NCBI GenBank assembly: GCA_018830485.1 | Contig: JAHJRQ010000013.1 | Coordinates: 1 to 64,000, forward strand | DNA length: 64,000 bases | Reading direction: 5' to 3' | DNA from: Pseudomonadota bacterium | GTDB taxonomy: Bacteria > Desulfobacterota > Desulfobulbia > Desulfobulbales > Desulfurivibrionaceae | Shown here: piece after piece, positions 1-64,000 of the stretch | How positions within the stretch are numbered: position 1 is the stretch's first letter | How the letters are laid out: each line of letters begins with the position of its first letter | Notes under the pieces: generated by a model | What the model saw: only the letters and a program-made list of their open reading frames with translations | Database searches by the model: none | Told to the model about the DNA's origin: nothing | Position numbers and translations under genes: made by a program

Positions 1-25
1 GGCCGATGTAGTAAATACTTTCCAT
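1..25 (-). CDS. N-terminus of a truncated gene, possibly an IS110-family transposase
   Basis: Only the first eight codons are inside the window, reading MESIYYIG on the minus strand. The start is supported by AAGGAGG (32-38) seven bases upstream of the ATG. Transposases of the IS110 family commonly open with a short tail followed by Y-[IV]-G-[LI]-D, the first metal-binding aspartate of the RuvC-like DEDD domain, so the match is suggestive, but eight residues cannot prove it. The upstream DNA folds into a branched structure, which fits the IS110 group, where a structured RNA is made from the DNA before the transposase gene. Any other short-leader protein remains possible. Confidence 0.4.
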
Positions 26-26
26 A

Positions 27-112
27 GGGAGCCTCCTTGTGGGTCTGACTCGGGGCGATTTATTCGACCCCGCTCGCTCATTATATGAGCTGTTCGCCAC
101 CTGGAGGCTCCC
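27..112 (-). ncRNA. Branched leader before the truncated gene, candidate bridge RNA segment
   Basis: Nested inverted repeats are visible: GGGAGCCTCC (27-36) with GGAGGCTCCC (103-112), GTGG (39-42) with CCAC (97-100), and two internal hairpins, CGGGGCGA (51-58) with TCG-A-CCCCG (64-72) and GCTCA (76-80) with TGAGC (86-90). Together they form a three-way junction whose outer stem contains the Shine-Dalgarno of the minus-strand gene. The folding is seen directly. The bridge RNA role is inferred from the possible IS110 identity of that gene. Translational control by the outer stem is an alternative. Confidence 0.3.
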
Positions 113-378
113 ATTTTCAATTACTTATGCATTCAAACAGTACATGAAACAACCTAATAGAATCAGGAGAATCCGTATTTTCTCCCCAAGCATAGTGTTG
201 TTGCCTATCCTAGTAGCGGTTTGTTTTGGTTGTCAACGGCTTTTTGTTAGGCGAAAAAACAGGGGTGCTCCCTTCTCACGTCGAAGCAGATTCCAACAAA
301 CCGAGATTCCTGCGCTGACATACGGTGCGGGCTGAAGAATGTATTTTGGCAGGTTACCCCCCGACAAAAGAAGGATGC

Positions 379-1491
379 ATGAAGAAAAGCAAACGTGTAT
401 ACTCTCGCACCATGATAATCCGTAGAAAAACTCGACAAATCAAGGTGGGCAACGTAGCGGTGGGCGGCGACGCCCCCATTGCCGTGCAGTCCATGACCAA
501 CACCGACACCCGGGATGTGGCTGCCACCGTGGCCCAGATCCACCGGCTCACCGAAGCGGGCTGCGAGATCATCCGGGTGGCGGTGCTGGACCTGGAGGCG
601 GCTGCGGCCATCACCCGGATTCGGGAGCAGATTGCCATCCCGCTCATCGCCGACATCCATTTTGATGCGCGGCTGGCAGTGGCCAGCATGGAGCACGGCG
701 CCCAGGGCATCCGCATCAATCCCGGCAATCTGGGCGGCCCGAACAAGCTGACCCGAGTGGTGGCCGCGGCAAAACAGCACCAGGTGTCCATCCGGGTGGG
801 GGTCAACTCCGGCTCGGTGGAAAAGGATATCCTGAAAAAACACGGGCACCCCACCCCGGACGCCCTGGTGGAAAGCGCCCTGCGCAATGTGCGATTGCTG
901 GAGGCCCTTGATTTCCACGAGATCAAGATATCCCTCAAATCCTCCGACGCCATGACCACGGTGGAATCCTACCGCCGCCTCGCCAGCCAGTGCGACTACC
1001 CCCTGCATCTCGGGGTCACCGAGGCGGGCGGCCTCATTGCCGGCACGGTCAAATCCAGCGTGGCCCTGGGAATTTTGTTATACGAGGGCATCGGCGACAC
1101 CTTCCGCATCTCGCTTACCCGCGACCCGGTTGAGGAGATTCGGGTAGGCTTTGAACTGCTCCGCAGCCTGCACATCCGCGAACGGGGGCCGGAGCTGATC
1201 TCCTGCCCCACCTGCGGCCGCTGCCAGGTGAATCTGTTCTCTCTGGCCGAGCAGGTGGAACGCCATATCCAAAACATCGAAACCCCTTTGAAAATCGCGG
1301 TCATGGGCTGCGTGGTCAATGGCCCGGGCGAGGCCAAGGAAGCGGACATCGGGGTGGCGGGCGGCCACGGAGTCGGGATTATTTTCAAGAAGGGCCAGCT
1401 GTATAAGAAGGTAGCTGAAGACAAGCTTCTCGCCGTTTTCCTGGCCGAGATTGATACCATGATTGAAGAGGCGCGCCAGAACGGCGCATAA
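379..1491 (+). CDS. ispG: 4-hydroxy-3-methylbut-2-enyl diphosphate synthase (flavodoxin/ferredoxin-dependent)
   Basis: IspG (GcpE) is the cytosolic [4Fe-4S] enzyme of the MEP isoprenoid pathway that converts MEcPP to HMBPP. The N-terminal TIM-barrel signature is present (AVQSMTNTDT near residue 30), as are the cluster ligands: C276 and C279 in CPTCGR, C311 in GCVVNGPGEA, and glutamate E318. At 370 residues it has the usual short bacterial form without an insert domain. The frame is open from a GTG at 325. I prefer ATG 379, which has GAAGGA just upstream, but homologues usually begin near MIIRRKT, so ATG 412 is also possible. It stands alone, with proS 262 bases downstream. Confidence 0.95.
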   Translation: MKKSKRVYSRTMIIRRKTRQIKVGNVAVGGDAPIAVQSMTNTDTRDVAATVAQIHRLTEAGCEIIRVAVLDLEAAAAITRIREQIAIPLIADIHFDARLAVASMEHGAQGIRINPGNLGGPNKLTRVVAAAKQHQVSIRVGVNSGSVEKDILKKHGHPTPDALVESALRNVRLLEALDFHEIKISLKSSDAMTTVESYRRLASQCDYPLHLGVTEAGGLIAGTVKSSVALGILLYEGIGDTFRISLTRDPVEEIRVGFELLRSLHIRERGPELISCPTCGRCQVNLFSLAEQVERHIQNIETPLKIAVMGCVVNGPGEAKEADIGVAGGHGVGIIFKKGQLYKKVAEDKLLAVFLAEIDTMIEEARQNGA

Positions 1492-1502
1492 TTTGTAAGC
1501 GT

Positions 1503-1649
1503 AAACGTTGATGGACTCGTACCAACTTGTAATTTGCTGCAGACAGGTGCTTCGACAGGCTCAGCACGAACGGAATATCAGTACGTTAAGACAGTATCCG
1601 TTCGCCCTGAGCCTGTCGAAGGGCAGTTGTTACGAGTCCATCAACGTTT
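1503..1649. repeat. MITE-like element with perfect 19-bp terminal inverted repeats
   Basis: The outer arms AAACGTTGATGGACTCGTA (1503-1521) and their exact complement (1631-1649) enclose a second inverted repeat, CTTCGACAGGCTCAG (1550-1564) with 1607-1621, and a third, CGAACGGA (1567-1574) with 1597-1604. The 147-bp unit carries no gene and starts 11 bp after ispG. The inner CTTCGACAGGCTCAG block resembles a dispersed intergenic repeat common in environmental bacterial genomes. Related words (CTCGACACGCTCAG and CCTGTCGAAG) recur near 6430-6460. No target-site duplication was identified. Confidence 0.7.
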
Positions 1650-1753
1650 GACCCTCCGCGAAAGCCCCAAAAGTTCCCTCCCGTCGAGGGAGGGGGAGTA
1701 AATTTGGAAGAGATTTGCGAGAGACTCATCCGTAAACATTCACCAGGTGCCCC

Positions 1754-3478
1754 ATGCGTTTTTCCCAACTGCTCATCCCCACCCTGAAAGAAACCCCCTC
1801 CGAGGCCGAGGTGGTCAGCCACCAGCTCCTGCTCCGGGCCGGATTTATCCGCAAACTCTCCTCCGGCATCTACTCTTACCTGCCCTTGGGCCTTGCCGCC
1901 ATCCGCAAGGTCGAACGCATCGTCCGCGAGGAGATGAACCGGGCCGGAGCCCAGGAGCTGCTCCTGCCCATGGTCCAGCCCGGCGATCTCTGGCAGGAAT
2001 CCGGGCGGTGGGAAAAGTATGGCCCGGAGTTGCTGCGCTTCACCGACCGGCACGGCCGGGAAAGCTGCCTCGGACCGACCCATGAAGAGGTGATCACCGA
2101 CCTGATCCGTTTCAATGTCCACTCCTACAAGGAGCTGCCCCTGAATCTCTACCAGATCCAGACCAAATTCCGGGATGAGATCCGGCCCCGTTTCGGCCTG
2201 ATGCGCGGCCGGGAATTCATCATGAAGGACGGCTACAGCTTCGACGCCACCGAGGAGGGGGCGGATGCGACCTACAAAAAGATGCACGACGCCTACCACC
2301 GGATCTTCACCCGTTGCGGCCTGGCCTTCCGGGCCGTGGAAGCGGACACCGGCACCATCGGCGGCAGCTTTTCCCACGAGTTCATGGTCCTGGCCGACAC
2401 CGGCGAGGACACCATCGTGATCTGCAAGGGATGCGAATACGCGGCCAACATGGAAAAGGCCCGCTGCCAGACCCCGGACGCTCCGGCAACCCCGCCCCTG
2501 CTCGCCCTCACAAAAGTCGAAACCCCGGGCAGGAAAAAGGTGGCCGCGGTTACGGAATTTTTGAAGATTTCAGCCAGGGAGCTGGTCAAAACCCTGGTCT
2601 ACATGGCCGAGGACAAGCCGGTGGCGGTCCTTCTCCGCGGCGACCACGAGGTGCAGACGGTCAAGCTCGCCAATGCCCTGGGGGTGAACACCGACAACCT
2701 GCGCTTGGCAGACGACAAGGAGATCTTCGACGCCACCGGCGTGCCCAGCGGCTATCTCGGGCCCATCGGCCTGAAAATCCCCGTGCTGGCGGATGAAGAA
2801 CTCTCCCGGATGCACAACTTCGCCATCGGCGCGGGCGAAAAGAACTTCCATCTGCTCAATGCCAATCTGGGCCGCGACTTTACCCCGCAGACCATCGCCG
2901 ACCTGCGCCAGGTCACCGGCGAAGACCGTTGTCCGCTTTGCGGCGGGAGCCTTGAGCTGACCCGCGGCATCGAAGTGGGCCACATCTTCAAGCTGGGCAC
3001 CAAGTACAGCGAGGCGCTCAAGGCAACTTTTTTGGACAACCAGGGCACGGAACAGCCCTTCATCATGGGCTGCTACGGCATCGGGGTCAGCCGCACCGTT
3101 GCCGCAGCCATCGAGCAGAACCACGACAAGGACGGCATCATCTTCCCGCTGCCCATCGCCCCCTGCCAGGTCATCCTCTTGAACCTCTCCCCCAAGGACG
3201 AGGCGATCACCGATGCGACCAACGAACTGTATGGCCAACTGGGAAAAAGCGGGATCGAAGTCCTTCTGGACGACCGTGATGAGCGGCCGGGCAGCAAGTT
3301 CAAGGACGCGGACCTGCTCGGCATCCCCTACCGGGTCATGGTGGGCAAGGGCTTCAGCGAAAAGGGGGAGGTGGAGATCCGAGACCGGGCCACCGGCAAC
3401 ACCCTGAGCCTGCCCCTGGCCGAGGCCGAGGCTAAAATCATCGACCTGGTTCGTGGCGCGCTGACTCCGCCGCAATGA
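1754..3478 (+). CDS. proS: Proline--tRNA ligase with inserted editing domain
   Basis: This class II aminoacyl-tRNA synthetase charges tRNA-Pro in the cytoplasm. At 574 residues it is the long bacterial type. The N-terminal catalytic part contains motif 2 ([17 protein letters not shown], about residues 138-154). An INS-type cis-editing domain for Ala-tRNA(Pro) lies around residues 225-400, and motif 3 (GCYGIGVSR) near residue 440. A C-terminal anticodon-binding domain completes it ([10 protein letters not shown] to the end). The ATG at 1754 has a modest AGGTG upstream. The gene ends 37 bases before the RelA/SpoT gene, so the two are probably co-transcribed. Confidence 0.97.
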
Positions 3479-3515
3479 CCAGGGCTCAACCGACACCATT
3501 ACCGCCGGCAGCCGC

Positions 3516-5672
3516 ATGGTTAGCATAGAAGCAATAGTCGAACGGGCCAGGGGCTACATGCCCGAGGAAGATCTCGCCCCGCTCATAAAGGCGCATGAAT
3601 TTGCCACGGAATGTTATTCGGGCAAGCATCGCCTTTCCGGCCGGCCCTTTCTGTACCACGCCCTCATGGTCACCGACATTTTGGCGGCCATGCGCCTGGA
3701 TGTCCCCACCCTCTGCGCCGGGCTCCTGCACGGCGTGCTCAAGCAAGCCGCCGATCTCAAGTCCACGGAGAAAACCCTCCGCGAGACCTTTGGCGACGAT
3801 GTCGCCAATATCGTCAAGGGCGCCACCAAGATCACCGATGTTCAGTTCAACAGCCACCTTGCCTACCAGGCGGAAAATATCCGCAAGCTCCTTCTGGCCA
3901 TGTCTTCCGATATCCGGGTTTTGCTGGTCAAACTGGCCGACCGGCTGCACGACATGCAGTCCCTGCGGCATGTACCGCGCGACAAGCAGGTGGAATTTTC
4001 CCAGGAGACCATGGAGCTCTATGCCCCGCTGGCCAGCCGGCTGGGCATAGACTGGCTCAAGCGGGAGCTGGAAGACCTTGCCTTTTCCCATCTCCTTCCC
4101 GACGAATACGAGGATCTCGCCACCAAAATCCATACCTCCCTGGCGGACCGGGAAACCTATGTGGACGAGGTCAAGGCGCTGCTCAACCGGAAATTGACCG
4201 AGCATGGCCTCAAGGGGTTCCGGGTGCTGGGCCGGCCCAAGCATCTGTACAGCATCCACAAAAAGCTGGTGGCCCAGAATATCCCCTTCGAGAAGGTCTA
4301 CGACAAGGTTGCCTTCAGGATCATCGTCTCCTCGGTCAAGGAGTGCTACGAGGCCCTGGGCATCATCCACTCGCTGTGGCCCCCGGTGGACGGGCGCTTC
4401 AAGGATTTCATCAGCTCCCCGAAAAACAATATGTATCAGTCGCTGCACACGTCGGTGGTGGGGTTGCGCGGGGAGTTCATGGAGGTGCAGATCCGCACCG
4501 AGGAGATGGATCAGGTCGCCAAGGAAGGCATTGCCGCCCACTGGGCCTACAAGGAAGGCAAGGCCATCACCTCCAAGGACGCCAGGCTTTTCAAATGGCT
4601 CAAGCAACTGGTGTCCACCCTCCAGGAACTGGAAGACCCCAGGGAGTTTCTGGATGCGGTCAAGGGCGAGCTCTACGAGGAAGAGATCTTCGTGCTGACC
4701 CCCAACGGGGAGGTAAAGGAATTTCCCAAGGGCAGCACCCCCATCGACTTTGCCTACAGCATCCATACCGAGGTGGGGAATCGCTGCACCGGCGCCAAGA
4801 TCAACGGAATCATCGCCCAGCTCAAAACCCAGCTCAAGAACGGCGATCTGGTCGAGATCATCACCTCGCCCAAGCAAAAACCGAACCGCTCCTGGCTCGG
4901 GCTGGTCAAAACCGCCCGGGCCAAAAGCCGGATCCGCCAGTGGCTCAACCAGGAGGAGCGGGAAAAAGCCCTGCAGGTCGGACGGGAAATTTGCGATCGT
5001 GAGCTGAAGCGGCACAACCTCAGTCTGAAAAAGCTGATCAAGACCGGCCACCTCCGGGAGCTCCTCAAGACCCTTGCCTGCAACTCCCTTGACGACCTCA
5101 TGCGCCGTGTCGGCTCAGGGAAAATGACGGTTCAGGCCATTATCAAGGAGCTGCAACCCGAGGAAATCAGGGAAACCCTGCCCGAGGACATTGTGCCGGA
5201 AACAGCACCGGCCAGGGGAGGGAAAAAACAGGACAAGGACAACATCATCCTGGTGAGCGGCGCGGACAATGTCCTCACCAAGATCAGCCATTGCTGCATG
5301 CCGGTGCCCGGCGATGAGATCGTGGGCTTCATTACCTCGGGCCGGGGGATTTCCGTGCACAAGGTTTCCTGCCCCAACCTCGCGGCTTCGGACCAGCAAC
5401 GGCTTATCGCGGTCAACTGGGCGGAAAACATCAAGGCCACCCACCGGGCCCAGATCCAGGTTGTCGCCCGGGACCAGAAAGGGTTGCTGGCCACGCTCAG
5501 CAATGCGATCAGCCACGACGACGCCAACATCCTCACCCTTGAAGCCACAACCTCAAGCGGCGGAACCGCCAAGCTCTCCATAATCGTTGAGATAAACAGC
5601 CGGGAACATCTCTTGCGCCTGTTGCAGCATGTGCAGCAGATTGACGGTGTACTGGAAGCCAGAAGAGCCTAG
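3516..5672 (+). CDS. RelA/SpoT-family (p)ppGpp synthetase with degenerate hydrolase motif
   Basis: This 718-residue long RSH protein governs the stringent response. The order is HD domain (about 45-150), synthetase domain (about 235-345, with RPKHLYSIHKK, the VYDKVAFRI aspartate, GRFKD and MYQSLHT), TGS (about 388-450), the CC/zinc-finger-like region with HCCMPVPGD (near 592), and a C-terminal ACT domain. In the HD domain H48, H72 and D142 are kept, but the usual HD-x-x-ED stretch reads HGVLKQ (residues 72-77), so the metal-binding aspartate and the catalytic Glu/Asp pair are missing. I infer a synthetase with lost or very weak hydrolase activity, although the RFKD charge pattern is that of bifunctional Rel/SpoT rather than RelA. 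It follows proS by 37 bases. Confidence 0.93.
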   Translation: MVSIEAIVERARGYMPEEDLAPLIKAHEFATECYSGKHRLSGRPFLYHALMVTDILAAMRLDVPTLCAGLLHGVLKQAADLKSTEKTLRETFGDDVANIVKGATKITDVQFNSHLAYQAENIRKLLLAMSSDIRVLLVKLADRLHDMQSLRHVPRDKQVEFSQETMELYAPLASRLGIDWLKRELEDLAFSHLLPDEYEDLATKIHTSLADRETYVDEVKALLNRKLTEHGLKGFRVLGRPKHLYSIHKKLVAQNIPFEKVYDKVAFRIIVSSVKECYEALGIIHSLWPPVDGRFKDFISSPKNNMYQSLHTSVVGLRGEFMEVQIRTEEMDQVAKEGIAAHWAYKEGKAITSKDARLFKWLKQLVSTLQELEDPREFLDAVKGELYEEEIFVLTPNGEVKEFPKGSTPIDFAYSIHTEVGNRCTGAKINGIIAQLKTQLKNGDLVEIITSPKQKPNRSWLGLVKTARAKSRIRQWLNQEEREKALQVGREICDRELKRHNLSLKKLIKTGHLRELLKTLACNSLDDLMRRVGSGKMTVQAIIKELQPEEIRETLPEDIVPETAPARGGKKQDKDNIILVSGADNVLTKISHCCMPVPGDEIVGFITSGRGISVHKVSCPNLAASDQQRLIAVNWAENIKATHRAQIQVVARDQKGLLATLSNAISHDDANILTLEATTSSGGTAKLSIIVEINSREHLLRLLQHVQQIDGVLEARRA

Positions 5673-5713
5673 GGCAGCGGGACTGATCCAACCCAGGGCT
5701 TTTCCGAATACTA

Positions 5714-5753
5714 GCAAAAAAAAGCCCCGGCTTCTTAACGGGAAGCAGGGGCT
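5714..5753 (-). terminator. Rho-independent terminator of rpmB
   Basis: AGCCCCGGCTTC (5723-5734) pairs with GGAAGCAGGGGCT (5741-5753). On the minus strand the hairpin is followed by a run of Ts (complement of 5716-5722). It lies between the convergent RelA/SpoT gene and rpmB. Confidence 0.85.
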
Positions 5754-5776
5754 GCAAACATCACTGTCGGAGAATA

Positions 5777-5971
5777 TCAGGCAGGCTTGACCACGGCGCC
5801 GGAACGGATGCAACGGGTGCAAACACGGACCTGCATGCCGTTACCACCGGAGGTGGCCATTCTAACCCGCTGCAGGTTCGGCAGCCAGCGCCTTCTGTTC
5901 TTGTTGTTGGCATGGCTGACATTATTACCGGTGGTCGGACCCTTTCCACAAATCGCACATTTTTTTGACAT
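5777..5971 (-). CDS. rpmB: 50S ribosomal protein L28, zinc-binding (C+) form
   Basis: A 64-residue ribosomal protein with the L28 core ([20 protein letters not shown]). It keeps two CxxC pairs, CAIC near the N-terminus and CTRC near the C-terminus, marking the zinc-ribbon form rather than the cysteine-free paralogue used in zinc starvation. An AAGGAG site lies eight bases before the ATG. It is transcribed towards the RelA/SpoT gene and appears monocistronic. A 53-bp dispersed repeat sits immediately upstream of its ribosome-binding site, in the likely leader. Confidence 0.97.
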
Positions 5972-5986
5972 GACAAAACTCCTTTA

Positions 5987-6039
5987 CACCCAGAGGGTAT
6001 AAGTTTCGTACGAGCAGGCAAGCTGCTCAACTCAGCTTT
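5987..6039. repeat. Dispersed copy of the 54-bp GAGCAG-palindrome repeat
   Basis: This stretch matches the tandem repeat at 24972-25187 nearly base for base: an ACCC-aga-GGGT mini-hairpin, TATAAGTTTCG, then GAGCAG-GCAAG-CTGCTC and AACTCAGCTTT. It begins just three bases upstream of the rpmB Shine-Dalgarno. Finding one isolated copy and one tandem array 19 kb apart suggests an intergenic repeat family in this genome. Confidence 0.8.
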
Positions 6040-6562
6040 AACAAACCGCGCCAGCGGGTATCTTGAAATCACCAGACAGAGACCGCCCGAGTTCTTCCGG
6101 CCGATCCCTTTTCAAAGAGGAAAATGTATACACCTTCTCCCGGAGCTTGACAAGTATTTTGTTCTCTTTTTTTGTCCTTCGAAAGAAAACGCAACAACAG
6201 CAAAAAGATCGGAACAAACCAGAAAAAGGAGTGTCTCCCCAACAGACAGACGCACTGCCCATGCTCCCCGGCGCGCAACACCGCCGAAACGCATCCGGAG
6301 ATGGGCCGCCCTCCGTGCCGTGAGTTTTGTTTTGTATTGACAGCCCAAGGCAAACACAGGTAGAGAGTACAGACTATAATTCTAAAACCGGTTGCACTCC
6401 TAAGCCTCTTGCAAAAGGAGGAAAAGACTCCTCGACACGCTCAGGAGAACCCTGTCGAAGCACGACAAACCATTTAGCAAGAGCATATCCTAGATTAAAA
6501 AAACAGGGCTGTCCTTTTTCCCCCAGCCCCTCCATCCCCACAATCATCGGCACAAGGCGCAT
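6040..6562. other. Intergenic region without a convincing gene
   Basis: No open frame here has a ribosome-binding site or protein-like composition. There is a degenerate repeat at about 6402-6490: a TAAGCCTCTTGC word facing GCAAGAGCATA, with CTCGACA and CCTGTCGAAG inside. This resembles an eroded MITE-type element. The resB promoter must lie here, but no clear -35/-10 pair with normal spacing stands out. Confidence 0.4.
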
Positions 6563-7918
6563 ATGAAAAAAACAGAAAACATGGTGTGGCGTTTTTTCGC
6601 ATCGGTCAGGCTTGCCCTTTTTACCCTGCTGATCCTTGCCACGACCTCCGTAATCGGCACGCTTATCCCTCAAAAAAACCCGCCCGGGTTCTACATCGAC
6701 TCTTTTGGGCAACGCACCGCGCAGTTCTTTCAACTGCTCGATGTGCCGGACATGTACAACTCCTGGTGGTTTCTCTCCCTTCTTTTCCTGTTCAGCATCA
6801 ACCTCATCGTCTGCACCATCGACCGGCTCCCCAACGTCTGGCAGATGGTGGTGTTGAACAATCTGGACACCGACCCCGAACGGCTGGAAAAAATGCCGCA
6901 CCGCCAGCTTTTCCATGCCAGCGAAAACACCGACGCCCTGACGGAAACAGCCATTGCCCTTCTTGCCAAGAACGGCTGGAAAGCCGCACATGAAAACAAA
7001 CCGGACGGGTCGCTGATCTTTTCGCAGAAAACCCCGTGGAGCCGCCTTGGCGTTTACGCCGTGCACCTGAGCATCCTCGTCATCTTCGCCGGGGCCATCA
7101 TCGGCTCCCTGCTCGGATTCAAGGCGGGCATCATGCTTCCCGAGGGAGGCGCCAGCGGCACCGTCTACGAAAGCGGAACCGGCAGCCCCATCCCCCTTGG
7201 GTTCACCGTGCAATGCGACGATTTCAATGTTGAATATTACGCGGACGGAGCAACCCCGAAGGAGTACCGCTCCGTTCTCACCGTAGAGGAAAACGGAAAA
7301 ACCACGATTGACAAGCGCCCCATTATCGTCAACGACCCCTTGCACTACAAGGGAATCACCTTCTACCAGTCAAGCTACGAACCCATGCAGGGGTTCAACG
7401 TGATCATCACCAACACAAAAACCAAGGCCAGCCAATCCTTCCAGATTCCCTTCGGACAGAAAAACAGTTGGGCCGAGGGAGGCATCGAATTCGGGATTAT
7501 CAACCAGGAAGTACGCAGCCGCATGGGAGATGTCAACCGGCTGAAGGTCTGGTTCTCCGACGGACAGGGAGAACCCAGCATTTTCTGGATGGACAACAGC
7601 GCAAGCCAGACCATTACCAACCCGACAGCGACCTATGAATTCGCGGCAAGCCAGGTGTACGCCACCGGCCTGCAGGTAGCCAAGGATCCCGGGGTATGGA
7701 CCGTCTATGCGGGTTGTACCCTGATGCTCATTGGCCTCTACGTGGCTTTCTTTCTTTCACACCGAAGGATTTGGGTTTATATTACCAGGGAAGAAAATGA
7801 GAACCGCTGCCGAATTCTGGTTTGCGGTGCCACCAGCAAAAACAAGATCGCTTTTGAAAAGGAATTTGCCGCCCTAGTTCAGGGCTTCACCAACGACTCC
7901 TCGTTTCATAACGCTTAA
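6563..7918 (+). CDS. resB: Cytochrome c biogenesis protein ResB (System II)
   Basis: ResB/Ccs1 works with the CcsA/CcsB haem handler to move haem across the inner membrane and attach it to apocytochromes c. The 451-residue protein opens with the family pattern FFASVRLALFTLLILATTSVIGTLIPQ and a second membrane segment around residues 70-90. A third follows near 170-190, then a large periplasmic domain (about 195-375, with PLHYKGITFYQSSYEP) and a final membrane segment near 385-405. It ends nine bases before ccsB, forming the standard resB-ccsB pair, and the next two genes encode probable clients. The start has only a weak AAGG upstream. Confidence 0.93.
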   Translation: MKKTENMVWRFFASVRLALFTLLILATTSVIGTLIPQKNPPGFYIDSFGQRTAQFFQLLDVPDMYNSWWFLSLLFLFSINLIVCTIDRLPNVWQMVVLNNLDTDPERLEKMPHRQLFHASENTDALTETAIALLAKNGWKAAHENKPDGSLIFSQKTPWSRLGVYAVHLSILVIFAGAIIGSLLGFKAGIMLPEGGASGTVYESGTGSPIPLGFTVQCDDFNVEYYADGATPKEYRSVLTVEENGKTTIDKRPIIVNDPLHYKGITFYQSSYEPMQGFNVIITNTKTKASQSFQIPFGQKNSWAEGGIEFGIINQEVRSRMGDVNRLKVWFSDGQGEPSIFWMDNSASQTITNPTATYEFAASQVYATGLQVAKDPGVWTVYAGCTLMLIGLYVAFFLSHRRIWVYITREENENRCRILVCGATSKNKIAFEKEFAALVQGFTNDSSFHNA

Positions 7919-7927
7919 GGATCCGCC

Positions 7928-8758
7928 ATGAATAGTTCACAACTCCTGGGCATTACAACGTTTGCGTATCTGTTCTCCGCGGTACTGTACATTGCCATGC
8001 TGGTCTTCCGCGCCAAGAAGATCGGCCTTTTCGCCACGCTGGTTACCGCCGGGGCGTTCCTGATCAACACCGCAGGCATTGGTCTGCGCTGGTACGAATC
8101 GCACCAGATGGGGATCGGTTACGCGCCCCTTTCCAATATGTACGAATCCCTGGTCTTTTTTGCCTGGTCCATCGCCATCGTCTATCTCTTCATGGAAATA
8201 CGCTACAAAAACCGTGTACTCGGTGCGTTTTCCATGCCCTTTGCCGCCCTGGCCATGATCTTGGCCGGCCTCAAGAACCCGGATATCAAACCGCTCATCC
8301 CGGCCTTGCAGAGCAACTGGCTCATCGCCCATGTCATCACGTGCTTTATCGGCTATGCCGCCTTTGCGGTTGCCAGCGGCATGGGGATCATGTACCTGGT
8401 CAAGGATCGAAGGTCGGACAAGACCGCCGGCCCCCTCATCGCCTCCCTCCCTGACCTCAAGGTGATCGACGATATCATTCACAAGACCTTGCTATTCGGG
8501 TTCTTATGGCTCACCGCGGGCATCATCACCGGCGCCGTCTGGGCGAATTCTGCTTGGGGCACCTACTGGAGCTGGGACCCCAAGGAAACCTGGTCGCTGA
8601 TTACCTGGTTTATCTACGCGGCAACCCTCCATGCCCGATTCACCAGGGGATGGGGAGGCCGCCGCATCGCCTGGCTGGCCATCGGCGGCTTTGTCTCCGT
8701 GATGTTCACCTACTATGGGGTCAATTATCTGCTTTCCGGTCTCCACAGTTACGGCTGA
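7928..8758 (+). CDS. ccsB: Cytochrome c biogenesis protein CcsB/CcsA (ResC), haem-handling subunit
   Basis: A 276-residue polytopic membrane protein with about eight hydrophobic segments. It contains the tryptophan-rich WWD haem-binding signature (WGTYWSWDPKETWSLITW, about residues 208-225) of the haem-handling protein family, with conserved histidines in flanking loops. It partners ResB to form the System II cytochrome c synthetase. Its order and nine-base spacing after resB support co-translation. The next gene has its own promoter. Confidence 0.93.
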   Translation: MNSSQLLGITTFAYLFSAVLYIAMLVFRAKKIGLFATLVTAGAFLINTAGIGLRWYESHQMGIGYAPLSNMYESLVFFAWSIAIVYLFMEIRYKNRVLGAFSMPFAALAMILAGLKNPDIKPLIPALQSNWLIAHVITCFIGYAAFAVASGMGIMYLVKDRRSDKTAGPLIASLPDLKVIDDIIHKTLLFGFLWLTAGIITGAVWANSAWGTYWSWDPKETWSLITWFIYAATLHARFTRGWGGRRIAWLAIGGFVSVMFTYYGVNYLLSGLHSYG

Positions 8759-8839
8759 TCCTGCCATGAAATAGTGGGCACTCGGTTACCTCATTAGATA
8801 GCACCGTACGAGCCGTAACGCACATTCCATTCTTCCTGC

Positions 8840-8868
8840 TTGACAAGGCTCGGCAAGTGGGTTTATAA
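8840..8868 (+). promoter_or_regulatory. Sigma70-type promoter of the trihaem cytochrome gene
   Basis: TTGACA (8840-8845), a 17-bp spacer and TTATAA (8863-8868) form a near-consensus promoter 70 bases before the start codon. GTTTATAAA (8861-8869), covering the -10, recurs inverted as TTTATAAAC (8907-8915), which could be an operator. Confidence 0.75.
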
Positions 8869-8938
8869 AACTACATTTGTAATTGAATGGGGATTCATAT
8901 ACCCAATTTATAAACCAACCGTATTAGGGAGAAGCACA

Positions 8939-9238
8939 ATGAAAAAAACCGTTCTCTGTTCCGTAGCCTTCGCACTGGTCCTTGGTTTTGCAGCAACCTC
9001 GGCTCTTGCTGCTGCCGCTGACGTTGTCACCTATCCCGCGGCAAAGGCGCCGATGGGCAAGGTCATCTTCAACCACAAAGCGCATAGCACAAAGCTTGGC
9101 GATTGCGCCAAGTGCCATGAAGGCACCCCGGCAAAAATCGCGATGAACAAAGAAGCTGCGCACGGCAAAGCCTGTCTTGATTGCCACAAAGCGATGAAAC
9201 AGGGTCCTGCCAAGTGTGCTGAGTGCCACAAGAAGTAA
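8939..9238 (+). CDS. Small trihaem class III (c7-like) cytochrome
   Basis: The 99-residue protein has a Sec signal peptide (MKKTVLCSVAFALVLGFAAT, cleaved near ALA-AAA) and three CxxCH haem sites: CAKCH, CLDCH and CAECH. Further histidines (FNHKAH, AAHGK) are suited as distal ligands, as in periplasmic c3/c7 electron carriers of sulfate and metal reducers. I chose the ATG at 8939 because GGGAGAAG lies just upstream and the signal peptide begins there. A longer frame from 8840 would start inside the promoter. It follows the System II maturation genes and ends in its own terminator. Confidence 0.9.
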   Translation: MKKTVLCSVAFALVLGFAATSALAAAADVVTYPAAKAPMGKVIFNHKAHSTKLGDCAKCHEGTPAKIAMNKEAAHGKACLDCHKAMKQGPAKCAECHKK

Positions 9239-9261
9239 GCATTCGCGCGTAGCATGGATAC

Positions 9262-9295
9262 AAAAAAGGCTGCTCGAATGAGTAGCCTTTTTTTA
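9262..9295 (+). terminator. Rho-independent terminator after the trihaem cytochrome
   Basis: AAGGCTGCTC, a GAAT loop and GAGTAGCCTT form a hairpin followed by seven Ts. Confidence 0.9.
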
Positions 9296-9533
9296 TTCTG
9301 AGCACCCTACTCTTCAGCCCGTCTTTTCGTCATCCCGGCGGAAGCCGGGATGACGTTCCGCAAAGCAATTCTTTGAGAAAAACAACACGCATGATCAACA
9401 GGTTGACGCATGGCACCCGCGCGCTGGCTGAAGTTCGATGGTATTCAGATTTTTTATTGTTTTGCCTCGAAAGGCACGGACTTGGTTTCTCGGAACCTCT
9501 CTTCACACCCCGTACGGTTACCCTCCAACGACA

Positions 9534-9866
9534 ATGAAACATAGTGCATTACTCCTCGCATGCATGCTGCTTCTTCAGAACACCGCCGCCCACGGCGGCG
9601 CGGAAGACAGCACGGCAAAAAAGGCGGCTGACCATCCCCCTGTCGCCCCATCGGTTATCGTTCTGAAAAGCGTGTCAGGGAAAAGGCCCGCGATCTTTCC
9701 CCATGCCAAGCATCAAACCAGGCACGACTGCGACACCTGCCACAAAAACGAAAACTTCCCAAGGGACAAAAAGTGGGACCTCAAGACCGGGCATGCCCTC
9801 TGCATGGGGTGTCACAAGGCAAAAAACGAAGGGCCGACCAAATGCAACAACGCCTGTCACCAATAA
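9534..9866 (+). CDS. Small periplasmic c-type cytochrome with an unusual third haem site
   Basis: This 110-residue protein has a signal peptide (MKHSALLLACMLLLQNTAAH) and a c7-like core: FPHAKHQTRHDCDTCH, then CMGCH, then a C-terminal CNNACH. The first two are normal CxxCH sites, but the third has three residues between the cysteines (CX3CH). It is related in layout to the preceding cytochrome and probably also carries electrons in the periplasm. ATG 9534 was chosen because the signal peptide starts there; no strong Shine-Dalgarno is visible. A perfect terminator follows. Confidence 0.82.
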   Translation: MKHSALLLACMLLLQNTAAHGGAEDSTAKKAADHPPVAPSVIVLKSVSGKRPAIFPHAKHQTRHDCDTCHKNENFPRDKKWDLKTGHALCMGCHKAKNEGPTKCNNACHQ

Positions 9867-9890
9867 ACCAGCCCGCGACTTTGCAGGACA

Positions 9891-9922
9891 AAAAAAGGCT
9901 GCTCAATCGAGCAGCCTTTTTT
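9891..9922 (+). terminator. Rho-independent terminator after the second cytochrome
   Basis: A perfect 14-bp stem, AAAAAAGGCTGCTC with GAGCAGCCTTTTTT around an AATC loop. The A and T flanks would let it work in both directions, so it may also stop transcripts of the minus-strand operon ending at 10041. Confidence 0.9.
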
Positions 9923-10040
9923 CTTGCTTTCCGCCATTCCTGCAACCAAGGGTCAACCGTCAGGTGCTTCTCAACGCAACTGGCCGCTCACTCCTGATCA
10001 CAGAAACCATGCCCAGTGCAACAACGTTCATCCTTTGCGT

Positions 10041-10277
10041 TCAGCACCTCGCCTCAGGCTCAACCCCGCTGCCCTCCCTTGCCAGAGATGCCACGCTGCA
10101 AATGGCGGCAATGGCGGAAAACGGACCCAGGAGAAGAAACAGGGCAAAGGCCGCAAGTCCCCAGAAAGCCTCACTGATCCGGCGATAAGAATCCCTGGCA
10201 GGGACAGTTCCCGTCGCTTCATTCGCACTCAAACCGCCGAGACTGATCTTGCCCAGAAACTGTGTGATGGTAGTCAT
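10041..10277 (-). CDS. Small single-span membrane protein of the NrfD-1 operon
   Basis: This 78-residue protein of unknown family has one strong hydrophobic segment (FWGLAAFALFLLLGPFSAIA, about residues 35-55) after a polar N-terminus. AAGGAG lies seven bases before the ATG at 10277, which is why I prefer it to the ATG two codons upstream. It is the last gene of the run NrfD-1, MerR-1 and this one, 38 bases after MerR-1. I infer an accessory role in the NrfD complex or membrane anchoring, without family support. Confidence 0.6.
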   Translation of the reverse strand: MTTITQFLGKISLGGLSANEATGTVPARDSYRRISEAFWGLAAFALFLLLGPFSAIAAICSVASLAREGSGVEPEARC

Positions 10278-10315
10278 TGTCATTCTCCTTGTTAAAAACA
10301 AAAGACGAGTACCGC

Positions 10316-10669
10316 TCAGGCCGCAACATCTCCCGATCTCTGCTCAACACTGATCTTTCTGGGAACAAGACCGCTGGACATGAAGGCCGTGCACTGCTTT
10401 CTTTTCTCAAAGGGGCAGTCGGCAATGTTCCAGCAGGGGGTGTACTGGAGCAACTTTTTTATAGCGGCGATGCTGATGCCATGCTCATGAATCATGTCGC
10501 GCAGACATTGAATCCACTTAATGTCGTCCATGGTGTAGTAGCGCCACTGTCCGTTGCGCAAAGGCTTGACCAGATTTTCCCTTTCGTAGATCCTCAGGGT
10601 CCGCGGGTGCACTTCCAGCATTTTGGCCGCAGTTCCTATGGTAAAGATTGCTTTATTGTCGGATATCAT
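10316..10669 (-). CDS. MerR/HspR-family regulator with C-terminal cysteine motif (MerR-1)
   Basis: The 117-residue protein starts with a winged helix of the MerR/HspR type (IGTAAKMLEVHPRTLRIYERENLVKP, then WRYYTMDDIKWI). It ends with PCWNIADCP and a further cysteine in KRKQC. Three closely placed cysteines suggest metal or redox sensing, as in other MerR proteins, but no ligand can be assigned. A paralogue with the same PCWxIxxCP motif lies at 17094-17540, also just downstream of an nrfD gene. It sits between NrfD-1 and the small membrane protein. Confidence 0.8.
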   Translation of the reverse strand: MISDNKAIFTIGTAAKMLEVHPRTLRIYERENLVKPLRNGQWRYYTMDDIKWIQCLRDMIHEHGISIAAIKKLLQYTPCWNIADCPFEKRKQCTAFMSSGLVPRKISVEQRSGDVAA

Positions 10670-10688
10670 CGTCTCTACTCCGGTTTGA

Positions 10689-10724
10689 ACTTCCCGCGGG
10701 CGGGAGATACCGCCCGCGGGAAGT
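10689..10724. promoter_or_regulatory. Long GC-rich hairpin between nrfD-1 and merR-1
   Basis: A perfect 15-bp stem (ACTTCCCGCGGGCGG, 10689-10703, with its complement at 10710-10724) around a GAGATA loop lies in the 89-base gap inside the operon. The T-rich tail is on the plus side, so for the minus-strand message it is more likely a processing or stability hairpin than a terminator. Confidence 0.6.
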
Positions 10725-10758
10725 CATTTTTCTTTATTCAGCCTCGCATGGGCCGTTA

Positions 10759-11943
10759 TCAATGATGGCCGCTGGGCCGGAAAGCCTTGCCAAAAAACCG
10801 CTCCCCAAGAAGGAACCCGAGACCGACAACACCGAAACCACCCAGGGCGATCAAAAATTCGGACACGGAGGGGAAATAGGAGAAGTAGGTCGGCAGATCG
10901 TCAAAGCCGTTATAGATCGGCACGATCTGACCGGCAACCACGATGTCGTAACGCTGGAAGTACGCACCAACCAACACCATGAGGGCAGCAGCGGATAGTG
11001 CCTGCTGGCTTTTCATCCGGGAGAGGGTCATGATCACGAGGGGAGCAAGCATGCCGACCACGGTTTCGAATACCCAGAAATTCATGGCGAGCGGGCCCTG
11101 GATCAGGGACAGGGCTGCAAGACGGGCTTCCTCGGTGCCACCGGAAAAGGCGGCGATGAACTTCCAGGTGGTGGCGATGGCCAACAGCACGAGGGTGCTG
11201 AACATGACCTTGCCGGCGCCCTGGAGACCTTCGCGGGTGGACTGGCTCATTTCCTCGCCCCGCATCTTATAGGCCCAGTTGCTGAACAGAATGATCGCGG
11301 CGGCGCCGGTCATAACGGCGGAAGCAAGAAAATAGACGGGCAACTGAGAGCCATACCAGAAAGGACGCGCGGAAAGGGTCGCAAACACGGCGCCCAGGTT
11401 GGTATTGGCCGCAAGCTCAGCCAGAGCGCCAAGCACGCCTAGGGTAATGGCCAGGGAATATTTTTTGGTCAGGATCAGGTAAAACTCCACAAACATGAAG
11501 CCAACGGCCATGCTGTACAGGGTTCCCATCCACCAGATGTTGGAGGTCAGATTGGGGGAAAGCATGTTGTAGAGGAGCATGCGATGGGGATTCTCAAGCT
11601 CAAGGCCGATGATGAGGAACCCGCCGAAGATGACCACGATGGAGAGGTATACCATGCGGTTGGCGAGAGCGGTCAAGCGGTTATGCCCGAAGATGTGGCT
11701 CAGCACGGCAAGCAGGCAGAGCCCGGTGGAGATGATGGCGAAATACGCATAATTCGCGATCAGGATGCCCCAAGGCATTTCCCGGGTGTTGGCAAAGGCA
11801 TGTTCATGCCCGGCAACCTGGGCATACAGACCGGCGCCGACACCGACCAAGGCCAGGATCGCACACAGGATGGTTAACTTGGTCACCGTCGGGGTAGCGA
11901 CCTTTTCCTCTGCCACCTCAGCGAGTGAGAATGTGTTCAACAT
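10759..11943 (-). CDS. nrfD: NrfD/PsrC-family quinone-interacting membrane subunit (NrfD-1)
   Basis: NrfD proteins are polytopic subunits that exchange electrons (and sometimes protons) between a periplasmic FeS/cytochrome module and menaquinone. The 394-residue sequence has about nine or ten hydrophobic segments and the family-like motifs GLELENPHRMLLYNMLSP and SNIWWMGTLYSM. GGGAGG lies upstream of the start. It heads a minus-strand operon with MerR-1 and a small membrane protein and lies behind a near-consensus sigma54 promoter. Its paralogue is at 17560-18753. The FeS protein and trihaem cytochrome encoded at 13043-14249 are plausible partners. Confidence 0.88.
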   Translation of the reverse strand: MLNTFSLAEVAEEKVATPTVTKLTILCAILALVGVGAGLYAQVAGHEHAFANTREMPWGILIANYAYFAIISTGLCLLAVLSHIFGHNRLTALANRMVYLSIVVIFGGFLIIGLELENPHRMLLYNMLSPNLTSNIWWMGTLYSMAVGFMFVEFYLILTKKYSLAITLGVLGALAELAANTNLGAVFATLSARPFWYGSQLPVYFLASAVMTGAAAIILFSNWAYKMRGEEMSQSTREGLQGAGKVMFSTLVLLAIATTWKFIAAFSGGTEEARLAALSLIQGPLAMNFWVFETVVGMLAPLVIMTLSRMKSQQALSAAALMVLVGAYFQRYDIVVAGQIVPIYNGFDDLPTYFSYFPSVSEFLIALGGFGVVGLGFLLGERFFGKAFRPSGHH

Positions 11944-12238
11944 GATTTTTCCTCCCTAAATTTTTTATCTGCAATTTAACAGTTAGTGTAACTCACTCCC
12001 GGCCAGGGAGTTATTCCTGCGAACTTCGTTTAATTTTCGATTTAAACCTGTACTCAAACAGTTGCTGGTACTTTCTGGAGCAGGTGATACTTCCGGGCCG
12101 CCACCCGTTGATTGAGGAGTTTCTCCCCTCCAGAAGAACATTTTCAGCCAACTCTCCCCGGCCACCTCCTTTTCCGTGCATTCACTTGTTCGACAATGGG
12201 CTTTTCCTTGCACCGCTTCCATGTCGGAAAAATGAAAG

Positions 12239-12254
12239 AGCAAGGTGCGTGCCA
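12239..12254 (-). promoter_or_regulatory. Sigma54 promoter of the NrfD-1 operon
   Basis: On the minus strand the bases read TGGCACGCACCTTGCT. This matches the -24 TGGCACG and -12 TTGCW elements of RpoN promoters at exact spacing (GG at 12252-12253, GC at 12240-12241). Transcription would start near 12228, giving a leader of about 285 bases before NrfD-1. The match is seen directly; use by RpoN is inferred. Confidence 0.8.
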
Positions 12255-12364
12255 CAACATATCAATCCGCCTCCTTTTTTAGAATAAATACGGTTTTCCA
12301 TAGAGAAGCAAGGAGTTAGAGTTTTACAACCACAGATTTCATATCTATCACGAACATATTATGT

Positions 12365-12384
12365 TGCAGGTTATTTAACCTGCA
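12365..12384. promoter_or_regulatory. Perfect palindrome, possible operator
   Basis: TGCAGGTTA and TAACCTGCA face each other across two Ts. The site lies between the sigma54 promoter at 12239 and the putative activator site at 12416. Confidence 0.4.
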
Positions 12385-12415
12385 GGGCTATTTTTGATCT
12401 GACACCCACCCCGAA

Positions 12416-12435
12416 ATGGACGCAAAACGATCCAT
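12416..12435. promoter_or_regulatory. Putative upstream activator site for the NrfD-1 sigma54 promoter
   Basis: ATGG, 12 bases, then CCAT, with the core CAAAACGATCCAT (12423-12435). Two similar sites stand before the second sigma54 promoter (19440-19458 and 19471-19490). It is about 190-210 bp upstream of the predicted start, a normal enhancer distance for sigma54 activators. The rest of the gap, 12436-12925, shows no gene or other clear element. Confidence 0.5.
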
Positions 12436-12925
12436 TTGCCGGCACCAATACCCAACCACCTTGAAAACAAAAAAACGACACAACTACAAGATGATATTAC
12501 ACTCAGCCTCCATGGCATGCCGTATTGCACCCCCCAGCGCGCCCCATTGGAGTTCTGTTTTTTAGTCATTGAAATCAGCAACATAAAATCAAAACGGCGC
12601 AGCATTCGCCCCATCGGACTCCAAGCACCAGCGACATGCCCCTCCCTGGAGAATCATACCTCGATCATTGTTGGACAAAACGCACTGGAATAGCGCAACG
12701 GACTAAAAAGGAAAACCGCAGGGATAGCGGCACTCACACACCCCGGACGCATTCAGACCTGGACGCAAGTCCGCACAAATCGGCAGAACGAAAGAGAAGC
12801 CGAGAGCTCACCTTTTATTTGACAATACGAGTTGCAATACGATTGCGAGGGATCCAGGAATTTCCTGAACCAAGGAACCGGAGGTGGCGGGTGGGCGAAT
12901 ACCAGCAGAAAGGAGGCAACCAAAC

Positions 12926-12965
12926 AAAAAAGCGGAAAACCCAGGCATGCCCGGGCTTTCCGCTT
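12926..12965 (-). terminator. Rho-independent terminator of the FeS/cytochrome operon
   Basis: AAGCGGAAA (12930-12938) pairs with TTTCCGCTT (12957-12965), with an inner CCC/GGG pair. On the minus strand a T run follows. Confidence 0.85.
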
Positions 12966-13042
12966 CAAAAAAACAGAACAGGCCTCAATGCGGTCGTCCG
13001 CTCGCTATCGCGGCAGGCGAACGCATTGAATCACAGGGCAAA

Positions 13043-13471
13043 TCAATGCTTACCGGAAGCCTTGCCCTGGGGCGCGGGGCCGGTCAGTTTATTGTACCCC
13101 TTGACGCCCACATGGCAGGTGGTGCAACGGGTGTTGGAGGCAAAAGCCATCTGCCCGTCATGGCAGGCACCGCAGTATTTCCCTTTATACAGGGAAGCCA
13201 TGGTGAAATCCGCCTTCTGCTCGGCGGCACCGGCTGCCATCTCAAAGAGCGTGTCATGGCACATGTCACAGGAAAGACCGGCGTCCATGGTGTGGGTTTT
13301 ATGGTAAAACACCACGCCCTTCACGGGTTTTGTCCAAATAATGGGCGCCTTCGGACCATAGGTACCCTCATCGTAGGCTTCCTCGCCAAAGGATTGGCTG
13401 GAAAAAACCAGGAGGCCGACCACAGCCGCCAAGCCCACCATATTCATTACGCTCTTGGTATTGCGTTTCAT
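13043..13471 (-). CDS. Periplasmic trihaem cytochrome c, partner of the FeS protein
   Basis: This 142-residue protein has a signal peptide (MKRNTKSVMNMVGLAAVVGLLV) and three CxxCH sites: CDMCH, CGACH and CTTCH. Histidines in FYHKTHTMDAG are likely distal ligands. ATG 13471 was chosen because GGAGAGG lies six bases upstream and it removes the overlap with the FeS gene. It starts 22 bases after the FeS stop codon, so the two are co-transcribed. Cytochrome plus FeS plus NrfD is the usual make-up of periplasm-facing quinone oxidoreductase modules in sulfate reducers; which NrfD it uses is not shown by the sequence. Confidence 0.87.
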   Translation of the reverse strand: MKRNTKSVMNMVGLAAVVGLLVFSSQSFGEEAYDEGTYGPKAPIIWTKPVKGVVFYHKTHTMDAGLSCDMCHDTLFEMAAGAAEQKADFTMASLYKGKYCGACHDGQMAFASNTRCTTCHVGVKGYNKLTGPAPQGKASGKH

Positions 13472-13493
13472 TACAACCCTCTCCGCTGCTTGG

Positions 13494-14249
13494 TTAATCA
13501 TTCATATAGAAAACGTTGGGCATGGCGCCGGTTTCAGGACGAAGAACCCAAACAACCTTCTCAGGCGTGTGGATCAGCTTGTACGCCTCACTGTCGTAAT
13601 TGGTGAGATCCCCGAAGACGCGAACATCAGCCGGGCAGGCAGCGGAGCAAGCCGTCGTGCTTTCGCCTTTGGACAGGCGGGTGTCGAAACAAAAATTGCA
13701 CTTGTCAATGGCCCGGTTCTCCTCCTTGAAATAACGGGCATTGTATGGACAGGCAGCCATGCAGGTCTTACAGCCGATACAGCGCTTGTAATCCATCATG
13801 ACGATACCGTTCTTCTTGTCCTTGTATGTTGCGGTGGTGGGGCACACCCGGACACAGGGCGGACGATTGCAATGGTTGCAGAGCACCGGCATGAACACCC
13901 GCTCTTTCGCGCCCCTGGCAATCGCCCGTTCCTGCTGGAGTATGGTGGTGCGGTAGCCGTAGGAAGGCACGTTATTGGTTTTCACGCAGGCTTCCATGCA
14001 GCGCTCACAGTCGATGCAGCGATTCTGCCGCATAACCATGGTGTAATGGGGGCTGTACGGAAAACTTCCGGCGGCGGGCACAGGGCCCATGGCGCTCTCG
14101 GCCTTCCGAGCGGAGGTCAGGGAAAGCACGGTCCCCCCGACAAAAACACCGGTTACCGCCAACCCAAAACGAAGGAATCGGCGGCGCTCCTCGGAAGGAA
14201 GGGTTTCAACCCCCTCATTCTCGAGTTTATCAAGATCATCAATCTTCAT
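13494..14249 (-). CDS. Tat-exported four-cluster [4Fe-4S] ferredoxin subunit (NrfC/DmsB type)
   Basis: The 251-residue protein has a twin-arginine type N-terminus (RRRFLRFGLAVTG, about residues 22-34) and then four cysteine groups: CIDCERCMEAC, CNHCNRPPCVRVCP, CIGCKTCMAACP, and CNFC with ACSAACP. This is the electron-wire subunit that links a catalytic or cytochrome subunit to an NrfD membrane protein. ATG 14249 has GAGGAG at good spacing; the GTG two codons earlier sits too close. It is the first gene of a pair with the trihaem cytochrome and is divergent from the sigma54 activator. Confidence 0.92.
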   Translation of the reverse strand: MKIDDLDKLENEGVETLPSEERRRFLRFGLAVTGVFVGGTVLSLTSARKAESAMGPVPAAGSFPYSPHYTMVMRQNRCIDCERCMEACVKTNNVPSYGYRTTILQQERAIARGAKERVFMPVLCNHCNRPPCVRVCPTTATYKDKKNGIVMMDYKRCIGCKTCMAACPYNARYFKEENRAIDKCNFCFDTRLSKGESTTACSAACPADVRVFGDLTNYDSEAYKLIHTPEKVVWVLRPETGAMPNVFYMND

Positions 14250-14612
14250 TCTCACGTCTCCTCAGTTATTTCAGAAGGGTGCTCGACCTCTTCCACCCTT
14301 CAGGAATCGGACAACCCGAAAGGTACTTAAGCAATTAACCCCCGGATTAATTGCCGATGGGCAAATTTGGCCCATTGTAATTTGACAAACCCGCATGTCA
14401 AGATAATTTTCAAGATCTCGGGCAAACCTTTCATGGTTCCGCGCTTTTTTCGGATTCACAATTATGGCATTCTTCTGCATTCTCGACAAAAAACGCCCCT
14501 ATGTGCGCCTTTCAGCAAGCATACTTTGTTTTTTTTTGCTATAGCATTACTGTAAGTCAAGAATGATTCTTAACAATAACCCGGAAAACCAAAAAGCACA
14601 CTCAGCAGAGCA
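14250..14612. other. Divergent intergenic region between the FeS operon and the sigma54 activator
   Basis: No gene is present. A near-palindrome TGGGCAAATTTGGCCCA lies at about 14358-14374, centrally between the two divergent genes, and could bind a regulator. On the minus strand it superficially resembles a sigma54 site, but the spacing is one base short. Confidence 0.4.
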
Positions 14613-17012
14613 ATGGACACTAATAAACAGCCCCCCTCTTCTTCCGCCGTTCAGGAAGCGGTTTTCACCGTCAATGAAAGCTGGCAGATCACTTCTTTCA
14701 ACCAGGCAGCGGAGAAACTCCTGGGCCTCTCTGCCCAAGATATCATCGGCAAGAGCTGTCAGGACGTTTTCAGCGGCTCGGACAGGTTCGTTTCCATGTG
14801 CAAACTGTACGGACCATTGACTGCGGGCCGCGCCATGCACGGGCTGCGGGTCGTGCTGCCCAAGCCGGACAGCACCGAATCCGTCATTCTGCTGGTCACA
14901 GCGATCCCCGTTCCCGACAAAAACGGCAAACTCTCCGGCGCAATCATTACTGTCCGCGACGCCAACGATCCGGGTCAGATCTATCCCTTGGTCATGGAGA
15001 GCATCGCAGACGGCGTCTTCACCGTGGACAAGCGATTCCGCATCACCTCCTTCAACAAGGCGGCGGAAAACATCACCGGCTGGACCGCCAAGGAAGTCGT
15101 CGGGGTGTCCTGCAATATCATTTTCAAGTCCAACATCTGCGGCGCCGACTGCATCCTGGCCCAGAGCGTCAATGAAGGCAAATCCATCGTCAATCGTTCC
15201 ATCTACATCAAAGGCAAGAATGGCCGGACCATCCCCATCAGCATCAGCGCCTCGCCGCTCATCGACCCGGAAGGCCAGGTCATCGGCGGGGTGGAAACCT
15301 TTCGGGACATTACTTCCAGCCTGCAACAGAATCTCATTTTAGACAGCATTGCCGACGGCGTCTTCACCGTGGACCGGAACTGGCATCTGACCTCCTTCAA
15401 CAAGGCGGCGGAAGGCATCACCGGCTGGAGCAAGGATGAGGTTCTCGGCAAGCCCTGCAGCGCCATTTTCCATTCGAGCATCTGCGGAGAGACCTGCATT
15501 CTCGCCCAGAGCGTGGAAAGCGGTAAGCCCATCGGCAACCGTTCCATTTTCATCAAGGGCAAAGACGGGGAGACCATCCCGATCAGCATCAGCGCCGCCC
15601 CCCTTACCGATCCGGACGGCGATGTCATCGGCGGGGTGGAAACCTTCCGCGACCTGACCTCGGTCATGACCAAGGATCTCGTCCTGGAAAGCATCGCCGA
15701 CGGGGTGTTCACCGTGAACCGCAGTTGGAAGATCACCTCCTTCAACCGGGCGGCCGAACTGATTACGGGCTGGAAACGGCAGGATGCCATCGGCAAGTCG
15801 TGCAGCGACGTGTTCCACTCCAGCATCTGCGGCGAAAACTGCGCCATTGCCCAAAGCCTATACAGCGGCAAGCCCGTGGCCAACCGCTCCATCTTTGTCA
15901 AGAACATCGACGGCAAGCAGATCCCCTTAAGCATCAGCGCCGCGCCGCTTCTTGACCACGAAGGCAACGTCATCGGCGGAGTTGAAACCTTCCGGGATCT
16001 GAGCGTGGTCACGGAACTGCGCAAACAGCTTTCCCGGCGCTACACCTTCGGCGAGATTCTCAGCAAAAGCGCCTCCATGCAGCGGATTTTCAGCATCCTG
16101 CCCGAGATCTCCCACAGCGAAAGCAATGTTCTGGTGCTCGGCGAATCGGGCACCGGTAAAGAGCTGGTGGCCCGCGCCATCCACACCTCGAGCCGGCGCA
16201 ACAAAGGGCCGTTCATGGCGGTCAACTGCGGGGCACTGCCGGAAACCCTGCTGGAGTCCGAGCTTTTCGGTTACAAGGCCGGCGCCTTCACCGATGCCAA
16301 ACACGACCGGCCAGGTCGCTTTGCCAGCGCCGAAAAGGGCACCCTGTTCCTCGATGAAATCGGCGATATCCCCGCCTCCCTCCAGGTCAAACTCCTGCGG
16401 GTTCTCCAGGAAAAGGTGTACGAACCCCTTGGCTCCAACAAGCCGGTCAAGGCCGACGTGCGGATCATCGCCGCCACCAATCGCAACCTGCAGCAGCTTG
16501 TGCAGGAAGGACTCTTCCGGGAAGACCTCTTCTATCGCCTGAACGTGGTGAAGATCCTCCTCCCCCCCCTGCGGGAGCGCATGGAAGACGTGCCCATGCT
16601 CGCCGAGCATTTCATCAAACAATTCAGCAATCAGCAGGGCAAGGATATCGTCGGGATTTCCGATGAAGCCCTGGGCATTCTCATGCGCTACGGCTTCCCA
16701 GGCAATATCCGTGAGCTGGAAAACATCATCGAGTATTCCTTCATCCTTTGCCATGGCGGGTTCATCCGGCCGGAACACCTGCCCGAGCCCTTTGCCCCCA
16801 AGGCCCAGGAAAGCCCGCAATCAGGAGCAATTCCCCTCCACAAGCCGCTTCCCCTTGAGGAAATCGAAAAACAGGCGATTTTCCAATCCCTGGAGCGGAA
16901 CCACTGGCGACGGATGAACACCTGCCGGGAGTTGGGCATCTCCAAGGACACCCTGCGCCGGAAGATAGAACGGTATGGGCTAAAGAACCCATTCGGCGAT
17001 GATCTCGACTAA
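14613..17012 (+). CDS. Sigma54-dependent transcriptional activator with four PAS domains
   Basis: The 799-residue protein has four PAS domains (about 1-120, 125-240, 240-355, 355-465), an AAA+ domain (about 480-720) and a Fis-type helix-turn-helix (about 755-795). Walker A is GESGTGKE (about 509-516) and Walker B is LFLDEIGD. The sigma54-contact loop reads GAFTDA (about 557-562) instead of GAFTGA. PAS domains 2-4 are near-identical with a period of about 115 residues, and each carries C-x9-C-x3-C (for example SC, then ICGADC or ICGETC). There is no receiver domain, so the signal is probably sensed directly by the PAS domains in the cytoplasm. Its position between the NrfD/FeS operons and the two nearby sigma54 promoters suggest it controls them. 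Confidence 0.92.
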
Positions 17013-17032
17013 TCCCTTCGTTTCTTCCCAAT

Positions 17033-17072
17033 AAAAAAAGGGCCGAAGAGAATTTCCCTCCGGCCCTTTTTT
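17033..17072. terminator. Bidirectional terminator between the sigma54 activator and merR-2
   Basis: GGGCCG (17040-17045) pairs with CGGCCC (17061-17066), flanked by an A run and a T run. It serves the two convergent genes. Confidence 0.88.
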
Positions 17073-17093
17073 ATTGATTAACCACCAGTCGTA

Positions 17094-17540
17094 TCAACTG
17101 CGCCCGACCAGCTTCTTGCGGCCGGAACCGGCACTTTTCTTGGCCCGGTCGGCCGCCTTGGCTTTTTTTTCCGCCACCTCATCGCCCGCGACCCGCAAGG
17201 AGCGCGGCACAGCCTTATCAAAAAGACATTCACAGGTTTCATGGACCTCGCCGGGACATTCCGCAATCTCCCAGCATGGCGCGAGGGTCAACAATCTTTT
17301 CAACCCCGGAATGCTGATCCCCTGATCGTGGATCATGGAGCGCACACATGACACCCACTTGATGTCGTTCAAGGAATACAGCCGCCGGGATCCTGTATGC
17401 TGGGGATGAACCAGCCCTTCTGCCTCGTAGATACGAAGTGTTCTCGGATGAACATCCAACAGCTTTGCTGCCACCCCTATGGGGTAAATCGGCAAATCAG
17501 GCCGCAAAGGCTGGATGGCCTTTTTTTTCTTGGCCACCAT
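17094..17540 (-). CDS. MerR/HspR-family regulator with cysteine motif and basic tail (MerR-2)
   Basis: This 148-residue paralogue of MerR-1 has the winged helix IGVAAKLLDVHPRTLRIYEAEGLVHP and the same PCWEIAECP motif, followed by HETCECLF. It adds a lysine/alanine-rich tail that may bind nucleic acid non-specifically. The start at 17540 is set by GGAGGAGAAGGAT directly upstream; a longer frame runs into nrfD-2 and is not real. It begins 19 bases after the nrfD-2 stop, so the nrfD-merR order is the same as in the first module. Confidence 0.82.
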   Translation of the reverse strand: MVAKKKKAIQPLRPDLPIYPIGVAAKLLDVHPRTLRIYEAEGLVHPQHTGSRRLYSLNDIKWVSCVRSMIHDQGISIPGLKRLLTLAPCWEIAECPGEVHETCECLFDKAVPRSLRVAGDEVAEKKAKAADRAKKSAGSGRKKLVGRS

Positions 17541-17559
17541 ATCCTTCTCCTCCGCGTGC

Positions 17560-18753
17560 TTAATGGTCCTCGGACAAATGCCCCCTGAAAAGCCTTTCAC
17601 CCATGAAGAATCCCATGACACAGATTCCCATGGCCCCCAATGTGATGAGAATCTCATGCAGGGAAGGGGTGTAAGTGAACAGATGCGGCATATCAACAAG
17701 CCCGAACTCATGGTACCAAGGCACGAGCTGCCCTACCACAACCAGATCGTAGCGCATGAAGAAGATGCCGACAACACTGGAGACCGAGGCCCAGAAGAGC
17801 ACGGGCAGATTTTTGGCGCGGGCGGCCAGGATCATGGCAAAGGGAATAACCATGCCGAGCATGACCTCGCCGAGCCAGAAATTGATCGCATAGGGGCCGC
17901 TCACCAGAGCCATCATGGCCTCGTATTTTCCCGGCGGCTGACCGCTGATGCCGGAGATCATCTTCCAAGTAGTGAAGAACATGATCACCGCGATCAGGGT
18001 TGCCCCCAATTTTGCCGTGGCCATAAGGGAGTTCTCCAGCTTCTCGCTCATCTTCCAGCCATTGGCCCGGTAGCCGAGATAATGGAAGAAGATAACCGCA
18101 GCGCAGCCGGACATCATGGCTGAGGTGATGAAATAGATGGGCATGTACGGCCCATGCCAGAACTCACGGCCGGAAAGCAGGCCAAAAACCGCGCCGAGGT
18201 TACTGTGGGCGGCGATACCGGAAACCAAACCCAGCAAGCCGAACATTCCGGCGATCTTATGCTTCTCCATCTGCAACAGCGCAAACTCGACAACCATAAA
18301 GAAGAGATACGCTCCATAGAGGGTTCCCATCCACCAGATATTGGAGGTGGGATTGGGGGAAAGCATATTATAGATGGGCATCCGCCAGGGGTTTTCGATC
18401 TCGAATCCGATCACGAAAAAACCGGCGACAATGGTGACGATGGCCATGAACACGGAACGCTTGGCAATGGGTTTGAACGCCTCAAGACCAAAGACATGCC
18501 CGATGGAGGAAATCAGACACAACCCGGTGGAACTGACTACAAAGAAAACATAGGTGGCAATGAGCAACCCCCAGGGAACATCCCGGGTGACGCCGAAGGT
18601 ATGCTCATGACCGGCATACATGGCATGCACCCCGGCGGCAAGGCCGAGGGCGGCGAGCAGGCCGCCGATGGCAATGGTGACGTTGCAGGAACGGGAGGGG
18701 CTGGCAACGAGGCCGCCTTCCCGCGGCAATACATCAGCTAAAAAATTATTCAT
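17560..18753 (-). CDS. nrfD: NrfD/PsrC-family quinone-interacting membrane subunit (NrfD-2)
   Basis: The 397-residue polytopic protein is clearly paralogous to NrfD-1. Both share AGHEH-F-TR-(D/E)-(V/M)-PWG near the N-terminus, ENP-RM---YNMLSPN-TSNIWWMGTLY in the middle, and (L/M)GERLF/FG near the end. It would sit in the inner membrane and exchange electrons with menaquinone. AAGGAGA lies upstream of the start. It is preceded by a 36-codon membrane-protein gene and followed by MerR-2. Confidence 0.88.
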   Translation of the reverse strand: MNNFLADVLPREGGLVASPSRSCNVTIAIGGLLAALGLAAGVHAMYAGHEHTFGVTRDVPWGLLIATYVFFVVSSTGLCLISSIGHVFGLEAFKPIAKRSVFMAIVTIVAGFFVIGFEIENPWRMPIYNMLSPNPTSNIWWMGTLYGAYLFFMVVEFALLQMEKHKIAGMFGLLGLVSGIAAHSNLGAVFGLLSGREFWHGPYMPIYFITSAMMSGCAAVIFFHYLGYRANGWKMSEKLENSLMATAKLGATLIAVIMFFTTWKMISGISGQPPGKYEAMMALVSGPYAINFWLGEVMLGMVIPFAMILAARAKNLPVLFWASVSSVVGIFFMRYDLVVVGQLVPWYHEFGLVDMPHLFTYTPSLHEILITLGAMGICVMGFFMGERLFRGHLSEDH

Positions 18754-18842
18754 GGGAACAACTCTCCTTATGCGTATTTTAATCGTTAATCTTGCGATCC
18801 GGAATGACGAAAACCTTGCCTGCTAGTCTCCACAAGTGAGCA

Positions 18843-18953
18843 TCATGGCAATGTTTCCTCATTGGCCTGGATCAACGGTTTGATTTTGAGATCAAATACG
18901 GTATGGAGTATTGCACCTCCGATCCAGAAAATTAAAAAAAGCAGACCTTCCAT
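18843..18953 (-). CDS. 36-residue single-span membrane protein before nrfD-2
   Basis: A short open frame reads MEGLLFLIFWIGGAILHTVF and then a charged tail ending in EETLP. GAGGAG (complement of 18961-18966) lies seven bases before its ATG. The N-terminal 20 residues form one hydrophobic helix. It ends 89 bases before nrfD-2 on the same strand. I do not recognise a family; size, Shine-Dalgarno and context argue for a real small subunit or assembly factor. Confidence 0.55.
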   Translation of the reverse strand: MEGLLFLIFWIGGAILHTVFDLKIKPLIQANEETLP

Positions 18954-18966
18954 TTTTTTTCTCCTC

Positions 18967-19439
18967 AATCAAACGACCTGATCTTCCAGGCTTGTGGTTC
19001 ATCGTCGACTCGAACGGAATGGCGGTTCCAAACGAATCACTTCCGCGACGTACCAGACCATATTACTCTTCCCTGCAAACCTCCTTTACATGTTGTTTTT
19101 CAATGAAAATCTTTAGGCTGTCCCACATGGGGGAAACCCACCCAAGCCAATACTGTTATCAAATTACAAAATGGAAAAATCCATTGTCAAGTTTTTATTC
19201 TTTTAATATTCCATTTTTTGGTATTTTTTTGTGCACATTTAGCCCAAAACAAAAACGTCCCGTAACAAGATGGCGCAATATCTCTTTTTACGACAACTCC
19301 AGCATGCTGTTTTCCGCACAAGAACAATACGAAAAAACATACATATAGCCTGACATTGCCGATACAAAAAACAGAAAAAACACCCCGGATTTCGGCACAA
19401 CACAACACATGCCACAACACAAGACCCAGATCACCAAAA
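18967..19439. other. Long upstream region of nrfD-2, no gene seen
   Basis: AT-rich towards the right (19150-19350). The open frames here lack ribosome-binding sites and protein-like composition. No sigma54 promoter facing nrfD-2 was found on the minus strand. Confidence 0.4.
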
Positions 19440-19490
19440 ATGGCAAAAAATGATCCATCGACACAACGACAAGGAATCAAAATGATCCAT
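19440..19490. promoter_or_regulatory. Two putative activator sites upstream of a sigma54 promoter
   Basis: Site 1 (19440-19458) is ATGG-N11-CCAT. Site 2 (19471-19490) is AAGG-N12-CCAT. Both contain AATGATCCATC, starting at 19449 and 19481, exactly 32 bp or about three helical turns apart, and both are followed by GA-CACAAC-like words. They lie about 160-205 bp before the predicted start at 19648 and resemble the site at 12416-12435. Confidence 0.5.
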
Positions 19491-19621
19491 CCGAGCACAA
19501 CTATACCCGCAAGAGAAAATCCGGACAACCCAAAAAACACCGCGAGAAAAATACGTTAACCGACCGAAACAAAAGGAGATAAAATTAACCTGACACAATA
19601 AACAGCCAAAAAAGCACACGC

Positions 19622-19637
19622 TGGCACAGTGATTGCT
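19622..19637 (+). promoter_or_regulatory. Sigma54 promoter of the candidate small RNA
   Basis: TGGCAC (19622-19627), five bases, then TTGCT (19633-19637), with the GG and GC dinucleotides at exact RpoN spacing. The predicted start is near 19648, the first base of the folded RNA described below. Confidence 0.8.
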
Positions 19638-19647
19638 TTAAGACACA

Positions 19648-19778
19648 GCAGGGAACACCATGGTTTTCCGACCATGGGAGACACAAGACAGACGACCTTC
19701 CGTCTTTCCGCGCAAGCGGACTCAATCAATCCCTTCCCTGCAAAGGATCCTCGGTGGCGGCCCAGGATCCTTTTTTTT
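19648..19778 (+). ncRNA. Candidate sigma54-dependent small RNA of about 130 nt
   Basis: The predicted transcript begins with GCAGGGAA (19648-19655), which pairs with TTCCCTGC (19734-19741). This closes a multibranch loop holding three hairpins: CCATGG (19658-19663) with 19672-19677; AGACG (19690-19694) with CGTCT (19701-19705); and TCCGC with GCGGA (19707-19720) capped by a GCAA tetraloop of the GNRA type. A perfect-stem intrinsic terminator follows at once. No open frame with a ribosome-binding site is present. It lies upstream of the penicillin-binding protein gene, but the terminator separates them. A trans-acting RNA fits the layout better than a riboswitch, since the fold ends in termination with no obvious alternative pairing, but neither is shown. 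Confidence 0.6.
19742..19778 (+). terminator. Rho-independent terminator of the candidate small RNA
   Basis: AAAGGATCCT (19742-19751) pairs perfectly with AGGATCCTTT (19764-19773), followed by more Ts. Confidence 0.9.
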
Positions 19779-19911
19779 CTTTCTCCCCGGACGCCCCTCA
19801 CCCAAGAAATGTAGTGACCTTGCCGTGCTAACCCTGTATTATCATGCGCTGACTCCACCGAAACGAAATCGACATCGTCTCGTTCCACTCCATTAATGAA
19901 TAGTTTTCTCA

Positions 19912-21939
19912 GTGTCTGCCGTGCAAAATACGACCCAGCCCACAATCCGGACCTGGACCCATGTCCAGCTCACGTTCTTCCTGCTCGCCATCGGCCTCAT
20001 CCTGACCCTCGCCCTGGGCGGGGCCTTATACATCTTTATCTCCCTTGATATTCCCTCAATCGGCGCCCTGAAAAACTACCGTCCAGCCACCACTTCCATC
20101 ATCTACGACGCGGAAAAACAGCCGATTACCCATGTATCAAGGGAAAACCGGACCCTCGTCCCGCTTTCCGCGATGCCGGAGGTTCTCCCCCAAGCATTCA
20201 TAGCCGCGGAAGACTCCCGTTTTTATCAACACAGCGGGGTTGATGCCTGGTCGATCATCCGGGCGCTTATCCACAACATTCGTTCGGGGGAACGGGGCCA
20301 AGGCGGCAGCACCATCACCCAGCAGGTCGCCAGGGCGCTCCTGCTCACCCCGGAAAAAACCTACACCCGCAAGATCAAGGAAGCAATTCTCGCCTACCGG
20401 ATCGACACCGCCCTCAGCAAAGAGGAAATTCTTCATATCTATCTCAACCAGATTTATCTGGGCAGCGGCGCCTATGGAGTAGAGGCCGCTGCCCAGATTT
20501 ACTTCGACAAACGCGTTCAGGACCTCAACCTTGCCGAGGCCGCGCTTCTTGCCGGCTTGCCGCAAGCGCCAAGCCGGTACTCACCGTTTCGCAACTTCAA
20601 GCTTGCCAAAAACAGACAGCTCTATGTCCTGAACCGCATGGCGGAAGAGGGATACATCACTCCGACCGCCGCGCAAAAGGCCTATGAAAAGACCCTGCTT
20701 TGGAATCCCGCCAAGGAAGGCCCCACGGAAAACAACTATTTTGTTGAGTATGTCAAGGCTTACGTCGAAAGCAAATATGGCAGCGAGGCCCTGCTGACCG
20801 GCGGCCTTCGCATCTACACCACCCTTGACCAGAACATGCAGCAGGCCGCAAACATGGCCATAAAGCGGGGCACCGCAAAATGGGCCATCCGCCAGAGCAA
20901 ACACGCCGACACCCTGCCCCAGGCTGCCCTGATCTCCATGGAAGTAAAGACCGGCCGCGTTCGGGCAATGGTGGGAGGCACCGATTTTGACAAAAGTCAG
21001 TTCAACCGCGCGACCCAGGCCCGCCGTCAGCCGGGTTCAGCCTTCAAGCCCTTTATTTACGCCGCCGCCCTTGAAAACGGGATGACCCCTGCCACCATGA
21101 TTGTCGACGAACCGATCCAATTTCGCGGCGCCACGGCGATGCAGTATTGGGCGCCCAAGAATTACGACAATACATTCGAGGGCCCCACCTCCTTCAGAAA
21201 CGCGCTGGTCCATTCGCGAAACGTCCCCACCATCAAAATCCTGCAACAGGTCGGGGCAGACAAAACCATTGATCTGGCCAGGAGGCTGGGCATCTCCTCC
21301 CCCCTGGTTAAAGATCTCTCCCTGGCCCTGGGAACCTCCGGGGTTTCCCCCCTTGAGATGATCCGGGCATACGCAGCCTTTGCCAACAATGGCCGGATGC
21401 CCCAGCCTCTTTTCATTGAAAAAATTGTCGGCAGCAGCGGTAAGGTTCTTGAGGAACAGCATCCCTCCTTCAGCGAGGCCGTTGATCCCCGGGTTGCCTA
21501 CCAGATGACCCGCATCATGGAAGCAGTCATCACCGACGGCACGGCCAAAGGCATCAGCAGCTTCGGCGCGCCCGCAGCCGGCAAAACCGGGACCACGGAC
21601 CAAAATGTGGATGCCTGGTTTGTCGGCTACACCCCTGAGCTGACGACCTGTGTCTGGATTGGGCACGACCAGAACATCTCTCTGGGCAGAGCCGAGACGG
21701 GTGGACTGGCGGCAGCGCCCATCTGGCTTGATTTCATGAACCAGACAAGGGAGGCCTATCCCTCGTCCGGCGGATTCCAAATTCCTCCGGGCATTGTCTT
21801 GCTGCCCATGGACAACAACACCGGTCAGCCAGGGGCAGCGGTCGGCGGCAATGTCACCCTTGAGGCCTTCCGGGAAGACACCCCGCCTTGGCGCCAGGAA
21901 GAACCTCCCCCCACTGAGAGCAGCGATTCGCTTTTATAG
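19912..21939 (+). CDS. Class A penicillin-binding protein (PBP1A-type)
   Basis: The bifunctional peptidoglycan glycosyltransferase/transpeptidase has one N-terminal membrane anchor (about residues 20-42) and acts in the periplasm. The GT51 domain shows AAEDSRFYQHSGVD and QGGSTITQQVARALLL, then IYLNQIYLGSGAYGVEAAA. The transpeptidase domain has the SxxK serine in GSAFK (about 375), SRN in HSRNVP, and KTG in GKTGTT (about 557). At 675 residues it is somewhat shorter than enterobacterial PBP1A. The frame starts at GTG 19912 with a weak Shine-Dalgarno; the membrane anchor supports a start near there. Confidence 0.92.
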   Translation: MSAVQNTTQPTIRTWTHVQLTFFLLAIGLILTLALGGALYIFISLDIPSIGALKNYRPATTSIIYDAEKQPITHVSRENRTLVPLSAMPEVLPQAFIAAEDSRFYQHSGVDAWSIIRALIHNIRSGERGQGGSTITQQVARALLLTPEKTYTRKIKEAILAYRIDTALSKEEILHIYLNQIYLGSGAYGVEAAAQIYFDKRVQDLNLAEAALLAGLPQAPSRYSPFRNFKLAKNRQLYVLNRMAEEGYITPTAAQKAYEKTLLWNPAKEGPTENNYFVEYVKAYVESKYGSEALLTGGLRIYTTLDQNMQQAANMAIKRGTAKWAIRQSKHADTLPQAALISMEVKTGRVRAMVGGTDFDKSQFNRATQARRQPGSAFKPFIYAAALENGMTPATMIVDEPIQFRGATAMQYWAPKNYDNTFEGPTSFRNALVHSRNVPTIKILQQVGADKTIDLARRLGISSPLVKDLSLALGTSGVSPLEMIRAYAAFANNGRMPQPLFIEKIVGSSGKVLEEQHPSFSEAVDPRVAYQMTRIMEAVITDGTAKGISSFGAPAAGKTGTTDQNVDAWFVGYTPELTTCVWIGHDQNISLGRAETGGLAAAPIWLDFMNQTREAYPSSGGFQIPPGIVLLPMDNNTGQPGAAVGGNVTLEAFREDTPPWRQEEPPPTESSDSLL

Positions 21940-21947
21940 CACGGAAT

Positions 21948-21987
21948 AAAAAAAGCCGTGTTTCCGGACACTCCCGGCAACACGGCT
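21948..21987 (-). terminator. Rho-independent terminator of the CBS-ACT gene
   Basis: AGCCGTGTT (21954-21962) pairs with AACACGGCT (21979-21987). On the minus strand a T run follows. It lies between the convergent PBP and CBS-ACT genes. Confidence 0.85.
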
Positions 21988-22092
21988 CATAATACGCCCA
22001 CTCTTTTTTGAGACGGTTCGCTGAAAATCTCGGGCCTTGTATCAGCTCCGCAGCTTCACTGCCCCGACCTCATCTTCTCCGACTGCGCCGGA

Positions 22093-22779
22093 TCAAACAG
22101 CCCGTTTGCGCGGCATGTTTTTCAACTCGTCCTTGCCGTGGTAGACCACGGCAAATGTTTCCCGCAGCTCCCTGGTCATCGCTTCCTCCTGGCCGGCATC
22201 ATTGATCATCACCCGAACCGCCACCCGCTTTTTCCCTTCCGGTGCATCCTCGAACGAGGTGAGCACACTGATAACCCTGGCATTGAATTTGCGGAGGCAC
22301 TCAATAACCTTGGTCACCGAACCTGGGGCATCAGGCAGGTCGAGCACAAACTGAATGGCGCCATCCTTGATGCCCGTGCTGTGGATGAACCCCCGCAGGA
22401 CATCGGTTTCGCTCAGCAGTCCGACAAGATGCCCCATCCCGTCCACCACGGGCAGCCCGGAGATCTTGTCCTCCAGCATTATCAGCGCGGCTTTTTCCAA
22501 GGTATCGTCCTCGCTCAGGGTAAGCGGATTGGAGGTCATCACGTCCTTCACCTTCATCTCCGACAACAAATAGTACAGTTCATGGATGTCCAGGGATGTT
22601 GTCTTGGAAGGTGAGGCATCTTTCACATCCCGATCCGTCACGATCCCGATCAATTTCCCATGGGAAACCACCGGCAGACGACGGATGCTGTTTTCCTTCA
22701 GTATCCTGGTGGCACGCATCAGAGATGTGTTTTCATCCACGGTCAGGACGTCTTTCGCCATCCAGTCTCTTATCAACAT
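22093..22779 (-). CDS. CBS-pair and ACT domain protein (AcuB-like)
   Basis: The 228-residue cytosolic protein has two CBS motifs (about 3-58 and 78-135) followed by an ACT domain (about 140-210) and a basic tail ending in RKRAV. This layout is shared with AcuB-type proteins, in which CBS pairs bind adenosine nucleotides and the ACT domain may bind an amino acid, but the regulated target is unknown. ATG 22779 has GGAGGG nine bases upstream; the TTG three codons earlier would overlap that site. It appears monocistronic. Confidence 0.85.
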   Translation of the reverse strand: MLIRDWMAKDVLTVDENTSLMRATRILKENSIRRLPVVSHGKLIGIVTDRDVKDASPSKTTSLDIHELYYLLSEMKVKDVMTSNPLTLSEDDTLEKAALIMLEDKISGLPVVDGMGHLVGLLSETDVLRGFIHSTGIKDGAIQFVLDLPDAPGSVTKVIECLRKFNARVISVLTSFEDAPEGKKRVAVRVMINDAGQEEAMTRELRETFAVVYHGKDELKNMPRKRAV

Positions 22780-23080
22780 AACGCTCAACCCTCCGATAGA
22801 TATTGTCTAACCAAGCTCACGCAGAGCAATTCTTGTCCGTACCCACAATATGCCGGTCGATACCCGGCACCTGTTTTTATAAAATATTCCTAGTGTTCCC
22901 GCAAGACGAAGTGCGCCTCTTGCTCCAAAAATCATAAAGAAAGCCGCAACTGCACGCTGCATCCTTTTTTAACTTGCTTAACTTCCCCCGACTCGGTAAA
23001 GATTTCACATTCCGAAAAGGAACATTCCCCCTTGAAACACGCTCTGCGCCGAACAGAATACCCATCATGAAAAAACACCA

Positions 23081-24967
23081 ATGCCTTGCCCCCTGACAGA
23101 CGATACCCTAGCCCGGATCATGGCCATGGCGGCCGGCGAGGACTGCGTTTTTCTTGAAACCGGCAGGGTAACCTCCGAGGAATCGCGCTCCTATTTTTTC
23201 CACAACCCGGTAACCCATCTTGCCTGTTACCCCCACGACGATCCTGCCCGGTTTTTCCGGCAGGCCGAGGATTTTCTCGCGGAGGGGTTGTATCTGGCCG
23301 GCTGGCTTGGATATGAATTCGGGTATCTGCTCGAACCATCCCTGGCAAAACACATCCTCCTCGATCCGCACAAGCCACTGGCCAGACTGGACGTGTTCCG
23401 CGCCCCCCTGATCTTCGACCACCTCTCGGGAGAGCCGCTCGGCGCCCCTTGGCCGAATCCGCCTCAAACCGGGACCTCCACCGGCTACCGCATCACCAAT
23501 CTGCGTCCCAGCCTCGGGAAAGCCGATTACACCGCAGCCCTTGCCAGGATCAAGGAATATATCGAAAGCGGCGACACCTACCAGGTAAACTTCACCCTGA
23601 AGCTGCTCTTTGACTTCGATGGTTCACCGGAAGCGCTCTATCAGGCATTGCGGCGCAACCAGAGCGTCTCCTTCGGCGCCTATCTCCGCTCCGGCGATGA
23701 ACGCATTCTTTCCTTTTCTCCGGAACTGTTTTTCAAGAGGAGCGGCGAACAATGCCTGGTCCGGCCCATGAAGGGCACCATCCGCCGCGGCCCGTATCAG
23801 GCGGAAGACGCGCGGTTGATGACCTTTTTGCAGACCGATGCAAAAAACCGCAGCGAAAACGTGATGATCGTCGATCTGCTGCGCAACGACCTGGGCCGCA
23901 TCTGCACCCCGGGAACGGTGCAGACTCGCTCCCTCTTCGACATCGAAACCTACGAGACCCTGCACCAGATGACCTCCACCATCACCGGCCATCTGCCCAG
24001 GGAAACACGGATCGAATCCCTGTTCAAGGCCCTGTTCCCATGCGGCTCGGTCACCGGCGCCCCCAAGATCCGGACCATGGAAATCATCCGCGCGCTGGAA
24101 AACGGGGTGCGCGGCGTCTACACCGGGGCTATCGGCTTCATAGCCCCCACGGGCGAGGCAACCTTCAACGTGCCGATCCGCACCATCGAACTCAACGGCA
24201 GCTCTGGCCAAATGGGCATCGGCTCCGGGATCATCCACGATTCCGACCCTGAGCAGGAGTGGCGGGAATGCCTGCTCAAAGGACGTTTCCTGAGCGATCC
24301 GGCCCCCCCCTTCAGCCTGATTGAAACCCTGCTCTGGCAGCCGGGCTCCGGCTACTGGCTCCTAAGGGAACATCTGGAACGGCTGGCCGCTTCCGCCGCC
24401 TATTTCCGCTATCCCGCAAACCCGGCGGAGTTTCTGGCCCGACTCGAAAGGCTGGCCCTGGATTTTGCCGCCTCGCCCATGCGGGTGCGGCTGACCCTGA
24501 CACGAAGCGGGCGGATGGTACTCGAGGCCGCCCCCTGCTCGGCCCCTGCCTCAATTACCTGGCCGATGCCGCGGACTGCCCGCGCTGAATTGCCGAAAGT
24601 GACCTTCTCGGCCGAGGCCACGGATCCCAACGCACCATGGCTTTTTCACAAAACCACTCGGAGGGAGCTGTACGACAGCGAGCGGCAACGGGCCGTGGCC
24701 GAAGGAATGTACGAGGTGCTTTTCACCAACACCCGGGGAGAGGTGACCGAGGGAAGCATCACCTCCATCTTTATCCTGCACGGGGAAACCCTGCTTACCC
24801 CAGCCATGGAATGCGGACTTCTGCCCGGAGTTTTCCGGAGATATCTGCTGGAGGACGCCCCCCTCCCGGTGCGGGAAGCCATCCTGACCCGCCGGGATCT
24901 TGAACACGCCGATGCCCTTTTCGTGGGCAACTCGGTGCGCGGCCTGGTCCAGGTCCGGCTCGACTGA
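23081..24967 (+). CDS. pabB: Fused aminodeoxychorismate synthase component I and 4-amino-4-deoxychorismate lyase
   Basis: The 628-residue fusion makes p-aminobenzoate for folate. Residues 1 to about 405 are PabB, with the catalytic lysine motif RPMKGT (not the RPIAGT of anthranilate synthase), PCGSVTGAPK and IGSGIIHDSDPEQEW. Residues from about 410 to 628 are a PabC-like PLP enzyme with EVTEGSITSIF and VGNSVRGLVQV. The ATG at 23081 is the first usable start and has no good Shine-Dalgarno. The PabA glutaminase is not in the window. The 3' end abuts the 54-bp tandem repeats. Confidence 0.9.
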   Translation: MPCPLTDDTLARIMAMAAGEDCVFLETGRVTSEESRSYFFHNPVTHLACYPHDDPARFFRQAEDFLAEGLYLAGWLGYEFGYLLEPSLAKHILLDPHKPLARLDVFRAPLIFDHLSGEPLGAPWPNPPQTGTSTGYRITNLRPSLGKADYTAALARIKEYIESGDTYQVNFTLKLLFDFDGSPEALYQALRRNQSVSFGAYLRSGDERILSFSPELFFKRSGEQCLVRPMKGTIRRGPYQAEDARLMTFLQTDAKNRSENVMIVDLLRNDLGRICTPGTVQTRSLFDIETYETLHQMTSTITGHLPRETRIESLFKALFPCGSVTGAPKIRTMEIIRALENGVRGVYTGAIGFIAPTGEATFNVPIRTIELNGSSGQMGIGSGIIHDSDPEQEWRECLLKGRFLSDPAPPFSLIETLLWQPGSGYWLLREHLERLAASAAYFRYPANPAEFLARLERLALDFAASPMRVRLTLTRSGRMVLEAAPCSAPASITWPMPRTARAELPKVTFSAEATDPNAPWLFHKTTRRELYDSERQRAVAEGMYEVLFTNTRGEVTEGSITSIFILHGETLLTPAMECGLLPGVFRRYLLEDAPLPVREAILTRRDLEHADALFVGNSVRGLVQVRLD

Positions 24968-24971
24968 ATTA

Positions 24972-25187
24972 TACCCACAGGGCATGCGTTTTCTTTGAGC
25001 AGGCAAGCTGCTCAACTCAGCTTTTCACCCTGCGGGTATAAGTTTCGTTTGAGCAGGCAAGCTGCTCAACTCAGCTTTTCACCCTTCGGGTATAAGTTTC
25101 GTTTGAGCAGGCAAGCTGCTCAACTCAGCTTTTCACCCTTCGGGTATAAGTTTCGTTTGAGCAGGCAAGCTGCTCAACTCAGCTTTA
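24972..25187. repeat. Tandem array of four 54-bp palindromic repeats
   Basis: One degenerate unit (24972-25025) and three nearly identical ones (25026-25079, 25080-25133, 25134-25187) lie head to tail without spacers. Each unit has a CACCC-ttc-GGGT mini-hairpin, TATAAGTTTCG, then TTGAGCAG-GCAAG-CTGCTCAA and CTCAGCTTTT. The last unit contains the TTA that is the stop codon of the minus-strand CBS gene. A fifth copy lies at 5987-6039. Confidence 0.92.
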
Positions 25188-25637
25188 CCCCCTGGCCAGG
25201 GTCCGGATAATGTCCGACTTTCCGACCACCCCGACCAGAGCGCCGTTCTTGAGCACCGGCAGGGTATGGACCTTTTTCTCGGCCATGATGGTGGCGATTT
25301 CGTCCAGCGGGGTGTCCTCGCGAATGGTCACGGGTTCCCGGGAGCAGATATCCCCTACCGTGGCGCCGGTCATTTTGTTAATCTCCTTTTCCACCGTTTT
25401 GGCGCGGTCCAAAAAGATGACCGAGTCCAAAATGGAGATGGCGGTGGGGATGTGAAACCTCTTGGTCTGATCCACCAGATCGCTTTCCGTCACCACGCCG
25501 ATCAGCAGCCCGTCCTCGTCGACCACCGGCGCCCCGTTGATGCGGTGCGCCCAGAGAACGCCCGCCAGTTTTTCCACCGGCAGATCCGCCTTTACCGAAA
25601 CAACCTTCTTCGCCATGATCTCCTTGGCTATCAGCAT
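25185..25637 (-). CDS. CBS-pair domain protein
   Basis: A 150-residue protein made almost wholly of two CBS motifs (about 5-62, ending VVTESDLV, and 95-148, ending VVGKSDIIRTLARG). Stand-alone CBS pairs usually sense adenosine nucleotides and regulate a partner that cannot be named from sequence. Its stop codon lies inside the last 54-bp repeat. It is 68 bases downstream of nnr on the same strand and is possibly co-transcribed. Confidence 0.85.
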   Translation of the reverse strand: MLIAKEIMAKKVVSVKADLPVEKLAGVLWAHRINGAPVVDEDGLLIGVVTESDLVDQTKRFHIPTAISILDSVIFLDRAKTVEKEINKMTGATVGDICSREPVTIREDTPLDEIATIMAEKKVHTLPVLKNGALVGVVGKSDIIRTLARG

Positions 25638-25705
25638 CTGTTTTCTCCCAAAAAAATTTAACGCGGAACCGCAGACGCGGCTTCCACTGACTATCCCGAA
25701 ACTCT

Positions 25706-27277
25706 TTACAATTTTTCATTCTTCATTATGCATTTCGATTCGAGCACCTCCTGGAAGGCCGCGGGAATCTCCGCGGCCAACTCACCGGCGAGAAAACCAA
25801 ACGGCCGCCCGGCCCGGACAATCCGGTCCCCGGCCAGGCCGTGGACATACACCCCCAGACAGGCGGCCTCAAAAGGCGCCACGCCTTGGGCCAACAGGCC
25901 GCCGATGAGTCCGCTCAGCACATCGCCCATGCCGCCCGCGGCCATGCCGGGATTGCCGCTGGGATTGATGGCCAACCGCCCGTCCGGCGCGGCAATGATC
26001 GTGGACGCCCCCTTCAGGACCAGATACACTCCATGCCGTTTCGCAAAATCCGTGGCCACCTCCCGCCGCTTGCCCTGTATCTCAAGGGTTGAAATCCCCG
26101 CCAATCGGGACATTTCCCCGGGATGGGGAGTCAAGACCCTCGGTCCGGCGGCAAGCACGGCAACCTCTCCGGCCAGCAGATTGAGGCCGTCGGCATCAAC
26201 CACCATGGGTTGCCGCAACTCCCGGTAAAACTTACGCACCACCCGCCCGGTTTCTTCCGCTGTCCCCAGGCCGGGGCCAACAGCCACCGCCGCCTTGCCA
26301 TGGGCCGAGGCCAGCAACTGTTCATAGTCTGGTTCGGAGAGATAGTTTTGCGAAAAAGCGAGCGGTTCGGTCATGGCCTCGGGCAACGCTCCCTGCACCA
26401 CCCCACAGAGCATCTTGGGCGCGGCGATGGTCACCAGCCCTGCCCCGGAGCGCGCCGCGCCCAAGCCGCAGAGCACCGCGGCCCCGGCTTTGCCCAGCGA
26501 ACCCGCCAGCGCCAGCAGGTGGCCGAAGGTTCCCTTGTGGGACGCCATCCCCCGCGCCGGGATCACTCCCTTGACCCAGGCATGATTCAGCCACTCCACC
26601 GTAATCCCGATCCGCTCCACCACCTCGGCGGGGATGCCGATATCGATAACCTCAAGCAGCCCGACATATTCCTTGCCCGGCGGTTCGACCTGGGCAAACT
26701 TGGGCAGACCGTAGGTGCAGGTGAGCCGAGCCCGCACACTGACGCCCTGGGGAATACCAGTGTCGGCGGCCAGCCCGGAGGGGATATCTACCGCCACCAC
26801 CGGCACCTCGCTGGCGTTGAGACATCTGATCACCGCGGCGAACACCCCGGTGACCGGGCTGCGCAGCCCCGTGCCGAAAAGGGCGTCCACCAGAAGATCG
26901 CTCTCCCCCACCAGCCGTTCCACCCAAGACAACTCCTCTTCGTCAAGGCAGGTGTAGAGCGGCATGGCCAACTGCTTGACCCGCTCCAGATTTCGCGCCG
27001 CATCCCCCTGCAATTTCTCAAGGGGAACCAGGCTCACCACCTGCGGCCGGGCGCCCTGCTCCAGAAGAAGCCGGGCGATCACCAACCCGTCGCCTCCGTT
27101 ATTGCCGGGTCCGGTAAAGATAAGCACCTTGCGTTCGGCCAGCCCCCCAAAATGGCGGGCCATGGCCGCCACCGTGCCGCGTCCCGCGTTTTCCATCAAC
27201 TCCAGGCCGGGAATGTTGTATTCCGCGCTGGTCAATCTATCGCAGAGCAGCATCTGTTCCGCAGTGGCAATCTTCAT
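25706..27277 (-). CDS. nnr: Bifunctional NAD(P)H-hydrate epimerase and ADP-dependent NAD(P)H-hydrate dehydratase
   Basis: The 523-residue cytosolic repair enzyme restores damaged NAD(P)HX. The N-terminal YjeF-type epimerase (about 1-215) has FTGPGNNGGDGLVIARLL and VDALFGTGL. The C-terminal kinase-fold dehydratase (about 230-505) has AVGPGLG, LTPHPGEMSRL and the GGMGDVLSGLIGGLLAQG loop. The length is normal for the fused bacterial form. GGGAGAGG precedes the start. Confidence 0.95.
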   Translation of the reverse strand: MKIATAEQMLLCDRLTSAEYNIPGLELMENAGRGTVAAMARHFGGLAERKVLIFTGPGNNGGDGLVIARLLLEQGARPQVVSLVPLEKLQGDAARNLERVKQLAMPLYTCLDEEELSWVERLVGESDLLVDALFGTGLRSPVTGVFAAVIRCLNASEVPVVAVDIPSGLAADTGIPQGVSVRARLTCTYGLPKFAQVEPPGKEYVGLLEVIDIGIPAEVVERIGITVEWLNHAWVKGVIPARGMASHKGTFGHLLALAGSLGKAGAAVLCGLGAARSGAGLVTIAAPKMLCGVVQGALPEAMTEPLAFSQNYLSEPDYEQLLASAHGKAAVAVGPGLGTAEETGRVVRKFYRELRQPMVVDADGLNLLAGEVAVLAAGPRVLTPHPGEMSRLAGISTLEIQGKRREVATDFAKRHGVYLVLKGASTIIAAPDGRLAINPSGNPGMAAGGMGDVLSGLIGGLLAQGVAPFEAACLGVYVHGLAGDRIVRAGRPFGFLAGELAAEIPAAFQEVLESKCIMKNEKL

Positions 27278-27689
27278 TCCGCCTCTCCCTCAAATATCCG
27301 GTGCGCCCTGGGCACCATGGTCCGACAGCACCGGGGTCTCACCCAAAAAACGTTTCGGCCCAAAACGCCCCGGTTCCTGCCCGGTTTCAATGTATCCTGC
27401 GTCATTCTAGCACATCCGGGCAGGCGGGCCAGCTTTTTTGTTCCAATCGCCGAGAGGCGCTGGCCGCGACAAACCGCGCGTGCGGCAGGCGAAAAAAACA
27501 ACCGAAGGCGGCGGAGATGGGGGAACTCTCTCCTTGTCCTTGCGAAGCACGTCATTGTTTCCCTTTTACGAGACCACCATTTCCCCCACATCTTTTTTCT
27601 TCCCGAAGGGAGCGCAACAGAGGCATGAGCAAACCCGTCCGGATCACTCTTCTGCCAAGCGGCACAAGCGCTTCCAGCCAAGAAAGATA
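27278..27689. other. Intergenic region between nnr and tRNA-Arg, nothing recognised
   Basis: The open frames here are rich in rare codons and have no domain-like composition. No hairpins of note were seen. Confidence 0.4.
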
Positions 27690-27717
27690 TTGCGCATTGA
27701 ACTGCCGATGGTATAGT
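27690..27717 (+). promoter_or_regulatory. Probable promoter of tRNA-Arg
   Basis: TTGCGC (27690-27695), 16 bp, TATAGT (27712-27717). The start point would be about 30 bases before the mature tRNA. Confidence 0.5.
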
Positions 27718-27753
27718 ACGACCCTTCTTTTGTGCTGAAAAAGGAATACTTCA

Positions 27754-27829
27754 GCCCTCGTAGCTCAGGGGATAGAGCAACCGCCTCCTAAGCGGTAGGT
27801 CGTACGTTCAAGTCGTACCGAGGGCACCA
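27754..27829 (+). tRNA. tRNA-Arg(CCT)
   Basis: A 76-base cloverleaf: acceptor GCCCTCG with CGAGGGC, D-arm GCTCAGGGGATAGAGC, anticodon stem ACCGC/GCGGT with loop CTCCTAA (anticodon CCT, reading AGG), T-arm CGTAC-GTTCAAGTC-GTACG-like, and encoded CCA. The 3' end is the insertion point of the genomic island. Confidence 0.97.
27816..27829 (+). other. Candidate left attachment site (attL)
   Basis: TACCGAGGGCACCA at the tRNA 3' end has a near copy, TACCGAGCACCA, at 43785-43796 (two bases missing). Upstream, TTCAA also matches on both sides. The imperfect match leaves the exact core uncertain. Confidence 0.45.
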
Positions 27830-27933
27830 AACAGCCATCCCGCAACATCCGATACCGTTTAGCAAACCCGCTACAACAAAAGAAAGTCTTGATTTATTCG
27901 TCCGACACCATCCGAAGAAATACATTGACAACC

Positions 27934-27992
27934 GGGGGCAACTGGGGGCAATATTGGGGGCAACTGCCAACCACCACAATGGAGTTGCCCCC
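27934..27992 (+). promoter_or_regulatory. Left integrase arm-type sites
   Basis: GGGGGCAAC at 27934 and 27956, GGGGGCAAT at 27944, and the inverse GTTGCCCCC at 27984-27992 directly before the integrase ATG. The same word occurs twice at the right end (43702 and 43714). Sites this close to the start codon would also let the integrase repress itself. Confidence 0.7.
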
Positions 27993-29222
27993 ATGTCGCT
28001 ATCTGACACCGCCATTCGCCAAGCCAAGCCAGGCCCCAAGCCTTCCCGCCTCTTCGATGGGGGCGGCCTTTACCTGGAAGTTTCCCCAGCCGGGGGCAAG
28101 TGGTGGAGGCTCAAATACCGTTTTGACGGCAAGGAGAAACGCCTTTCCCTTGGTGTATATCCTGATGTTCCCCTGAAAGACGCCAGAGAGAAAAGAGAAA
28201 CTGCCCGCAAGTTGTTGGCCAAAGGGATTGACCCAGGAGAAGAACGAAAGGCCAGCAAGGCAACCGAAACGGGGAGCTTTGCAGCGGTCGCCCGCGAATG
28301 GGCTGCCCTCAAAAAACCGACTTGGTCTGCAACCCATGCGGAAAGGACCGTAAACATCCTTGAAAAGGACATCTTCCCATTTATTGGCTCAAGCCCAATC
28401 AGCAAGATTACACCGCCAGATGTCTTGGCCGTTTTGAAGCGGATCGACACCAGAACGCCAGTCACTGCCAGAAAAGCTTACAGCTCGTTGCGGATGATTT
28501 TCTTTCACGCCATCGCCTCCGGGCGGGCTACCACCAACCCCGCCGACGGCTTGACCGCACTTCTTTCCCCAAAGCGATCCAAACGCATGGCCGCGCCCAC
28601 TGACCCACCTGAGGTCGCGCGGCTAGTGCGGACCATCGAAGGATACACCGGTTCTTTTATCGTCCGCTGCGCCTTGCGACTTTCCCCCCTCTTTTTCTTG
28701 CGGCCCGGAACCCTGCGCGGTATGGAGTGGCAAGACATCGACTTTGACCGGGCGGAATGGCGCATTCCCATTGAACAGATGAAGCGTCGGCAGACAGAAA
28801 AGGATGCCAGGCGTGGGGAGATTGCCCTGATTGTCCCCCTGGCGCACCAGGCTATAGCGATCCTCCGCGAGCTGCATCAGCTCACCGGCAACGGCCGATT
28901 CGCTTTTCCAGGCGCTCGGGACAGAGGAATGTGCATCAGCGACAATACCGTCCGCTCCGCCCTGCGCGGAATGGGTTTTACCGGCGAAGAGATTACCCCG
29001 CATGGCTTTCGGCACATGGCTTCAACCCTGCTGCATGAACAGGGTTTCCCTTCTCACCTGATTGAAAAACAGCTGGCCCATTCCGATGGGAACAAGATCA
29101 GGGCAGTGTATAACCACGCAGAGTACCTACCGGAACGCAGGAAGATGATGCAAGCCTGGGCGGATTATCTAGACGAGTTGAAGGCCGGGGCCAAGATCAT
29201 CCCAATAAGAGCGGCCGGGTGA
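27993..29222 (+). CDS. int: P4-type tyrosine-recombinase integrase
   Basis: The 409-residue integrase has an N-terminal arm-DNA-binding domain (DUF4102 type: LSDTAIRQAKPG, LFDGGGLYLEVSPAGGKWWRLKYRF, SLGVYPDVPL). A core-binding domain (about 95-175) and a catalytic domain follow, with R in LRPGTLRGMEW, HGFRH, an LAHSD histidine and the nucleophile in VYNHAEY. Such enzymes integrate islands into tRNA 3' ends, matching the adjacent tRNA-Arg. ATG 27993 is preferred over the open frame at 27954 because GGAG lies eight bases upstream and the family starts at MSLSD. Confidence 0.93.
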   Translation: MSLSDTAIRQAKPGPKPSRLFDGGGLYLEVSPAGGKWWRLKYRFDGKEKRLSLGVYPDVPLKDAREKRETARKLLAKGIDPGEERKASKATETGSFAAVAREWAALKKPTWSATHAERTVNILEKDIFPFIGSSPISKITPPDVLAVLKRIDTRTPVTARKAYSSLRMIFFHAIASGRATTNPADGLTALLSPKRSKRMAAPTDPPEVARLVRTIEGYTGSFIVRCALRLSPLFFLRPGTLRGMEWQDIDFDRAEWRIPIEQMKRRQTEKDARRGEIALIVPLAHQAIAILRELHQLTGNGRFAFPGARDRGMCISDNTVRSALRGMGFTGEEITPHGFRHMASTLLHEQGFPSHLIEKQLAHSDGNKIRAVYNHAEYLPERRKMMQAWADYLDELKAGAKIIPIRAAG

Positions 29223-29288
29223 GGACCTTTAGATTACGGCCAATCCCAGACGAAAAATACACCTGAGAATACCTGACGGAGAAACACC

Positions 29289-30206
29289 ATGCCAATCCTG
29301 TTTTGCAATATTGGTTGGATGCAAAGTTATGAAGGCCTAGAAGGCACTAATGATGAATTAATTGGTGGGGGCAAGTATGTAACCGAGAATAAAAAAGGGC
29401 ATGAAGTCTGCAATTTCGTACCTTGTGGCAATTATGTTTATGGGCATGTGGAATCAAGTCGTGGCGATATTGAAACACAAATCTCTATCGAGCGTCTCGG
29501 CGCCGGTCCCCATAGCGAATTTGTTACTGGAGTCGATGTCATTTGGACGGCAACCTCCCCGACCGAAAAAGGCCGCCGCGTGGTAGGCTGGTTTCGGAAC
29601 GCAACGGTTTACAGGAATCGACAAAAATTCAAAACACCCCCAACGGCCCAGCACCGTCGAGACGGAATAACCGATTACCGGATTAAGGCAAAGATCAGTG
29701 ACGCCGAGCTTCTCGTGCCACAAGACAGAGACCTTGTAATGCCAAAAGGAAAGGGGTGGATGGGTGAAAAGGCGTGGTGGTATGCCAATAGTGACCAGCA
29801 AGACGTTTCGTCATTCCTGGAGGTAGTCCAAGACTTAATCAAAGGAAAACCAGCTCTCCAAATACCAGCGGAAGAAATTCAGCCACCGCCTTCGTTTGAG
29901 GGAGCGAAAAAATCCATCATTGTCAATGTCTATGAACGTGACCCCTCTGCCCGTAAAGCCTGCATCAACCATTGGGGAGCCAAGTGCATTGTTTGCGGGT
30001 TTGATTTTGAATCGGCCTACGGTGAGATTGGCAAAGGGTTCATCCACGTTCACCATTTAGTGCCTCTCTCATCTATCGGGAAGAGATACAAAATCGACCC
30101 AATCAAAGAACTGAGGCCGATTTGCCCGAACTGCCATTCAATGATTCACAGAGAGCGAAAAAAAATACTAACGGTCGAGGCGTTAAGAAAAGTCTTGAAA
30201 CGTTAG
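29289..30206 (+). CDS. HNH endonuclease with an N-terminal recognition-like domain
   Basis: This 305-residue protein has a C-terminal McrA-type HNH nuclease (about 220-300): CIVCGFDF, FIHVHHLVPL and ICPNCHSMIHR, giving four zinc cysteines and the His-Asn-His core. The N-terminal 170 residues are unlike ordinary HNH enzymes and include GVDVIWTATSPTEKGRRVVGWF. The beta-rich character recalls PUA/EVE-like domains that read modified bases, but I cannot assign it. It lies between the integrase and the convergent defence operon, so a type IV-like restriction role is a reasonable inference. The start is 66 bases after int. Confidence 0.75.
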   Translation: MPILFCNIGWMQSYEGLEGTNDELIGGGKYVTENKKGHEVCNFVPCGNYVYGHVESSRGDIETQISIERLGAGPHSEFVTGVDVIWTATSPTEKGRRVVGWFRNATVYRNRQKFKTPPTAQHRRDGITDYRIKAKISDAELLVPQDRDLVMPKGKGWMGEKAWWYANSDQQDVSSFLEVVQDLIKGKPALQIPAEEIQPPPSFEGAKKSIIVNVYERDPSARKACINHWGAKCIVCGFDFESAYGEIGKGFIHVHHLVPLSSIGKRYKIDPIKELRPICPNCHSMIHRERKKILTVEALRKVLKR

Positions 30207-30216
30207 CCAGACGGGG

Positions 30217-31251
30217 TTACTCGTCTTCCTGTGCCGCCACCGTCCAGATTCGCTTCAAAGGCAATTCAGCTTTTAGATCTTCGTCGAGGTGGTCGTAATG
30301 GTCGAAGAGTTGCTCCAACAGTTCCTTCTGGGTCCACAAACGTACCCGAAAGAAGCTAGCCGCAAGCTCTTTCTGCACGTTGCTCTTAAATCCACCCCAC
30401 GAAACGAACAAGCCTTCGTCGGCGCCGAACTTGGAAACTGCCCCCAGCAGCTTATCCACAGTGGGACGGTCGATTGGGCTGCTCTCCGATTTCACTTCGA
30501 CACACAGGCGCGGTGCGCCGAAACCGAGTGGACCGGCACCGGCGAGAATGTCTACGCCGCCGTCCGCGCCTTCCGGGCTGCGGTAGGTAGTGTAACCCTG
30601 AGCCTTAAGAATGGCTTCTACCAAGCGCGTCAGGCCGTGGCCTTTGAAACGCGCGAGGATAAGCTGAGCAATCTGGTCGCGGGCTAGTTCTTCGAGGTTG
30701 GTGTCTTCTGCTGCGTCATCGGTGGCCGGCGCGATGGCCTTAGTGGTTGCCGCGATGGTTTCGGGTTTCCAACCGTTCGCCCGCATGGCGGTAATGCGCT
30801 GCTCGGCATTATTGCGTTGCACACGGCAGATGGTCATGAATGCCCCGAACGTATACAGCAAGTCCTTGCCGAAATTAACTCGCGGCACGGCCTCACCAAT
30901 CCACTTCACCGGTCGCCAGTGGAAGTAAGGATCTGGCCCGACAGACTCAAAATGGTAATCACCAGTAATTTCGCCAATCTGAATAGCAGGCTGCGACTTG
31001 AGCGGCAATATGACTAAGTCGCCTTTCTTTATCCCATGCGCAAAAGGCCACACTTGGCTAACCCAATTCAAAATCGCCTTTGGCTTGGTATCCGGGTAGC
31101 GCTGCGTCATCGCAGCCACCAATTCGGGCCGCTCGGTGAGCTTAGCCAAATTCACATCGAGACCGTCCCAGGTCACATAGACGCGGTTTTCTTGGATGAA
31201 CTTCTGTTCGTATTCGCCGTGAGAACCGGCGCGTATTAACCAGATTGCCAT
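30217..31251 (-). CDS. Mrr-like restriction endonuclease
   Basis: The 344-residue protein has a C-terminal Mrr-type PD-(D/E)xK domain (about 215-320): LVEAILKAQGY, GADGGVDILAG and LCVEVKS supply the Asp and Glu-x-Lys catalytic set. The N-terminal part (MAIWLIRAGSHGEYE to about 150) resembles the putative ligand-binding module of restriction-system proteins of this kind. It is the last gene of the four-gene minus-strand defence operon, starting seven bases after the previous stop. Mrr family members often cut modified DNA, but its target here is unknown. Confidence 0.82.
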   Translation of the reverse strand: MAIWLIRAGSHGEYEQKFIQENRVYVTWDGLDVNLAKLTERPELVAAMTQRYPDTKPKAILNWVSQVWPFAHGIKKGDLVILPLKSQPAIQIGEITGDYHFESVGPDPYFHWRPVKWIGEAVPRVNFGKDLLYTFGAFMTICRVQRNNAEQRITAMRANGWKPETIAATTKAIAPATDDAAEDTNLEELARDQIAQLILARFKGHGLTRLVEAILKAQGYTTYRSPEGADGGVDILAGAGPLGFGAPRLCVEVKSESSPIDRPTVDKLLGAVSKFGADEGLFVSWGGFKSNVQKELAASFFRVRLWTQKELLEQLFDHYDHLDEDLKAELPLKRIWTVAAQEDE

Positions 31252-31258
31252 ATCTTGC

Positions 31259-32764
31259 CTATGCCTTTAGCTTGAAATATTTTTCGATATTCTCCCGAAG
31301 CACCTCTGCAAACTTTTCAGTCTGCGTGAACGGGATATGCTTGATCGCTCGAAGATTAAATCCGACAAACTTATCTTTCTCTTCCATGACGGATTCGTCG
31401 ACAAACAACAACATATCGGCCGATGCCTTACCCTCTGCCTTTGCTTTCCCCATCATAAATCCAATCTCGTGATATACGTTTGGGTTGCAATATGTCAGGT
31501 TACCAATCAGCAGACCGCAGTCACTCATCATTTCGATAATTTTGTCGGTGATTTCGTAAGAAGTGCCATCATGAAACCAGTCAACGCGCTCTACTTTCAG
31601 TGCCGGTCGCAAGTTAAATTTGTCTGACACCTCATTGCAAACACGCTCGATAATCTTGTAATGATTTTCGCTGGCTTCCCTGTTGAATGCCATAGAAACA
31701 AATATTTTTCGCCTTTTGCTTTCCAATACCTTGTCGAAAATTTGGATCAAATCGGTAAAATTTGATTTCTTGATTTGGTGGAGATGGTTGTTCAGTACCC
31801 AACTTACAAACGTATCAGTTGGCACACCGGGCCTCAGTTCGTAAAACACGAGCGCCGCTAGCAAGCCACTATTGGTTGAATCCTTCAGCGCAGGGTTCTT
31901 GTCACATAACGCGCTAACGCGTCCCAGCGCTTCCTTGACGCGCTTGATCGCGTTCTCATTGTCTCCAACCACCTTTTTTTCTATCAAAAAAGTGAACTGA
32001 TCAACGAGAAATGATCGAGGTTCTTTTTCAATGAATGGCCTGAGGTTAGACAGCAAATCAAAATCCAGTTTGCTGTAGAGTTGTCTCGCCAAATAGTAGG
32101 CCCAACCAAAAGAAGGATCAGTCTTAAGCTTTTCATCGGGAAACAAATCAGGATCATCGAGGATTAACCTGAGATTATGTTCTTTTGGTAGCGGGACTTG
32201 CTTATAGTTGATGTTGTGAAATAGTGCCCGACTAAATCGGCGAAACTCGTTTTGGTTTCTGCAAAAGACAATACAGAACGGCGTGGTACGTTCCCTCTCT
32301 GGCGTATCAGTCGACTTGATTGCTGCGAGGCGATGATTGCCATCAATTCGTGAAAAAACTGCGTCTTTGGTTGCATCGAATTCGACCGTGGCAGTTTGGA
32401 AGAACTGCACCGCTCTTATATCCCCCGGTTTTTGAGATCGTTTTACTGAGGAAGACACCCGCAACCCATGCGCAAATTTTATTGCGCGGAATGAGTCTCC
32501 CTTATGGATGTTGCTATAAAAGTTTGCGACTTGTTCCGATTCAGTATCGTTCTCATGCAGGCCAACACAAAGCACTACTTCTGGAAAGAAAACAAATTCC
32601 CCGTGTTTCAGAAAATCGCCAATTTCCCTGAGGCGTTCGTCCTTCGGAACCCGCTGGATGCTTTCGTCTGGCTTCGAAATGTCCTGTAATACTCCCATAG
32701 GCGCGAAGCCACGAAGGCACAAGAAATTGCCAAGCGAGAAGTCGAGAACGCCTTTGAGTTTCAT
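31259..32764 (-). CDS. DGQHR/ParB-like domain fused to a TIR- or deoxyribosyltransferase-like domain
   Basis: The 501-residue protein reads as two parts. Around residues 130-200 the sequence SRIDGNHRLAAI matches the DGQHR/ParB-like pattern seen in DndB-type proteins. The C-terminal part (about 350-500) has RRKIFVSMAF, then DCGLLIGNLTYCNPNVYHEIGF, a Rossmann-like signature shared by TIR-like and nucleoside 2-deoxyribosyltransferase-like domains of defence effectors. The middle is helical and unassigned. Its ATG overlaps the hsdS stop (ATGA), so it is translationally coupled to the modification enzyme. I infer a defence sensor or effector; the activity is unknown. Confidence 0.6.
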   Translation of the reverse strand: MKLKGVLDFSLGNFLCLRGFAPMGVLQDISKPDESIQRVPKDERLREIGDFLKHGEFVFFPEVVLCVGLHENDTESEQVANFYSNIHKGDSFRAIKFAHGLRVSSSVKRSQKPGDIRAVQFFQTATVEFDATKDAVFSRIDGNHRLAAIKSTDTPERERTTPFCIVFCRNQNEFRRFSRALFHNINYKQVPLPKEHNLRLILDDPDLFPDEKLKTDPSFGWAYYLARQLYSKLDFDLLSNLRPFIEKEPRSFLVDQFTFLIEKKVVGDNENAIKRVKEALGRVSALCDKNPALKDSTNSGLLAALVFYELRPGVPTDTFVSWVLNNHLHQIKKSNFTDLIQIFDKVLESKRRKIFVSMAFNREASENHYKIIERVCNEVSDKFNLRPALKVERVDWFHDGTSYEITDKIIEMMSDCGLLIGNLTYCNPNVYHEIGFMMGKAKAEGKASADMLLFVDESVMEEKDKFVGFNLRAIKHIPFTQTEKFAEVLRENIEKYFKLKA

Positions 32765-34215
32765 TCGACGACCTTTTTACCAAGAATGAGTGCTTCTATT
32801 TCAGCTTTGGCTTGCTGTAAATCTTCAACGGCTTGAAGTCTAAGCATTCGCGCTTCGTCTCGGATCTTTTCGAGCTTCGCAGCAATAAGAGCTTGTCGTT
32901 TCGGATTTGGGAGTGGAATTGGAATTTTCTCCAAGACATCTACCCCGACCCCAGATTGGTTGTTCCAGTTGGTGCAAAGCTTGAAAAAGACTTTCTGCCG
33001 TTGGTAGAGATTGAGAACGTAGCTCAAGTATTGCGCGTTTAATTGATCACCTTTTGGCGCGATACGGGTGATATGGTTGGAACTGAAATAATCGCCGTTA
33101 AGGTCAAAATAAACCGTCTTTCCAACTTGCTCCTGGCTGTTGGTGTTGTTGAAGAGGACTTCACCGCGCTTTAATGCGTCGAACGTGCGCATTTTCAACT
33201 CTGCTGCGGCGATTGTAACATTACGGTTGAAAACCAATTCGCGGTCATTGCTAAGATTTGTTGGGCGAATTTGGATAATTGCGCCTTCCTCGTCAGATTG
33301 ATCGCCCCGCCCGGCCGCGAAACCAGTCAAGAAATACGCCACCAAATCACCAAGTCTAGGCAGTCCGCAATTGGCTTCTCGGACGAAATGAAAGATGTCG
33401 CCTTGATGAAAAATGGGGTCAAAACGTTGGCCAGTTATTTTATGAAAATCCGTTTGGAAAATGCGTTTTTTAATTGTGTTTGGCGGATCTGCTTTTCGAA
33501 TTACGGAAAGTTCCGCAAGTAGCACATCATCAATGGTACCAAGAAGGCCTTGGGCCTTTTCAAGCCTTGCCTGACACTTGACCACGGCATCTTCAATTAG
33601 CGTTGGCAGGCGTTCATCAAAGACAATTGGAAGCGAAAGCAGCGCCGGGTAATCCAACGCAGGGCGCGTGCCCCCAGTAGAACGACGGGAAGCCAACCGC
33701 TCTGCACTATCGAGGTTCAGCCATGCGGCCAACGTTTCACTGGTTTTCCTGCCCTTCGTGCGAATAGCAACGATATGCTGGTTAATGTTGGCCTCAAATC
33801 CATCAGGGACCACCGAGGCAACTGCCATCCGTCCGACGCCGGTAATCTTTACCAACAACTCACCGCCGAACAGTTTGCTCCGCGCAAGAAGCCCCTCGTG
33901 AGTGCTGCGGGAAATGCGCTTACAGTCTTCAAGATAGAGGCGCCCTGTCGTGGATAAATTTTGCACCCGGATGAAGGGCACGCCATCGGCGCTTTCGGTG
34001 TAATGGGTATCAGCATCCTTAATGGAAGGGGTCGCACCGCCACTCATTTGTTGAACAAAATCACGGAGACGATGAGAAGTCGCTTCACAAACGCGCTTCT
34101 CCAGAGCGACCAGTTCTGGGCGGAAATACGACGGATCCCAACGGCCCGTCATTTCTGCCTTCCGTGTCAAAAAGACCTTTGCAGGGTTTACCGCTTTCGA
34201 AAGGGCAAAGCTCAC
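32761..34215 (-). CDS. hsdS: Type I-like restriction-modification specificity subunit
   Basis: The 484-residue protein has two target-recognition domains separated by conserved helical spacers. TRD1 is about 20-170, followed by KCQARLEKAQGLLGTIDDVLLAEL. TRD2 is about 245-420, ending KLEKIRDEARMLRLQAVEDLQQAK. It gives DNA sequence specificity to the fused nuclease-methylase upstream. It overlaps that gene and the next one by four bases each, indicating coupled translation. Confidence 0.9.
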   Translation of the reverse strand: MSFALSKAVNPAKVFLTRKAEMTGRWDPSYFRPELVALEKRVCEATSHRLRDFVQQMSGGATPSIKDADTHYTESADGVPFIRVQNLSTTGRLYLEDCKRISRSTHEGLLARSKLFGGELLVKITGVGRMAVASVVPDGFEANINQHIVAIRTKGRKTSETLAAWLNLDSAERLASRRSTGGTRPALDYPALLSLPIVFDERLPTLIEDAVVKCQARLEKAQGLLGTIDDVLLAELSVIRKADPPNTIKKRIFQTDFHKITGQRFDPIFHQGDIFHFVREANCGLPRLGDLVAYFLTGFAAGRGDQSDEEGAIIQIRPTNLSNDRELVFNRNVTIAAAELKMRTFDALKRGEVLFNNTNSQEQVGKTVYFDLNGDYFSSNHITRIAPKGDQLNAQYLSYVLNLYQRQKVFFKLCTNWNNQSGVGVDVLEKIPIPLPNPKRQALIAAKLEKIRDEARMLRLQAVEDLQQAKAEIEALILGKKVVE

Positions 34216-36347
34216 ACCTTCCCCTCCTCAATTTTCAAGATGAAACGATTCAATTCCTCGCCAATTTGCACCAGTTCATTGATTTTGGTGCCTCGTCCGG
34301 TAGCGTCGTAACCAATGTCTTCCGCAATCGCCATGAAAACATCATAATCGGGTAAGCTTTTGCGACGGCGTTCTTCATAAGTCTCGGAAAGGCGAAAGCG
34401 AAGGTCATTAAGCTGCCGACCATATTCATCGGCGATTGCCTTGGCAGCTTCGGCGTAGGTAAGGTCCCCTTTGAGTTCCTTAGCGTTAAGACTGGCGAAT
34501 TCCGGCCGATCCTTGAGTGCCTGAAGGGCCTTCTTTTTCTCCCGCTCAATATCGATCAGATGTGCCTCAAACTTTTCCTGCTTTCGAATACTGTCCTTGA
34601 GCGTCTGTTTCGTGTCGCGCATAAGCTTAGTTTCATTCTCTGTGAACTTCTTCAAGAAGAGCACCGAACTTTTCACCCCTGCACCAGTATTCGTGAAGGC
34701 GGTTTGCGGGAGAGAAACAACAGCCACAATCCGATAGAGGTCTTCGAGTTCGTCACGAACATACTGGAGACTGGAGTTGGTGAGGATACCGTCTGGAATG
34801 ACTACGGCCAAGTAGCCGCCCTCGGTCAGATAGTGCCAGCACTGCTCGATGAACAGAATTTCCGTATCTTGGCCAGGGCGTTCGGCAGCTTTACTCTTCG
34901 GATTCAACCAATCCACATCGCGGGTAGCGAGACGGTACTGGTTCATGTAAGCCTTTTCTGTCTGCTTCACTGTAGAGCCGAAGGGCGGATTGGTGATGAT
35001 GAAATCGAAACGGTTATATTTAAACCCCTGGTTCTTCGTTTTATCCCTGATGTTATCCGCTGGCAGCAGGCCATCGGTCGCAATAACGTTGGTGTGGCCG
35101 TCGTCGTGGATGATCATGTTCATCTTCGCCGTGCGGGCGATCTGTTCATTGATCTCAATCCCGTAGAGGTTATGCTCGGCGAAACGGTGCCAGTACTCTC
35201 TGTGCCGGGCCGTTTCCTTCTTTCCGTCTTTGCCAGCTTCGCCAGGGAAGTATTCGTTGGCTTGCTTCCTTACTTTGTCTAAGGCATGAAGCAAGAAACC
35301 GCCGCTGCCGCATGAAGTATCAAGCACTATTGACTCGTGCGTAATGGGGAGCACGTCAACGATGAACTGCACGATGGGTCGTGGGGTAAAATATTGACCG
35401 AAATCACCGCGAAAGAATGAGCCCATGAAGGTCTCGAAAGCGCGGCCTTTGCTGTCGAGGTCAGTTTCAGAAAGGTCGATGCTTTCGAGATAACTGACTA
35501 CCGTGCGTGCTTTGGATGCACTGAGGCGAATGTCATCCTTGAAGACCTCGGGGTCTTTTTTTCGTCCTTCTTCGTAGAGCTTTTTCAAACGCTCAAGCAG
35601 ATCCTTTTCAGTCTTCTCGCGGGTGTCCTCGGTGAATATCTGAAAGTCATACGGCTCGCCGGGCTTGCGGAGTTTTCGCTCATCCCATATCTTGCAGAAG
35701 ATGAGTTTATCGAGTTCGTCGAAGGCTTCAGAGGGGTTGAGTTCTCCACCTCCCCAAAGCGCCTGGTGCGCTTGCTGGAAGCGCCGTGTAAGTTCATCCT
35801 GACTGACGACTTCGAGCGGAAAGAGCTTTTGGCCGTTTTTGGTCGTGCCGCCGCCGACGGCGAACTTATACCGCGCTAGTTCTGTGACGCCGAACTGCGG
35901 CACATCTGGAATGGTGATACGATCCTTTGGTTTCTTGGCGGGGATCTCGAAATACTCGTTTTTCAGTTTGGTCGTGACCCAAACGTATTTCGCCCCTTCT
36001 GCAACCGCGTAACTGACTGCTTGATCAGAAGCGCGGGCGAACTCAAGTTCGTTGATGTCCGGCTTTTTGCACTCAATAACGACGAGCGGGGTCTTCAACG
36101 CATCATCGTCATAAACGATAATGTCGGCTTCCTTTGTCTCAGAGCCCATCTGCACCGAAACGAATTGCCGGATACGCTTGACGGGATATTTATAGATGAG
36201 CGTGAGTTTCAGGAAGGATTCGGCTTGAACTTTCTCTTCTGGATTTTCGTAGTTGCGCCGTTTTGCTTGGTGCAGATAGACGATGTATTTGCCATCGTCC
36301 TCCATCTGGATGAGCTTCTGTTTTATGCCTTCAGCGATAAAGTCCAT
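34212..36347 (-). CDS. Fused restriction nuclease and N6-adenine methylase subunit (BcgI-like)
   Basis: The 711-residue protein joins an HsdR-N type PD-(D/E)xK nuclease domain (about 10-150; D75 in EADIIVY, E92 and K94 in IECKK) to an HsdM methylase. The methylase shows motif I LDTSCGSGGF (342-351) and motif IV NPPF (453-456). A coiled-coil-like tail follows (about 560-690). No HsdR helicase-translocase exists in the island, so the enzyme probably cuts close to its site in the manner of BcgI-type type IIB/IIG systems, with the separate HsdS subunit. It is the first gene of the operon. The start has only a weak GGAAAT upstream. Confidence 0.88.
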   Translation of the reverse strand: MDFIAEGIKQKLIQMEDDGKYIVYLHQAKRRNYENPEEKVQAESFLKLTLIYKYPVKRIRQFVSVQMGSETKEADIIVYDDDALKTPLVVIECKKPDINELEFARASDQAVSYAVAEGAKYVWVTTKLKNEYFEIPAKKPKDRITIPDVPQFGVTELARYKFAVGGGTTKNGQKLFPLEVVSQDELTRRFQQAHQALWGGGELNPSEAFDELDKLIFCKIWDERKLRKPGEPYDFQIFTEDTREKTEKDLLERLKKLYEEGRKKDPEVFKDDIRLSASKARTVVSYLESIDLSETDLDSKGRAFETFMGSFFRGDFGQYFTPRPIVQFIVDVLPITHESIVLDTSCGSGGFLLHALDKVRKQANEYFPGEAGKDGKKETARHREYWHRFAEHNLYGIEINEQIARTAKMNMIIHDDGHTNVIATDGLLPADNIRDKTKNQGFKYNRFDFIITNPPFGSTVKQTEKAYMNQYRLATRDVDWLNPKSKAAERPGQDTEILFIEQCWHYLTEGGYLAVVIPDGILTNSSLQYVRDELEDLYRIVAVVSLPQTAFTNTGAGVKSSVLFLKKFTENETKLMRDTKQTLKDSIRKQEKFEAHLIDIEREKKKALQALKDRPEFASLNAKELKGDLTYAEAAKAIADEYGRQLNDLRFRLSETYEERRRKSLPDYDVFMAIAEDIGYDATGRGTKINELVQIGEELNRFILKIEEGKV

Positions 36348-36397
36348 GCGTTATTTCCAAAAATAAGAGGTTTATGCTTTGCCGATGTGAGACCGGC

Positions 36398-36445
36398 GCT
36401 TTTTGAGGCTGAATCGCACCACACAACGATTCAGCCTCAAAAAGC
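36398..36445. promoter_or_regulatory. Perfect 19-bp inverted repeat before the defence operon
   Basis: GCTTTTTGAGGCTGAATCG (36398-36416) and its exact complement (36427-36445) flank ten bases. It lies about 50 bases before the ATG of the fused nuclease-methylase, so it is either an operator or a leader hairpin controlling the operon. The remainder of 36446-36690 contains no gene. Confidence 0.6.
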
Positions 36446-36690
36446 CTGATACCGTCCGCCCGCAATCGTCCAGAATCATTACTTCATCCATGTTGGCAGT
36501 GCTGCGGCGTTTCTGCAAGTGGGGGGATCTCCTCTTTCAAACTGAGGATGAGAAAGGCCAGCATGGACGACCTTGGCTGCGGTCATTAGTTTCCCTTTGA
36601 TGAAACTTTTACTCAAGAATTGCAGTAATGTACTGTAATGTCCGGTATAATCCAAACAAATTGAAAACGCCACATACGAGGGAGGGAAAT

Positions 36691-37899
36691 ATGGCCAAGC
36701 ACTACTCTATCAAGGATTTTTTCCGGCAGATGCCGAATGCCCTGCTCGCCCGCTACTTTCAGAGGCAGGGGCTTTTTGCTGATCTGGACTTCGCCGCCAT
36801 GAAGGAGGGCAAGCCTGACTTGCTTTTTGCCGCCTGGCTGGAACTGCCGGACGGACAGCGCAATGCGAGGGATGCCGAATTTCGAGGCATCTTCGAGATG
36901 AGCTGCGAAAAGGGCTTCCGGGCGATCTTGGACGAGATCCCCTTTCAGTTGCGGGAGACACCGGAGGCCATAAATCCTTTTATTGAAATGCTGTCGACCT
37001 TACCCAATCACTATGAGCGGGCGATGATCACCTTTTTGGATCACAATGCTTGCTGGAGAGGGGCGACCTACTTTTATCATGCGGATTCTCTGCCCTACTG
37101 GCGCAAGCGCAAAAACTTCCCACACCAAGCGGCAGCGGTGGACGAGGACAGCATTGGGCAGCTGGCCGAACTTATCCGCAACTATTTCCATCACACCGAG
37201 GGCCGGGGTAGAAACTGCGTGGTGGAGCCATTCCGTCGGGGTGAAATTGATTATTTCTTTGCGTATCCAGAAGATTATTCGCAGCAAAGCATTGAGTGGG
37301 TGAATGGTGAGTTTGACCGGCGACCGCATAATCCCGCCTTTGAGATCATTTATGTTTACTCGCAAAAGGAGGGCTCGCTTGACCTAAATTTTCGCGGCTC
37401 CACCAAGGCCATTGAGCCACTCCAGGGGATGTTCGCCACGGCGATTCTCAAACTTGCAGCACTGCCGTCCGACCCGAAGGACAAGCGCATTTACGATCTG
37501 GCCCCGCTGCTCCAGAAAAGTTTTGATTTCACTTACGCCGTTGGCAGTGGTATCGAAAAAGTAACCGTGAAGAAACTACGGCTTGCCTCGCAGGTGAAAA
37601 AGGGCGACCGCATTACCCTGGAAGCCGATACGACCCAAAATCCCGATGCCGTGTATGCTTTGCTCGCTCAGGTCAGAAAATCCTTGCCGCTGGATATGTA
37701 CAACGTCACTCAGGTGGAGCTTTCGGTTTCGATTGCGGGAGATGCAGACAAATCGGCGAAGGCGGTGACAGTCCGTATTACCTATCCCAACTCCTGCTCG
37801 CTCAAGTACGATGAGTTGGGGCTGAAATTGCGCGATATGCTGGAAGCCTCCGGGATCGAGCCCAAGGAGATGGCTGAAAGCGCCGTGGTTGAAGAATGA
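36691..37899 (+). CDS. Conserved-looking protein of unknown function, first of a coupled pair
   Basis: I do not recognise this 402-residue protein. It is soluble, with no signal peptide or membrane segment. It is rich in aromatic and charged residues in the first half (KDFFRQMPNALLARYFQRQGLF, TYFYHADSLPYWRKRKNFP) and has a more regular second half (VTVKKLRLASQVKKGDRITL). GGGAGGG lies upstream of ATG 36691; a longer frame from 36628 lacks such a site. It overlaps the next gene by four bases. The pair is divergent from the defence operon and may be part of the island's defence or regulation. Confidence 0.7.
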   Translation: MAKHYSIKDFFRQMPNALLARYFQRQGLFADLDFAAMKEGKPDLLFAAWLELPDGQRNARDAEFRGIFEMSCEKGFRAILDEIPFQLRETPEAINPFIEMLSTLPNHYERAMITFLDHNACWRGATYFYHADSLPYWRKRKNFPHQAAAVDEDSIGQLAELIRNYFHHTEGRGRNCVVEPFRRGEIDYFFAYPEDYSQQSIEWVNGEFDRRPHNPAFEIIYVYSQKEGSLDLNFRGSTKAIEPLQGMFATAILKLAALPSDPKDKRIYDLAPLLQKSFDFTYAVGSGIEKVTVKKLRLASQVKKGDRITLEADTTQNPDAVYALLAQVRKSLPLDMYNVTQVELSVSIAGDADKSAKAVTVRITYPNSCSLKYDELGLKLRDMLEASGIEPKEMAESAVVEE

Positions 37900-38684
37900 C
37901 GCCACAGGCTGCGTTGATCGAGCTTTTAGAACGACTGGGGGCCAATCAGGGTGCTGCGGTTCTGGTCAATGACGACGAATTGCGCCAATGGCCGAGCGCA
38001 GCCGTTAAGGCCATGAAACTTCAGAAGCTGATAGCGAAAGCGCGACCGGCCTCCAGCGCTGTATGCCCAGGGTGCGAGATCGAATGTGTCATGCCGGTAC
38101 AGACACAGCCAACTGCCTCGGCAGGTGACCCGGTATCATTCATCGTTTGTGACAAACGCAGCGATACCAACCGGGTGCCGGTCCCAGCTGGACGGCTGCC
38201 CCAGTGGCAATGCAGTGTCGATGCCGTGGGTGGGTTTGTTGCTGCCAGTCTTGGTTTGCGCCGCAGCGATAGACAGACGGCCGATGATCTGTGGGAGATT
38301 GGTATTGCCACCGGTGACAAGCGCAGCCAGATGCTCTGCCTGCAAGGTAATGGCGTATTGGTCTTGGTGGCCGACACCAACAAGATGCCGTTGGCCGAGT
38401 TTATCGAATATCACGATGGCGTATATTCGCTTGATGGTGCCATGATCCGCCAGATGGTGGATGCCGCGACCACGGCGGACAACCGCTACACACCAAGCGA
38501 GGCTAAGCGGGAAGCCCGCAAACTGGACACACAAGCCATGTATGCGAGCTGGCAGAAAAAGTATCGCGAGCTTAAGCGCAGTAAGTCGGGAAATACCGAT
38601 AGCTGGTATGCAAAGCAGATCGCCAAGTTGGACATTGCCAATGGCCGTGATCACGAGACCATCCGCAAAAATATGAAGAAGTAA
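37896..38684 (+). CDS. Protein of unknown function with a CPGCEIEC cysteine cluster
   Basis: This 262-residue soluble protein contains CPGCEIEC (about residues 57-64), which looks like half of a zinc site, a central region with SLGLRRSDRQTADDLWEIGIA, and a lysine/arginine-rich C-terminal end (SWQKKYRELKRSKSG to IRKNMKK) suited to nucleic-acid binding. Its start overlaps the stop of the preceding gene (ATGA), so the two products are probably made in fixed ratio. I assign no function. Confidence 0.7.
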   Translation: MTPQAALIELLERLGANQGAAVLVNDDELRQWPSAAVKAMKLQKLIAKARPASSAVCPGCEIECVMPVQTQPTASAGDPVSFIVCDKRSDTNRVPVPAGRLPQWQCSVDAVGGFVAASLGLRRSDRQTADDLWEIGIATGDKRSQMLCLQGNGVLVLVADTNKMPLAEFIEYHDGVYSLDGAMIRQMVDAATTADNRYTPSEAKREARKLDTQAMYASWQKKYRELKRSKSGNTDSWYAKQIAKLDIANGRDHETIRKNMKK

Positions 38685-38915
38685 AAATAGTTGGGCGGAA
38701 TTTTTTCACCCAACATAACCTCTTGTTACTCCGCTGTTATTTGTTGTTCTCCTGTCTCGATTCCCCTCCCGACATAAACATCCCCGCAACATCCAAGCAC
38801 CTGATTTCTCATGCAAGGCCTTCGCCAGCGCAGAGCCTTGCCGTGGGATTGTATCGCCCAAATCGCCCCCCTACCTTCATCTCAACAATCCAATACCACT
38901 CAAGGAGGTTTGAAG

Positions 38916-39158
38916 ATGAAGCGTACCATACTGAGGATTCCGGCCGTAAAATCTGAATCTGGGCTTTCCCGCTCCACTATCTATCAGCGTATTGCGGATG
39001 GCTTGTGGACAAAGCCGGTGAGTCTCGGCGCTCGGGCTGTCGGGTGGCCTTCCAACGAAGTCGAGTCGATCAACGCGGCTCGTATTGCCGGGAAGACCGA
39101 CGAAGAAGTCCGCGACCTGGTGGTGAAGCTGGAAGCTGCTCGCAAAGATGCGGCGTGA
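38916..39158 (+). CDS. alpA: AlpA-family DNA-binding regulator
   Basis: The 80-residue protein has the AlpA pattern (IPAVKSESGLSRSTIYQRIADG, then WPSNEVESINAARIAGKTDEEV). This is a MerR-like helix-turn-helix that in P4-type islands regulates integrase or excision. AAGGAGG lies upstream of ATG 38916. It is followed with overlap by the primase-helicase-like gene. The stretch 38685-38915 before it has no gene and probably holds its promoter. Confidence 0.85.
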   Translation: MKRTILRIPAVKSESGLSRSTIYQRIADGLWTKPVSLGARAVGWPSNEVESINAARIAGKTDEEVRDLVVKLEAARKDAA

Positions 39159-39168
39159 GGGGGCGATG

Positions 39169-41808
39169 ATGAATACTCCCGTGACAGTTTTACCAAGCGA
39201 CCCGGTGGAAGCCGGTAAAGGCGGCGAAGGCGGTGTTTTCGGGATAACCAATGCCGATTTTGTGGCGGCGGTGTTCCCGCTTCTGCCTGAAGGCGCGTTT
39301 GCGGCGGTTTGCTCGAAGAGCGGCGACCCCGGCCTGGGCGGTTGGTTAGCCAGTCGTGCCGATCAGGTGGCCGTCAATCTTTCTGCCGCAAATAACAACT
39401 ACATCGGTTGTGCGAGCTTCTACCCTGGCGACGATGGTTCATTTAAGGCGCGTAAAGCCCAGTTTGCCGCCTGCCATTTTTTGATGCTCGACGACTTGGG
39501 CACCAAGGTGCCGCTGGAGCGGCTGGGCGGTTTTGAGTTGTCTTGGCTCATCGAGACCAGCCCCGGCAATCATCAGGGCGGGATCATCCTCGCCGAACCG
39601 TTGACCGATGCCGCAGTGGCCGTACGACTGCTGGGCGCGGTGATCGCCTCGGGCTTGTGCGATGTGGGGGCGACCGGGCCGTTGAGCCGCTGGGCGCGGC
39701 TGCCGGTGGCGATCAATGGTAAGCCAAAGTATGCAGACGAAGACGGTGCGCCGTTTCAATGTAACCTGATTGAGTGGCGGCCGGACAAACGCTATACGCC
39801 ACAAGAGATTGTGGATCGCCTGCAATTGGAACTCGCCCCGGCAGGGCGACCGAAAAAAACGGCGAAGTCCTCTGCTGCGTCTGGTGATGCCTCGCGTAGC
39901 AAGGGTAATGAAGCCGACGATGTTCTGACGCCCAAAGCAGCGGAGAACCCGGTGGTCGCAACGATCAAGGCACGTGGGCTGTACAAGACACCGCTCGGTT
40001 CAGGCAAGCACGACATGACCTGCCCGTGGCTGCATGAGCATACCGACGGTCTGGATACCGGCGCGGCCTACTTTGAGCCAGACGAGTTCTATCCGTTGGG
40101 GGGATTTTGCTGCCAGCATTCGCACCGCGACAAGTACCACATCCGTGCTTTGCTCGAATACCTTGGGGTGCGCAACGCGGAGGCACGGCACAAGCCGGTG
40201 ATCCGGGTGGTGGCCGGTGACCTGCACCGCGTGGTGGATGCGGCGGAGAAAGAACTGGCGAACCGTGGGCGGCACTATCAGGCAGGCGGCTTGATTGTCT
40301 CTATCGCCACCGATCCGACAAGTGGCGATCCGTCGATTGCACCAACCAGCGCACCGGCGCTGACGCGGGAACTGTCGGTTGCGGCGACCTGGGAGAAGTA
40401 CGACGGTCGTGCCGAAGAGTGGGGATGCTGTGATCCGCCGACGCGGCACGCAGCTATTCTCTACGATTCGCAGATCTTTCGCTACCTGCCCCCACTGGCA
40501 GGGGTGGTGCGGCAACCGTACTTCCGCGAGTCAGACGGCGAACTCATCACCCAGGCCGGTTACGATAAGACGGCGCAGCGTTTCGGGGTGTTCGATGCGC
40601 GGCAGTTTGTCATCCCCGTTCCGACACCGGACGCGGCACGAACGGCGCTGGCCTTGTTGGAAGAACTGCTTACCGAATTTCACTTCGTTGCTGCCACCGA
40701 CAAGGCCGCTGCTTTGTCGGCAATCTTCACCGCTGTGGTGCGTCCGTCGCTACCCTATGCGCCTGGATTTCACGCCCGTGCGCCGGTGTTCGGCAGCGGC
40801 AAGACCTATCTCTGTGAACTGATTGGTGCTTTCGCCGGGCCAGCCGGAAATGCCAAGGTGAGCTACCCAACCACCTCGGAGGAAGCCACCAAGGTGATTC
40901 TGTCTTTGCTGCTGACCAGCCCGGCCGTGATTGAGTTCGATGACATGGACACCGATTGGATACCACACGGCACCATCAAGCGGATGCTGACGGCGGAGCA
41001 GATCACCGACCGGATTCTGGGCGTGAGCAAGACGGCGACGGTGAGCACGCGCACCCTGTTTCTGGGGTCGGGGAATAACGTCGGCCCGATACGTGATCTG
41101 CTGCGCCGTGTGCTGACGATTCACATCGATCCGCGCTGCGCGACCCCGGCCACGATGACCTACAAGGGCTTTCCGGTTGAGAAGGTGCGCCAGAACCGGG
41201 GAAAGTATGTGGCGGCGGTGCTGACCATCATCCAGGCATGGCGCAAGGCGGGGATGCCTCGCGCTGCGGCGGACAGCATTGTAACCTTCGGCGGCGCGTG
41301 GTCGGACTATTGCCGGTATCCGCTGATGTGGCTCGGGCAGCCTGATCCGGCCACAGCGTTGCTGGAGCAAGTGCGGCATGACCCTGACGGAGATGCACTC
41401 AGCGGCTTGATGACTGAATGGCACGCGGTATTCGGCTCGACCGCGACGACGGTGCGCAAGGCCGTGGACACAGCGGCGAGTTGGGACCAGTCCAATCTAC
41501 TCGATGCAATGCGCGAACTTCCGGTGGAAGAGCGCGGTGAGATCAATCGCTCGAAGCTAGGCTGGCTGCTGAAAAAGAATGCGAACCGGATTGTCGGTGG
41601 CTTTGAGTTTCAGCAAGCAGAGGCCGATGGACGTACCGCCTGGCGGGTTGTGGCCGTCAAATCACCGGCGCCACCTCCTTTAACGCCTTCACCGCCTTTC
41701 ACCCCGCCGGTTGAGAAAACTGTCAGCGGCACAAAAGGGGCAAAAAGCAAGTCCGATGAACGAACCAGTAGGGGCGAACAAATGGCATTGTTTGGTGGGA
41801 AGCGATGA
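39169..41808 (+). CDS. Island replication protein with primase-like and AAA+ helicase-like parts
   Basis: The 879-residue protein resembles primase-helicase proteins of phage satellites and islands. The N-terminal part (about 15-230) has HFLMLDDLGTKVPLERL, SWLIETSPGNHQGGIIL and LSRWARLPVAINGKPKY, typical of RepB/prim-pol-like primases. A cysteine/histidine region (CPWLHEHTD, GGFCCQHSH) follows. A P-loop region with PVFGSGKTYLCELIG (about 540-555) and EFDDMDTDWIPHG completes it. The tail is proline-rich. GAGGGGG favours ATG 39169 over the ATG at 39148 that overlaps alpA. It overlaps the next gene by four bases. Confidence 0.75.
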   Translation: MNTPVTVLPSDPVEAGKGGEGGVFGITNADFVAAVFPLLPEGAFAAVCSKSGDPGLGGWLASRADQVAVNLSAANNNYIGCASFYPGDDGSFKARKAQFAACHFLMLDDLGTKVPLERLGGFELSWLIETSPGNHQGGIILAEPLTDAAVAVRLLGAVIASGLCDVGATGPLSRWARLPVAINGKPKYADEDGAPFQCNLIEWRPDKRYTPQEIVDRLQLELAPAGRPKKTAKSSAASGDASRSKGNEADDVLTPKAAENPVVATIKARGLYKTPLGSGKHDMTCPWLHEHTDGLDTGAAYFEPDEFYPLGGFCCQHSHRDKYHIRALLEYLGVRNAEARHKPVIRVVAGDLHRVVDAAEKELANRGRHYQAGGLIVSIATDPTSGDPSIAPTSAPALTRELSVAATWEKYDGRAEEWGCCDPPTRHAAILYDSQIFRYLPPLAGVVRQPYFRESDGELITQAGYDKTAQRFGVFDARQFVIPVPTPDAARTALALLEELLTEFHFVAATDKAAALSAIFTAVVRPSLPYAPGFHARAPVFGSGKTYLCELIGAFAGPAGNAKVSYPTTSEEATKVILSLLLTSPAVIEFDDMDTDWIPHGTIKRMLTAEQITDRILGVSKTATVSTRTLFLGSGNNVGPIRDLLRRVLTIHIDPRCATPATMTYKGFPVEKVRQNRGKYVAAVLTIIQAWRKAGMPRAAADSIVTFGGAWSDYCRYPLMWLGQPDPATALLEQVRHDPDGDALSGLMTEWHAVFGSTATTVRKAVDTAASWDQSNLLDAMRELPVEERGEINRSKLGWLLKKNANRIVGGFEFQQAEADGRTAWRVVAVKSPAPPPLTPSPPFTPPVEKTVSGTKGAKSKSDERTSRGEQMALFGGKR

Positions 41809-42275
41809 AAAAACGTCACCCAAACCACCGCCTCGTGAAAATCCACCGCAGTTACATGGTGGAAGAAATCGCCAAGTTATTCGGCATCCATAAGAATACC
41901 GTGCGTGGCTGGGTCAAGGCCGGGCTTGCAACCAGCGATGACAAACGGCCCATGCTGATCCTTGGCCATGCCCTGGTGGCATTTATTCAGGCACGCCGGG
42001 TAAAAAACAAGCAAACTTGTCAACCGGGAGAACTCTATTGCGTCGGCTGCCGAGCCCCGAAATTTCCGGCGGGTGACATGGCGGAATATTCACCTGTCAC
42101 CGAGAAGTTCGGCAACCTGACCGCGATCTGCCCGGACTGCAATTCCATCATGAACCGGCGCGTCAGCTTAGCCAAACTGGAACAGGTTTGCGGAGAAATG
42201 GAGATCACGGTTCCGCAAGCACTACGACACATAGTTGAGAGTAACAAACCCACCGTAAACAGTGACTTGAAATAG
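41805..42275 (+). CDS. Helix-turn-helix protein with a zinc-ribbon
   Basis: The 156-residue protein begins with a helix-turn-helix (MVEEIAKLFGIHKNTVRGWVKAGL, about 18-41). It continues with a zinc-ribbon-like region, CVGCRAP and CPDCNS, about 55 residues later. Its start overlaps the stop of the replication gene and it ends 12 bases before the second recombinase. By position it may act as an excisionase or recombination directionality factor for that recombinase. Confidence 0.7.
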   Translation: MKKRHPNHRLVKIHRSYMVEEIAKLFGIHKNTVRGWVKAGLATSDDKRPMLILGHALVAFIQARRVKNKQTCQPGELYCVGCRAPKFPAGDMAEYSPVTEKFGNLTAICPDCNSIMNRRVSLAKLEQVCGEMEITVPQALRHIVESNKPTVNSDLK

Positions 42276-42287
42276 GGGCCAGAAACC

Positions 42288-43391
42288 ATGAAAAAGTACA
42301 GTGCAGAAAATGAACGAATCAAACGCAAATATTTCGCATTTTTGAAGGAAGCCAAGCGGCATAGCGAGCCAACAGTGGATGCTGCGGCGAAGGCTCTCAA
42401 CCGTTTTGAGGTTTATACCAAGCATCGGGATTTCAAGGCATTTCACTTCGAGCAGGCCATCGCCTTCAAGAAGCATCTTGCCGAGCAGAAGGGGCAGCAG
42501 TCCGGAGAGAAACTGAGCAAGGCGACCTTGCATGCGACTCTGACCCAACTGAAGCGCTTCTTCCAGTGGCTTTCGGATAAACCTGGCTACAAGTCGCGCC
42601 TTCAGTATTCCGATGCCGAGTATTTCAATCTGTCCGACAAGGACACCCGCGTCGCTACGGCACAACGGGAGCAAAAAGTGCCGACCTTGGGACAGATCAA
42701 GCACGTCATCAATACGATGCCGGCCAACACCGATATAGAGCACCGAAACCGCGCCCTGGTAGCATTCACCCTGCTGACAGGGGCACGGGACAGCGCCATT
42801 GCATCAATGAAGCTGAAGCATGTTGACATGATCTCGAACAACGTTAATCAGGATGCGCGGGAAGTGAATACGAAATTCAGCAAAACCTTCAATACCTTTT
42901 TCTTTCCGGTGGGGGAGGAAGTTCTTGGGATTGTGGCAGAGTGGGTGACATATATCCGGGACAAAAAACTCTGGGGTAATGATGATCCGCTCTTCCCGGC
43001 GACACGTATTGTCTTGGGGGCTTCTCGCCAGTTTGAAGTGGCAGGATTGACACGGGTCCACTGGAGCACCGCCTCGCCCATCCGGACAATATTTCGTGAA
43101 GCCTTTGTCAGCGCCGGCCTGCCGTATTTCAACCCACATAGCTTTAGGAATACCCTTGTTCAGCTCGGCCAAGATGTCTGCAAGACCCCGGAACAGTTCA
43201 AGGCGTGGAGCCAGAACCTCGGGCACGAGAAGGTGTTGACGACATTTCTGAGCTATGGCGAAGTTGCATGTCAGCGCCAGGGGGAAATCATCCGAGGACT
43301 GGGGACAGGACAACCGGGCGCGCCTTCGGGAGCCGACGAAATTGCGGAGGCGGTGTTTAGAAAATTCCGTGATTCTGGTCTTGGCGTGTAG
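42288..43391 (+). CDS. Second tyrosine recombinase (XerC/phage-integrase type)
   Basis: The 367-residue enzyme has a SAM-like core-binding domain (about 20-115) and a catalytic domain with R in LLTGARDSAIASMKL, HSFRN, an LGHEK histidine and the tyrosine in FLSYGE. It lacks the DUF4102 arm domain of the left integrase and so has a different origin. It is the last of three coupled genes (replication protein, HTH/zinc protein, recombinase), suggesting a cassette that moves or resolves the element separately from int. Confidence 0.87.
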   Translation: MKKYSAENERIKRKYFAFLKEAKRHSEPTVDAAAKALNRFEVYTKHRDFKAFHFEQAIAFKKHLAEQKGQQSGEKLSKATLHATLTQLKRFFQWLSDKPGYKSRLQYSDAEYFNLSDKDTRVATAQREQKVPTLGQIKHVINTMPANTDIEHRNRALVAFTLLTGARDSAIASMKLKHVDMISNNVNQDAREVNTKFSKTFNTFFFPVGEEVLGIVAEWVTYIRDKKLWGNDDPLFPATRIVLGASRQFEVAGLTRVHWSTASPIRTIFREAFVSAGLPYFNPHSFRNTLVQLGQDVCKTPEQFKAWSQNLGHEKVLTTFLSYGEVACQRQGEIIRGLGTGQPGAPSGADEIAEAVFRKFRDSGLGV

Positions 43392-43487
43392 GAGCAGAAA
43401 ATTGCATGGCGCCCACATCAGAAATCCCATATAGTGGGTGTGCGTTTGCCGATGGCGAAACCCTTACCCTTGGCTTAAAGGTGCATT

Positions 43488-43673
43488 ATGGACAAGTTGA
43501 CCTTGCGGGAGAGATGGCGAAAGGGATTGGCGGTGAGATCCCCGTCATCCCCTGGCGTATGCCTGACTCCATTGTTAGACATGATCGAAAAGGGAGAGTT
43601 GTCAAAGAAGGAAGGCCAAGAAGCCATTTCGAGGTTACTGAAAGAATCGTGCCCCTCTCCAGTAAAAAGATAG
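43488..43673 (+). CDS. Small hypothetical protein near the right end of the island
   Basis: A 61-residue frame with AAGG upstream of the ATG. The second half (LLDMIEKGELSKKEGQEAISRLLKES) looks like two amphipathic helices. No family was recognised. A longer overlapping frame (43406-43744) in another register is less protein-like. Confidence 0.35.
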   Translation: MDKLTLRERWRKGLAVRSPSSPGVCLTPLLDMIEKGELSKKEGQEAISRLLKESCPSPVKR

Positions 43674-43701
43674 TCCGCCATAGAGGCAACAACCAATGCC
43701 T

Positions 43702-43722
43702 GGGGGCAACTTTGGGGGCAAC
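43702..43722 (+). promoter_or_regulatory. Right integrase arm-type sites
   Basis: GGGGGCAAC at 43702-43710 and 43714-43722, 12 bp apart, identical to the left-end sites at 27934 and 27956. Confidence 0.7.
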
Positions 43723-43784
43723 AGCAAAAAACGAATACATATAATTATAGTTTATTCGGATAGATATAAATTCTATTCAATGCA

Positions 43785-43796
43785 TACCGAGCACCA
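43785..43796 (+). other. Candidate right attachment site (attR)
   Basis: TACCGAGCACCA resembles the tRNA-Arg 3' end TACCGAGGGCACCA with two bases missing. It lies 62 bases beyond the right arm sites and just before core genes resume. Confidence 0.4.
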
Positions 43797-43909
43797 GTAA
43801 TTTTCCGGATATTTCCTCCCCGCCGTGCCGTTATGCCTGTTGTCGCCGGACCCACGGAGAACAACGCCGATATCACGATTTCCCAAGACCTTTATTAAGG
43901 AGAACCACC

Positions 43910-44494
43910 ATGCAGAGAATCCTGTTATTTGCCAGCGCAGCGCTTCTCGCACTGGGCTTGAGCGGTTGCGGCTACAACACCATTCAACAAAACGACGAAG
44001 CCGTGATTGCGGCCTGGGGCGACGTGGAAGCCTCCTACCAGCGGCGGGCAGATCTCATCCCCAATCTGGTGGAAGCGGTAAAGGCCTACGCGGCCCACGA
44101 AAAAGAAACCCTCACCGCCGTCACCGAGGCGCGGGCCAAGGTCGGCACCATCCAGGCCGGGGCCGAAGTGGTCAATAACCCCCAGGCCTTTGCCACATTC
44201 CAGGAAGCGCAGGGAGGGCTTTCCTCCGCCCTCTCCCGTCTGATGGTGGTGGTTGAGCGCTATCCCGACCTCAAGGCCAATCAGAACTTCCTCGATTTCC
44301 AACACCAGCTCGAAGGCACGGAAAACCGGATCAACGTGGCCCGGGTTCGGTACAACGAGGCAGTGCGGATATTCAACACCTCCATCCGCACCTTCCCCAA
44401 CAACCTGACCAACAAGCTCATGCTCCAACTGCCGCGCCGCGAGGCTTTCAAGGCGGAAGAGGGCGCGGCCAAGGCCCCGGCGGTAAAGTTCTAA
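43910..44494 (+). CDS. lemA: LemA-family lipoprotein
   Basis: The 194-residue protein has a lipoprotein signal ([20 protein letters not shown], lipobox LSGC) followed by the LemA coiled region ([45 protein letters not shown]). It is probably anchored in the cell envelope. AAGGAG lies upstream of the ATG. It is followed after three bases by the first of two TPM-domain genes, a very common gene trio whose precise role is not settled; envelope quality control or stress is often suggested. Confidence 0.92.
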
Positions 44495-44497
44495 CCC

Positions 44498-45400
44498 ATG
44501 TCGCACCCCGGGCGGAATACCGCACATCGGGCCGGCATGGCGCAGAGGCTCCTCTGTCTTCTCGGCTTCTGCCTTCTCTTTGTTGTCGCTCCCGCAGCAG
44601 CCAAGGCGCTGGAAGTTCCGCAATACCAGGGATATGTCACCGATCTGGCCGGGATGATCTCGCCGGCTGAGCGCCAGAGGCTGGAGCAGACGCTCCTGGC
44701 CTTTGAGCAGTCCGACTCCACTCAGATCGCGGTGCTGACCATCCCCTCCCTGGAAGGCGACGGGCTGGAGGATTTCAGCATCCGCACGGTCGAGGCCTGG
44801 AAGATCGGCCAGAAGGGCAAGGACAACGGGGTCCTGCTCCTGGTCAGCAAGGGCGACCGCAAGATCCGCATCGAGGTGGGCCGCGGGTTGGAAGGGGTGC
44901 TGACCGACCTTCTTGCCGGCCGCATCGTTGATCAGGTCATCTCTCCGCGCTTCAAGGCGGGCCAGCTTGACGAAGGCTTTGCCGCCGGAGTTTCCGCGAT
45001 CATCAGCGCCGCCCGGGGCGAATTCAAGGGTGCCGGCAGACCTGGCCGGGGAGCGGGCACCTCCGGCCAATCCTCCCTGTTCAACTACCTCATCTTCTTT
45101 GCCATCCTGGTCGGCTTTCTCGGACGGCTGAGCAAACCGGCAGGCGCTCTCACCGGGGCGGCGCTCCTGCCGCTGTTCGCCTCCCTCGGGGTCTCTTCGC
45201 CCCTGGGCTGGCTGATCCTGCTCCTCCTTATCCCGGGCGGCGCCCTGTTGGGGCTGCTGCTTCCGATCCTCTTTGCCAATGCCGGACGAGGGGGAGGATT
45301 GTATATGGGAGGCGGCGGTTTTGGCAGCGGCGGTGGCGGAGGTTTCGGCGGCTTCGGCGGCGGTGGGTTCGGAGGCGGCGGCGCCTCGGGGGGCTGGTAG
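44498..45400 (+). CDS. TPM-domain membrane protein with glycine-rich tail (YgcG-like)
   Basis: The 300-residue protein has a signal peptide (core LLCLLGFCLLFVVAPAAA), a TPM domain (about 40-175: YVTDLAGMISPAERQRLE, QIAVLTIPSLEG, RKIRIEVGRGLEG), two membrane segments (about 195-265) and a Gly/Phe-rich end (GGGGFGGFGGG). The start at 44498 lies three bases after lemA; ATG 44537, at the signal peptide proper, is an alternative. TPM domains of this type are periplasmic or lumenal. It works presumably with lemA and the next gene. Confidence 0.9.
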   Translation: MSHPGRNTAHRAGMAQRLLCLLGFCLLFVVAPAAAKALEVPQYQGYVTDLAGMISPAERQRLEQTLLAFEQSDSTQIAVLTIPSLEGDGLEDFSIRTVEAWKIGQKGKDNGVLLLVSKGDRKIRIEVGRGLEGVLTDLLAGRIVDQVISPRFKAGQLDEGFAAGVSAIISAARGEFKGAGRPGRGAGTSGQSSLFNYLIFFAILVGFLGRLSKPAGALTGAALLPLFASLGVSSPLGWLILLLLIPGGALLGLLLPILFANAGRGGGLYMGGGGFGSGGGGGFGGFGGGGFGGGGASGGW

Positions 45401-45403
45401 ATT

Positions 45404-46033
45404 ATGCGCGCAGAGACTTTTTTTACAGAGGCGGAAAAGCAGCGGATCGCCGCGGCCATCTCCGCGGTGGAGAAAAAAACCTCCGGCGAGGTTGTCGCCC
45501 TGGTGGTGGACAGCAGCGACACCTACCCCGAGGCAAGGATGCTGGCAGGCCTCAGCATCGGCGGCCTGATAGCCCTCGTCATCACCGACCTTTTCCTGGC
45601 CGACAGCCTCGGATACTTTCTGCCCCTTTTGCTGGGCGGCGCCACCCTTGTGGGCAGCCTGGCCAAGTTCTGCCCCCCGCTGCTCCGGCTGTTCATCCCC
45701 GAAAGCCGGAAGGAAACCCGGGTGGCAGAACGGGCGCTGCGCACCTTTTATGAAAAGGAGCTCCACACCACCCGCGACAACACCGGGGTGCTTTTCTTCA
45801 TCTCCCTGCTCGAACACAAGGTCTGGATTCTGGCGGACAGGGGCATCTACCTGAAAATTTCCCAGGAAACCCTGCAGGCATACGCCAACGAGGTTGCCGC
45901 CGGCATACGGCAAGGGCAGGCCTGCGACGCCTTGTGCCGTGAGATTGAAGCGGTGGGCGGTATTCTGGCCAGCCATTTTCCGGTCAAAACCGATGACACC
46001 AACGAACTTTCCAACCAGGTGCTCACCGGCTGA
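45404..46033 (+). CDS. Second TPM-domain membrane protein
   Basis: The 209-residue protein starts with half a TPM domain (FFTEAEKQRIAAAISAVEKKTSGEVVALVV), followed by two membrane segments (about 48-88). The rest of the domain (NTGVLFFISLLEHKVWILADRGI) completes it. It begins three bases after the previous gene and ends the lemA operon. Confidence 0.88.
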   Translation: MRAETFFTEAEKQRIAAAISAVEKKTSGEVVALVVDSSDTYPEARMLAGLSIGGLIALVITDLFLADSLGYFLPLLLGGATLVGSLAKFCPPLLRLFIPESRKETRVAERALRTFYEKELHTTRDNTGVLFFISLLEHKVWILADRGIYLKISQETLQAYANEVAAGIRQGQACDALCREIEAVGGILASHFPVKTDDTNELSNQVLTG

Positions 46034-46143
46034 ACCCACCCTGGAAATTCTCCTGTTCTTTTTTCCATCCCCACGCTATGATGCTGCAATAAGGTAATTG
46101 TCCTTCCTTTCGCTCCCCCATCCGCCGGCAAGGGAACCGCCCC

Positions 46144-47121
46144 ATGCACACACCCCGAATCAGCGCACCCTTTTTCAAGGCCGCCCTCCTCTGCCTCGCC
46201 GTAACGCTGCTCATCCCGCAAACAGGATTCGCGGCCCGCTGCCTGTACGTTTCCTCCTACCATGCAGGCTATGTCTGGAATGACGACATTGAGGACGCCA
46301 TTAACAAGGTGCTGCACGGACAATGCGAGATCAAAAAGTTCTACATGGACGGCAAACGCAACCTCTCCCCGGAATTTGCCCGGCAAAAGGGACTGGAAGC
46401 GAAAAAACTCATCGACACCTGGAAACCGGATGTGGTCATCGCCGCCGACGACAATGTCTCGCGGTACCTGGTCATGCCGCACCTCAAAAATGCCGCGGTG
46501 CCCGTGGTATTTTGCGGAGTCAACTGGACCGTGGAGCCCTACGGCTATCCCTACCGCAACACCACCGGCATGGTGGAGATCGGCCCCGTTGAAACCCTGG
46601 CCGAGGAAGTGCGCAGAGCCGTTCCCAATGCCAGGCAGGGGGTGTTCCTTTCCGCGGACGAAATGACCCAGCACAAGGAAGTCGCCCTGAACCAGAAGGT
46701 GTATGCCAAACATGGCATCACCATCACGCACCGGCCGGTGAAAACCATGGCGGAATGGGAAAACGCTTTCCTTGAGGCGCAGAAGGTTGACTTTATAATT
46801 CTCGGCAACAACGCCGGGATCAACGATTGGAGCCATGATCTCGCCCTTGCCCAGGTAAGGAAGAAGGCCGGCAAATTCACCGTTTCCTACTTGGACTGGA
46901 TGGCGCCCTACACCATGCTGACCATGGCCAAGATCGCCGGAGAACAGGGGGAATGGGCGGCCAAGGCGGCCCTGCGCATCATCAAGGGCACCAGTCCGGA
47001 CAGCATCCCCATTGCCGCCAACCAACGCTGGAACGTCTTTATCAATCCATCCCTCCTGAAAAAAACCGGCTTCACCCTTTCCCCGGAAATCACGAGCAAG
47101 GCCGTTCAGGTCGGGCCATAA
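46144..47121 (+). CDS. Periplasmic substrate-binding-like protein
   Basis: The 325-residue protein has a signal peptide (core FKAALLCLAVTLLIPQTGFAA) and a two-lobed binding fold of the ABC_sub_bind type (YVSSYHAGYVWNDDIEDAI, PDVVIAADDNVSRYLV, VPVVFCGVNWTVEPYGYPY). No transporter subunits lie beside it, so the ligand is unknown; orphan proteins of this type can also act as sensory inputs. It stands alone between the lemA and arsenic operons. Confidence 0.75.
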   Translation: MHTPRISAPFFKAALLCLAVTLLIPQTGFAARCLYVSSYHAGYVWNDDIEDAINKVLHGQCEIKKFYMDGKRNLSPEFARQKGLEAKKLIDTWKPDVVIAADDNVSRYLVMPHLKNAAVPVVFCGVNWTVEPYGYPYRNTTGMVEIGPVETLAEEVRRAVPNARQGVFLSADEMTQHKEVALNQKVYAKHGITITHRPVKTMAEWENAFLEAQKVDFIILGNNAGINDWSHDLALAQVRKKAGKFTVSYLDWMAPYTMLTMAKIAGEQGEWAAKAALRIIKGTSPDSIPIAANQRWNVFINPSLLKKTGFTLSPEITSKAVQVGP

Positions 47122-47170
47122 GGCGTTGAGCGCCTCGTTTCCAGTCAGCCCGCCGCTCCAATCTGTTCCC

Positions 47171-47219
47171 TTGACATTGCCGGAGCATAGCCATATAGTG
47201 ATTTGGCTATATAGCTATG
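47171..47219 (+). promoter_or_regulatory. Promoter and operator of the arsenic operon
   Basis: TTGACA (47171-47176), 17 bp, TATAGT (47194-47199). The arms CATAGCCATATAG (47186-47198) and CTATATAGCTATG (47207-47219) are an inverted repeat with one mismatch that covers the -10 element, as expected for an ArsR-type repressor site. No arsR gene is in the window. Confidence 0.7.
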
Positions 47220-47262
47220 TCCCCCACTCACGCAGCCGCCGCACACCACAAGGGATACACGA

Positions 47263-48345
47263 ATGCAACCCATCACGCTGACCAATCTTGCGCCGCAACC
47301 TCCACAGCCAAAGCCGCCTCTTCCCCGGGCCGTCATCATCCGCTACCTGGCGGGGGGGCTCCTCTCCCTGGCCGTCTGGTTTGTTGTCTACCAACAGCTT
47401 TACGCCCTGGCCGATTTCATCGCTTTTGATTTGCTCGCGCTCTCTCCGGACAGCCGGATTGGCAAGGCCACCCAGTTCTTCCTCTATGACACGCCCAAGG
47501 TGCTGATGCTTCTCGCCCTGGTGGTTTTTGCGGTGGGCATCCTCCGTTCCTTCTTCACCCCGGAAAGAACCCGCAAGATCCTCGCTGGCAAACGCGAATC
47601 CGTGGGCAATGTGCTGGCCGCCCTGCTGGGCATCGTCACCCCCTTCTGCTCCTGCTCCGCCGTGCCCCTGTTCATCGGCTTTGTCACCGCCGGCATCCCC
47701 CTGGGCGTCACCTTTTCCTTTCTCATTGCCGCGCCCATGGTCAACGAAATCGCCCTGGTCCTGCTCTATGGGCTGCTGGGCTGGAAGGTGGCCGCACTCT
47801 ACCTCGTCACCGGCCTTGTCATCGCCATTGTCGGAGGCTGGACCATCGGCCGCCTCCGCATGGAGAACCATGTGGAGGAATGGGTCAAGCATGTCCTGGC
47901 CGGCACCACCGAAACCGCCATGCCGGAAAATCTCCGGGAACGGGTGCAGTACGGATGGCAGGCGGTGCGGGACATCGTGGGCCGGGTCTGGATCTACGTC
48001 CTCCTCGGCATTGCGGTGGGCGCGGGGATACACGGCTATGTGCCGGAAGGATTCATGGCCTCGATCATGGGCAAGTCCGCCTGGTGGTCGGTACCCCTGG
48101 CCGTGGTCCTCGGCATCCCCATGTACGCCAACGCCGCGGGCATCGTGCCGGTCCTTCAGGCCCTGCTTGCCAAAGGCGCGGCCCTGGGCACGGCCCTGGC
48201 CTTCATGATGAGCGTCATCGCCCTTTCCCTGCCGGAGATGGTCATCCTCCGCAAGGTCTTGAAACCGGCTCTCATCGCCACCTTTGTCGGCGTGGTCGGC
48301 AGCGGCATCCTGCTGGTGGGCTATCTTTTCAATATGGTAATTTAG
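47263..48345 (+). CDS. arsP: ArsP-type permease (organoarsenical/arsenite efflux family)
   Basis: The 360-residue permease of the former DUF318 family has about eight to ten membrane segments and the family motif TPFCSCSAVPLFIGF, with its vicinal cysteines, around residue 125. It also has YANAAGIVPVLQALL and ALAFMMSVIALSLPEM. Members export trivalent organoarsenicals or related metal(loid)s from the inner membrane. It heads an operon with a DUF2703 gene and arsC behind an ArsR-like operator, which supports an arsenic role. Confidence 0.83.
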   Translation: MQPITLTNLAPQPPQPKPPLPRAVIIRYLAGGLLSLAVWFVVYQQLYALADFIAFDLLALSPDSRIGKATQFFLYDTPKVLMLLALVVFAVGILRSFFTPERTRKILAGKRESVGNVLAALLGIVTPFCSCSAVPLFIGFVTAGIPLGVTFSFLIAAPMVNEIALVLLYGLLGWKVAALYLVTGLVIAIVGGWTIGRLRMENHVEEWVKHVLAGTTETAMPENLRERVQYGWQAVRDIVGRVWIYVLLGIAVGAGIHGYVPEGFMASIMGKSAWWSVPLAVVLGIPMYANAAGIVPVLQALLAKGAALGTALAFMMSVIALSLPEMVILRKVLKPALIATFVGVVGSGILLVGYLFNMVI

Positions 48346-48354
48346 GTGAACGCG

Positions 48355-48738
48355 ATGGGAACAATCACGGTTGAGTGGCGCCATCTGGACAAAGAAGGAA
48401 AAACCTGCGACCGGTGCGCCGAAACCGGACAGGGTATAGTTGAGACGATGCAACGCCTGCGGGAGGAATGCAGGGAAAAGGGGGTGGAGATCCTGTTCAC
48501 GGAAACCAAGCTGAGCGGTGCGGAGATCAGCCAATCGAACCTGATCCTCATCAACGGCAAGCCGCTTGAGGCCATTCTCCCCCAGGCCACAGCCTCGGAA
48601 AGCAAGTGCTGCTCTTGCGGCGAACTCACGGGCAGGGAGGAATTCTGCCGAACCATACTCAGACACGGGCAAACCCATGAAGCCGTTCCCCGGGAGTTCA
48701 TCCGGGAGGCGATTTGCAGGGTCGCAGGCTGCTGCTGA
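48355..48738 (+). CDS. DUF2703 cysteine-containing protein of the arsenic operon
   Basis: The 127-residue protein has a thioredoxin-like beginning (TVEWRHLDKEGKTCDRCAETG) and several cysteines (CSCGELTGREEFCRT and a terminal AGCC). Proteins of this family occur in arsenic operons and may bind or pass on metal(loid), but no reaction is established. ATG 48355 has AGGTGA upstream; the GTG at 48346 abuts the arsP stop. arsC starts 28 bases later. Confidence 0.72.
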   Translation: MGTITVEWRHLDKEGKTCDRCAETGQGIVETMQRLREECREKGVEILFTETKLSGAEISQSNLILINGKPLEAILPQATASESKCCSCGELTGREEFCRTILRHGQTHEAVPREFIREAICRVAGCC

Positions 48739-48766
48739 TCGAAAAATCAACTGAGGATCATTTTCC

Positions 48767-49201
<435 letters not shown>

Positions 49202-49276
49202 CCCTAGCCGACTTTCATGATCACTCGGCGCTCGATGTGCCGCGAATAAAATAACCATTGGCCTGAGTGAAAATCG

Positions 49277-49333
49277 TTGACACGGTCAACCCCCTCCGAT
49301 AAAGATAGTAATCAATTACTATCTTTATCGGAG
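49277..49333 (+). promoter_or_regulatory. Promoter and 19-bp palindromic operator of the TetR/exporter operon
   Basis: TTGACA (49277-49282), 17 bp, TAAAGA (49300-49305). A perfect inverted repeat, CTCCGATAAAGATAGTAAT (49294-49312) with 49315-49333, covers the -10 and downstream region. The right arm ends in CGGAG, whose GGAG is the ribosome-binding site of the tetR gene. Confidence 0.82.
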
Positions 49334-49338
49334 CCTTT

Positions 49339-49947
49339 ATGATCCCCCATGCCAAACATCTTCCGGCGAGCGAACGCCGGGCGGTAACGGTCGAAACCGT
49401 AATCAAATTGGCTGCGGAACGAAACCCGAGCGATATCACGACGGCTGCCATTGCCGAACGCATGGGCCTGACCCAAGGCGCGGTATTTCGGCATTTCCCC
49501 AACAAGGACGCCATTTTGCAAGCAGTAATAGAGTGGGTGGCGGAGCGGCTGCTCTTCCTGGTGGATAAAGCGGCGCGGGCCGCTCCGTCTCCGCTCGCCG
49601 CGCTTGAGGCCATGTTCATGGCGCATGTGAATTTTATCATTGAGCACCCGGGCATCCCCCGCATACTGTTCGGCGAGATGCAACATGCCGGGGAGACGAT
49701 ACCAAAGCGCATTGCGCAAACACTGACACACCGCTACCGAGAGCGGCTGCATCGGCTGATAGAAAGAGGAAAAACGAATAAAGAACTGGACGCCGATCTC
49801 GACAGAGAGGCTGCCGCCTTTCTCTTTATCGGCATGATCCAAGGACTGGTGATGCAATCACTATTGGCCAATGACGTAGGACGCATTTTGCATGATGCGC
49901 CAAGAGTCTTTGCCATTTTCCGGCAGGGAATAAGGAACACACAATGA
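49339..49947 (+). CDS. TetR-family repressor of the adjacent ABC exporter
   Basis: The 202-residue protein has an N-terminal TetR helix-turn-helix (TTAAIAERMGLTQGAVFRHFPNKDAILQAV, about 33-62) and a helical ligand-binding domain. Its start lies six bases after a perfect palindrome that is the obvious operator, so it probably represses itself and the three exporter genes behind it. Its stop overlaps the adaptor start by four bases (ATGA). Confidence 0.9.
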   Translation: MIPHAKHLPASERRAVTVETVIKLAAERNPSDITTAAIAERMGLTQGAVFRHFPNKDAILQAVIEWVAERLLFLVDKAARAAPSPLAALEAMFMAHVNFIIEHPGIPRILFGEMQHAGETIPKRIAQTLTHRYRERLHRLIERGKTNKELDADLDREAAAFLFIGMIQGLVMQSLLANDVGRILHDAPRVFAIFRQGIRNTQ

Positions 49948-51098
49948 GAAAACTCTTACCCATACAGGGACGCACCCTGGCGCTGGTGGTGGTGCTGCTG
50001 CCTCTTCTCGCCCTCTTCATCTATGTCGCCCTACGTTCGGGGCCGCTTGCCCCGGTGCCCGTGACGGTGACCGCGGTGGAAGATCGCGCCGTCTCCCCGG
50101 CCTTGTTCGGTATCGGCACCATTGAGGCGCGCTACACCTACAAAATTGGTCCCACCTTCGCAGGGAGGATTAAACGTCTGGATGCGCAGGTGGGCGACAC
50201 GGTTACAGCCGGACAGGTGCTCGGCGAAATGGACCCGGTTGATCTTGACGAACGGATCCAGGGCCAGGAGGCCGCGCTGAAACGCGCCAAGGCGCTTCTC
50301 AGTGAAGCCCTGGCGCGCCAGACCTACGCGCAAACGCAATCCCGGCGCTATGAGCAGTTGCTGGAAGTTCGCGCCATAAGCGAGGAAACCGTGGCCACCA
50401 AAAAGTATGAGCTGCAGGTGGCCGAAGCAGGCTTGAACGCGGCGCGGGAGGAATTGGCTCGCGTTCAAGCCGACCGCGAGGCATTGATCGCCCAGCGCAA
50501 AAACCTGAAGCTTGTCGCTCCGGTGGATGGCCTGATCACCGCGCGCAACGCAGACCCCGGCACCACGATTGTCGCCGGACATGCGGTGGTGGAGCTGATC
50601 GATCCCAAAAGCCTGTGGGTCAATGTCCGATTCGATCAGATTCGTGCGCACGGGCTTGCCGCCAACTTGCCGGCCACAATCGTCTTGCGCTCGCAGACAG
50701 TCGAGTTGCCGCGGGGGCGAGTATTGCGGGTGGAGCCATTGGCCGACGCAGTGACCGAGGAAACCCTGGCCAAGGTTGTATTTGACCGGCTTCCCGAGCC
50801 GCTGCCGCCGGTCGGCGAGCTGGCGGAAGTCACCGTTGCCTTGCCGGCGCTGCCTGCCGCGCCGGTCATCCCCAATGCCGCTGTCCAGCAACGCGATGGC
50901 GGCTTGGGGGTATGGCAGGAGCATAACGGCGACCTGCGCTTCACCCCGGTCATCTTGGGCGCCGCCGATTTGGATGGCAATGTGCAGGTGCGCGAGGGGC
51001 TGCAAGCCGGCGACCAGGTGATTGTCTACAGCGCAAAGTCCTTGAGCGCGCGCAACCGCATCACCATCGTTGACCGGATTCCCGGAGTGAAGCCATGA
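49944..51098 (+). CDS. HlyD/MFP-family periplasmic adaptor protein
   Basis: The 384-residue protein has an N-terminal membrane anchor (about 10-30), a barrel-sandwich half motif (YKIGPTFAGRIKRLDAQVGDTVTAGQVLGEMD), a helical hairpin (about 95-180) and a second half motif (LKLVAPVDGLITARNADPGTTI). It would couple the inner-membrane ABC transporter encoded next to an outer-membrane channel. It overlaps the genes on both sides by four bases, marking a tightly coupled operon. Confidence 0.9.
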   Translation: MRKLLPIQGRTLALVVVLLPLLALFIYVALRSGPLAPVPVTVTAVEDRAVSPALFGIGTIEARYTYKIGPTFAGRIKRLDAQVGDTVTAGQVLGEMDPVDLDERIQGQEAALKRAKALLSEALARQTYAQTQSRRYEQLLEVRAISEETVATKKYELQVAEAGLNAAREELARVQADREALIAQRKNLKLVAPVDGLITARNADPGTTIVAGHAVVELIDPKSLWVNVRFDQIRAHGLAANLPATIVLRSQTVELPRGRVLRVEPLADAVTEETLAKVVFDRLPEPLPPVGELAEVTVALPALPAAPVIPNAAVQQRDGGLGVWQEHNGDLRFTPVILGAADLDGNVQVREGLQAGDQVIVYSAKSLSARNRITIVDRIPGVKP

Positions 51099-52300
51099 TC
51101 AGCCTTGCGGGCCGGGACATCATGCATGCCTGGGGCAAATTCGTCTTTACCGGCGTGGGCCTTGGCCTGCTGATCGGCATAACCCTGTCCATGGCCGGCA
51201 TCTACCGCGGCATGGTGGACGACGCCAAGGTCTTGCTCGACAACAGCGGCGCCGATCTCTGGGTGGTGCAAAAGGACACCCTCGGGCCCTATGCCGAATC
51301 GTCCAGCATCTACGACGATACCTGGCGTTCCATTCGCACCATGCCCGGTGTCGCGCGGGCGGCCAACGTCACCTACCTCACCATGCAGGTGCGCCAAGGC
51401 GAGCGCGACGTGCGCGCCATGGTCACCGGCATCATGGCCGGAGAGCCCGGCGCCCCCGGCTGGCCTCCGTACCTCGTTGCCGGTCGGCAGATCACCCGGG
51501 GCCATTACGAGGCGGTAGCCGACCTTGCTTCCGGGTTCAAACTCGGCGACCGCCTCCAGATCCGCCGCAACCATTACACCGTGGTCGGCCTGACCCGGCG
51601 GATGGTCTCTTCCGGCGGCGACCCGATGATCTTCATCCCCCTCAAGGATGCCCAGGAGGCCCAGTTTCTGAAGGACAACGACGCCATCCGCCAGCAACGC
51701 CGCCGCACCGCGGAAAACCCGGCCTTCAACCGGCCGCAGGTTCCGGATCTCCTTGCGGCGGTCATCGCTTCGCAAAGCACCAACCCGTATGTCAACGCCG
51801 TTCTGGTGCGGATTGACTCGGGTCATGCCGCCGAGAAGGTGGCGGAATCGATCCGCCGCTGGAAACGCTTGACGGTCTACACCCGCGCCCAGATGGAAGA
51901 AATCCTGGTCGGCAAGCTGATCGCCACTTCGGCAAGGCAGATTGCCATGTTCCTGGTGATTCTTTCCGTTGTCAGCGCGGCCATTGTCGCCTTCATCATC
52001 TACACCCTGACGCTTGGCAAGATCCGCGAGATTGCCGTGCTGAAGCTGATCGGCACCAAAAACCGAACCATTGTCGGCCTGATCATGCAGCAATCCATTG
52101 CTCTGGGCCTGATCGGCTTTGTGGTGGGCAAGATCACGGCCACCCTGCTGATGGCGCCGATCTTTCCCAAATACGTGCTGCTGGAGCCGATGGACTCCAT
52201 TATCGGCTTCATTGCCGTGGTGGTAATCTGCATCCTCGCCAGCATCATTGCCATTCACGCCGCCCTCAAGGTCGATCCGGCCGAGGCCATTGGAGGCTGA
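51095..52300 (+). CDS. ABC transporter permease (FtsX/MacB-like, DevC type)
   Basis: The 401-residue permease has an N-terminal membrane segment (about 18-40), a periplasmic domain (about 50-270) and three C-terminal membrane segments (about 285-310, 325-355, 365-390). The FtsX-type coupling sequence is IREIAVLKLIGTKNRTIVGLI. Length and layout match permeases of tripartite macrolide/lipid exporters. It lies between the adaptor and ATPase genes. Confidence 0.88.
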   Translation: MISLAGRDIMHAWGKFVFTGVGLGLLIGITLSMAGIYRGMVDDAKVLLDNSGADLWVVQKDTLGPYAESSSIYDDTWRSIRTMPGVARAANVTYLTMQVRQGERDVRAMVTGIMAGEPGAPGWPPYLVAGRQITRGHYEAVADLASGFKLGDRLQIRRNHYTVVGLTRRMVSSGGDPMIFIPLKDAQEAQFLKDNDAIRQQRRRTAENPAFNRPQVPDLLAAVIASQSTNPYVNAVLVRIDSGHAAEKVAESIRRWKRLTVYTRAQMEEILVGKLIATSARQIAMFLVILSVVSAAIVAFIIYTLTLGKIREIAVLKLIGTKNRTIVGLIMQQSIALGLIGFVVGKITATLLMAPIFPKYVLLEPMDSIIGFIAVVVICILASIIAIHAALKVDPAEAIGG

Positions 52301-52301
52301 C

Positions 52302-53012
52302 ATGACAGGCAAAGGCATTCGCATCGAAGGTCTGCGAAAACGCTATGGCAGCGGCGACACCGCCGTCGAGGCTCTGAAGGGCGTGGACATGCAAGTGGCT
52401 CCCGGCGAGGTGATCGGTCTGGTCGGCCCTTCCGGTTCGGGCAAAAGCACGCTGCTCAAGTGCTTGGGCGCGGTGATCGAGCCCAGCGGCGGCCGGATGA
52501 TTCTCGGCGACGAGGTGATCTATGACGACGGCTGGAAGGTCACTGATTTGCGCGCACTGCGCCGCGACAAAATCGGCTTTATATTTCAGGCGCCATACCT
52601 GATCCCCTTCCTCGACGTTACCGACAACGTCGCCCTCCTGCCCATGCTGGCGGGAACACCCAATGCCGAGGCGCGCAGCCGGGCAGTAGAGCTATTCAAA
52701 TCACTCGATGTGGAGCATCGCGCCAAGGCCATGCCTTCGCAGCTTTCCGGCGGCGAACAGCAGCGGGTGGCCATTGCCCGTGGTTTGGTCAATCGCCCGC
52801 CGGTGATTCTGGCCGATGAACCCACCGCGCCGCTCGACAGCGAACGTGCTTTAGCGGTAATCCGAATTCTCAACGATATGGCCCGCAAACTCGAAACCGC
52901 CATTATTGTCGTCACCCACGACGAAAAGATAATCCCGACCTTCAAGCGCATCTACCACATCCGCGATGGCGTGACCTACGAAGAAGCCGGCGAGGGCCGG
53001 GGGTTCGAATGA
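52302..53012 (+). CDS. ABC transporter ATP-binding protein (LolD/MacB type)
   Basis: The 236-residue ATPase has Walker A GPSGSGKS, signature LSGGEQQRVAIARGL, Walker B VILADEPTAPLDS and the HDE switch. GGAGG lies upstream of ATG 52302; a longer frame from 52248 lies inside the permease gene and is not used. It energises the adaptor-permease exporter under TetR control. The substrate is unknown. Confidence 0.93.
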   Translation: MTGKGIRIEGLRKRYGSGDTAVEALKGVDMQVAPGEVIGLVGPSGSGKSTLLKCLGAVIEPSGGRMILGDEVIYDDGWKVTDLRALRRDKIGFIFQAPYLIPFLDVTDNVALLPMLAGTPNAEARSRAVELFKSLDVEHRAKAMPSQLSGGEQQRVAIARGLVNRPPVILADEPTAPLDSERALAVIRILNDMARKLETAIIVVTHDEKIIPTFKRIYHIRDGVTYEEAGEGRGFE

Positions 53013-53272
53013 ATTGCACCCCATTACCCTGGGGAAGACCGAAACCGGTTGCACTCATTGCATTGGTGCCAAACGGTTGCCCTGCACCAGGCCACGGGCG
53101 GCGGAAGAACAAGCGACAGCTAAACTTCGGCAACGCCGCGCCTGTTCTTCGCGCCACCATGGCGTACGCAGGCAACAATCAGACATTCCGCTTGCTTTCC
53201 TCAACGAACCATGGTAAATATCGCAATTCATTGTGTTGCCTCTGCCTGTAATCGCTATACGAACAAAAGCGC

Positions 53273-53311
53273 ACCGCACAAAGCCTCTGCCGAGGGCGTG
53301 CGGTTTTTTTG
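53273..53311 (+). terminator. Rho-independent terminator after the ABC exporter operon
   Basis: ACCGCAC (53273-53279) pairs with GTGCGGT (53298-53304), with an inner CCTC/GAGG pair, followed by a T run. It lies 260 bases after the ATPase stop; the stretch 53013-53272 shows no gene. Confidence 0.85.
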
Positions 53312-53314
53312 TTT

Positions 53315-53417
53315 AGGAGCCGTTCGTTATTCAATAACTCGTGCAATCCTGAACATTCCTTTACGGCTCCTTATGCCGTTTTACCTACCCAGACGACAAC
53401 ATTATTTGCATAACGGC
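53315..53417 (+). promoter_or_regulatory. Foldable leader of the DEAD-box helicase gene
   Basis: AGGAGCCGT (53315-53323) pairs with ACGGCTCCT (53363-53371), and GCCGTT (53375-53380) with AACGGC (53412-53417), giving two successive stem-loops in the 190-base leader. Long structured leaders are typical of cold-induced or self-regulated RNA helicase genes; here that role is inferred. Confidence 0.45.
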
Positions 53418-53499
53418 TTAGGGGCGTTGGGCCGCAAGGATCTCTTTTTTCCTGCACAGCAACCCTTCACCCACACGCCCTTCAATAAGGAACACCATC

Positions 53500-55416
53500 A
53501 TGACCACCTTTGCTGACCTTGGCATCCATCCCGACATCATCTCCGCCCTTGAAGCCCTGGGCTTCACCGCGCCAACCCCGGTTCAGGAACAGATCATCCC
53601 GATCCTCCTTGATAAACCGGTGGATATCGTCGGCCTGGCCCAAACCGGCACCGGAAAGACCGCGGCCTTCGGCATCCCCCTGGTGCAGCTCTGCTCGCCG
53701 GATAGCCGCAAGACCCAGGCCCTGGTGCTCTGCCCGACCCGGGAACTCTGCATGCAGGTGGCCCGCGACCTCAACAGTTTTGCCAAGAATCTTCCGGCCA
53801 TCCGGGTCTGCGCCATTTACGGCGGGGCCAGCATCGACAACCAGATCCGCTCCCTGCGCCAAGGCGCGCCGATCATCGTCGCCACCCCCGGCCGGCTGCA
53901 CGATCTGATGCGCCGCCAGGAGATCGATCTTTCCGCTGTCCGCTCGGTGGTGCTGGACGAGGCCGACGAGATGCTGCAGATGGGGTTCCAGGACGAACTC
54001 AACGCCATCCTCGCTCAGACCCCGGCCGACAAACACACCCTGCTCTTTTCCGCCACCATGCCGCAAAGCGTGGCCTCCATCTCCAGAAAATACATGAAAA
54101 ACCCGCTGGAGATCACGGTGGGCACCCGCAATGCCGGTTCGGAAAACATCCGCCACGTCTACTACATGGTCCACGCCAAGGATCGCTACCTGGCCCTGCG
54201 CCGGTTGGTGGACATGAACCCGGACATGTACGCCATCATCTTCTGCCGCACCCGCCAGGAGGTCAACGATGTCGCGGACAAGCTCGGCAAGGACGGCTAC
54301 AATGCCGACCCCCTGCACGGCGAGTTGTCTCAAAGCCAGCGCGATTACGTGATGCAGCGTTTCCGAAGCAAGTCGGTGCAGTTGCTGGTGGCCACCGATG
54401 TGGCGGCCCGCGGCCTGGACGTCACCGACCTGACCCACGTGATCAATTACAACCTGCCCGACGACACCGCCAACTACACCCACCGCAGCGGCCGCACCGG
54501 CCGGGCCGGCAAGACCGGCATCTCCATCTCCATCATCCATATGCGCGAGCGGTTCCGCATCAAGGAGATCGAGAGCAAGATGAAACGGCAGTTCGAGCTG
54601 GGAAAGGTTCCCTCGGGACACGAGGTCTGCAAAAAGCAGCTCCTCCACAAAATCGAGACCATCAAGAACGTCGAGGTAAACCATGCCCGGCTCGCCCCCT
54701 TCATGGAGGCCATCACCGAGGCGTTGGCCGATCTCGACCGCGACGAACTGATCCTGCGTTTTGTCTCCCAGGAGTTTGCCGACATCCTGGCCCATTACCA
54801 GAATGCACCGGACATCAATGTTTCGGACAAGGGCCGCGGCCGGGACGAGGGCTACAACCGCCCGGAGAGCAGATTTGCCAGACCGGAACGCCCGGAGGGC
54901 AGATTCGGCCGCCAGGACGACCGTGACCGCGGTGAACGCGTGCATTTCAGCCGCTTCTACCTCAATATCGGCCAAAAAGACGGCCTCTATCCGGCCCGGC
55001 TCATCGGCCAGATCAACGACGCCAGCGGCTCGGCTTCCATCAAGATCGGCCGCATCGAGATCCTGGACAACACCGCCATGCTTGAGGCGGACAGCCGTTT
55101 CGCCCAGAAAATCATCGAAGTGTTCCAAAGCCTCAAGGTCAATGGAAGGGATGTCGAGGTCAAGACCCTTGACACCCCCAAAGGCCGCCCCGCGAAACCT
55201 GCCGGCGGCGGCTACCCCGGGCGAGTCAACAGGGGAGCCAAACCGCTCTACAAGCCCTCCTCTTCGGGCAAGCCCTATGGCGCAAGCAAGCCCCACACTT
55301 CCGCCAAACCATATGCCTCGGCAAGGCCCGCATCCCCAGGCAAACCCGCATCCGCATCCAGACCGCCGTCCGCCGGCGTTCCCAGACGCGGGAAGAAGAA
55401 GCCTTTCCCCGAATGA
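53500..55416 (+). CDS. deaD: DEAD-box ATP-dependent RNA helicase DeaD/CsdA
   Basis: The 638-residue protein has helicase motifs in order: Q motif near F4, AQTGTGKT, PTRELC, TPGRL, DEAD in VVLDEADEM, SAT, ARGLD and HRSGRTGRAG. A DbpA-like RNA-binding domain (about 485-565, FYLNIGQKDGLYPARLIGQIN) and a basic low-complexity tail with repeated SKPYxAS/AKPYAS words follow. It remodels ribosome assembly intermediates or mRNA in the cytoplasm. AAGGA lies upstream of the ATG. It is preceded by a structured leader. Confidence 0.93.
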   Translation: MTTFADLGIHPDIISALEALGFTAPTPVQEQIIPILLDKPVDIVGLAQTGTGKTAAFGIPLVQLCSPDSRKTQALVLCPTRELCMQVARDLNSFAKNLPAIRVCAIYGGASIDNQIRSLRQGAPIIVATPGRLHDLMRRQEIDLSAVRSVVLDEADEMLQMGFQDELNAILAQTPADKHTLLFSATMPQSVASISRKYMKNPLEITVGTRNAGSENIRHVYYMVHAKDRYLALRRLVDMNPDMYAIIFCRTRQEVNDVADKLGKDGYNADPLHGELSQSQRDYVMQRFRSKSVQLLVATDVAARGLDVTDLTHVINYNLPDDTANYTHRSGRTGRAGKTGISISIIHMRERFRIKEIESKMKRQFELGKVPSGHEVCKKQLLHKIETIKNVEVNHARLAPFMEAITEALADLDRDELILRFVSQEFADILAHYQNAPDINVSDKGRGRDEGYNRPESRFARPERPEGRFGRQDDRDRGERVHFSRFYLNIGQKDGLYPARLIGQINDASGSASIKIGRIEILDNTAMLEADSRFAQKIIEVFQSLKVNGRDVEVKTLDTPKGRPAKPAGGGYPGRVNRGAKPLYKPSSSGKPYGASKPHTSAKPYASARPASPGKPASASRPPSAGVPRRGKKKPFPE

Positions 55417-55438
55417 GGGAAAGCTTCCTTCAGGGAAC

Positions 55439-55569
55439 CTTGAAAAAACAACTTCCTGTTGATTTTTCAAGCCGCAAAACCAAAACAAGTTTTGCCTTTG
55501 CTCACATTTTCAGCAACTTAAGTGGCTGAAAATGACGGGGCGTCCTTGCCCCGCACAGGGCTGTCCCTG
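55439..55569. repeat. Run of five consecutive unrelated hairpins
   Basis: Five inverted repeats follow each other: 55439-55452 with 55458-55471, 55474-55480 with 55489-55495, CATTTTCAGC (55505-55514) with 55525-55534, CGGGGC (55536-55541) with 55548-55553, and CAGGG (55556-55560) with 55565-55569. None is followed by a T run. They start 23 bases after the deaD stop codon and end before the Pho-box-like promoter. Confidence 0.65.
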
Positions 55570-55596
55570 GATACAATATTTTACCAGGGGCAGGAT

Positions 55597-55640
55597 CGTA
55601 ACAATAATCTGACCATATTCTAACAATCCCATGCTATCCT
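55597..55640 (+). promoter_or_regulatory. Pho-box-like promoter of the phoR-like kinase gene
   Basis: Three 7-mers at 11-bp intervals, CGTAACA (55597), TCTGACC (55608) and TCTAACA (55619-55625), are followed nine bases later by TATCCT (55635-55640). No -35 element is present. This is the layout of PhoB-activated promoters, in which 11-bp direct repeats replace the -35. The same geometry occurs at 57742. Confidence 0.6.
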
Positions 55641-55683
55641 GTTGCTGTTGACCCAATCAACTCCAACCGCAACAGGAATTGCC

Positions 55684-57492
55684 ATGCATCATAAACGCCT
55701 TATCTGGCAGTTGTATCCAAGCCAGCTCCTCATCACCATCATCGCCCTGCTGGCTGCGGCCGGATACGGGGCATACTCCCTCCGCGCTTTTCAACTGGCC
55801 CAGACCGGTGCCGGTCTTGAAGCGCGGGCCCACCTGACCCAGGAGCACGTTCTCTCCCTGCTGGCCGCAAAGGACCCGGCTGCATTGCAGACCTTCTGCA
55901 CCAGCGCCGGAAAGCGCTCCGGAACCCGGCTGACCGTTGTCACCCCCGACGGCGAAGTTTTGGCCGACTCCGACGAAGAGCCCGGCCGCATGGAAAACCA
56001 CGGCGGAAGGCCGGAGATCATCGCCGCCCTTGCAGGCCGCCCAGCCCCCTCGCTGCGCTTCAGCCACACCCTGCAGGAAAACATGATGTACGTGGCGATT
56101 CCCCTGGCGCAAAACGGCAAGGCCATGGGTGTGCTGCGCACCGCGATCCCGGTCACCTTCATCGACAGCGCGCTGAGGGAAATCTTTTTAAAGATTCTCT
56201 GGGGCTGCCTGATTGTCGCCCTGGTGGTTGCCCTGGTCGCCTGGTTCATGGCCCAGCGTATCAGCAGGCCGCTGGAAGAGATGCGGCTGGGAGCGGAACG
56301 TTTTGCCGGCGGCGCTTTCAGCTCCAAACTGCGGGAAGAAGGGGCCGAAGAGGTGGCGAGCCTGGCCCGGGCCATGAATGCCATGGCCGATCAGCTCGAT
56401 ACCAGGATCCAAACCATCGGCCGGCAGCATAACCAGTTGCAGGCGGTCTTTTCCAGCATGGTCGAGGGGGTGATCACGGTGGACACCGAGGAGCGCATCC
56501 TCGATATCAACCAGGCCGGAGCCAGGCTGCTCAACATCGCCCCGGAAAAGATCCGGGGGAAAAGCGCCCTGGTTGCAGTGCGCAACCTGGCCCTGCAACG
56601 TTTCATCAGCCAAACCCTTGCCTCGGCCAAACCCATCGAAGGGGAAATCGACCTCACCGGCCGGGACGGGCAGGAAAAATATTTCTACGCTCACGGCACC
56701 CGGTTCCAGGACGCCTCGGAGATGACCAGCGGCGCAATCATCGTCATCAACGATGTCACCAACCTCCGACGCCTGGAAAACATGCGCCGCGATTTCGTGG
56801 CCAATGTTTCCCACGAACTGAAAACCCCGATCACCTCCATCGAAGGCTTTGCCGAAACCCTGCTGGACGGCGCCCTGGAGAACCCCGAGGATGCCCGGCG
56901 GTTCGTGGAGATCATCGCCAAGCAGTCCAAACGGCTGCACGCCATCATTGAGGATCTTCTGGCCCTCTCTCGGTTGGAGCAGGACCAGGAGCACACCGTA
57001 CTGGTGCTGACGGAAGAAAAGATCATCAACCCCCTGCGGAGGGCCATCGAAACCTGCGGACTCAAAGCGGCCGAGAAAAAAATCAGCCTCGAACTGACAG
57101 CGGACGATGGCCTCACCGCCAACCTCAACGCTCCTCTGCTCGAACAGGCTATCACCAACCTCGTCGTCAACGCCATCAAGTACAGCGAGGAAGGCAGCCG
57201 GGTACTCATTCGGGCCGGTCAGCGGGACGAAGGAACCATCGCCATTGAGGTGGAGGATTTCGGCACCGGTGTGTGCGCTCACCACCTGCCGCGGTTGTTC
57301 GAGCGATTCTACCGCAGCGATGCGGCCCGTAACCGCAAACTCGGCGGCACCGGCCTGGGGCTGGCCATCGTCAAACACATTGTCCAGGCACATGGAGGCG
57401 AGGTCAGTGTCACAAGCGAAGCCGGCAAGGGCACTACCTTCACCATCCTGCTTTACAAGGAGAAACACCATGAAAACACCAATACATCATGA
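55684..57492 (+). CDS. phoR: PhoR-like sensor histidine kinase
   Basis: The 602-residue inner-membrane kinase has two membrane segments (about 10-32 and 163-188) around a periplasmic domain. HAMP (about 190-245), PAS (about 255-365), HisKA with H377 in [14 protein letters not shown], and the HATPase domain with NAIKYS, DFGTGV and [14 protein letters not shown] follow. The sequence style and Pho-box-like promoter point to phosphate sensing. The start at 55684 has AGGA six bases upstream; the longer frame from 55642 begins beside the -10. No phoB gene is adjacent, so the response regulator is elsewhere. Confidence 0.83.
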
Positions 57493-57676
57493 CACACTCA
57501 CTTTGAGCACTGCCCTGGAAAAAGCGGCCAAGCATATATGCACCGCCCGCTGCGGGCGCTGCCCCCATGTGGTCGAGCAGTACCCCTGCCCCGGCGAGTG
57601 TACCCTGGACACCATGGCCTGGGAATGCTGGACCAAGTACTTTCTCGACCAGGCGACCCCTCCCCGGACTCGCTGA
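57470..57676 (+). CDS. Small cysteine-rich protein overlapping the phoR-like gene
   Basis: The 68-residue protein has AAGGAG seven bases before its ATG and overlaps the end of the kinase gene by 23 bases in another frame. It contains six cysteines in about 30 residues (CTARCGRCPHVVEQYPCPGEC, then WECW) and no signal peptide. Zinc or iron-sulfur binding is likely, but the pattern is not one I can name. Overlap and Shine-Dalgarno suggest coupled translation with the kinase. Confidence 0.65.
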   Translation: MKTPIHHDTLTLSTALEKAAKHICTARCGRCPHVVEQYPCPGECTLDTMAWECWTKYFLDQATPPRTR

Positions 57677-57741
57677 AAAAACGGATATCATCACGCTTCA
57701 TCCCTTCCCCGCCCCCCTCCTGAACCAAATCCTGTTGCAAA

Positions 57742-57774
57742 TCTAACACCCCTCTTACAAAGATCGCATATAGC
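57742..57774 (+). promoter_or_regulatory. Pho-box-like promoter of the lipid-related operon
   Basis: TCTAACA (57742-57748) and TCTTACA (57753-57759) are 11 bp apart. TATAGC (57769-57774) follows nine bases after the second, the same spacing as at the kinase promoter. A weaker third repeat, TCGCATA, begins 11 bp further on at 57764. Confidence 0.6.
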
Positions 57775-57826
57775 TAGTTAGTAAAGAGGATGACGGCAGA
57801 CCGCCGACAATCAACCAGGGGGTGCG

Positions 57827-60229
57827 ATGGTGAGCAGACTTTCCTTTGCGGAAATTGCCTTAACCCGGACAGGAACGGGGCAAGACCCCAGACCCACGGA
57901 ACGCGAGTGCATCACCCTGCTCGGCCTAGATCCCACCTGTCCGGCCAGCCTGCCTTTTTTCGGGTCCGACGCCACCACCGGCTGCGAAAACGAGCTGCAG
58001 GTGGCTGTATCCGGCAGCCGCGAGGCTGTCGATCTGCCCAGGGCCATTGAACAATCGAGCTACTATGCCAACATGATCAAACGGGCCAGCAGGGGAGACA
58101 CTTCACCCCGGGCTCGACGGGATCTGGAGCGCTATCTCAGCGACAACGTGGAGCAGGTATGGGAAAACAGTTGGGTGCGCTTCCCCCTCTCCTGCCTGCA
58201 CCCCAACGCTCTGAACACCCTGGCCACGGATCTCAAGGCCGACAAGCAGGATCCCACCCGAGGCGAACGTTCCGATTCCGCCCGCTTCTTTGTCGAGGAG
58301 AAAGGGGAACAGCATCTGCGCGTTCCCATCAGCTACCTGCTCAAACTGGCCCTGGCAGATGTCATAGGCCAAGGAGGGAGCCAGGAAACGGTGCGCAGAA
58401 CCGGGAGTCGGCTGCTCACCCACCTGCTGAGCGACAACACCTCGCCGGAGACCTTTTCCTTCCATGTCACCGGTATGCAGCCACACACCGGCTATGGCAA
58501 AGCCCTGGCCAGGGAGACGGCCAAACGCTTTCTCTTCACCCAGTTGCTGATCATGTATGCCAATGAAAAGTTCGAACTGGCCCACCGGGGACAGAAGGCC
58601 ATGCTCTTCTTTTCCCCGCATCCGCCCATGCGGCAGCGGGCTCTGAACGAATGCATCTCCGACGCCTTCTACCGCAAGCTGTTCATGAGCCCCTGCCTCT
58701 CGGGCTGGGACGAAGGCGAGGCCAAGCACCAGTACATGATCCTCTGCCACCAGGTCTTGAGCCGCAGCCATCTGAACGCGGTGATGAAGATGCGCGAGGC
58801 GGGCATCATCACCACCAACCTGGTGATGATGCCCCACACCTCCAACATCAGCCTGGCCAACAACGGCACCCATGTCAGCATGGGCAGCCGCAAGATGAGC
58901 CGGCTGCTGGGCGACCCGGGCTCCGGCTTCACCCCCCGCCACGAAAAATGCTTGGGCGATCTGGTGGCCAAGGTCATGGAGCATTTCCTGCCCCTTTTTG
59001 TATCCACATACAGCGCCGCGCCCTACCGTTTGGCCTTTGAGGATTTTCACCCGGAGCAGGCCCTGGGCTTTCTCCCCCACCAGCTGGACTACACCCACCT
59101 GCGCATGCTCTGGCGGCGCTGGCGGAAAAAGGCAAAAAACAAATTCTGCGGCCAGGCGCTCACCCCCTTCGGTCCCGCGTATATCGATCACCTCGTCGGA
59201 AAGACTTGCCGTTGCAAGGGGGATTTCATCCCGGATTTTCGGCTCATCGATTACCCGGTGGCCCTGCTTTCCACGGAGCAAAGCGCCAGCCAGGACGGCA
59301 GGCTGCACAACGACCGCCGCCTCAAGGAAGACCTGGACATGATGGGGATCTTTGACAAGCGGATGTCAATCTACCTGCCATACAAGCTGCGGGAGTTCGA
59401 GGTCATGGGTTTTTCCGGCTTCGAGGCCCGCTACTATTCGCAATTTGAACAATTTGCCGGCGATCTGGGCCGTGCCACCGACCTGCAGATGCTGCTCAAT
59501 GCCCTGGCCTTCAAGCTCATCGCCACGGGCAGCGTCAGCCATCAGCACATCCCGGACACCCCCTTTGTGGAAAGTGAGCGGCGCCAGATCCTGTTCGGCA
59601 CTGCCATCGGCATCCCCACCTTTTTCGTGCACAAGGATACGCCCAACCGTTTCCTGCGGACCATCCTGAAAAGAACCAAGAACACCCGGACCAGCCGCCG
59701 CTACCCCGGCTACCTACGGGTGCTGCATCAGGAGTACCGCCTCGCCCTGCTTGCGGTGATCCGCGAAGAAGCGGCCGAGCTGGTGGAGGGTTTCGGCTTT
59801 GGTGATCTGCTGGGTGATCTGGAGCCGCGGTTGCGGGAGCCTGCCAAGCATGGGGCCGCAGGCCGCTTGACCGCCGGGATTCTCGCCAAGGGGGGCGCCG
59901 ATTCGCCCTACGACATGTCGGCCAGGGAGTTCAACCTGGCGGCGGAGCGCTATTACCGCGAGGAGCTGCGGCAGGAGCAGATCCGCGAAGGATGGGAGTT
60001 CGTGGCCGAAGATATCCGGGCCATGGCCGACGGCGAAATCCCGCTTTCCCTGGAGATGCGCGATGAAGTCTCTGCCATCCTGGGCACCCAGGAGGTCGAC
60101 GGGTTCCTCCGCCAAACACGGGATGAGCTGCAGGGCGATTGCCTGGCCCCCACGAACGCGGCGCGGCTGCTGCAACTCATGATTATTGCCGAGGATCTGG
60201 ACACTAAGCGGCAGAAACAAACCCTTTAG
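57827..60229 (+). CDS. Large protein of unknown function, first gene of a Pho-box operon
   Basis: I do not recognise this 800-residue protein. It has no signal peptide or clear membrane span. A central block (about 205-350) is dense in likely active-site-type residues: FHVTGMQPHTGYGKALARE, FFSPHPPMRQRALNE, then MMPHTSNISLANNGTHVSMGSRKMS. Further on come KTCRCKGDFIPDFRLIDYP and GSVSHQHIPDTPF. The histidine/asparagine-rich motifs suggest an enzyme. It has AGGGGG upstream of the ATG and is followed after 11 bases by a phosphatidylserine decarboxylase-like gene, so a role in making or modifying a membrane lipid or its head group is a reasonable guess. Confidence 0.75.
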   Translation: MVSRLSFAEIALTRTGTGQDPRPTERECITLLGLDPTCPASLPFFGSDATTGCENELQVAVSGSREAVDLPRAIEQSSYYANMIKRASRGDTSPRARRDLERYLSDNVEQVWENSWVRFPLSCLHPNALNTLATDLKADKQDPTRGERSDSARFFVEEKGEQHLRVPISYLLKLALADVIGQGGSQETVRRTGSRLLTHLLSDNTSPETFSFHVTGMQPHTGYGKALARETAKRFLFTQLLIMYANEKFELAHRGQKAMLFFSPHPPMRQRALNECISDAFYRKLFMSPCLSGWDEGEAKHQYMILCHQVLSRSHLNAVMKMREAGIITTNLVMMPHTSNISLANNGTHVSMGSRKMSRLLGDPGSGFTPRHEKCLGDLVAKVMEHFLPLFVSTYSAAPYRLAFEDFHPEQALGFLPHQLDYTHLRMLWRRWRKKAKNKFCGQALTPFGPAYIDHLVGKTCRCKGDFIPDFRLIDYPVALLSTEQSASQDGRLHNDRRLKEDLDMMGIFDKRMSIYLPYKLREFEVMGFSGFEARYYSQFEQFAGDLGRATDLQMLLNALAFKLIATGSVSHQHIPDTPFVESERRQILFGTAIGIPTFFVHKDTPNRFLRTILKRTKNTRTSRRYPGYLRVLHQEYRLALLAVIREEAAELVEGFGFGDLLGDLEPRLREPAKHGAAGRLTAGILAKGGADSPYDMSAREFNLAAERYYREELRQEQIREGWEFVAEDIRAMADGEIPLSLEMRDEVSAILGTQEVDGFLRQTRDELQGDCLAPTNAARLLQLMIIAEDLDTKRQKQTL

Positions 60230-60240
60230 GAGACGCAACC

Positions 60241-61239
60241 ATGCATCAATACGTCGAACGGTTGAGCAACACGGTGATGACCGAAGAACTCTTCGGCGAC
60301 CGGATCGTGCGCTTCCTCTACTCCCGGGCCAGGGAGAATGCCCCCTTCCTCTTTCGCCTGGCAACCTCGGCCCGCATGTCGAGCTTGTTGGGCCTGTATC
60401 ACTTCGATCTGGCCCTGGGACCGCGACTGAGCGGCAACTCCCGCTTTTTGGCGCGCTGCGGCGTCGATTTTAACGAATGCATCGCCCCGCGCGCACATTT
60501 CACCACCCCACGCAAGATCTTCGAGCGACAGATCCGCTATTGGGAATGCCGCCCCATGCCGCAGTCCGAGACGGCCGTGGTCTCCCCAGCCGACGCCCGG
60601 ATGGCCCTGGGCGGTCTGGCCCCCGGTTCCCCGCTTTTTCTCAAGGACAAGTTTTTCAACTACCAGGAGCTGCTGGGCGCTGAGCGGCATCACTGGCTGG
60701 ACACCTTCAGCCACGGCGACTACGCCGTCTTCCGGCTGACACCGGACAAGTACCACTACAACCATGTCCCGGTCTCCGGCAGGGTGGTGGACCATTATGT
60801 TCTGGGCGGCGTGTACCATTCCTGCAACCCCGGCGCGGTGGTGGAGGTGGTCACCCCGTATTCCAAGAACAAGCGGGTTGTCACCATCATCGACACCGAC
60901 GTGGCGGGCGGCACCGGGGTGGGACATGTGGCCATGGTGGAGGTGGTGGCCATGATGATCGGCGATATCGTGCAATGTTACAGCGACACGGGCTATGACC
61001 ATCCGCTGCGGATCCGCCCCGGCATGTTCCTGAGCAAAGGGCAGCCCAAAAGCCTGTACCGGCCGGGAAGCAGCACCGACATCCTGTTTTTTGAAAAAAA
61101 CCGGATCCGTTTCGCCGGGGATCTGTTGGAAAAAGGGAGAAGAACCGATGTGCACAGCCGCTTCAGCCTCGGTTTCGGCCGTCCCCTGGTGGAAGTCGAG
61201 GTCCAGGCGCGCTCCCTCATCGCCGTGGCAAACTATTAG
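60241..61239 (+). CDS. Phosphatidylserine decarboxylase-family protein
   Basis: The 332-residue protein carries the decarboxylase core: LFLKDKFFNYQELLGA, GDYAVFRLTPDKYHYNHVPVSGRVV, VEVVTPYSKNKRVV, and PGSSTDILFFEKNRIRF. The last holds the self-cleavage site (G276-S277) that creates the pyruvoyl cofactor in the LGST/GGST motif of the family. The first 100 residues are unusual for classical Psd. It probably acts at the inner membrane on a phospholipid head group, but the substrate may not be phosphatidylserine. AGGAG lies upstream. It is the second gene of a Pho-box operon with the unknown 800-residue protein and an Lgt-like protein. Confidence 0.8.
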   Translation: MHQYVERLSNTVMTEELFGDRIVRFLYSRARENAPFLFRLATSARMSSLLGLYHFDLALGPRLSGNSRFLARCGVDFNECIAPRAHFTTPRKIFERQIRYWECRPMPQSETAVVSPADARMALGGLAPGSPLFLKDKFFNYQELLGAERHHWLDTFSHGDYAVFRLTPDKYHYNHVPVSGRVVDHYVLGGVYHSCNPGAVVEVVTPYSKNKRVVTIIDTDVAGGTGVGHVAMVEVVAMMIGDIVQCYSDTGYDHPLRIRPGMFLSKGQPKSLYRPGSSTDILFFEKNRIRFAGDLLEKGRRTDVHSRFSLGFGRPLVEVEVQARSLIAVANY

Positions 61240-61281
61240 GCGCAGTCCACGCACTAACCATGTAAACACAGGAGAAACGCT

Positions 61282-62337
61282 ATGAGCAACTCCCTTTTCA
61301 CCCTGCTCTTGGGCCTGACACTGCTTCCTTTGCTGCTGTGGGCCTACACCGCCTTGCCCCGGGAAAAATGGCAGATCATCGCCGCGATCCCGACCCAAAA
61401 AGGTGAGGCGGACGGCTGCTGGCACGGCGCCAACCTCACCTATTACGGGGCGCTGCTGGCCAGCGGCTCCCTTTTGGGGGCGATATCATTTTTTCTTTTC
61501 CTGGGCGCCATGGGCGTGCCCAGGTGGGGGATCATCGGTATGGTTCTCGGGGTGATGGGCTGCTCGGTGGCTGCGGCCAAGCTGCTCGCCATGGCGGTGG
61601 AGAAAAAACAAAACACCTTCACCGTGGGCGGCGCGGCCATCATCGGCTTGCTGAGCATGCCCCCGGCAGTGGCCGCCTATAACAGCCTGGCCGCACGCCT
61701 CGACGCGCCGCTGGTCTCCCTCATCCCGGTAATGGCCGCCCTGTCGGTAGCCTATCTGCTGGGCGAGGGGATCGGCAGGCTCGCCTGCCTCAGCTTCGGC
61801 TGCTGCTACGGCAAGCCCCTGTCCGAACTGAGTCCGAAGGCGCGTCGGCTCCTCGCCCCATTCGCCGTCACCTTCCACGGCTCCACCAAGAAAATTGCCT
61901 ATGCCTCCGGCCTTGCCGGGGTCGGGGTGGTGCCGATCCAAGCCATCACCTCATTGCTGTCGGTGGCCATAGGGCTTTCGGCCATGTATCTCTTTTTGGA
62001 GGGATATTTCCGCACCGCCTTCCTGCTCGCCGCCCTCTTTGCACTTGGCTGGCGGATACTTTCCGAATATTTCCGCGCCGACTACCGGGGGGAGGGGAAA
62101 TTTTCCGCCTACCAGCAAATGGCCCTGTGGGGCATGGGCTACTGCACGCTGCTGGCCCTGTATGGCAACAGCGGCGCAGGCAGCCGGACCGATCTGAATG
62201 CCGGGCTCGCCTCGCTCTGGAACCCGGCCCCCCTGCTCTTTTTTCAGGCCCTCTGGCTGCTGCTTTTCATCTATACGGGATTCAGTTCGGTGACCGGCGC
62301 CACGCTCACCTTCCATGTGCGGCGGGAAAAGATCTGA
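61282..62337 (+). CDS. Polytopic membrane protein related to prolipoprotein diacylglyceryl transferase (Lgt)
   Basis: The 351-residue protein has about eight hydrophobic segments. It shares with Lgt a GRxxC/N-type block (GEGIGRLACLSFGCCYGKP), PIQAITSLLSV, and a late RILSEYFRADYRGEG stretch, but it is longer and diverged. Lgt moves diacylglycerol from phosphatidylglycerol to lipoproteins; here the acceptor is unknown. AGGAGAAACGCT precedes the ATG. It ends the three-gene operon and is followed after 122 bases by phnC. Confidence 0.7.
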   Translation: MSNSLFTLLLGLTLLPLLLWAYTALPREKWQIIAAIPTQKGEADGCWHGANLTYYGALLASGSLLGAISFFLFLGAMGVPRWGIIGMVLGVMGCSVAAAKLLAMAVEKKQNTFTVGGAAIIGLLSMPPAVAAYNSLAARLDAPLVSLIPVMAALSVAYLLGEGIGRLACLSFGCCYGKPLSELSPKARRLLAPFAVTFHGSTKKIAYASGLAGVGVVPIQAITSLLSVAIGLSAMYLFLEGYFRTAFLLAALFALGWRILSEYFRADYRGEGKFSAYQQMALWGMGYCTLLALYGNSGAGSRTDLNAGLASLWNPAPLLFFQALWLLLFIYTGFSSVTGATLTFHVRREKI

Positions 62338-62459
62338 CCGGCGACGATCTCTCCCCCAAGTGCCATCTCATAATCGAATCGGAATCATTTTTTATCCACG
62401 CCCTAATTTCTCCTGTGTAACCTCTTCTCAACAAAGGAAGCCATCATAAGGAGGACACA

Positions 62460-63263
62460 ATGATCACGTTGGAACAGGTAAGCAAGGGATATCCGAATGG
62501 GTTCGTGGCCTTAAAGCCGACCAGCCTCTGTTTTGAAAAAGGCAGCTTCACCGTCCTGCTCGGCCCCTCGGGAGCAGGAAAGTCCACGTTGTTGCGCTGT
62601 ATCAATTTCCTCAACACCCCCTCCAGCGGCAGGGTCAGCGTGGAAGGGCTCGGGCTCTTGAACGGCAACCGGGTTCTCCTGCGAAGCCATCGCCGCCGGA
62701 CCGCCATGATTTTTCAGCAGCATCAGCTCATTGATCGCTACAGTGCGCTCGACAACGTCCTGATCGGCAGAATCGGCAACTACAGCGCCCTGCGCACACT
62801 TTTACCGCTGCCCCGGCGAGATCATCTGATCGCCCTGGAATCCCTTGACAGAGTCGGCCTTCTGCACAAAGCCACGGAACGGGTCGATAATCTGAGCGGC
62901 GGCCAGCAGCAACGGGTCGGCATTGCCCGGGGCCTGGCCCAGCAGCCGACCATCATCCTGGCGGATGAACCCGTGGCCAGCCTTGACCCTGCCACCTCGG
63001 CACAGGTGCTCTCCCTTCTCCATTCGATCTGCAAGGAAGACGGCTTAACCGCGATTGTGAGCCTGCATCAAGTGGAATTGGCCAAAACCTATGCGGATCG
63101 AGTCATCGGTCTTGCCAACGGCGAAGTGGTGTTTGACGGCGACAGCCACGCCTTGACCCCGCAAATCCTTGAAACTATTTACCACAAGCCCCACACCCCA
63201 GCGGCCCAGCCCCTTTCGCCCATTCCGACCTGGCAGGCCGTGCAACCCCTTGCCGAAGCCTAA
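62460..63263 (+). CDS. phnC: Phosphonate/phosphite-type ABC transporter ATP-binding protein
   Basis: The 267-residue ATPase has Walker A GPSGAGKST, signature LSGGQQQRVGIARGLAQQ and Walker B ILADEPVASLDP, with the PhnC-like start MITLEQVSKGYPNGFVALKP. AAGGAGG lies upstream. It is followed by a PhnD-type binding protein, giving the order C-D of phosphonate importers; the permease must lie beyond the window. Its link to the preceding Pho-box operon (122-base gap) suggests shared control. Confidence 0.9.
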   Translation: MITLEQVSKGYPNGFVALKPTSLCFEKGSFTVLLGPSGAGKSTLLRCINFLNTPSSGRVSVEGLGLLNGNRVLLRSHRRRTAMIFQQHQLIDRYSALDNVLIGRIGNYSALRTLLPLPRRDHLIALESLDRVGLLHKATERVDNLSGGQQQRVGIARGLAQQPTIILADEPVASLDPATSAQVLSLLHSICKEDGLTAIVSLHQVELAKTYADRVIGLANGEVVFDGDSHALTPQILETIYHKPHTPAAQPLSPIPTWQAVQPLAEA

Positions 63264-63280
63264 CGGTCATTCGACCCTAA

Positions 63281-64000
<720 letters not shown>

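Follow-up and report, generated by a model that had tools for sequence, protein, structure and literature searches.

In the 64,000-nucleotide stretch of DNA analysed here (the window), positions 19648-19779 are best described as the gene of an undescribed, σ54-driven structured small RNA (sRNA), a description supported by a conserved promoter, a covarying structure, an intrinsic terminator and the lack of a corresponding family in Rfam 15. From its complementarity to a neighbouring leader, this σ54-dependent sRNA probably acts by base pairing to silence the divergent operon encoding a small peptide, the membrane protein NrfD1 and a MerR-type regulator, in favour of the paralogue NrfD2. The features on the sRNA side of the locus are the following, where patches 1 to 3 denote three conserved, exposed segments of the sRNA (GACCUUCYGU, CUCAAUC and the terminator loop UGGCGG) that are either single-stranded or placed in a loop.

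19622-19637, + strand: σ54 (-24/-12) promoter of the sRNA, TGGCAC-N5-TTGCT (TGGCACAGTGATTGCT), an exact match
19648-19779, + strand: predicted sRNA gene of about 132 nt, from its fold, conservation in 12 genomes and covariation
19658-19677, + strand: sRNA hairpin 1 (CAUGG...CCAUG), covarying, with double changes at 3 pairs
19690-19705, + strand: sRNA hairpin 2, with patch 1 in its loop, from the predicted fold and covariation analysis
19694-19703, + strand: patch 1, GACCUUCCGU (GACCUUCYGU), complementary in 12/12 genomes to AUGGAAGGUC, the start-codon site of the NrfD1 operon
19707-19720, + strand: sRNA hairpin 3, with a GCAA loop, from the predicted fold and covariation analysis
19721-19727, + strand: patch 2, CUCAAUC, single-stranded, complementary to GAUUGAG, which touches the Shine-Dalgarno sequence of the NrfD1 operon (11/12 genomes)
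19742-19779, + strand: intrinsic terminator (12/12 genomes), whose invariant loop UGGCGG (19755-19760) is patch 3
19814-19842, + strand: PBP1A's separate σ70-like promoter, which follows the sRNA terminator and is kept also in G009
19912-21939, + strand: PBP1A

The RpoN promoter that the original prediction had placed at 19622-19637 was recovered exactly, and its TGGCAY-N5-TTGC element is retained in all 12 sRNA genomes of the alignment. Only two sites in the window match TGGCACN5TTGCW without mismatch, this one on the + strand and a second at 12254-12239. The start of the RNA at 19648 is taken from promoter spacing and its 3' end from the terminator, and the unit is single-copy in its own genome. 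The earlier statement that the region holds no reading frame fails literally, since open reading frames of 61 and 78 aa cross it in the window sequence, but it stands in the sense that none of them is conserved: stop codons end the ATG frame after 7 codons in G010 and 5 in G006, indels of many sizes interrupt the frames among relatives, and comparison of the frames among these relatives revealed no conserved coding capacity.

The predicted fold of 19648-19779 reaches -57.6 kcal/mol (z = -6.05, with 0/200 shuffles as good) and reproduces the architecture first proposed, in which 19648-19655 pairs with 19734-19741 to enclose three hairpins, one of them with a GNRA-type GCAA loop, followed by the terminator stem. 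The 8-bp closing stem of that proposal is perfect in this species but is the weakest helix among relatives (85% paired, no double changes). By blastn in 58 genomes, the unit was found in 10 other genomes of the same genus and in G020, from another genus of the family, giving a total of 12 sRNA genomes (11 of this genus and one of another), and G009 yielded terminator-like matches only. The suggested covariance-model search of relatives returned the same 12 genomes with E < 1e-23 and nothing comparable elsewhere among 258 genomes of the order; those of the weaker matches that were inspected proved to be terminator-like or within genes. Across the stems of the 12 genomes, 96.7% of the cells are paired, six pairs are double-changed as against 2.0 in shuffles, and the covariation is 0.136 versus 0.095 in shuffles, with all slid controls lower overall. 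Relatives therefore keep both the promoter and compensatory stem changes, an outcome that favours an sRNA, and the fact that 11 related genomes have the unit in front of the same PBP1A gene bears out the earlier judgement that promoter, fold and terminator fit each other beyond chance.

At the level of primary sequence, the terminator loop GGUGGCGGCC is kept in 12/12 aligned sRNAs and ACUCAAUC in 11/12, and the core AGACAAACGACCUUCUGUCUUUCCG is nearly invariant: the window species and its sister differ by two substitutions, and G004 and G005/G006-type sequences show small changes. Conservation of the predicted gene extends over one group of Desulfobulbales-like, sulfur-cycling bacteria. Searches of Rfam 15 at relaxed E-values with the sRNA and seven relatives gave only low-scoring unrelated matches and no family above the gathering threshold; the candidate sRNA belongs to no described RNA family among those tested, and a literature search confined to open-access papers found no published description of it.

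The sRNA is flanked on its left by the divergent peptide ORF, NrfD1 and MerR gene and on its right by PBP1A. The features of the putative target operon, the activator gene and the NrfD2 gene are the following.

19163-19190, - strand: σ70-like promoter of the NrfD1 operon, TTGACA-16-TGTAAT, with a conserved TTGACA box
18944-19038, - strand: target leader of the NrfD1 operon, with a hairpin at 19007-19038 whose loop is CCGCCA (19020-19025)
18961-18970 and 18944-18953, - strand: target sites of this leader, GAUUGAGGAG and the start-codon site AUGGAAGGUC, respectively
18843-18953, - strand: ORF of a 36-aa membrane peptide (MEGLLFLIFW...), first gene of the target operon, conserved in 16 genomes
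17560-18753, - strand: NrfD1, an NrfD-family membrane protein (PF03916, E 1.6e-33)
17094-17711, - strand: MerR-family regulator (PF13411), which overlaps the end of NrfD1 and whose true start is uncertain
14613-17012, + strand: σ54 activator with 4 PAS domains, AAA+ and a Fis-type HTH (Pfam)
12239-12254, - strand: σ54 promoter of NrfD2, the second exact TGGCACN5TTGCW match
12093-12119, - strand: antisense element of the NrfD2 leader, composed of CUCCUCAAUC (12110-12119) and the hairpin CGGGUGGCGGCCCGG with loop UGGCGG
10759-11943, - strand: NrfD2, an NrfD-family paralogue about 45% identical to NrfD1 (PF03916, 94.5 bits)

NrfD1 and NrfD2 share PF03916 with the membrane subunits of the HmcC/DsrP/NrfD type (117.1 and 94.5 bits, respectively, against a gathering score of 25.8). 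Since all NCBIfam equivalog models fall far below their cut-offs, both are regarded as unassigned NrfD proteins, NrfD1 being HmcC-like though far under the NCBIfam cut-off. The MerR-family regulator is HspR-like, with a score below the cut-off. The 36-aa peptide that precedes NrfD1 has no Pfam or NCBIfam match; it is single-span and conserved, and may be an unannotated small subunit. In 15/15 genomes, the target motif is preceded by the TTGACA box of the operon at a distance of 205-244 nt. The spacer between the -35 and -10 boxes is the typical position of a MerR-type operator, and the operon, which ends with a MerR-type gene, carries in its promoter (19163-19190, - strand) an inverted repeat, ATGGA-TTTT-TCCAT, at this position in this species.

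The peptide-NrfD1 operon has a leader that scarcely changes among genomes (CCUGGAAGAUCAGGUCGUUUGAUUGAGGAGAAAAAAAUGGAAGGUC). In every case the CCGCCA motif of this leader (CCGUCA in one genome) forms the six-base loop of a hairpin, whose stems vary yet stay paired, with seven double-changed pairs and a covariation of 0.414 versus 0.254 in shuffles (0/500 shuffles as high). Because the stems covary while the loop stays, this hairpin points to selection to present the CCGCCA loop. Rfam searches with the NrfD1 and NrfD2 leaders at relaxed thresholds gave only low-scoring unrelated matches.

The three sRNA patches match this leader in antiparallel order, that is, 5'->3' in the sRNA against 3'->5' in the leader. 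Patch 3 is complementary to the leader loop CCGCCA in 12/12 genomes, and patch 2 is altered in G020 (for G001, the scoring of patch 2 used the earlier GATTGAG, which leaves the count unaffected). In silico, therefore, the sRNA terminator and the covarying leader hairpin carry complementary 6-nt loops, and an exposed seed complementary to the start region of the target is conserved. As the target patches hardly vary, sRNA and target show no genuine compensatory change, just a G-C/G-U swap, and since patch 1 lies inside a hairpin loop, its full 10-bp pairing requires the opening of the hairpin-2 stem. Given that three patches match the start region of the neighbouring operon, the sRNA most likely shuts this operon off.

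In the circuit proposed here, NrfD1 would be made from the σ70-like promoter, and the PAS-type activator encoded at 14613-17012 would respond to a signal, probably redox. Once the activator is on, σ54 polymerase would make NrfD2 and the sRNA. The first docking would be a loop-loop contact of the terminator loop UGGCGG with the leader loop CCGCCA, after which pairs would form at the Shine-Dalgarno sequence (CUCAAUC with GAUUGAG) and at the start codon (GACCUUCYGU with AUGGAAGGUC), so that ribosome entry would be blocked and translation of the NrfD1 operon would stop. The NrfD2 leader, which bears two of the same patches, may act likewise on the NrfD1 leader, and the outcome would be the exchange of NrfD1 for its paralogue NrfD2.

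The activator is presumed to act on both σ54 promoters; inspection by eye of the regions upstream of them found nothing convincing in the way of shared activator-binding sites. The last three of its four PAS domains share a repeated Cys pattern that suggests bound metal, heme or redox-active thiols, and that its signal is a redox or metal cue is a guess from these Cys-containing domains. The gene is found in every sRNA genome, usually within ~5 kb of the sRNA, although at ~15 kb in G007 and G014 and on another contig in some fragmented assemblies. Genomes G009, G012, G013 and G015 have PBP1A and are without the activator, the NrfD1 block and the sRNA; the TGGCAY-N5-TTGC element, present upstream of NrfD2 in 15 activator-bearing genomes, is absent in G012 as well. 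The activator-MerR-NrfD1-sRNA block behaves as a unit. In G018, the target leader, the antisense element and the sRNA are all missing, although the activator and both NrfD genes are present. Absence from G005 and G016 is uninformative, as their contigs break off beside NrfD1 or shortly within the leader.

The NrfD2 leader carries two of the patches of the sRNA, UGGCGG and CUCCUCAAUC, the latter being a perfect complement of GAUUGAGGAG, the Shine-Dalgarno stretch of the NrfD1 operon. Scoring with only these two NrfD2-leader patches again places the NrfD1-operon start first of 14,913 in G008. Genomes of the genus retain the antisense element, as do G020 and, at a greater distance, G017, G021 and G023. 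The target leader occurs in 16/258 genomes of the order, all 16 of which have the NrfD2 element, and the two are always accompanied by the PAS-type σ54 activator. Three further genomes match the NrfD2 element: G016, where a contig break falls at NrfD1, and G117 and G121, of another family, whose matches were rejected as chance because they lie antisense in a mutS-like gene (gene call by eye). A second conserved hairpin, AATAACTCCCTGGCCGGGAGTGAG, precedes the start of NrfD2 (11990-12020, - strand) and may regulate this gene in cis. Genomes G017, G021 and G023 keep the target leader with the sRNA undetected, which argues that the leader is under some further constraint, possibly from the NrfD2 leader. 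A serious though still tentative proposal is that the NrfD2 mRNA leader acts in trans as an antisense of the NrfD1 leader, so that four genera would have retained an mRNA-to-mRNA exclusion switch, to which the sRNA (two genera) would be a later addition reusing the patches.

A variant of the pairing, unlikely on balance, is that patch 1 contacts not the start codon but an upstream site of the same leader, AGGUCGUUU, by means of AAACGACCU (9 bp), in a non-collinear topology. The hairpin-2 loop AAACGACCU is complementary to this site in most genomes and the stem need not open, but the site varies (AGGCUGUUU in G001, AGGUUGUUU in G002, G004 and G020), whereas AUGGAAGGUC does not, and pairing there would reverse the order relative to patches 2 and 3.

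The match to the leader was first noticed by eye. It was therefore retested in a way that ignored position, on 2.02 Mb of the near-complete relative G008 (72% of that genome). The ordered pattern CCGCCA..GAUUGAG..GAAGGUC occurs there only in the NrfD1 leader and in the antisense strand of the sRNA itself. Candidate starts were scored by the summed helix energy of the ordered patches; an unconstrained RNAduplex ranking had been swamped by GC-rich starts and was dropped in favour of this patch-based score. With three patches, the NrfD1-operon start ranks 1 of 14,913 starts in G008, nearly tied with the runner-up, and with two patches only it ranks 9th of 14,913; in the window, scored with the sRNA of this species, it leads 434 starts once the sRNA's own antisense is set aside. 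As the patches were chosen after the match had been seen, these ranks are supportive and not formal probabilities. Bacterial sRNAs usually have several targets, and the close three-patch scores of other starts, together with the eight that score better with two patches, would suit a real σ54 sRNA with its main targets elsewhere and a minor or incidental match to the neighbouring leader. This is rather improbable, given that the adjacent gene offers three ordered patches, which nearly all genomes conserve, and that two of them recur in the NrfD2 leader.

The pairing could also be real and activate the operon, or act via RNA stability or termination, and the conserved hairpins of the leader are structures that it could remodel. 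This is quite improbable, since the paired segments cover the edge of the Shine-Dalgarno sequence and the start codon, which are largely open in several predicted folds, and pairing over these positions is the usual geometry of repression.

On the other side of the locus, every genome carrying the element has it ~130 nt in front of PBP1A, as would be expected of a leader or attenuator of that gene rather than a free sRNA. Such an identity is very improbable: a strong terminator ends the element, PBP1A has its own promoter-like block after it, kept in the sRNA-less G009, and several genomes have PBP1A without the element. The block AAGAAATGTAGTGACCTTGCCGGGCTAACCCTGTATTAT (19805-19843) preceding PBP1A shows almost no variation across the genus, a constraint beyond the needs of a plain promoter, and G009 has at the same place (L013, ~1501-1548) a different perfect terminator, AAAGGATCCTCGGCAACAGCCGAGGATCCTTT. 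Further downstream, at 24995-25210, an open frame of an 18-aa tandem repeat (LSRQAAQLSFSPFGYKFR) directly follows a chorismate-binding/aminotransferase fusion gene and is probably a DNA repeat array. Finally, 13 exact TGGCACN5TTGCW strings occur in the 2.02 Mb of G008, so that a single promoter match means little, but it is hardly credible that a functionless spacer with a promoter-like string and hairpins would have promoter, fold and terminator conserved in twelve genomes with covariation.

With repression of the NrfD1 operon as the preferred reading, an undescribed sRNA family gains a specific, testable target and circuit in bacteria whose regulatory RNAs are little studied. If it is true, one σ54 activator would swap a respiratory membrane protein for its paralogue, by transcription on one side and base pairing on the other. 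The mRNA leader of the paralogue itself seemingly carries the antisense as well, a point relevant to the origin of small RNAs: leader cross-talk and a stand-alone small RNA would form a natural series, should the exclusion between the two leaders be real.

Among known systems, the Pxr sRNA of Myxococcus xanthus has an apparent σ54 promoter beside the σ54-dependent regulator gene nla19, folds into several stem-loops, is lineage-restricted and has a developmental role, its targets having been left to be identified (PMC5568312). It has in common with the present sRNA the σ54 promoter, the neighbourhood of a σ54 regulator, the stem-loops, the narrow lineage and the former delta-proteobacterial group. 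Unlike Pxr, with its nla19 neighbour and its role in development, the sRNA described here adjoins NrfD1 and PBP1A and has a proposed target; comparison via Rfam and neighbouring genes found neither the Myxococcales synteny (nla19) nor Rfam-level similarity. GlmY and Qrr-type sRNAs are described as having a -24/-12 promoter under an enhancer-binding activator (PMC7073468, PMC10162802); GlmY functions by decoying a protein, and Qrr belongs to quorum sensing. Their likeness to the present sRNA lies in the σ54-dependent promoter, with no homology by Rfam.

OxyS is not known to be σ54-driven, and its contacts with fhlA are reportedly of the loop-loop (kissing) type. According to PMC3708529, which cites Argaman and Altuvia 2000, OxyS represses fhlA in E. 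coli by contacts at two sites, the ribosome-binding site and the coding region. The likeness would consist of a loop-loop contact plus a ribosome-binding block, here predicted from sequence; OxyS acts far from its own gene, whereas the present sRNA would use three patches on an adjacent target and is joined by a second RNA with the same patches. By analogy, it most likely works like the known σ54 sRNAs (GlmY, Qrr and Pxr) and by loop-loop repression of the OxyS-fhlA kind.

Follow-up and report, generated by a model that had tools for sequence, protein, structure and literature searches.

What is the 54-bp palindromic unit that stands four times, head to tail, between a pabB/pabC fusion gene and a CBS-domain protein gene in a bacterium of the Desulfurivibrionaceae, and how did it come to be there? 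The window, by which we mean the whole 64,000-nt stretch of DNA analysed (contig JAHJRQ010000013.1, positions 1 to 64,000), holds a fifth copy beside rpmB, and a first-pass annotation had proposed a REP-like family with possible effects on mRNA.

We report a comparative analysis of this unit in the window, in the genome to which the window belongs and in related and more distant genomes. The unit is among the smallest mobile DNA elements in bacteria, having 54 bases and no gene, and occurs in bacteria of the sulfur cycle and in methane-eating bacteria. To our knowledge, clearly moving elements of less than 100 nt without a known enzyme are rare. The exact insertion site, the many pairs of empty and filled sites in close relatives, the carriers in two phyla and the unit-free genomes, which serve as natural controls, make the spread of such tiny repeats directly testable. 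Furthermore, the fit of the unit to stop codons and to the reading frame presents a clean case of near-harmless selfish DNA that adds peptides to proteins.

The array, the rpmB copy and the anatomy of the unit

The array at 24971-25186 is confirmed as four head-to-tail units on the forward strand, each of exactly 54 bp (TRF period 54, 96% matches). Unit 1 (24971-25024) has a degenerate 5' half (ATACCCACAGGGCATGCGTTTTC...), seen also in the relative G007; unit 2 (25025-25078), found by the tandem repeat scan and by a covariance model, has T as its first base; unit 3 (25079-25132; TRF) is followed by unit 4 (25133-25186), which ends in ...CAGCTTT. The flanking genes are convergent, the pabB/pabC fusion lying at 23081-24967 on the forward strand (PF00425 and PF01063) and the CBS-domain protein gene at 25185-25637 on the reverse strand (Pfam PF00571, E 1.4e-28), and the TAA stop of the latter is the insertion site. 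To the left of the array stands the TT of the ancestral target ATT^A (24969-24970, forward strand), which in the empty relative G006 reads TGA-ATTA-CCC; to the right, the antisense TAA of the CBS gene (25187-25185, minus strand) consists of the final TT of unit 4 together with A 25187. The repeat had been said to supply this stop codon, and two bases of it do come from the last unit; yet since empty relatives already carry TTA there, the insertion restored an existing stop and did not create one.

The fifth copy, also confirmed, is a single unit at 5986-6039 (forward strand), inserted at CTCCTTT^A directly upstream of, and adjoining, the ribosome-binding site of rpmB (ribosomal protein L28; 5777-5971, reverse strand; PF00830, E 9.5e-24), whose AAAGGAG is intact. 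A 25-nt core with up to three mismatches gave five matches in the window against 0.00 expected from 100 shuffles, and a covariance model run on the window placed three units at E < 1e-18 and all other matches at E >= 0.15, with no new places. The Rfam search returned no match for the unit; its sole match in the window is a tRNA gene at 27754-27826. Elsewhere in the window, at 14991-16002, lie three tandem copies, imperfect (74% matches), of a 345-bp sequence; they resemble repeated protein domains.

The unit is best described as a 52-nt body with a 2-nt match to the target, N-CACCC-NNN-GGGTATAAGTTTCGTTTGAGCAGRCAAGCTGCTCAACTCAGC-TTT. The consensus of 225 units reads N-Y-A-CC-C-NNN-GGG-Y-ATAAGTTTCGTTTGAGCAG-RCAAG-CTGCTCAACTCAGC-TTT, in which the conservation of the core is overstated since the units were gathered with core and stem patterns. 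The two hairpins described earlier both fold on both strands, though they fare differently by covariation. Among 176 distinct units the second scores 1278 paired cells against a shuffle maximum of 1266, beating all 500 shuffles, with double compensatory changes in its stem GAGCAG/CTGCTC, whereas the first is weak (743 paired cells, equal to the shuffle maximum of 743); covariation is slight or absent in the first hairpin and in the outer pairs AAG/CTT. Units are nearly always complete: the left half stands at its usual distance in 143 of 152 right halves and is missing in the other nine. T occupies the two positions ahead of the unit in 159 and 167 of 177 sites, and A follows the unit in 176; this A and the TTT belonged to one collecting pattern, but not to the two patterns used for the count in the window's genome.

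Two variants were noted. In a Methylobacter subtype (L169, L190, L217 and L233) AAGTAGGGTTTGAGCGG stands instead of AAGTTTCGTTTGAGCAG and happens to contain GTAG. At L108 (in G009), L113 (in G013), L260 and L273 CACCCTGAAGGGCATAAAATCCGG takes the place of the second hairpin's first arm; it looks as though another unit had entered the first one and lost its end.

Spread across genomes and empty sites

The window's genome (2.89 Mb in 26 contigs) carries about 20 copies. One search pattern matched at 21 places, of which at least one is a chance match, and another at 19; the reversed control gave none, and model R1 gave 23; beyond the window there are further arrays of three and of two units at the same 54-bp spacing. 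Model R1 found the unit in 27 of 58 genomes, its counts in copy-rich genomes being lower bounds (about 100 candidates were scored). With a 42-nt pattern allowing up to two mismatches the unit occurs in 44 of 257 genomes of the order, against none for the reversed pattern; nine of these hold at least 30 copies (105, 86, 85, 84, 73, 64, 60, 32 and 30), and the remaining 213 genomes of the order have none. The matches listed for the exact pattern include named Desulfobulbales and, within the Gammaproteobacteria, Methylobacter, a Methylococcales MAG, tubeworm symbionts and symbionts of another invertebrate. By taxonomy the carriers belong to two phyla, Thermodesulfobacteriota and Pseudomonadota. 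All 20 named genomes examined, which were picked since they matched, carry the unit, the highest count being 169, for Ca. Methylobacter oryzae KRF1; a Methylococcales MAG has 54 copies and two symbionts have 10-12. Of 33 distinct arrays, 26 have two units, six have three and one has four. The first-pass annotation is thereby upheld in its view that the palindromic units form a dispersed family, found at the starts and ends of genes, and the possibility that only the copies in the window exist, with no spread in relatives, is clearly contradicted.

One 4.3-kb IMG/VR contig holds a copy (L412:3715-3768) at the TAA stop of a phage gene. Its neighbours, a capsid protein (PF03864, E 4.4e-42), a Gp36-like adaptor and a tail sheath match, form a Mu-like structural cluster. 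A shorter pattern brought no second viral contig, and at 15 other places where a 17-base half pattern matched the rest of the unit does not follow; this one case suggests that carriage by phages is possible. A blastn search of the unit against plasmid and phage records gave no match, and a limited literature collection, searched by the sequence of the unit or for MITE with Desulfobulbaceae, yielded no paper on a matching repeat.

Comparison of orthologous sites shows that the 54-bp unit moves, by evidence that is comparative throughout. At all 11 loci compared, at least one relative has an empty site, and the inserted piece is exactly 54 bp. The pabB-CBS locus, readable in 15 of 17 genomes of the genus, shows how copy number varies among relatives: four units in the window's genome, two in G007, one each in G011, G003 and G014, a degenerate one in G015, the nested variant in two (G009 and G013) and no unit in seven genomes, two of which, G006 and G008, are clean empty sites; filled and empty sites differ by 54 bp. 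The rpmB site is filled only in the window's genome and in G007. The 14 other readable relatives all lack the unit and read ...CTCCTTTAACAAACC... or close variants of it (one CTTTC), G016 being unreadable.

Nine of the other 13 loci of the window's genome were searched with joined flanks in four relatives (L001, L003, L011 and L028 were left out), and each of the nine is empty in at least one of them. The joint falls after TT at eight of these loci and after AT at the HypF site; the base that follows is mostly A, with C in both relatives at Ddl and G in two of the four at the U32 peptidase. Insertion thus follows (Y)TT (once AT), usually precedes A and has a single orientation relative to the target. 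The empty site is usually TT^A where the inserted unit begins with G, and the first base therefore belongs to the element.

TTA is TAA on the opposite strand, and an insertion at TT^A leaves T followed by AA, so that an antisense TAA stop is rebuilt, as at the CBS gene. When the element was removed in silico, 39 of 153 singlet sites proved to be an antisense TAA ending an open reading frame (ORF) of at least 100 codons, against 375 of 8890 YTTA sites at the same loci; relative to sites without such an ORF the figures are 39:80 and 375:3548. These ORFs were called mechanically and include some chance ones, and the enrichment mixes target preference with selection. The unit is often found at gene ends without apparent harm.

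The suggestion that the length of 54, a multiple of three, keeps one frame open proved correct: in the antisense frame that ends a codon at the junction, the 18 codons read KAELSSLPAQTKLIPxGx with no stop. Insertions inside genes can therefore be tolerated. In the window's genome a peptidase U32, HypF and a nucleotide-sugar dehydratase each hold one unit in frame, and Ddl has three close to its start, which make a 54-residue insert; the HypF site is filled also in G007 and G016, the Ddl site also in G007. At 30 antisense open-frame sites the frame reads on for at least 40 codons past the element in ten, ends soon after it in 17 and ends within the unit in three.

How the unit may move

The unit, inserting after (Y)TT and usually before A, is in our view very probably a 54-nt mobile element of DNA that is non-autonomous, mainly selfish and of little harm. 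An enzyme acting in trans would recognise one or both hairpins and join the ends to a YTT^A target, the unit probably travelling as single-stranded DNA. Because the CTTT end of each unit and the following A recreate the target, further insertions (or unequal exchange) would give exact head-to-tail 54-bp arrays. Insertions into TTA would rebuild an antisense TAA stop and those in the open antisense frame would be tolerated inside genes, which argues for a mainly selfish element with little harm. Any effect on mRNA would be secondary. Each strand of the four-unit array folds strongly (z -6.85 and -6.58; no shuffle does as well), which is inherent in tandem palindromes, and a scan of the array for terminator patterns found no match.

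The flanks of the unit bear on its mover. Among 200 singlets with readable flanks, the dinucleotides to the left and right match in 154 (TT/TT 130, AT/AT 22, AG/AG 1, CT/CT 1); the largest non-matching group is TT/AT, with 13, and AT/TT has none. These counts follow extra sampling of units ending in CTV, so that sites of the AT type are enriched by the search pattern, and the Fisher P of about 1e-18 for the TT/AT square is optimistic, as some sites are orthologous. The matching ends suggest a 2-nt duplication or a matched 2-nt core. GC skew showed no strand bias (55 of 126 positive, P 0.18), no longer autonomous form, whether with far-apart left and right halves or with an internal gene, was found in 1.66 Mb of DNA, and likeness to an attC site was considered and dropped, since the order of the arms is reversed. 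No gene family recurs beside the copies, except for the repeat's own ORF and one broad unnamed cluster.

It is possible that a Y1 HUH transposase of the RAYT or IS200/IS605 type is the mover, acting on a REP-like or IS-end-like hairpin as single-stranded DNA while the AAG near the hairpin foot guides the CTT of the target and of the right end; we hold this reading tentatively. It agrees with the hairpin, the lack of terminal inverted repeats, the fixed orientation at a T-rich target and insertion next to the unit's own end, and a guide just 5' of the hairpin foot is described for HUH elements in PMC6006769. Of 528 cells, 505 retain the AAG-CTT pairing, but shuffles give the same (505.0 expected). 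Y1 genes occur in 52 of 58 relatives, and their subfamilies do not track the copy number of the unit. Simple HUH ends would, moreover, predict independent left and right dinucleotides, which is not what is seen. A linked REP-associated transposase, one of the proposals of the first-pass annotation, was sought and none was found: no unit lies near the 30 best Y1 loci, and two of 20 further loci from copy-bearing genomes have one, in G033 (about 120 bp upstream of the gene) and G048 (about 900 bp away), one of the two genes belonging to another repeat family. The Y1/RAYT gene of G033 (L353, G033:C22, 1764-2459) is preceded by two GGGGTCAGATT repeats (1681-1722) of an unrelated REP-like family. 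RAYT cluster A (E < 1e-80) is present in three of the nine genomes with at least 30 copies, and 16 of its 28 carriers lack the unit; linkage to RAYTs, or co-occurrence with a RAYT subfamily, was accordingly rejected as a pointer to the mover.

Just as possible, and held as tentatively as the Y1 reading, is movement by a recombinase that works through a matched 2-nt core or, unlike IS200/IS605, duplicates 2 nt of the target. It draws on the dinucleotide counts given above and on the AT class, which has no internal sequence mark save a weak one at position 13. Strict duplication is at odds with the 13 TT/AT singlets and with four arrays that have TT at the left and AT at the right, and the orthology of some sites and the enrichment of AT-type ones weaken the count.

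A regulatory or chromosome-organising site of the host, kept by selection, is very improbable: the near-invariant core over two phyla, the copies at gene ends and at one ribosome-binding site and the sites common to several species would speak for it, but the distribution is patchy, with 213 of 257 genomes of the order unit-free, orthologous sites are empty, copies are found within coding sequence and on a phage contig, and a terminator signature is lacking. Copying through RNA, by SINE-like or group II intron-like reverse transcription, seems to us very unlikely, since 5'-truncated copies, typical of target-primed copying, are rare (the nine of 152 above) and no gene family recurs beside the copies, despite the good folding of both array strands (z about -6.7) and an ORF near one copy that we take, by its motif, to be reverse-transcriptase-like.

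Within the selfish, mobile reading that we prefer, we put forward with some reserve that the unit represents a minimal mobile family (52-nt body) spanning phyla and having its own insertion mode, in which a hairpin unit with a matched 2-nt core would be joined at YTT^AW by an enzyme not yet linked to such repeats. One antisense frame would rebuild TAA and another stay open, and phages may carry the unit between hosts.

Comparison with known repeat families

The label REP-like holds loosely. Like REP, BIME and REPIN sequences, the unit is short, palindromic, dispersed and non-autonomous; its copies number in the tens to hundreds and lie mostly at the ends of genes, with some inside them. REPs are marked by a GTAG at one of their ends and are often found on the flanks of RAYT genes (PMC3733652); the consensus of the 225 units has no GTAG or GTGG foot (GTTTCGTTTGAGC on one strand, CTGAGTTGAGC on the other), GTAG appearing only in a minor Methylobacter variant, AAGTAGGGTTTGAGC, and none of the Y1 loci read has a RAYT flanked by its own copies of the unit (0 of the 30 best; 2 of 20 more with a unit). 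REPINs are inverted pairs of REPs (PMC3116915), whereas the 33 arrays of the unit are all head-to-tail at 54-nt spacing. PMC6006769 describes REPs as specific to a species and some HUH subclasses as having atypical hairpins at their flanks; the core of the unit is common to two phyla.

The CGTC repeats, which include the Rickettsia palindromic elements (RPEs), have no dedicated transposase (PMC3733652), and RPEs insert in frame (PMC10969869). Here too no dedicated transposase was found, and in-frame insertions (U32 peptidase, HypF, Ddl, dehydratase) add a conserved peptide. The unit differs from the CGTC repeats in having CGTT beside the stem and no CGTC tag, and from RPEs in its length of 54 nt rather than about 150 bp, its exact TT^A site, its tandem arrays and its hosts.

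With the ends of IS200/IS605 elements the unit shares a hairpin near the right end, a T-rich target and the lack of terminal inverted repeats, but no internal gene or longer form was found in 1.66 Mb, and the 2-nt match between left and right is not expected for IS200/IS605. For a MITE of a DDE transposase one would look for a target duplication of fixed length, and here left and right agree over 2 nt in 154 of 200 readable singlets, TT/AT (13) being the largest group of exceptions; the ends NCACCC... and ...CAGCTTT are not inverted copies of one another and form no terminal inverted repeats.

The small dispersed repeats (SDRs) of Nostoc are very small mobile repeats with no known enzyme, shorter than the 54-nt unit and confined to a group of cyanobacteria. 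They resemble the unit in tiny size and in the want of a known enzyme and differ in being shorter. PMC3116915 mentions them. On the evidence here, the unit appears to work like elements of the REP and RPE type and yet to be a member of neither the GTAG nor the CGTC superfamily; loosely, it may be called REP-like, RPE-like or SDR-like.
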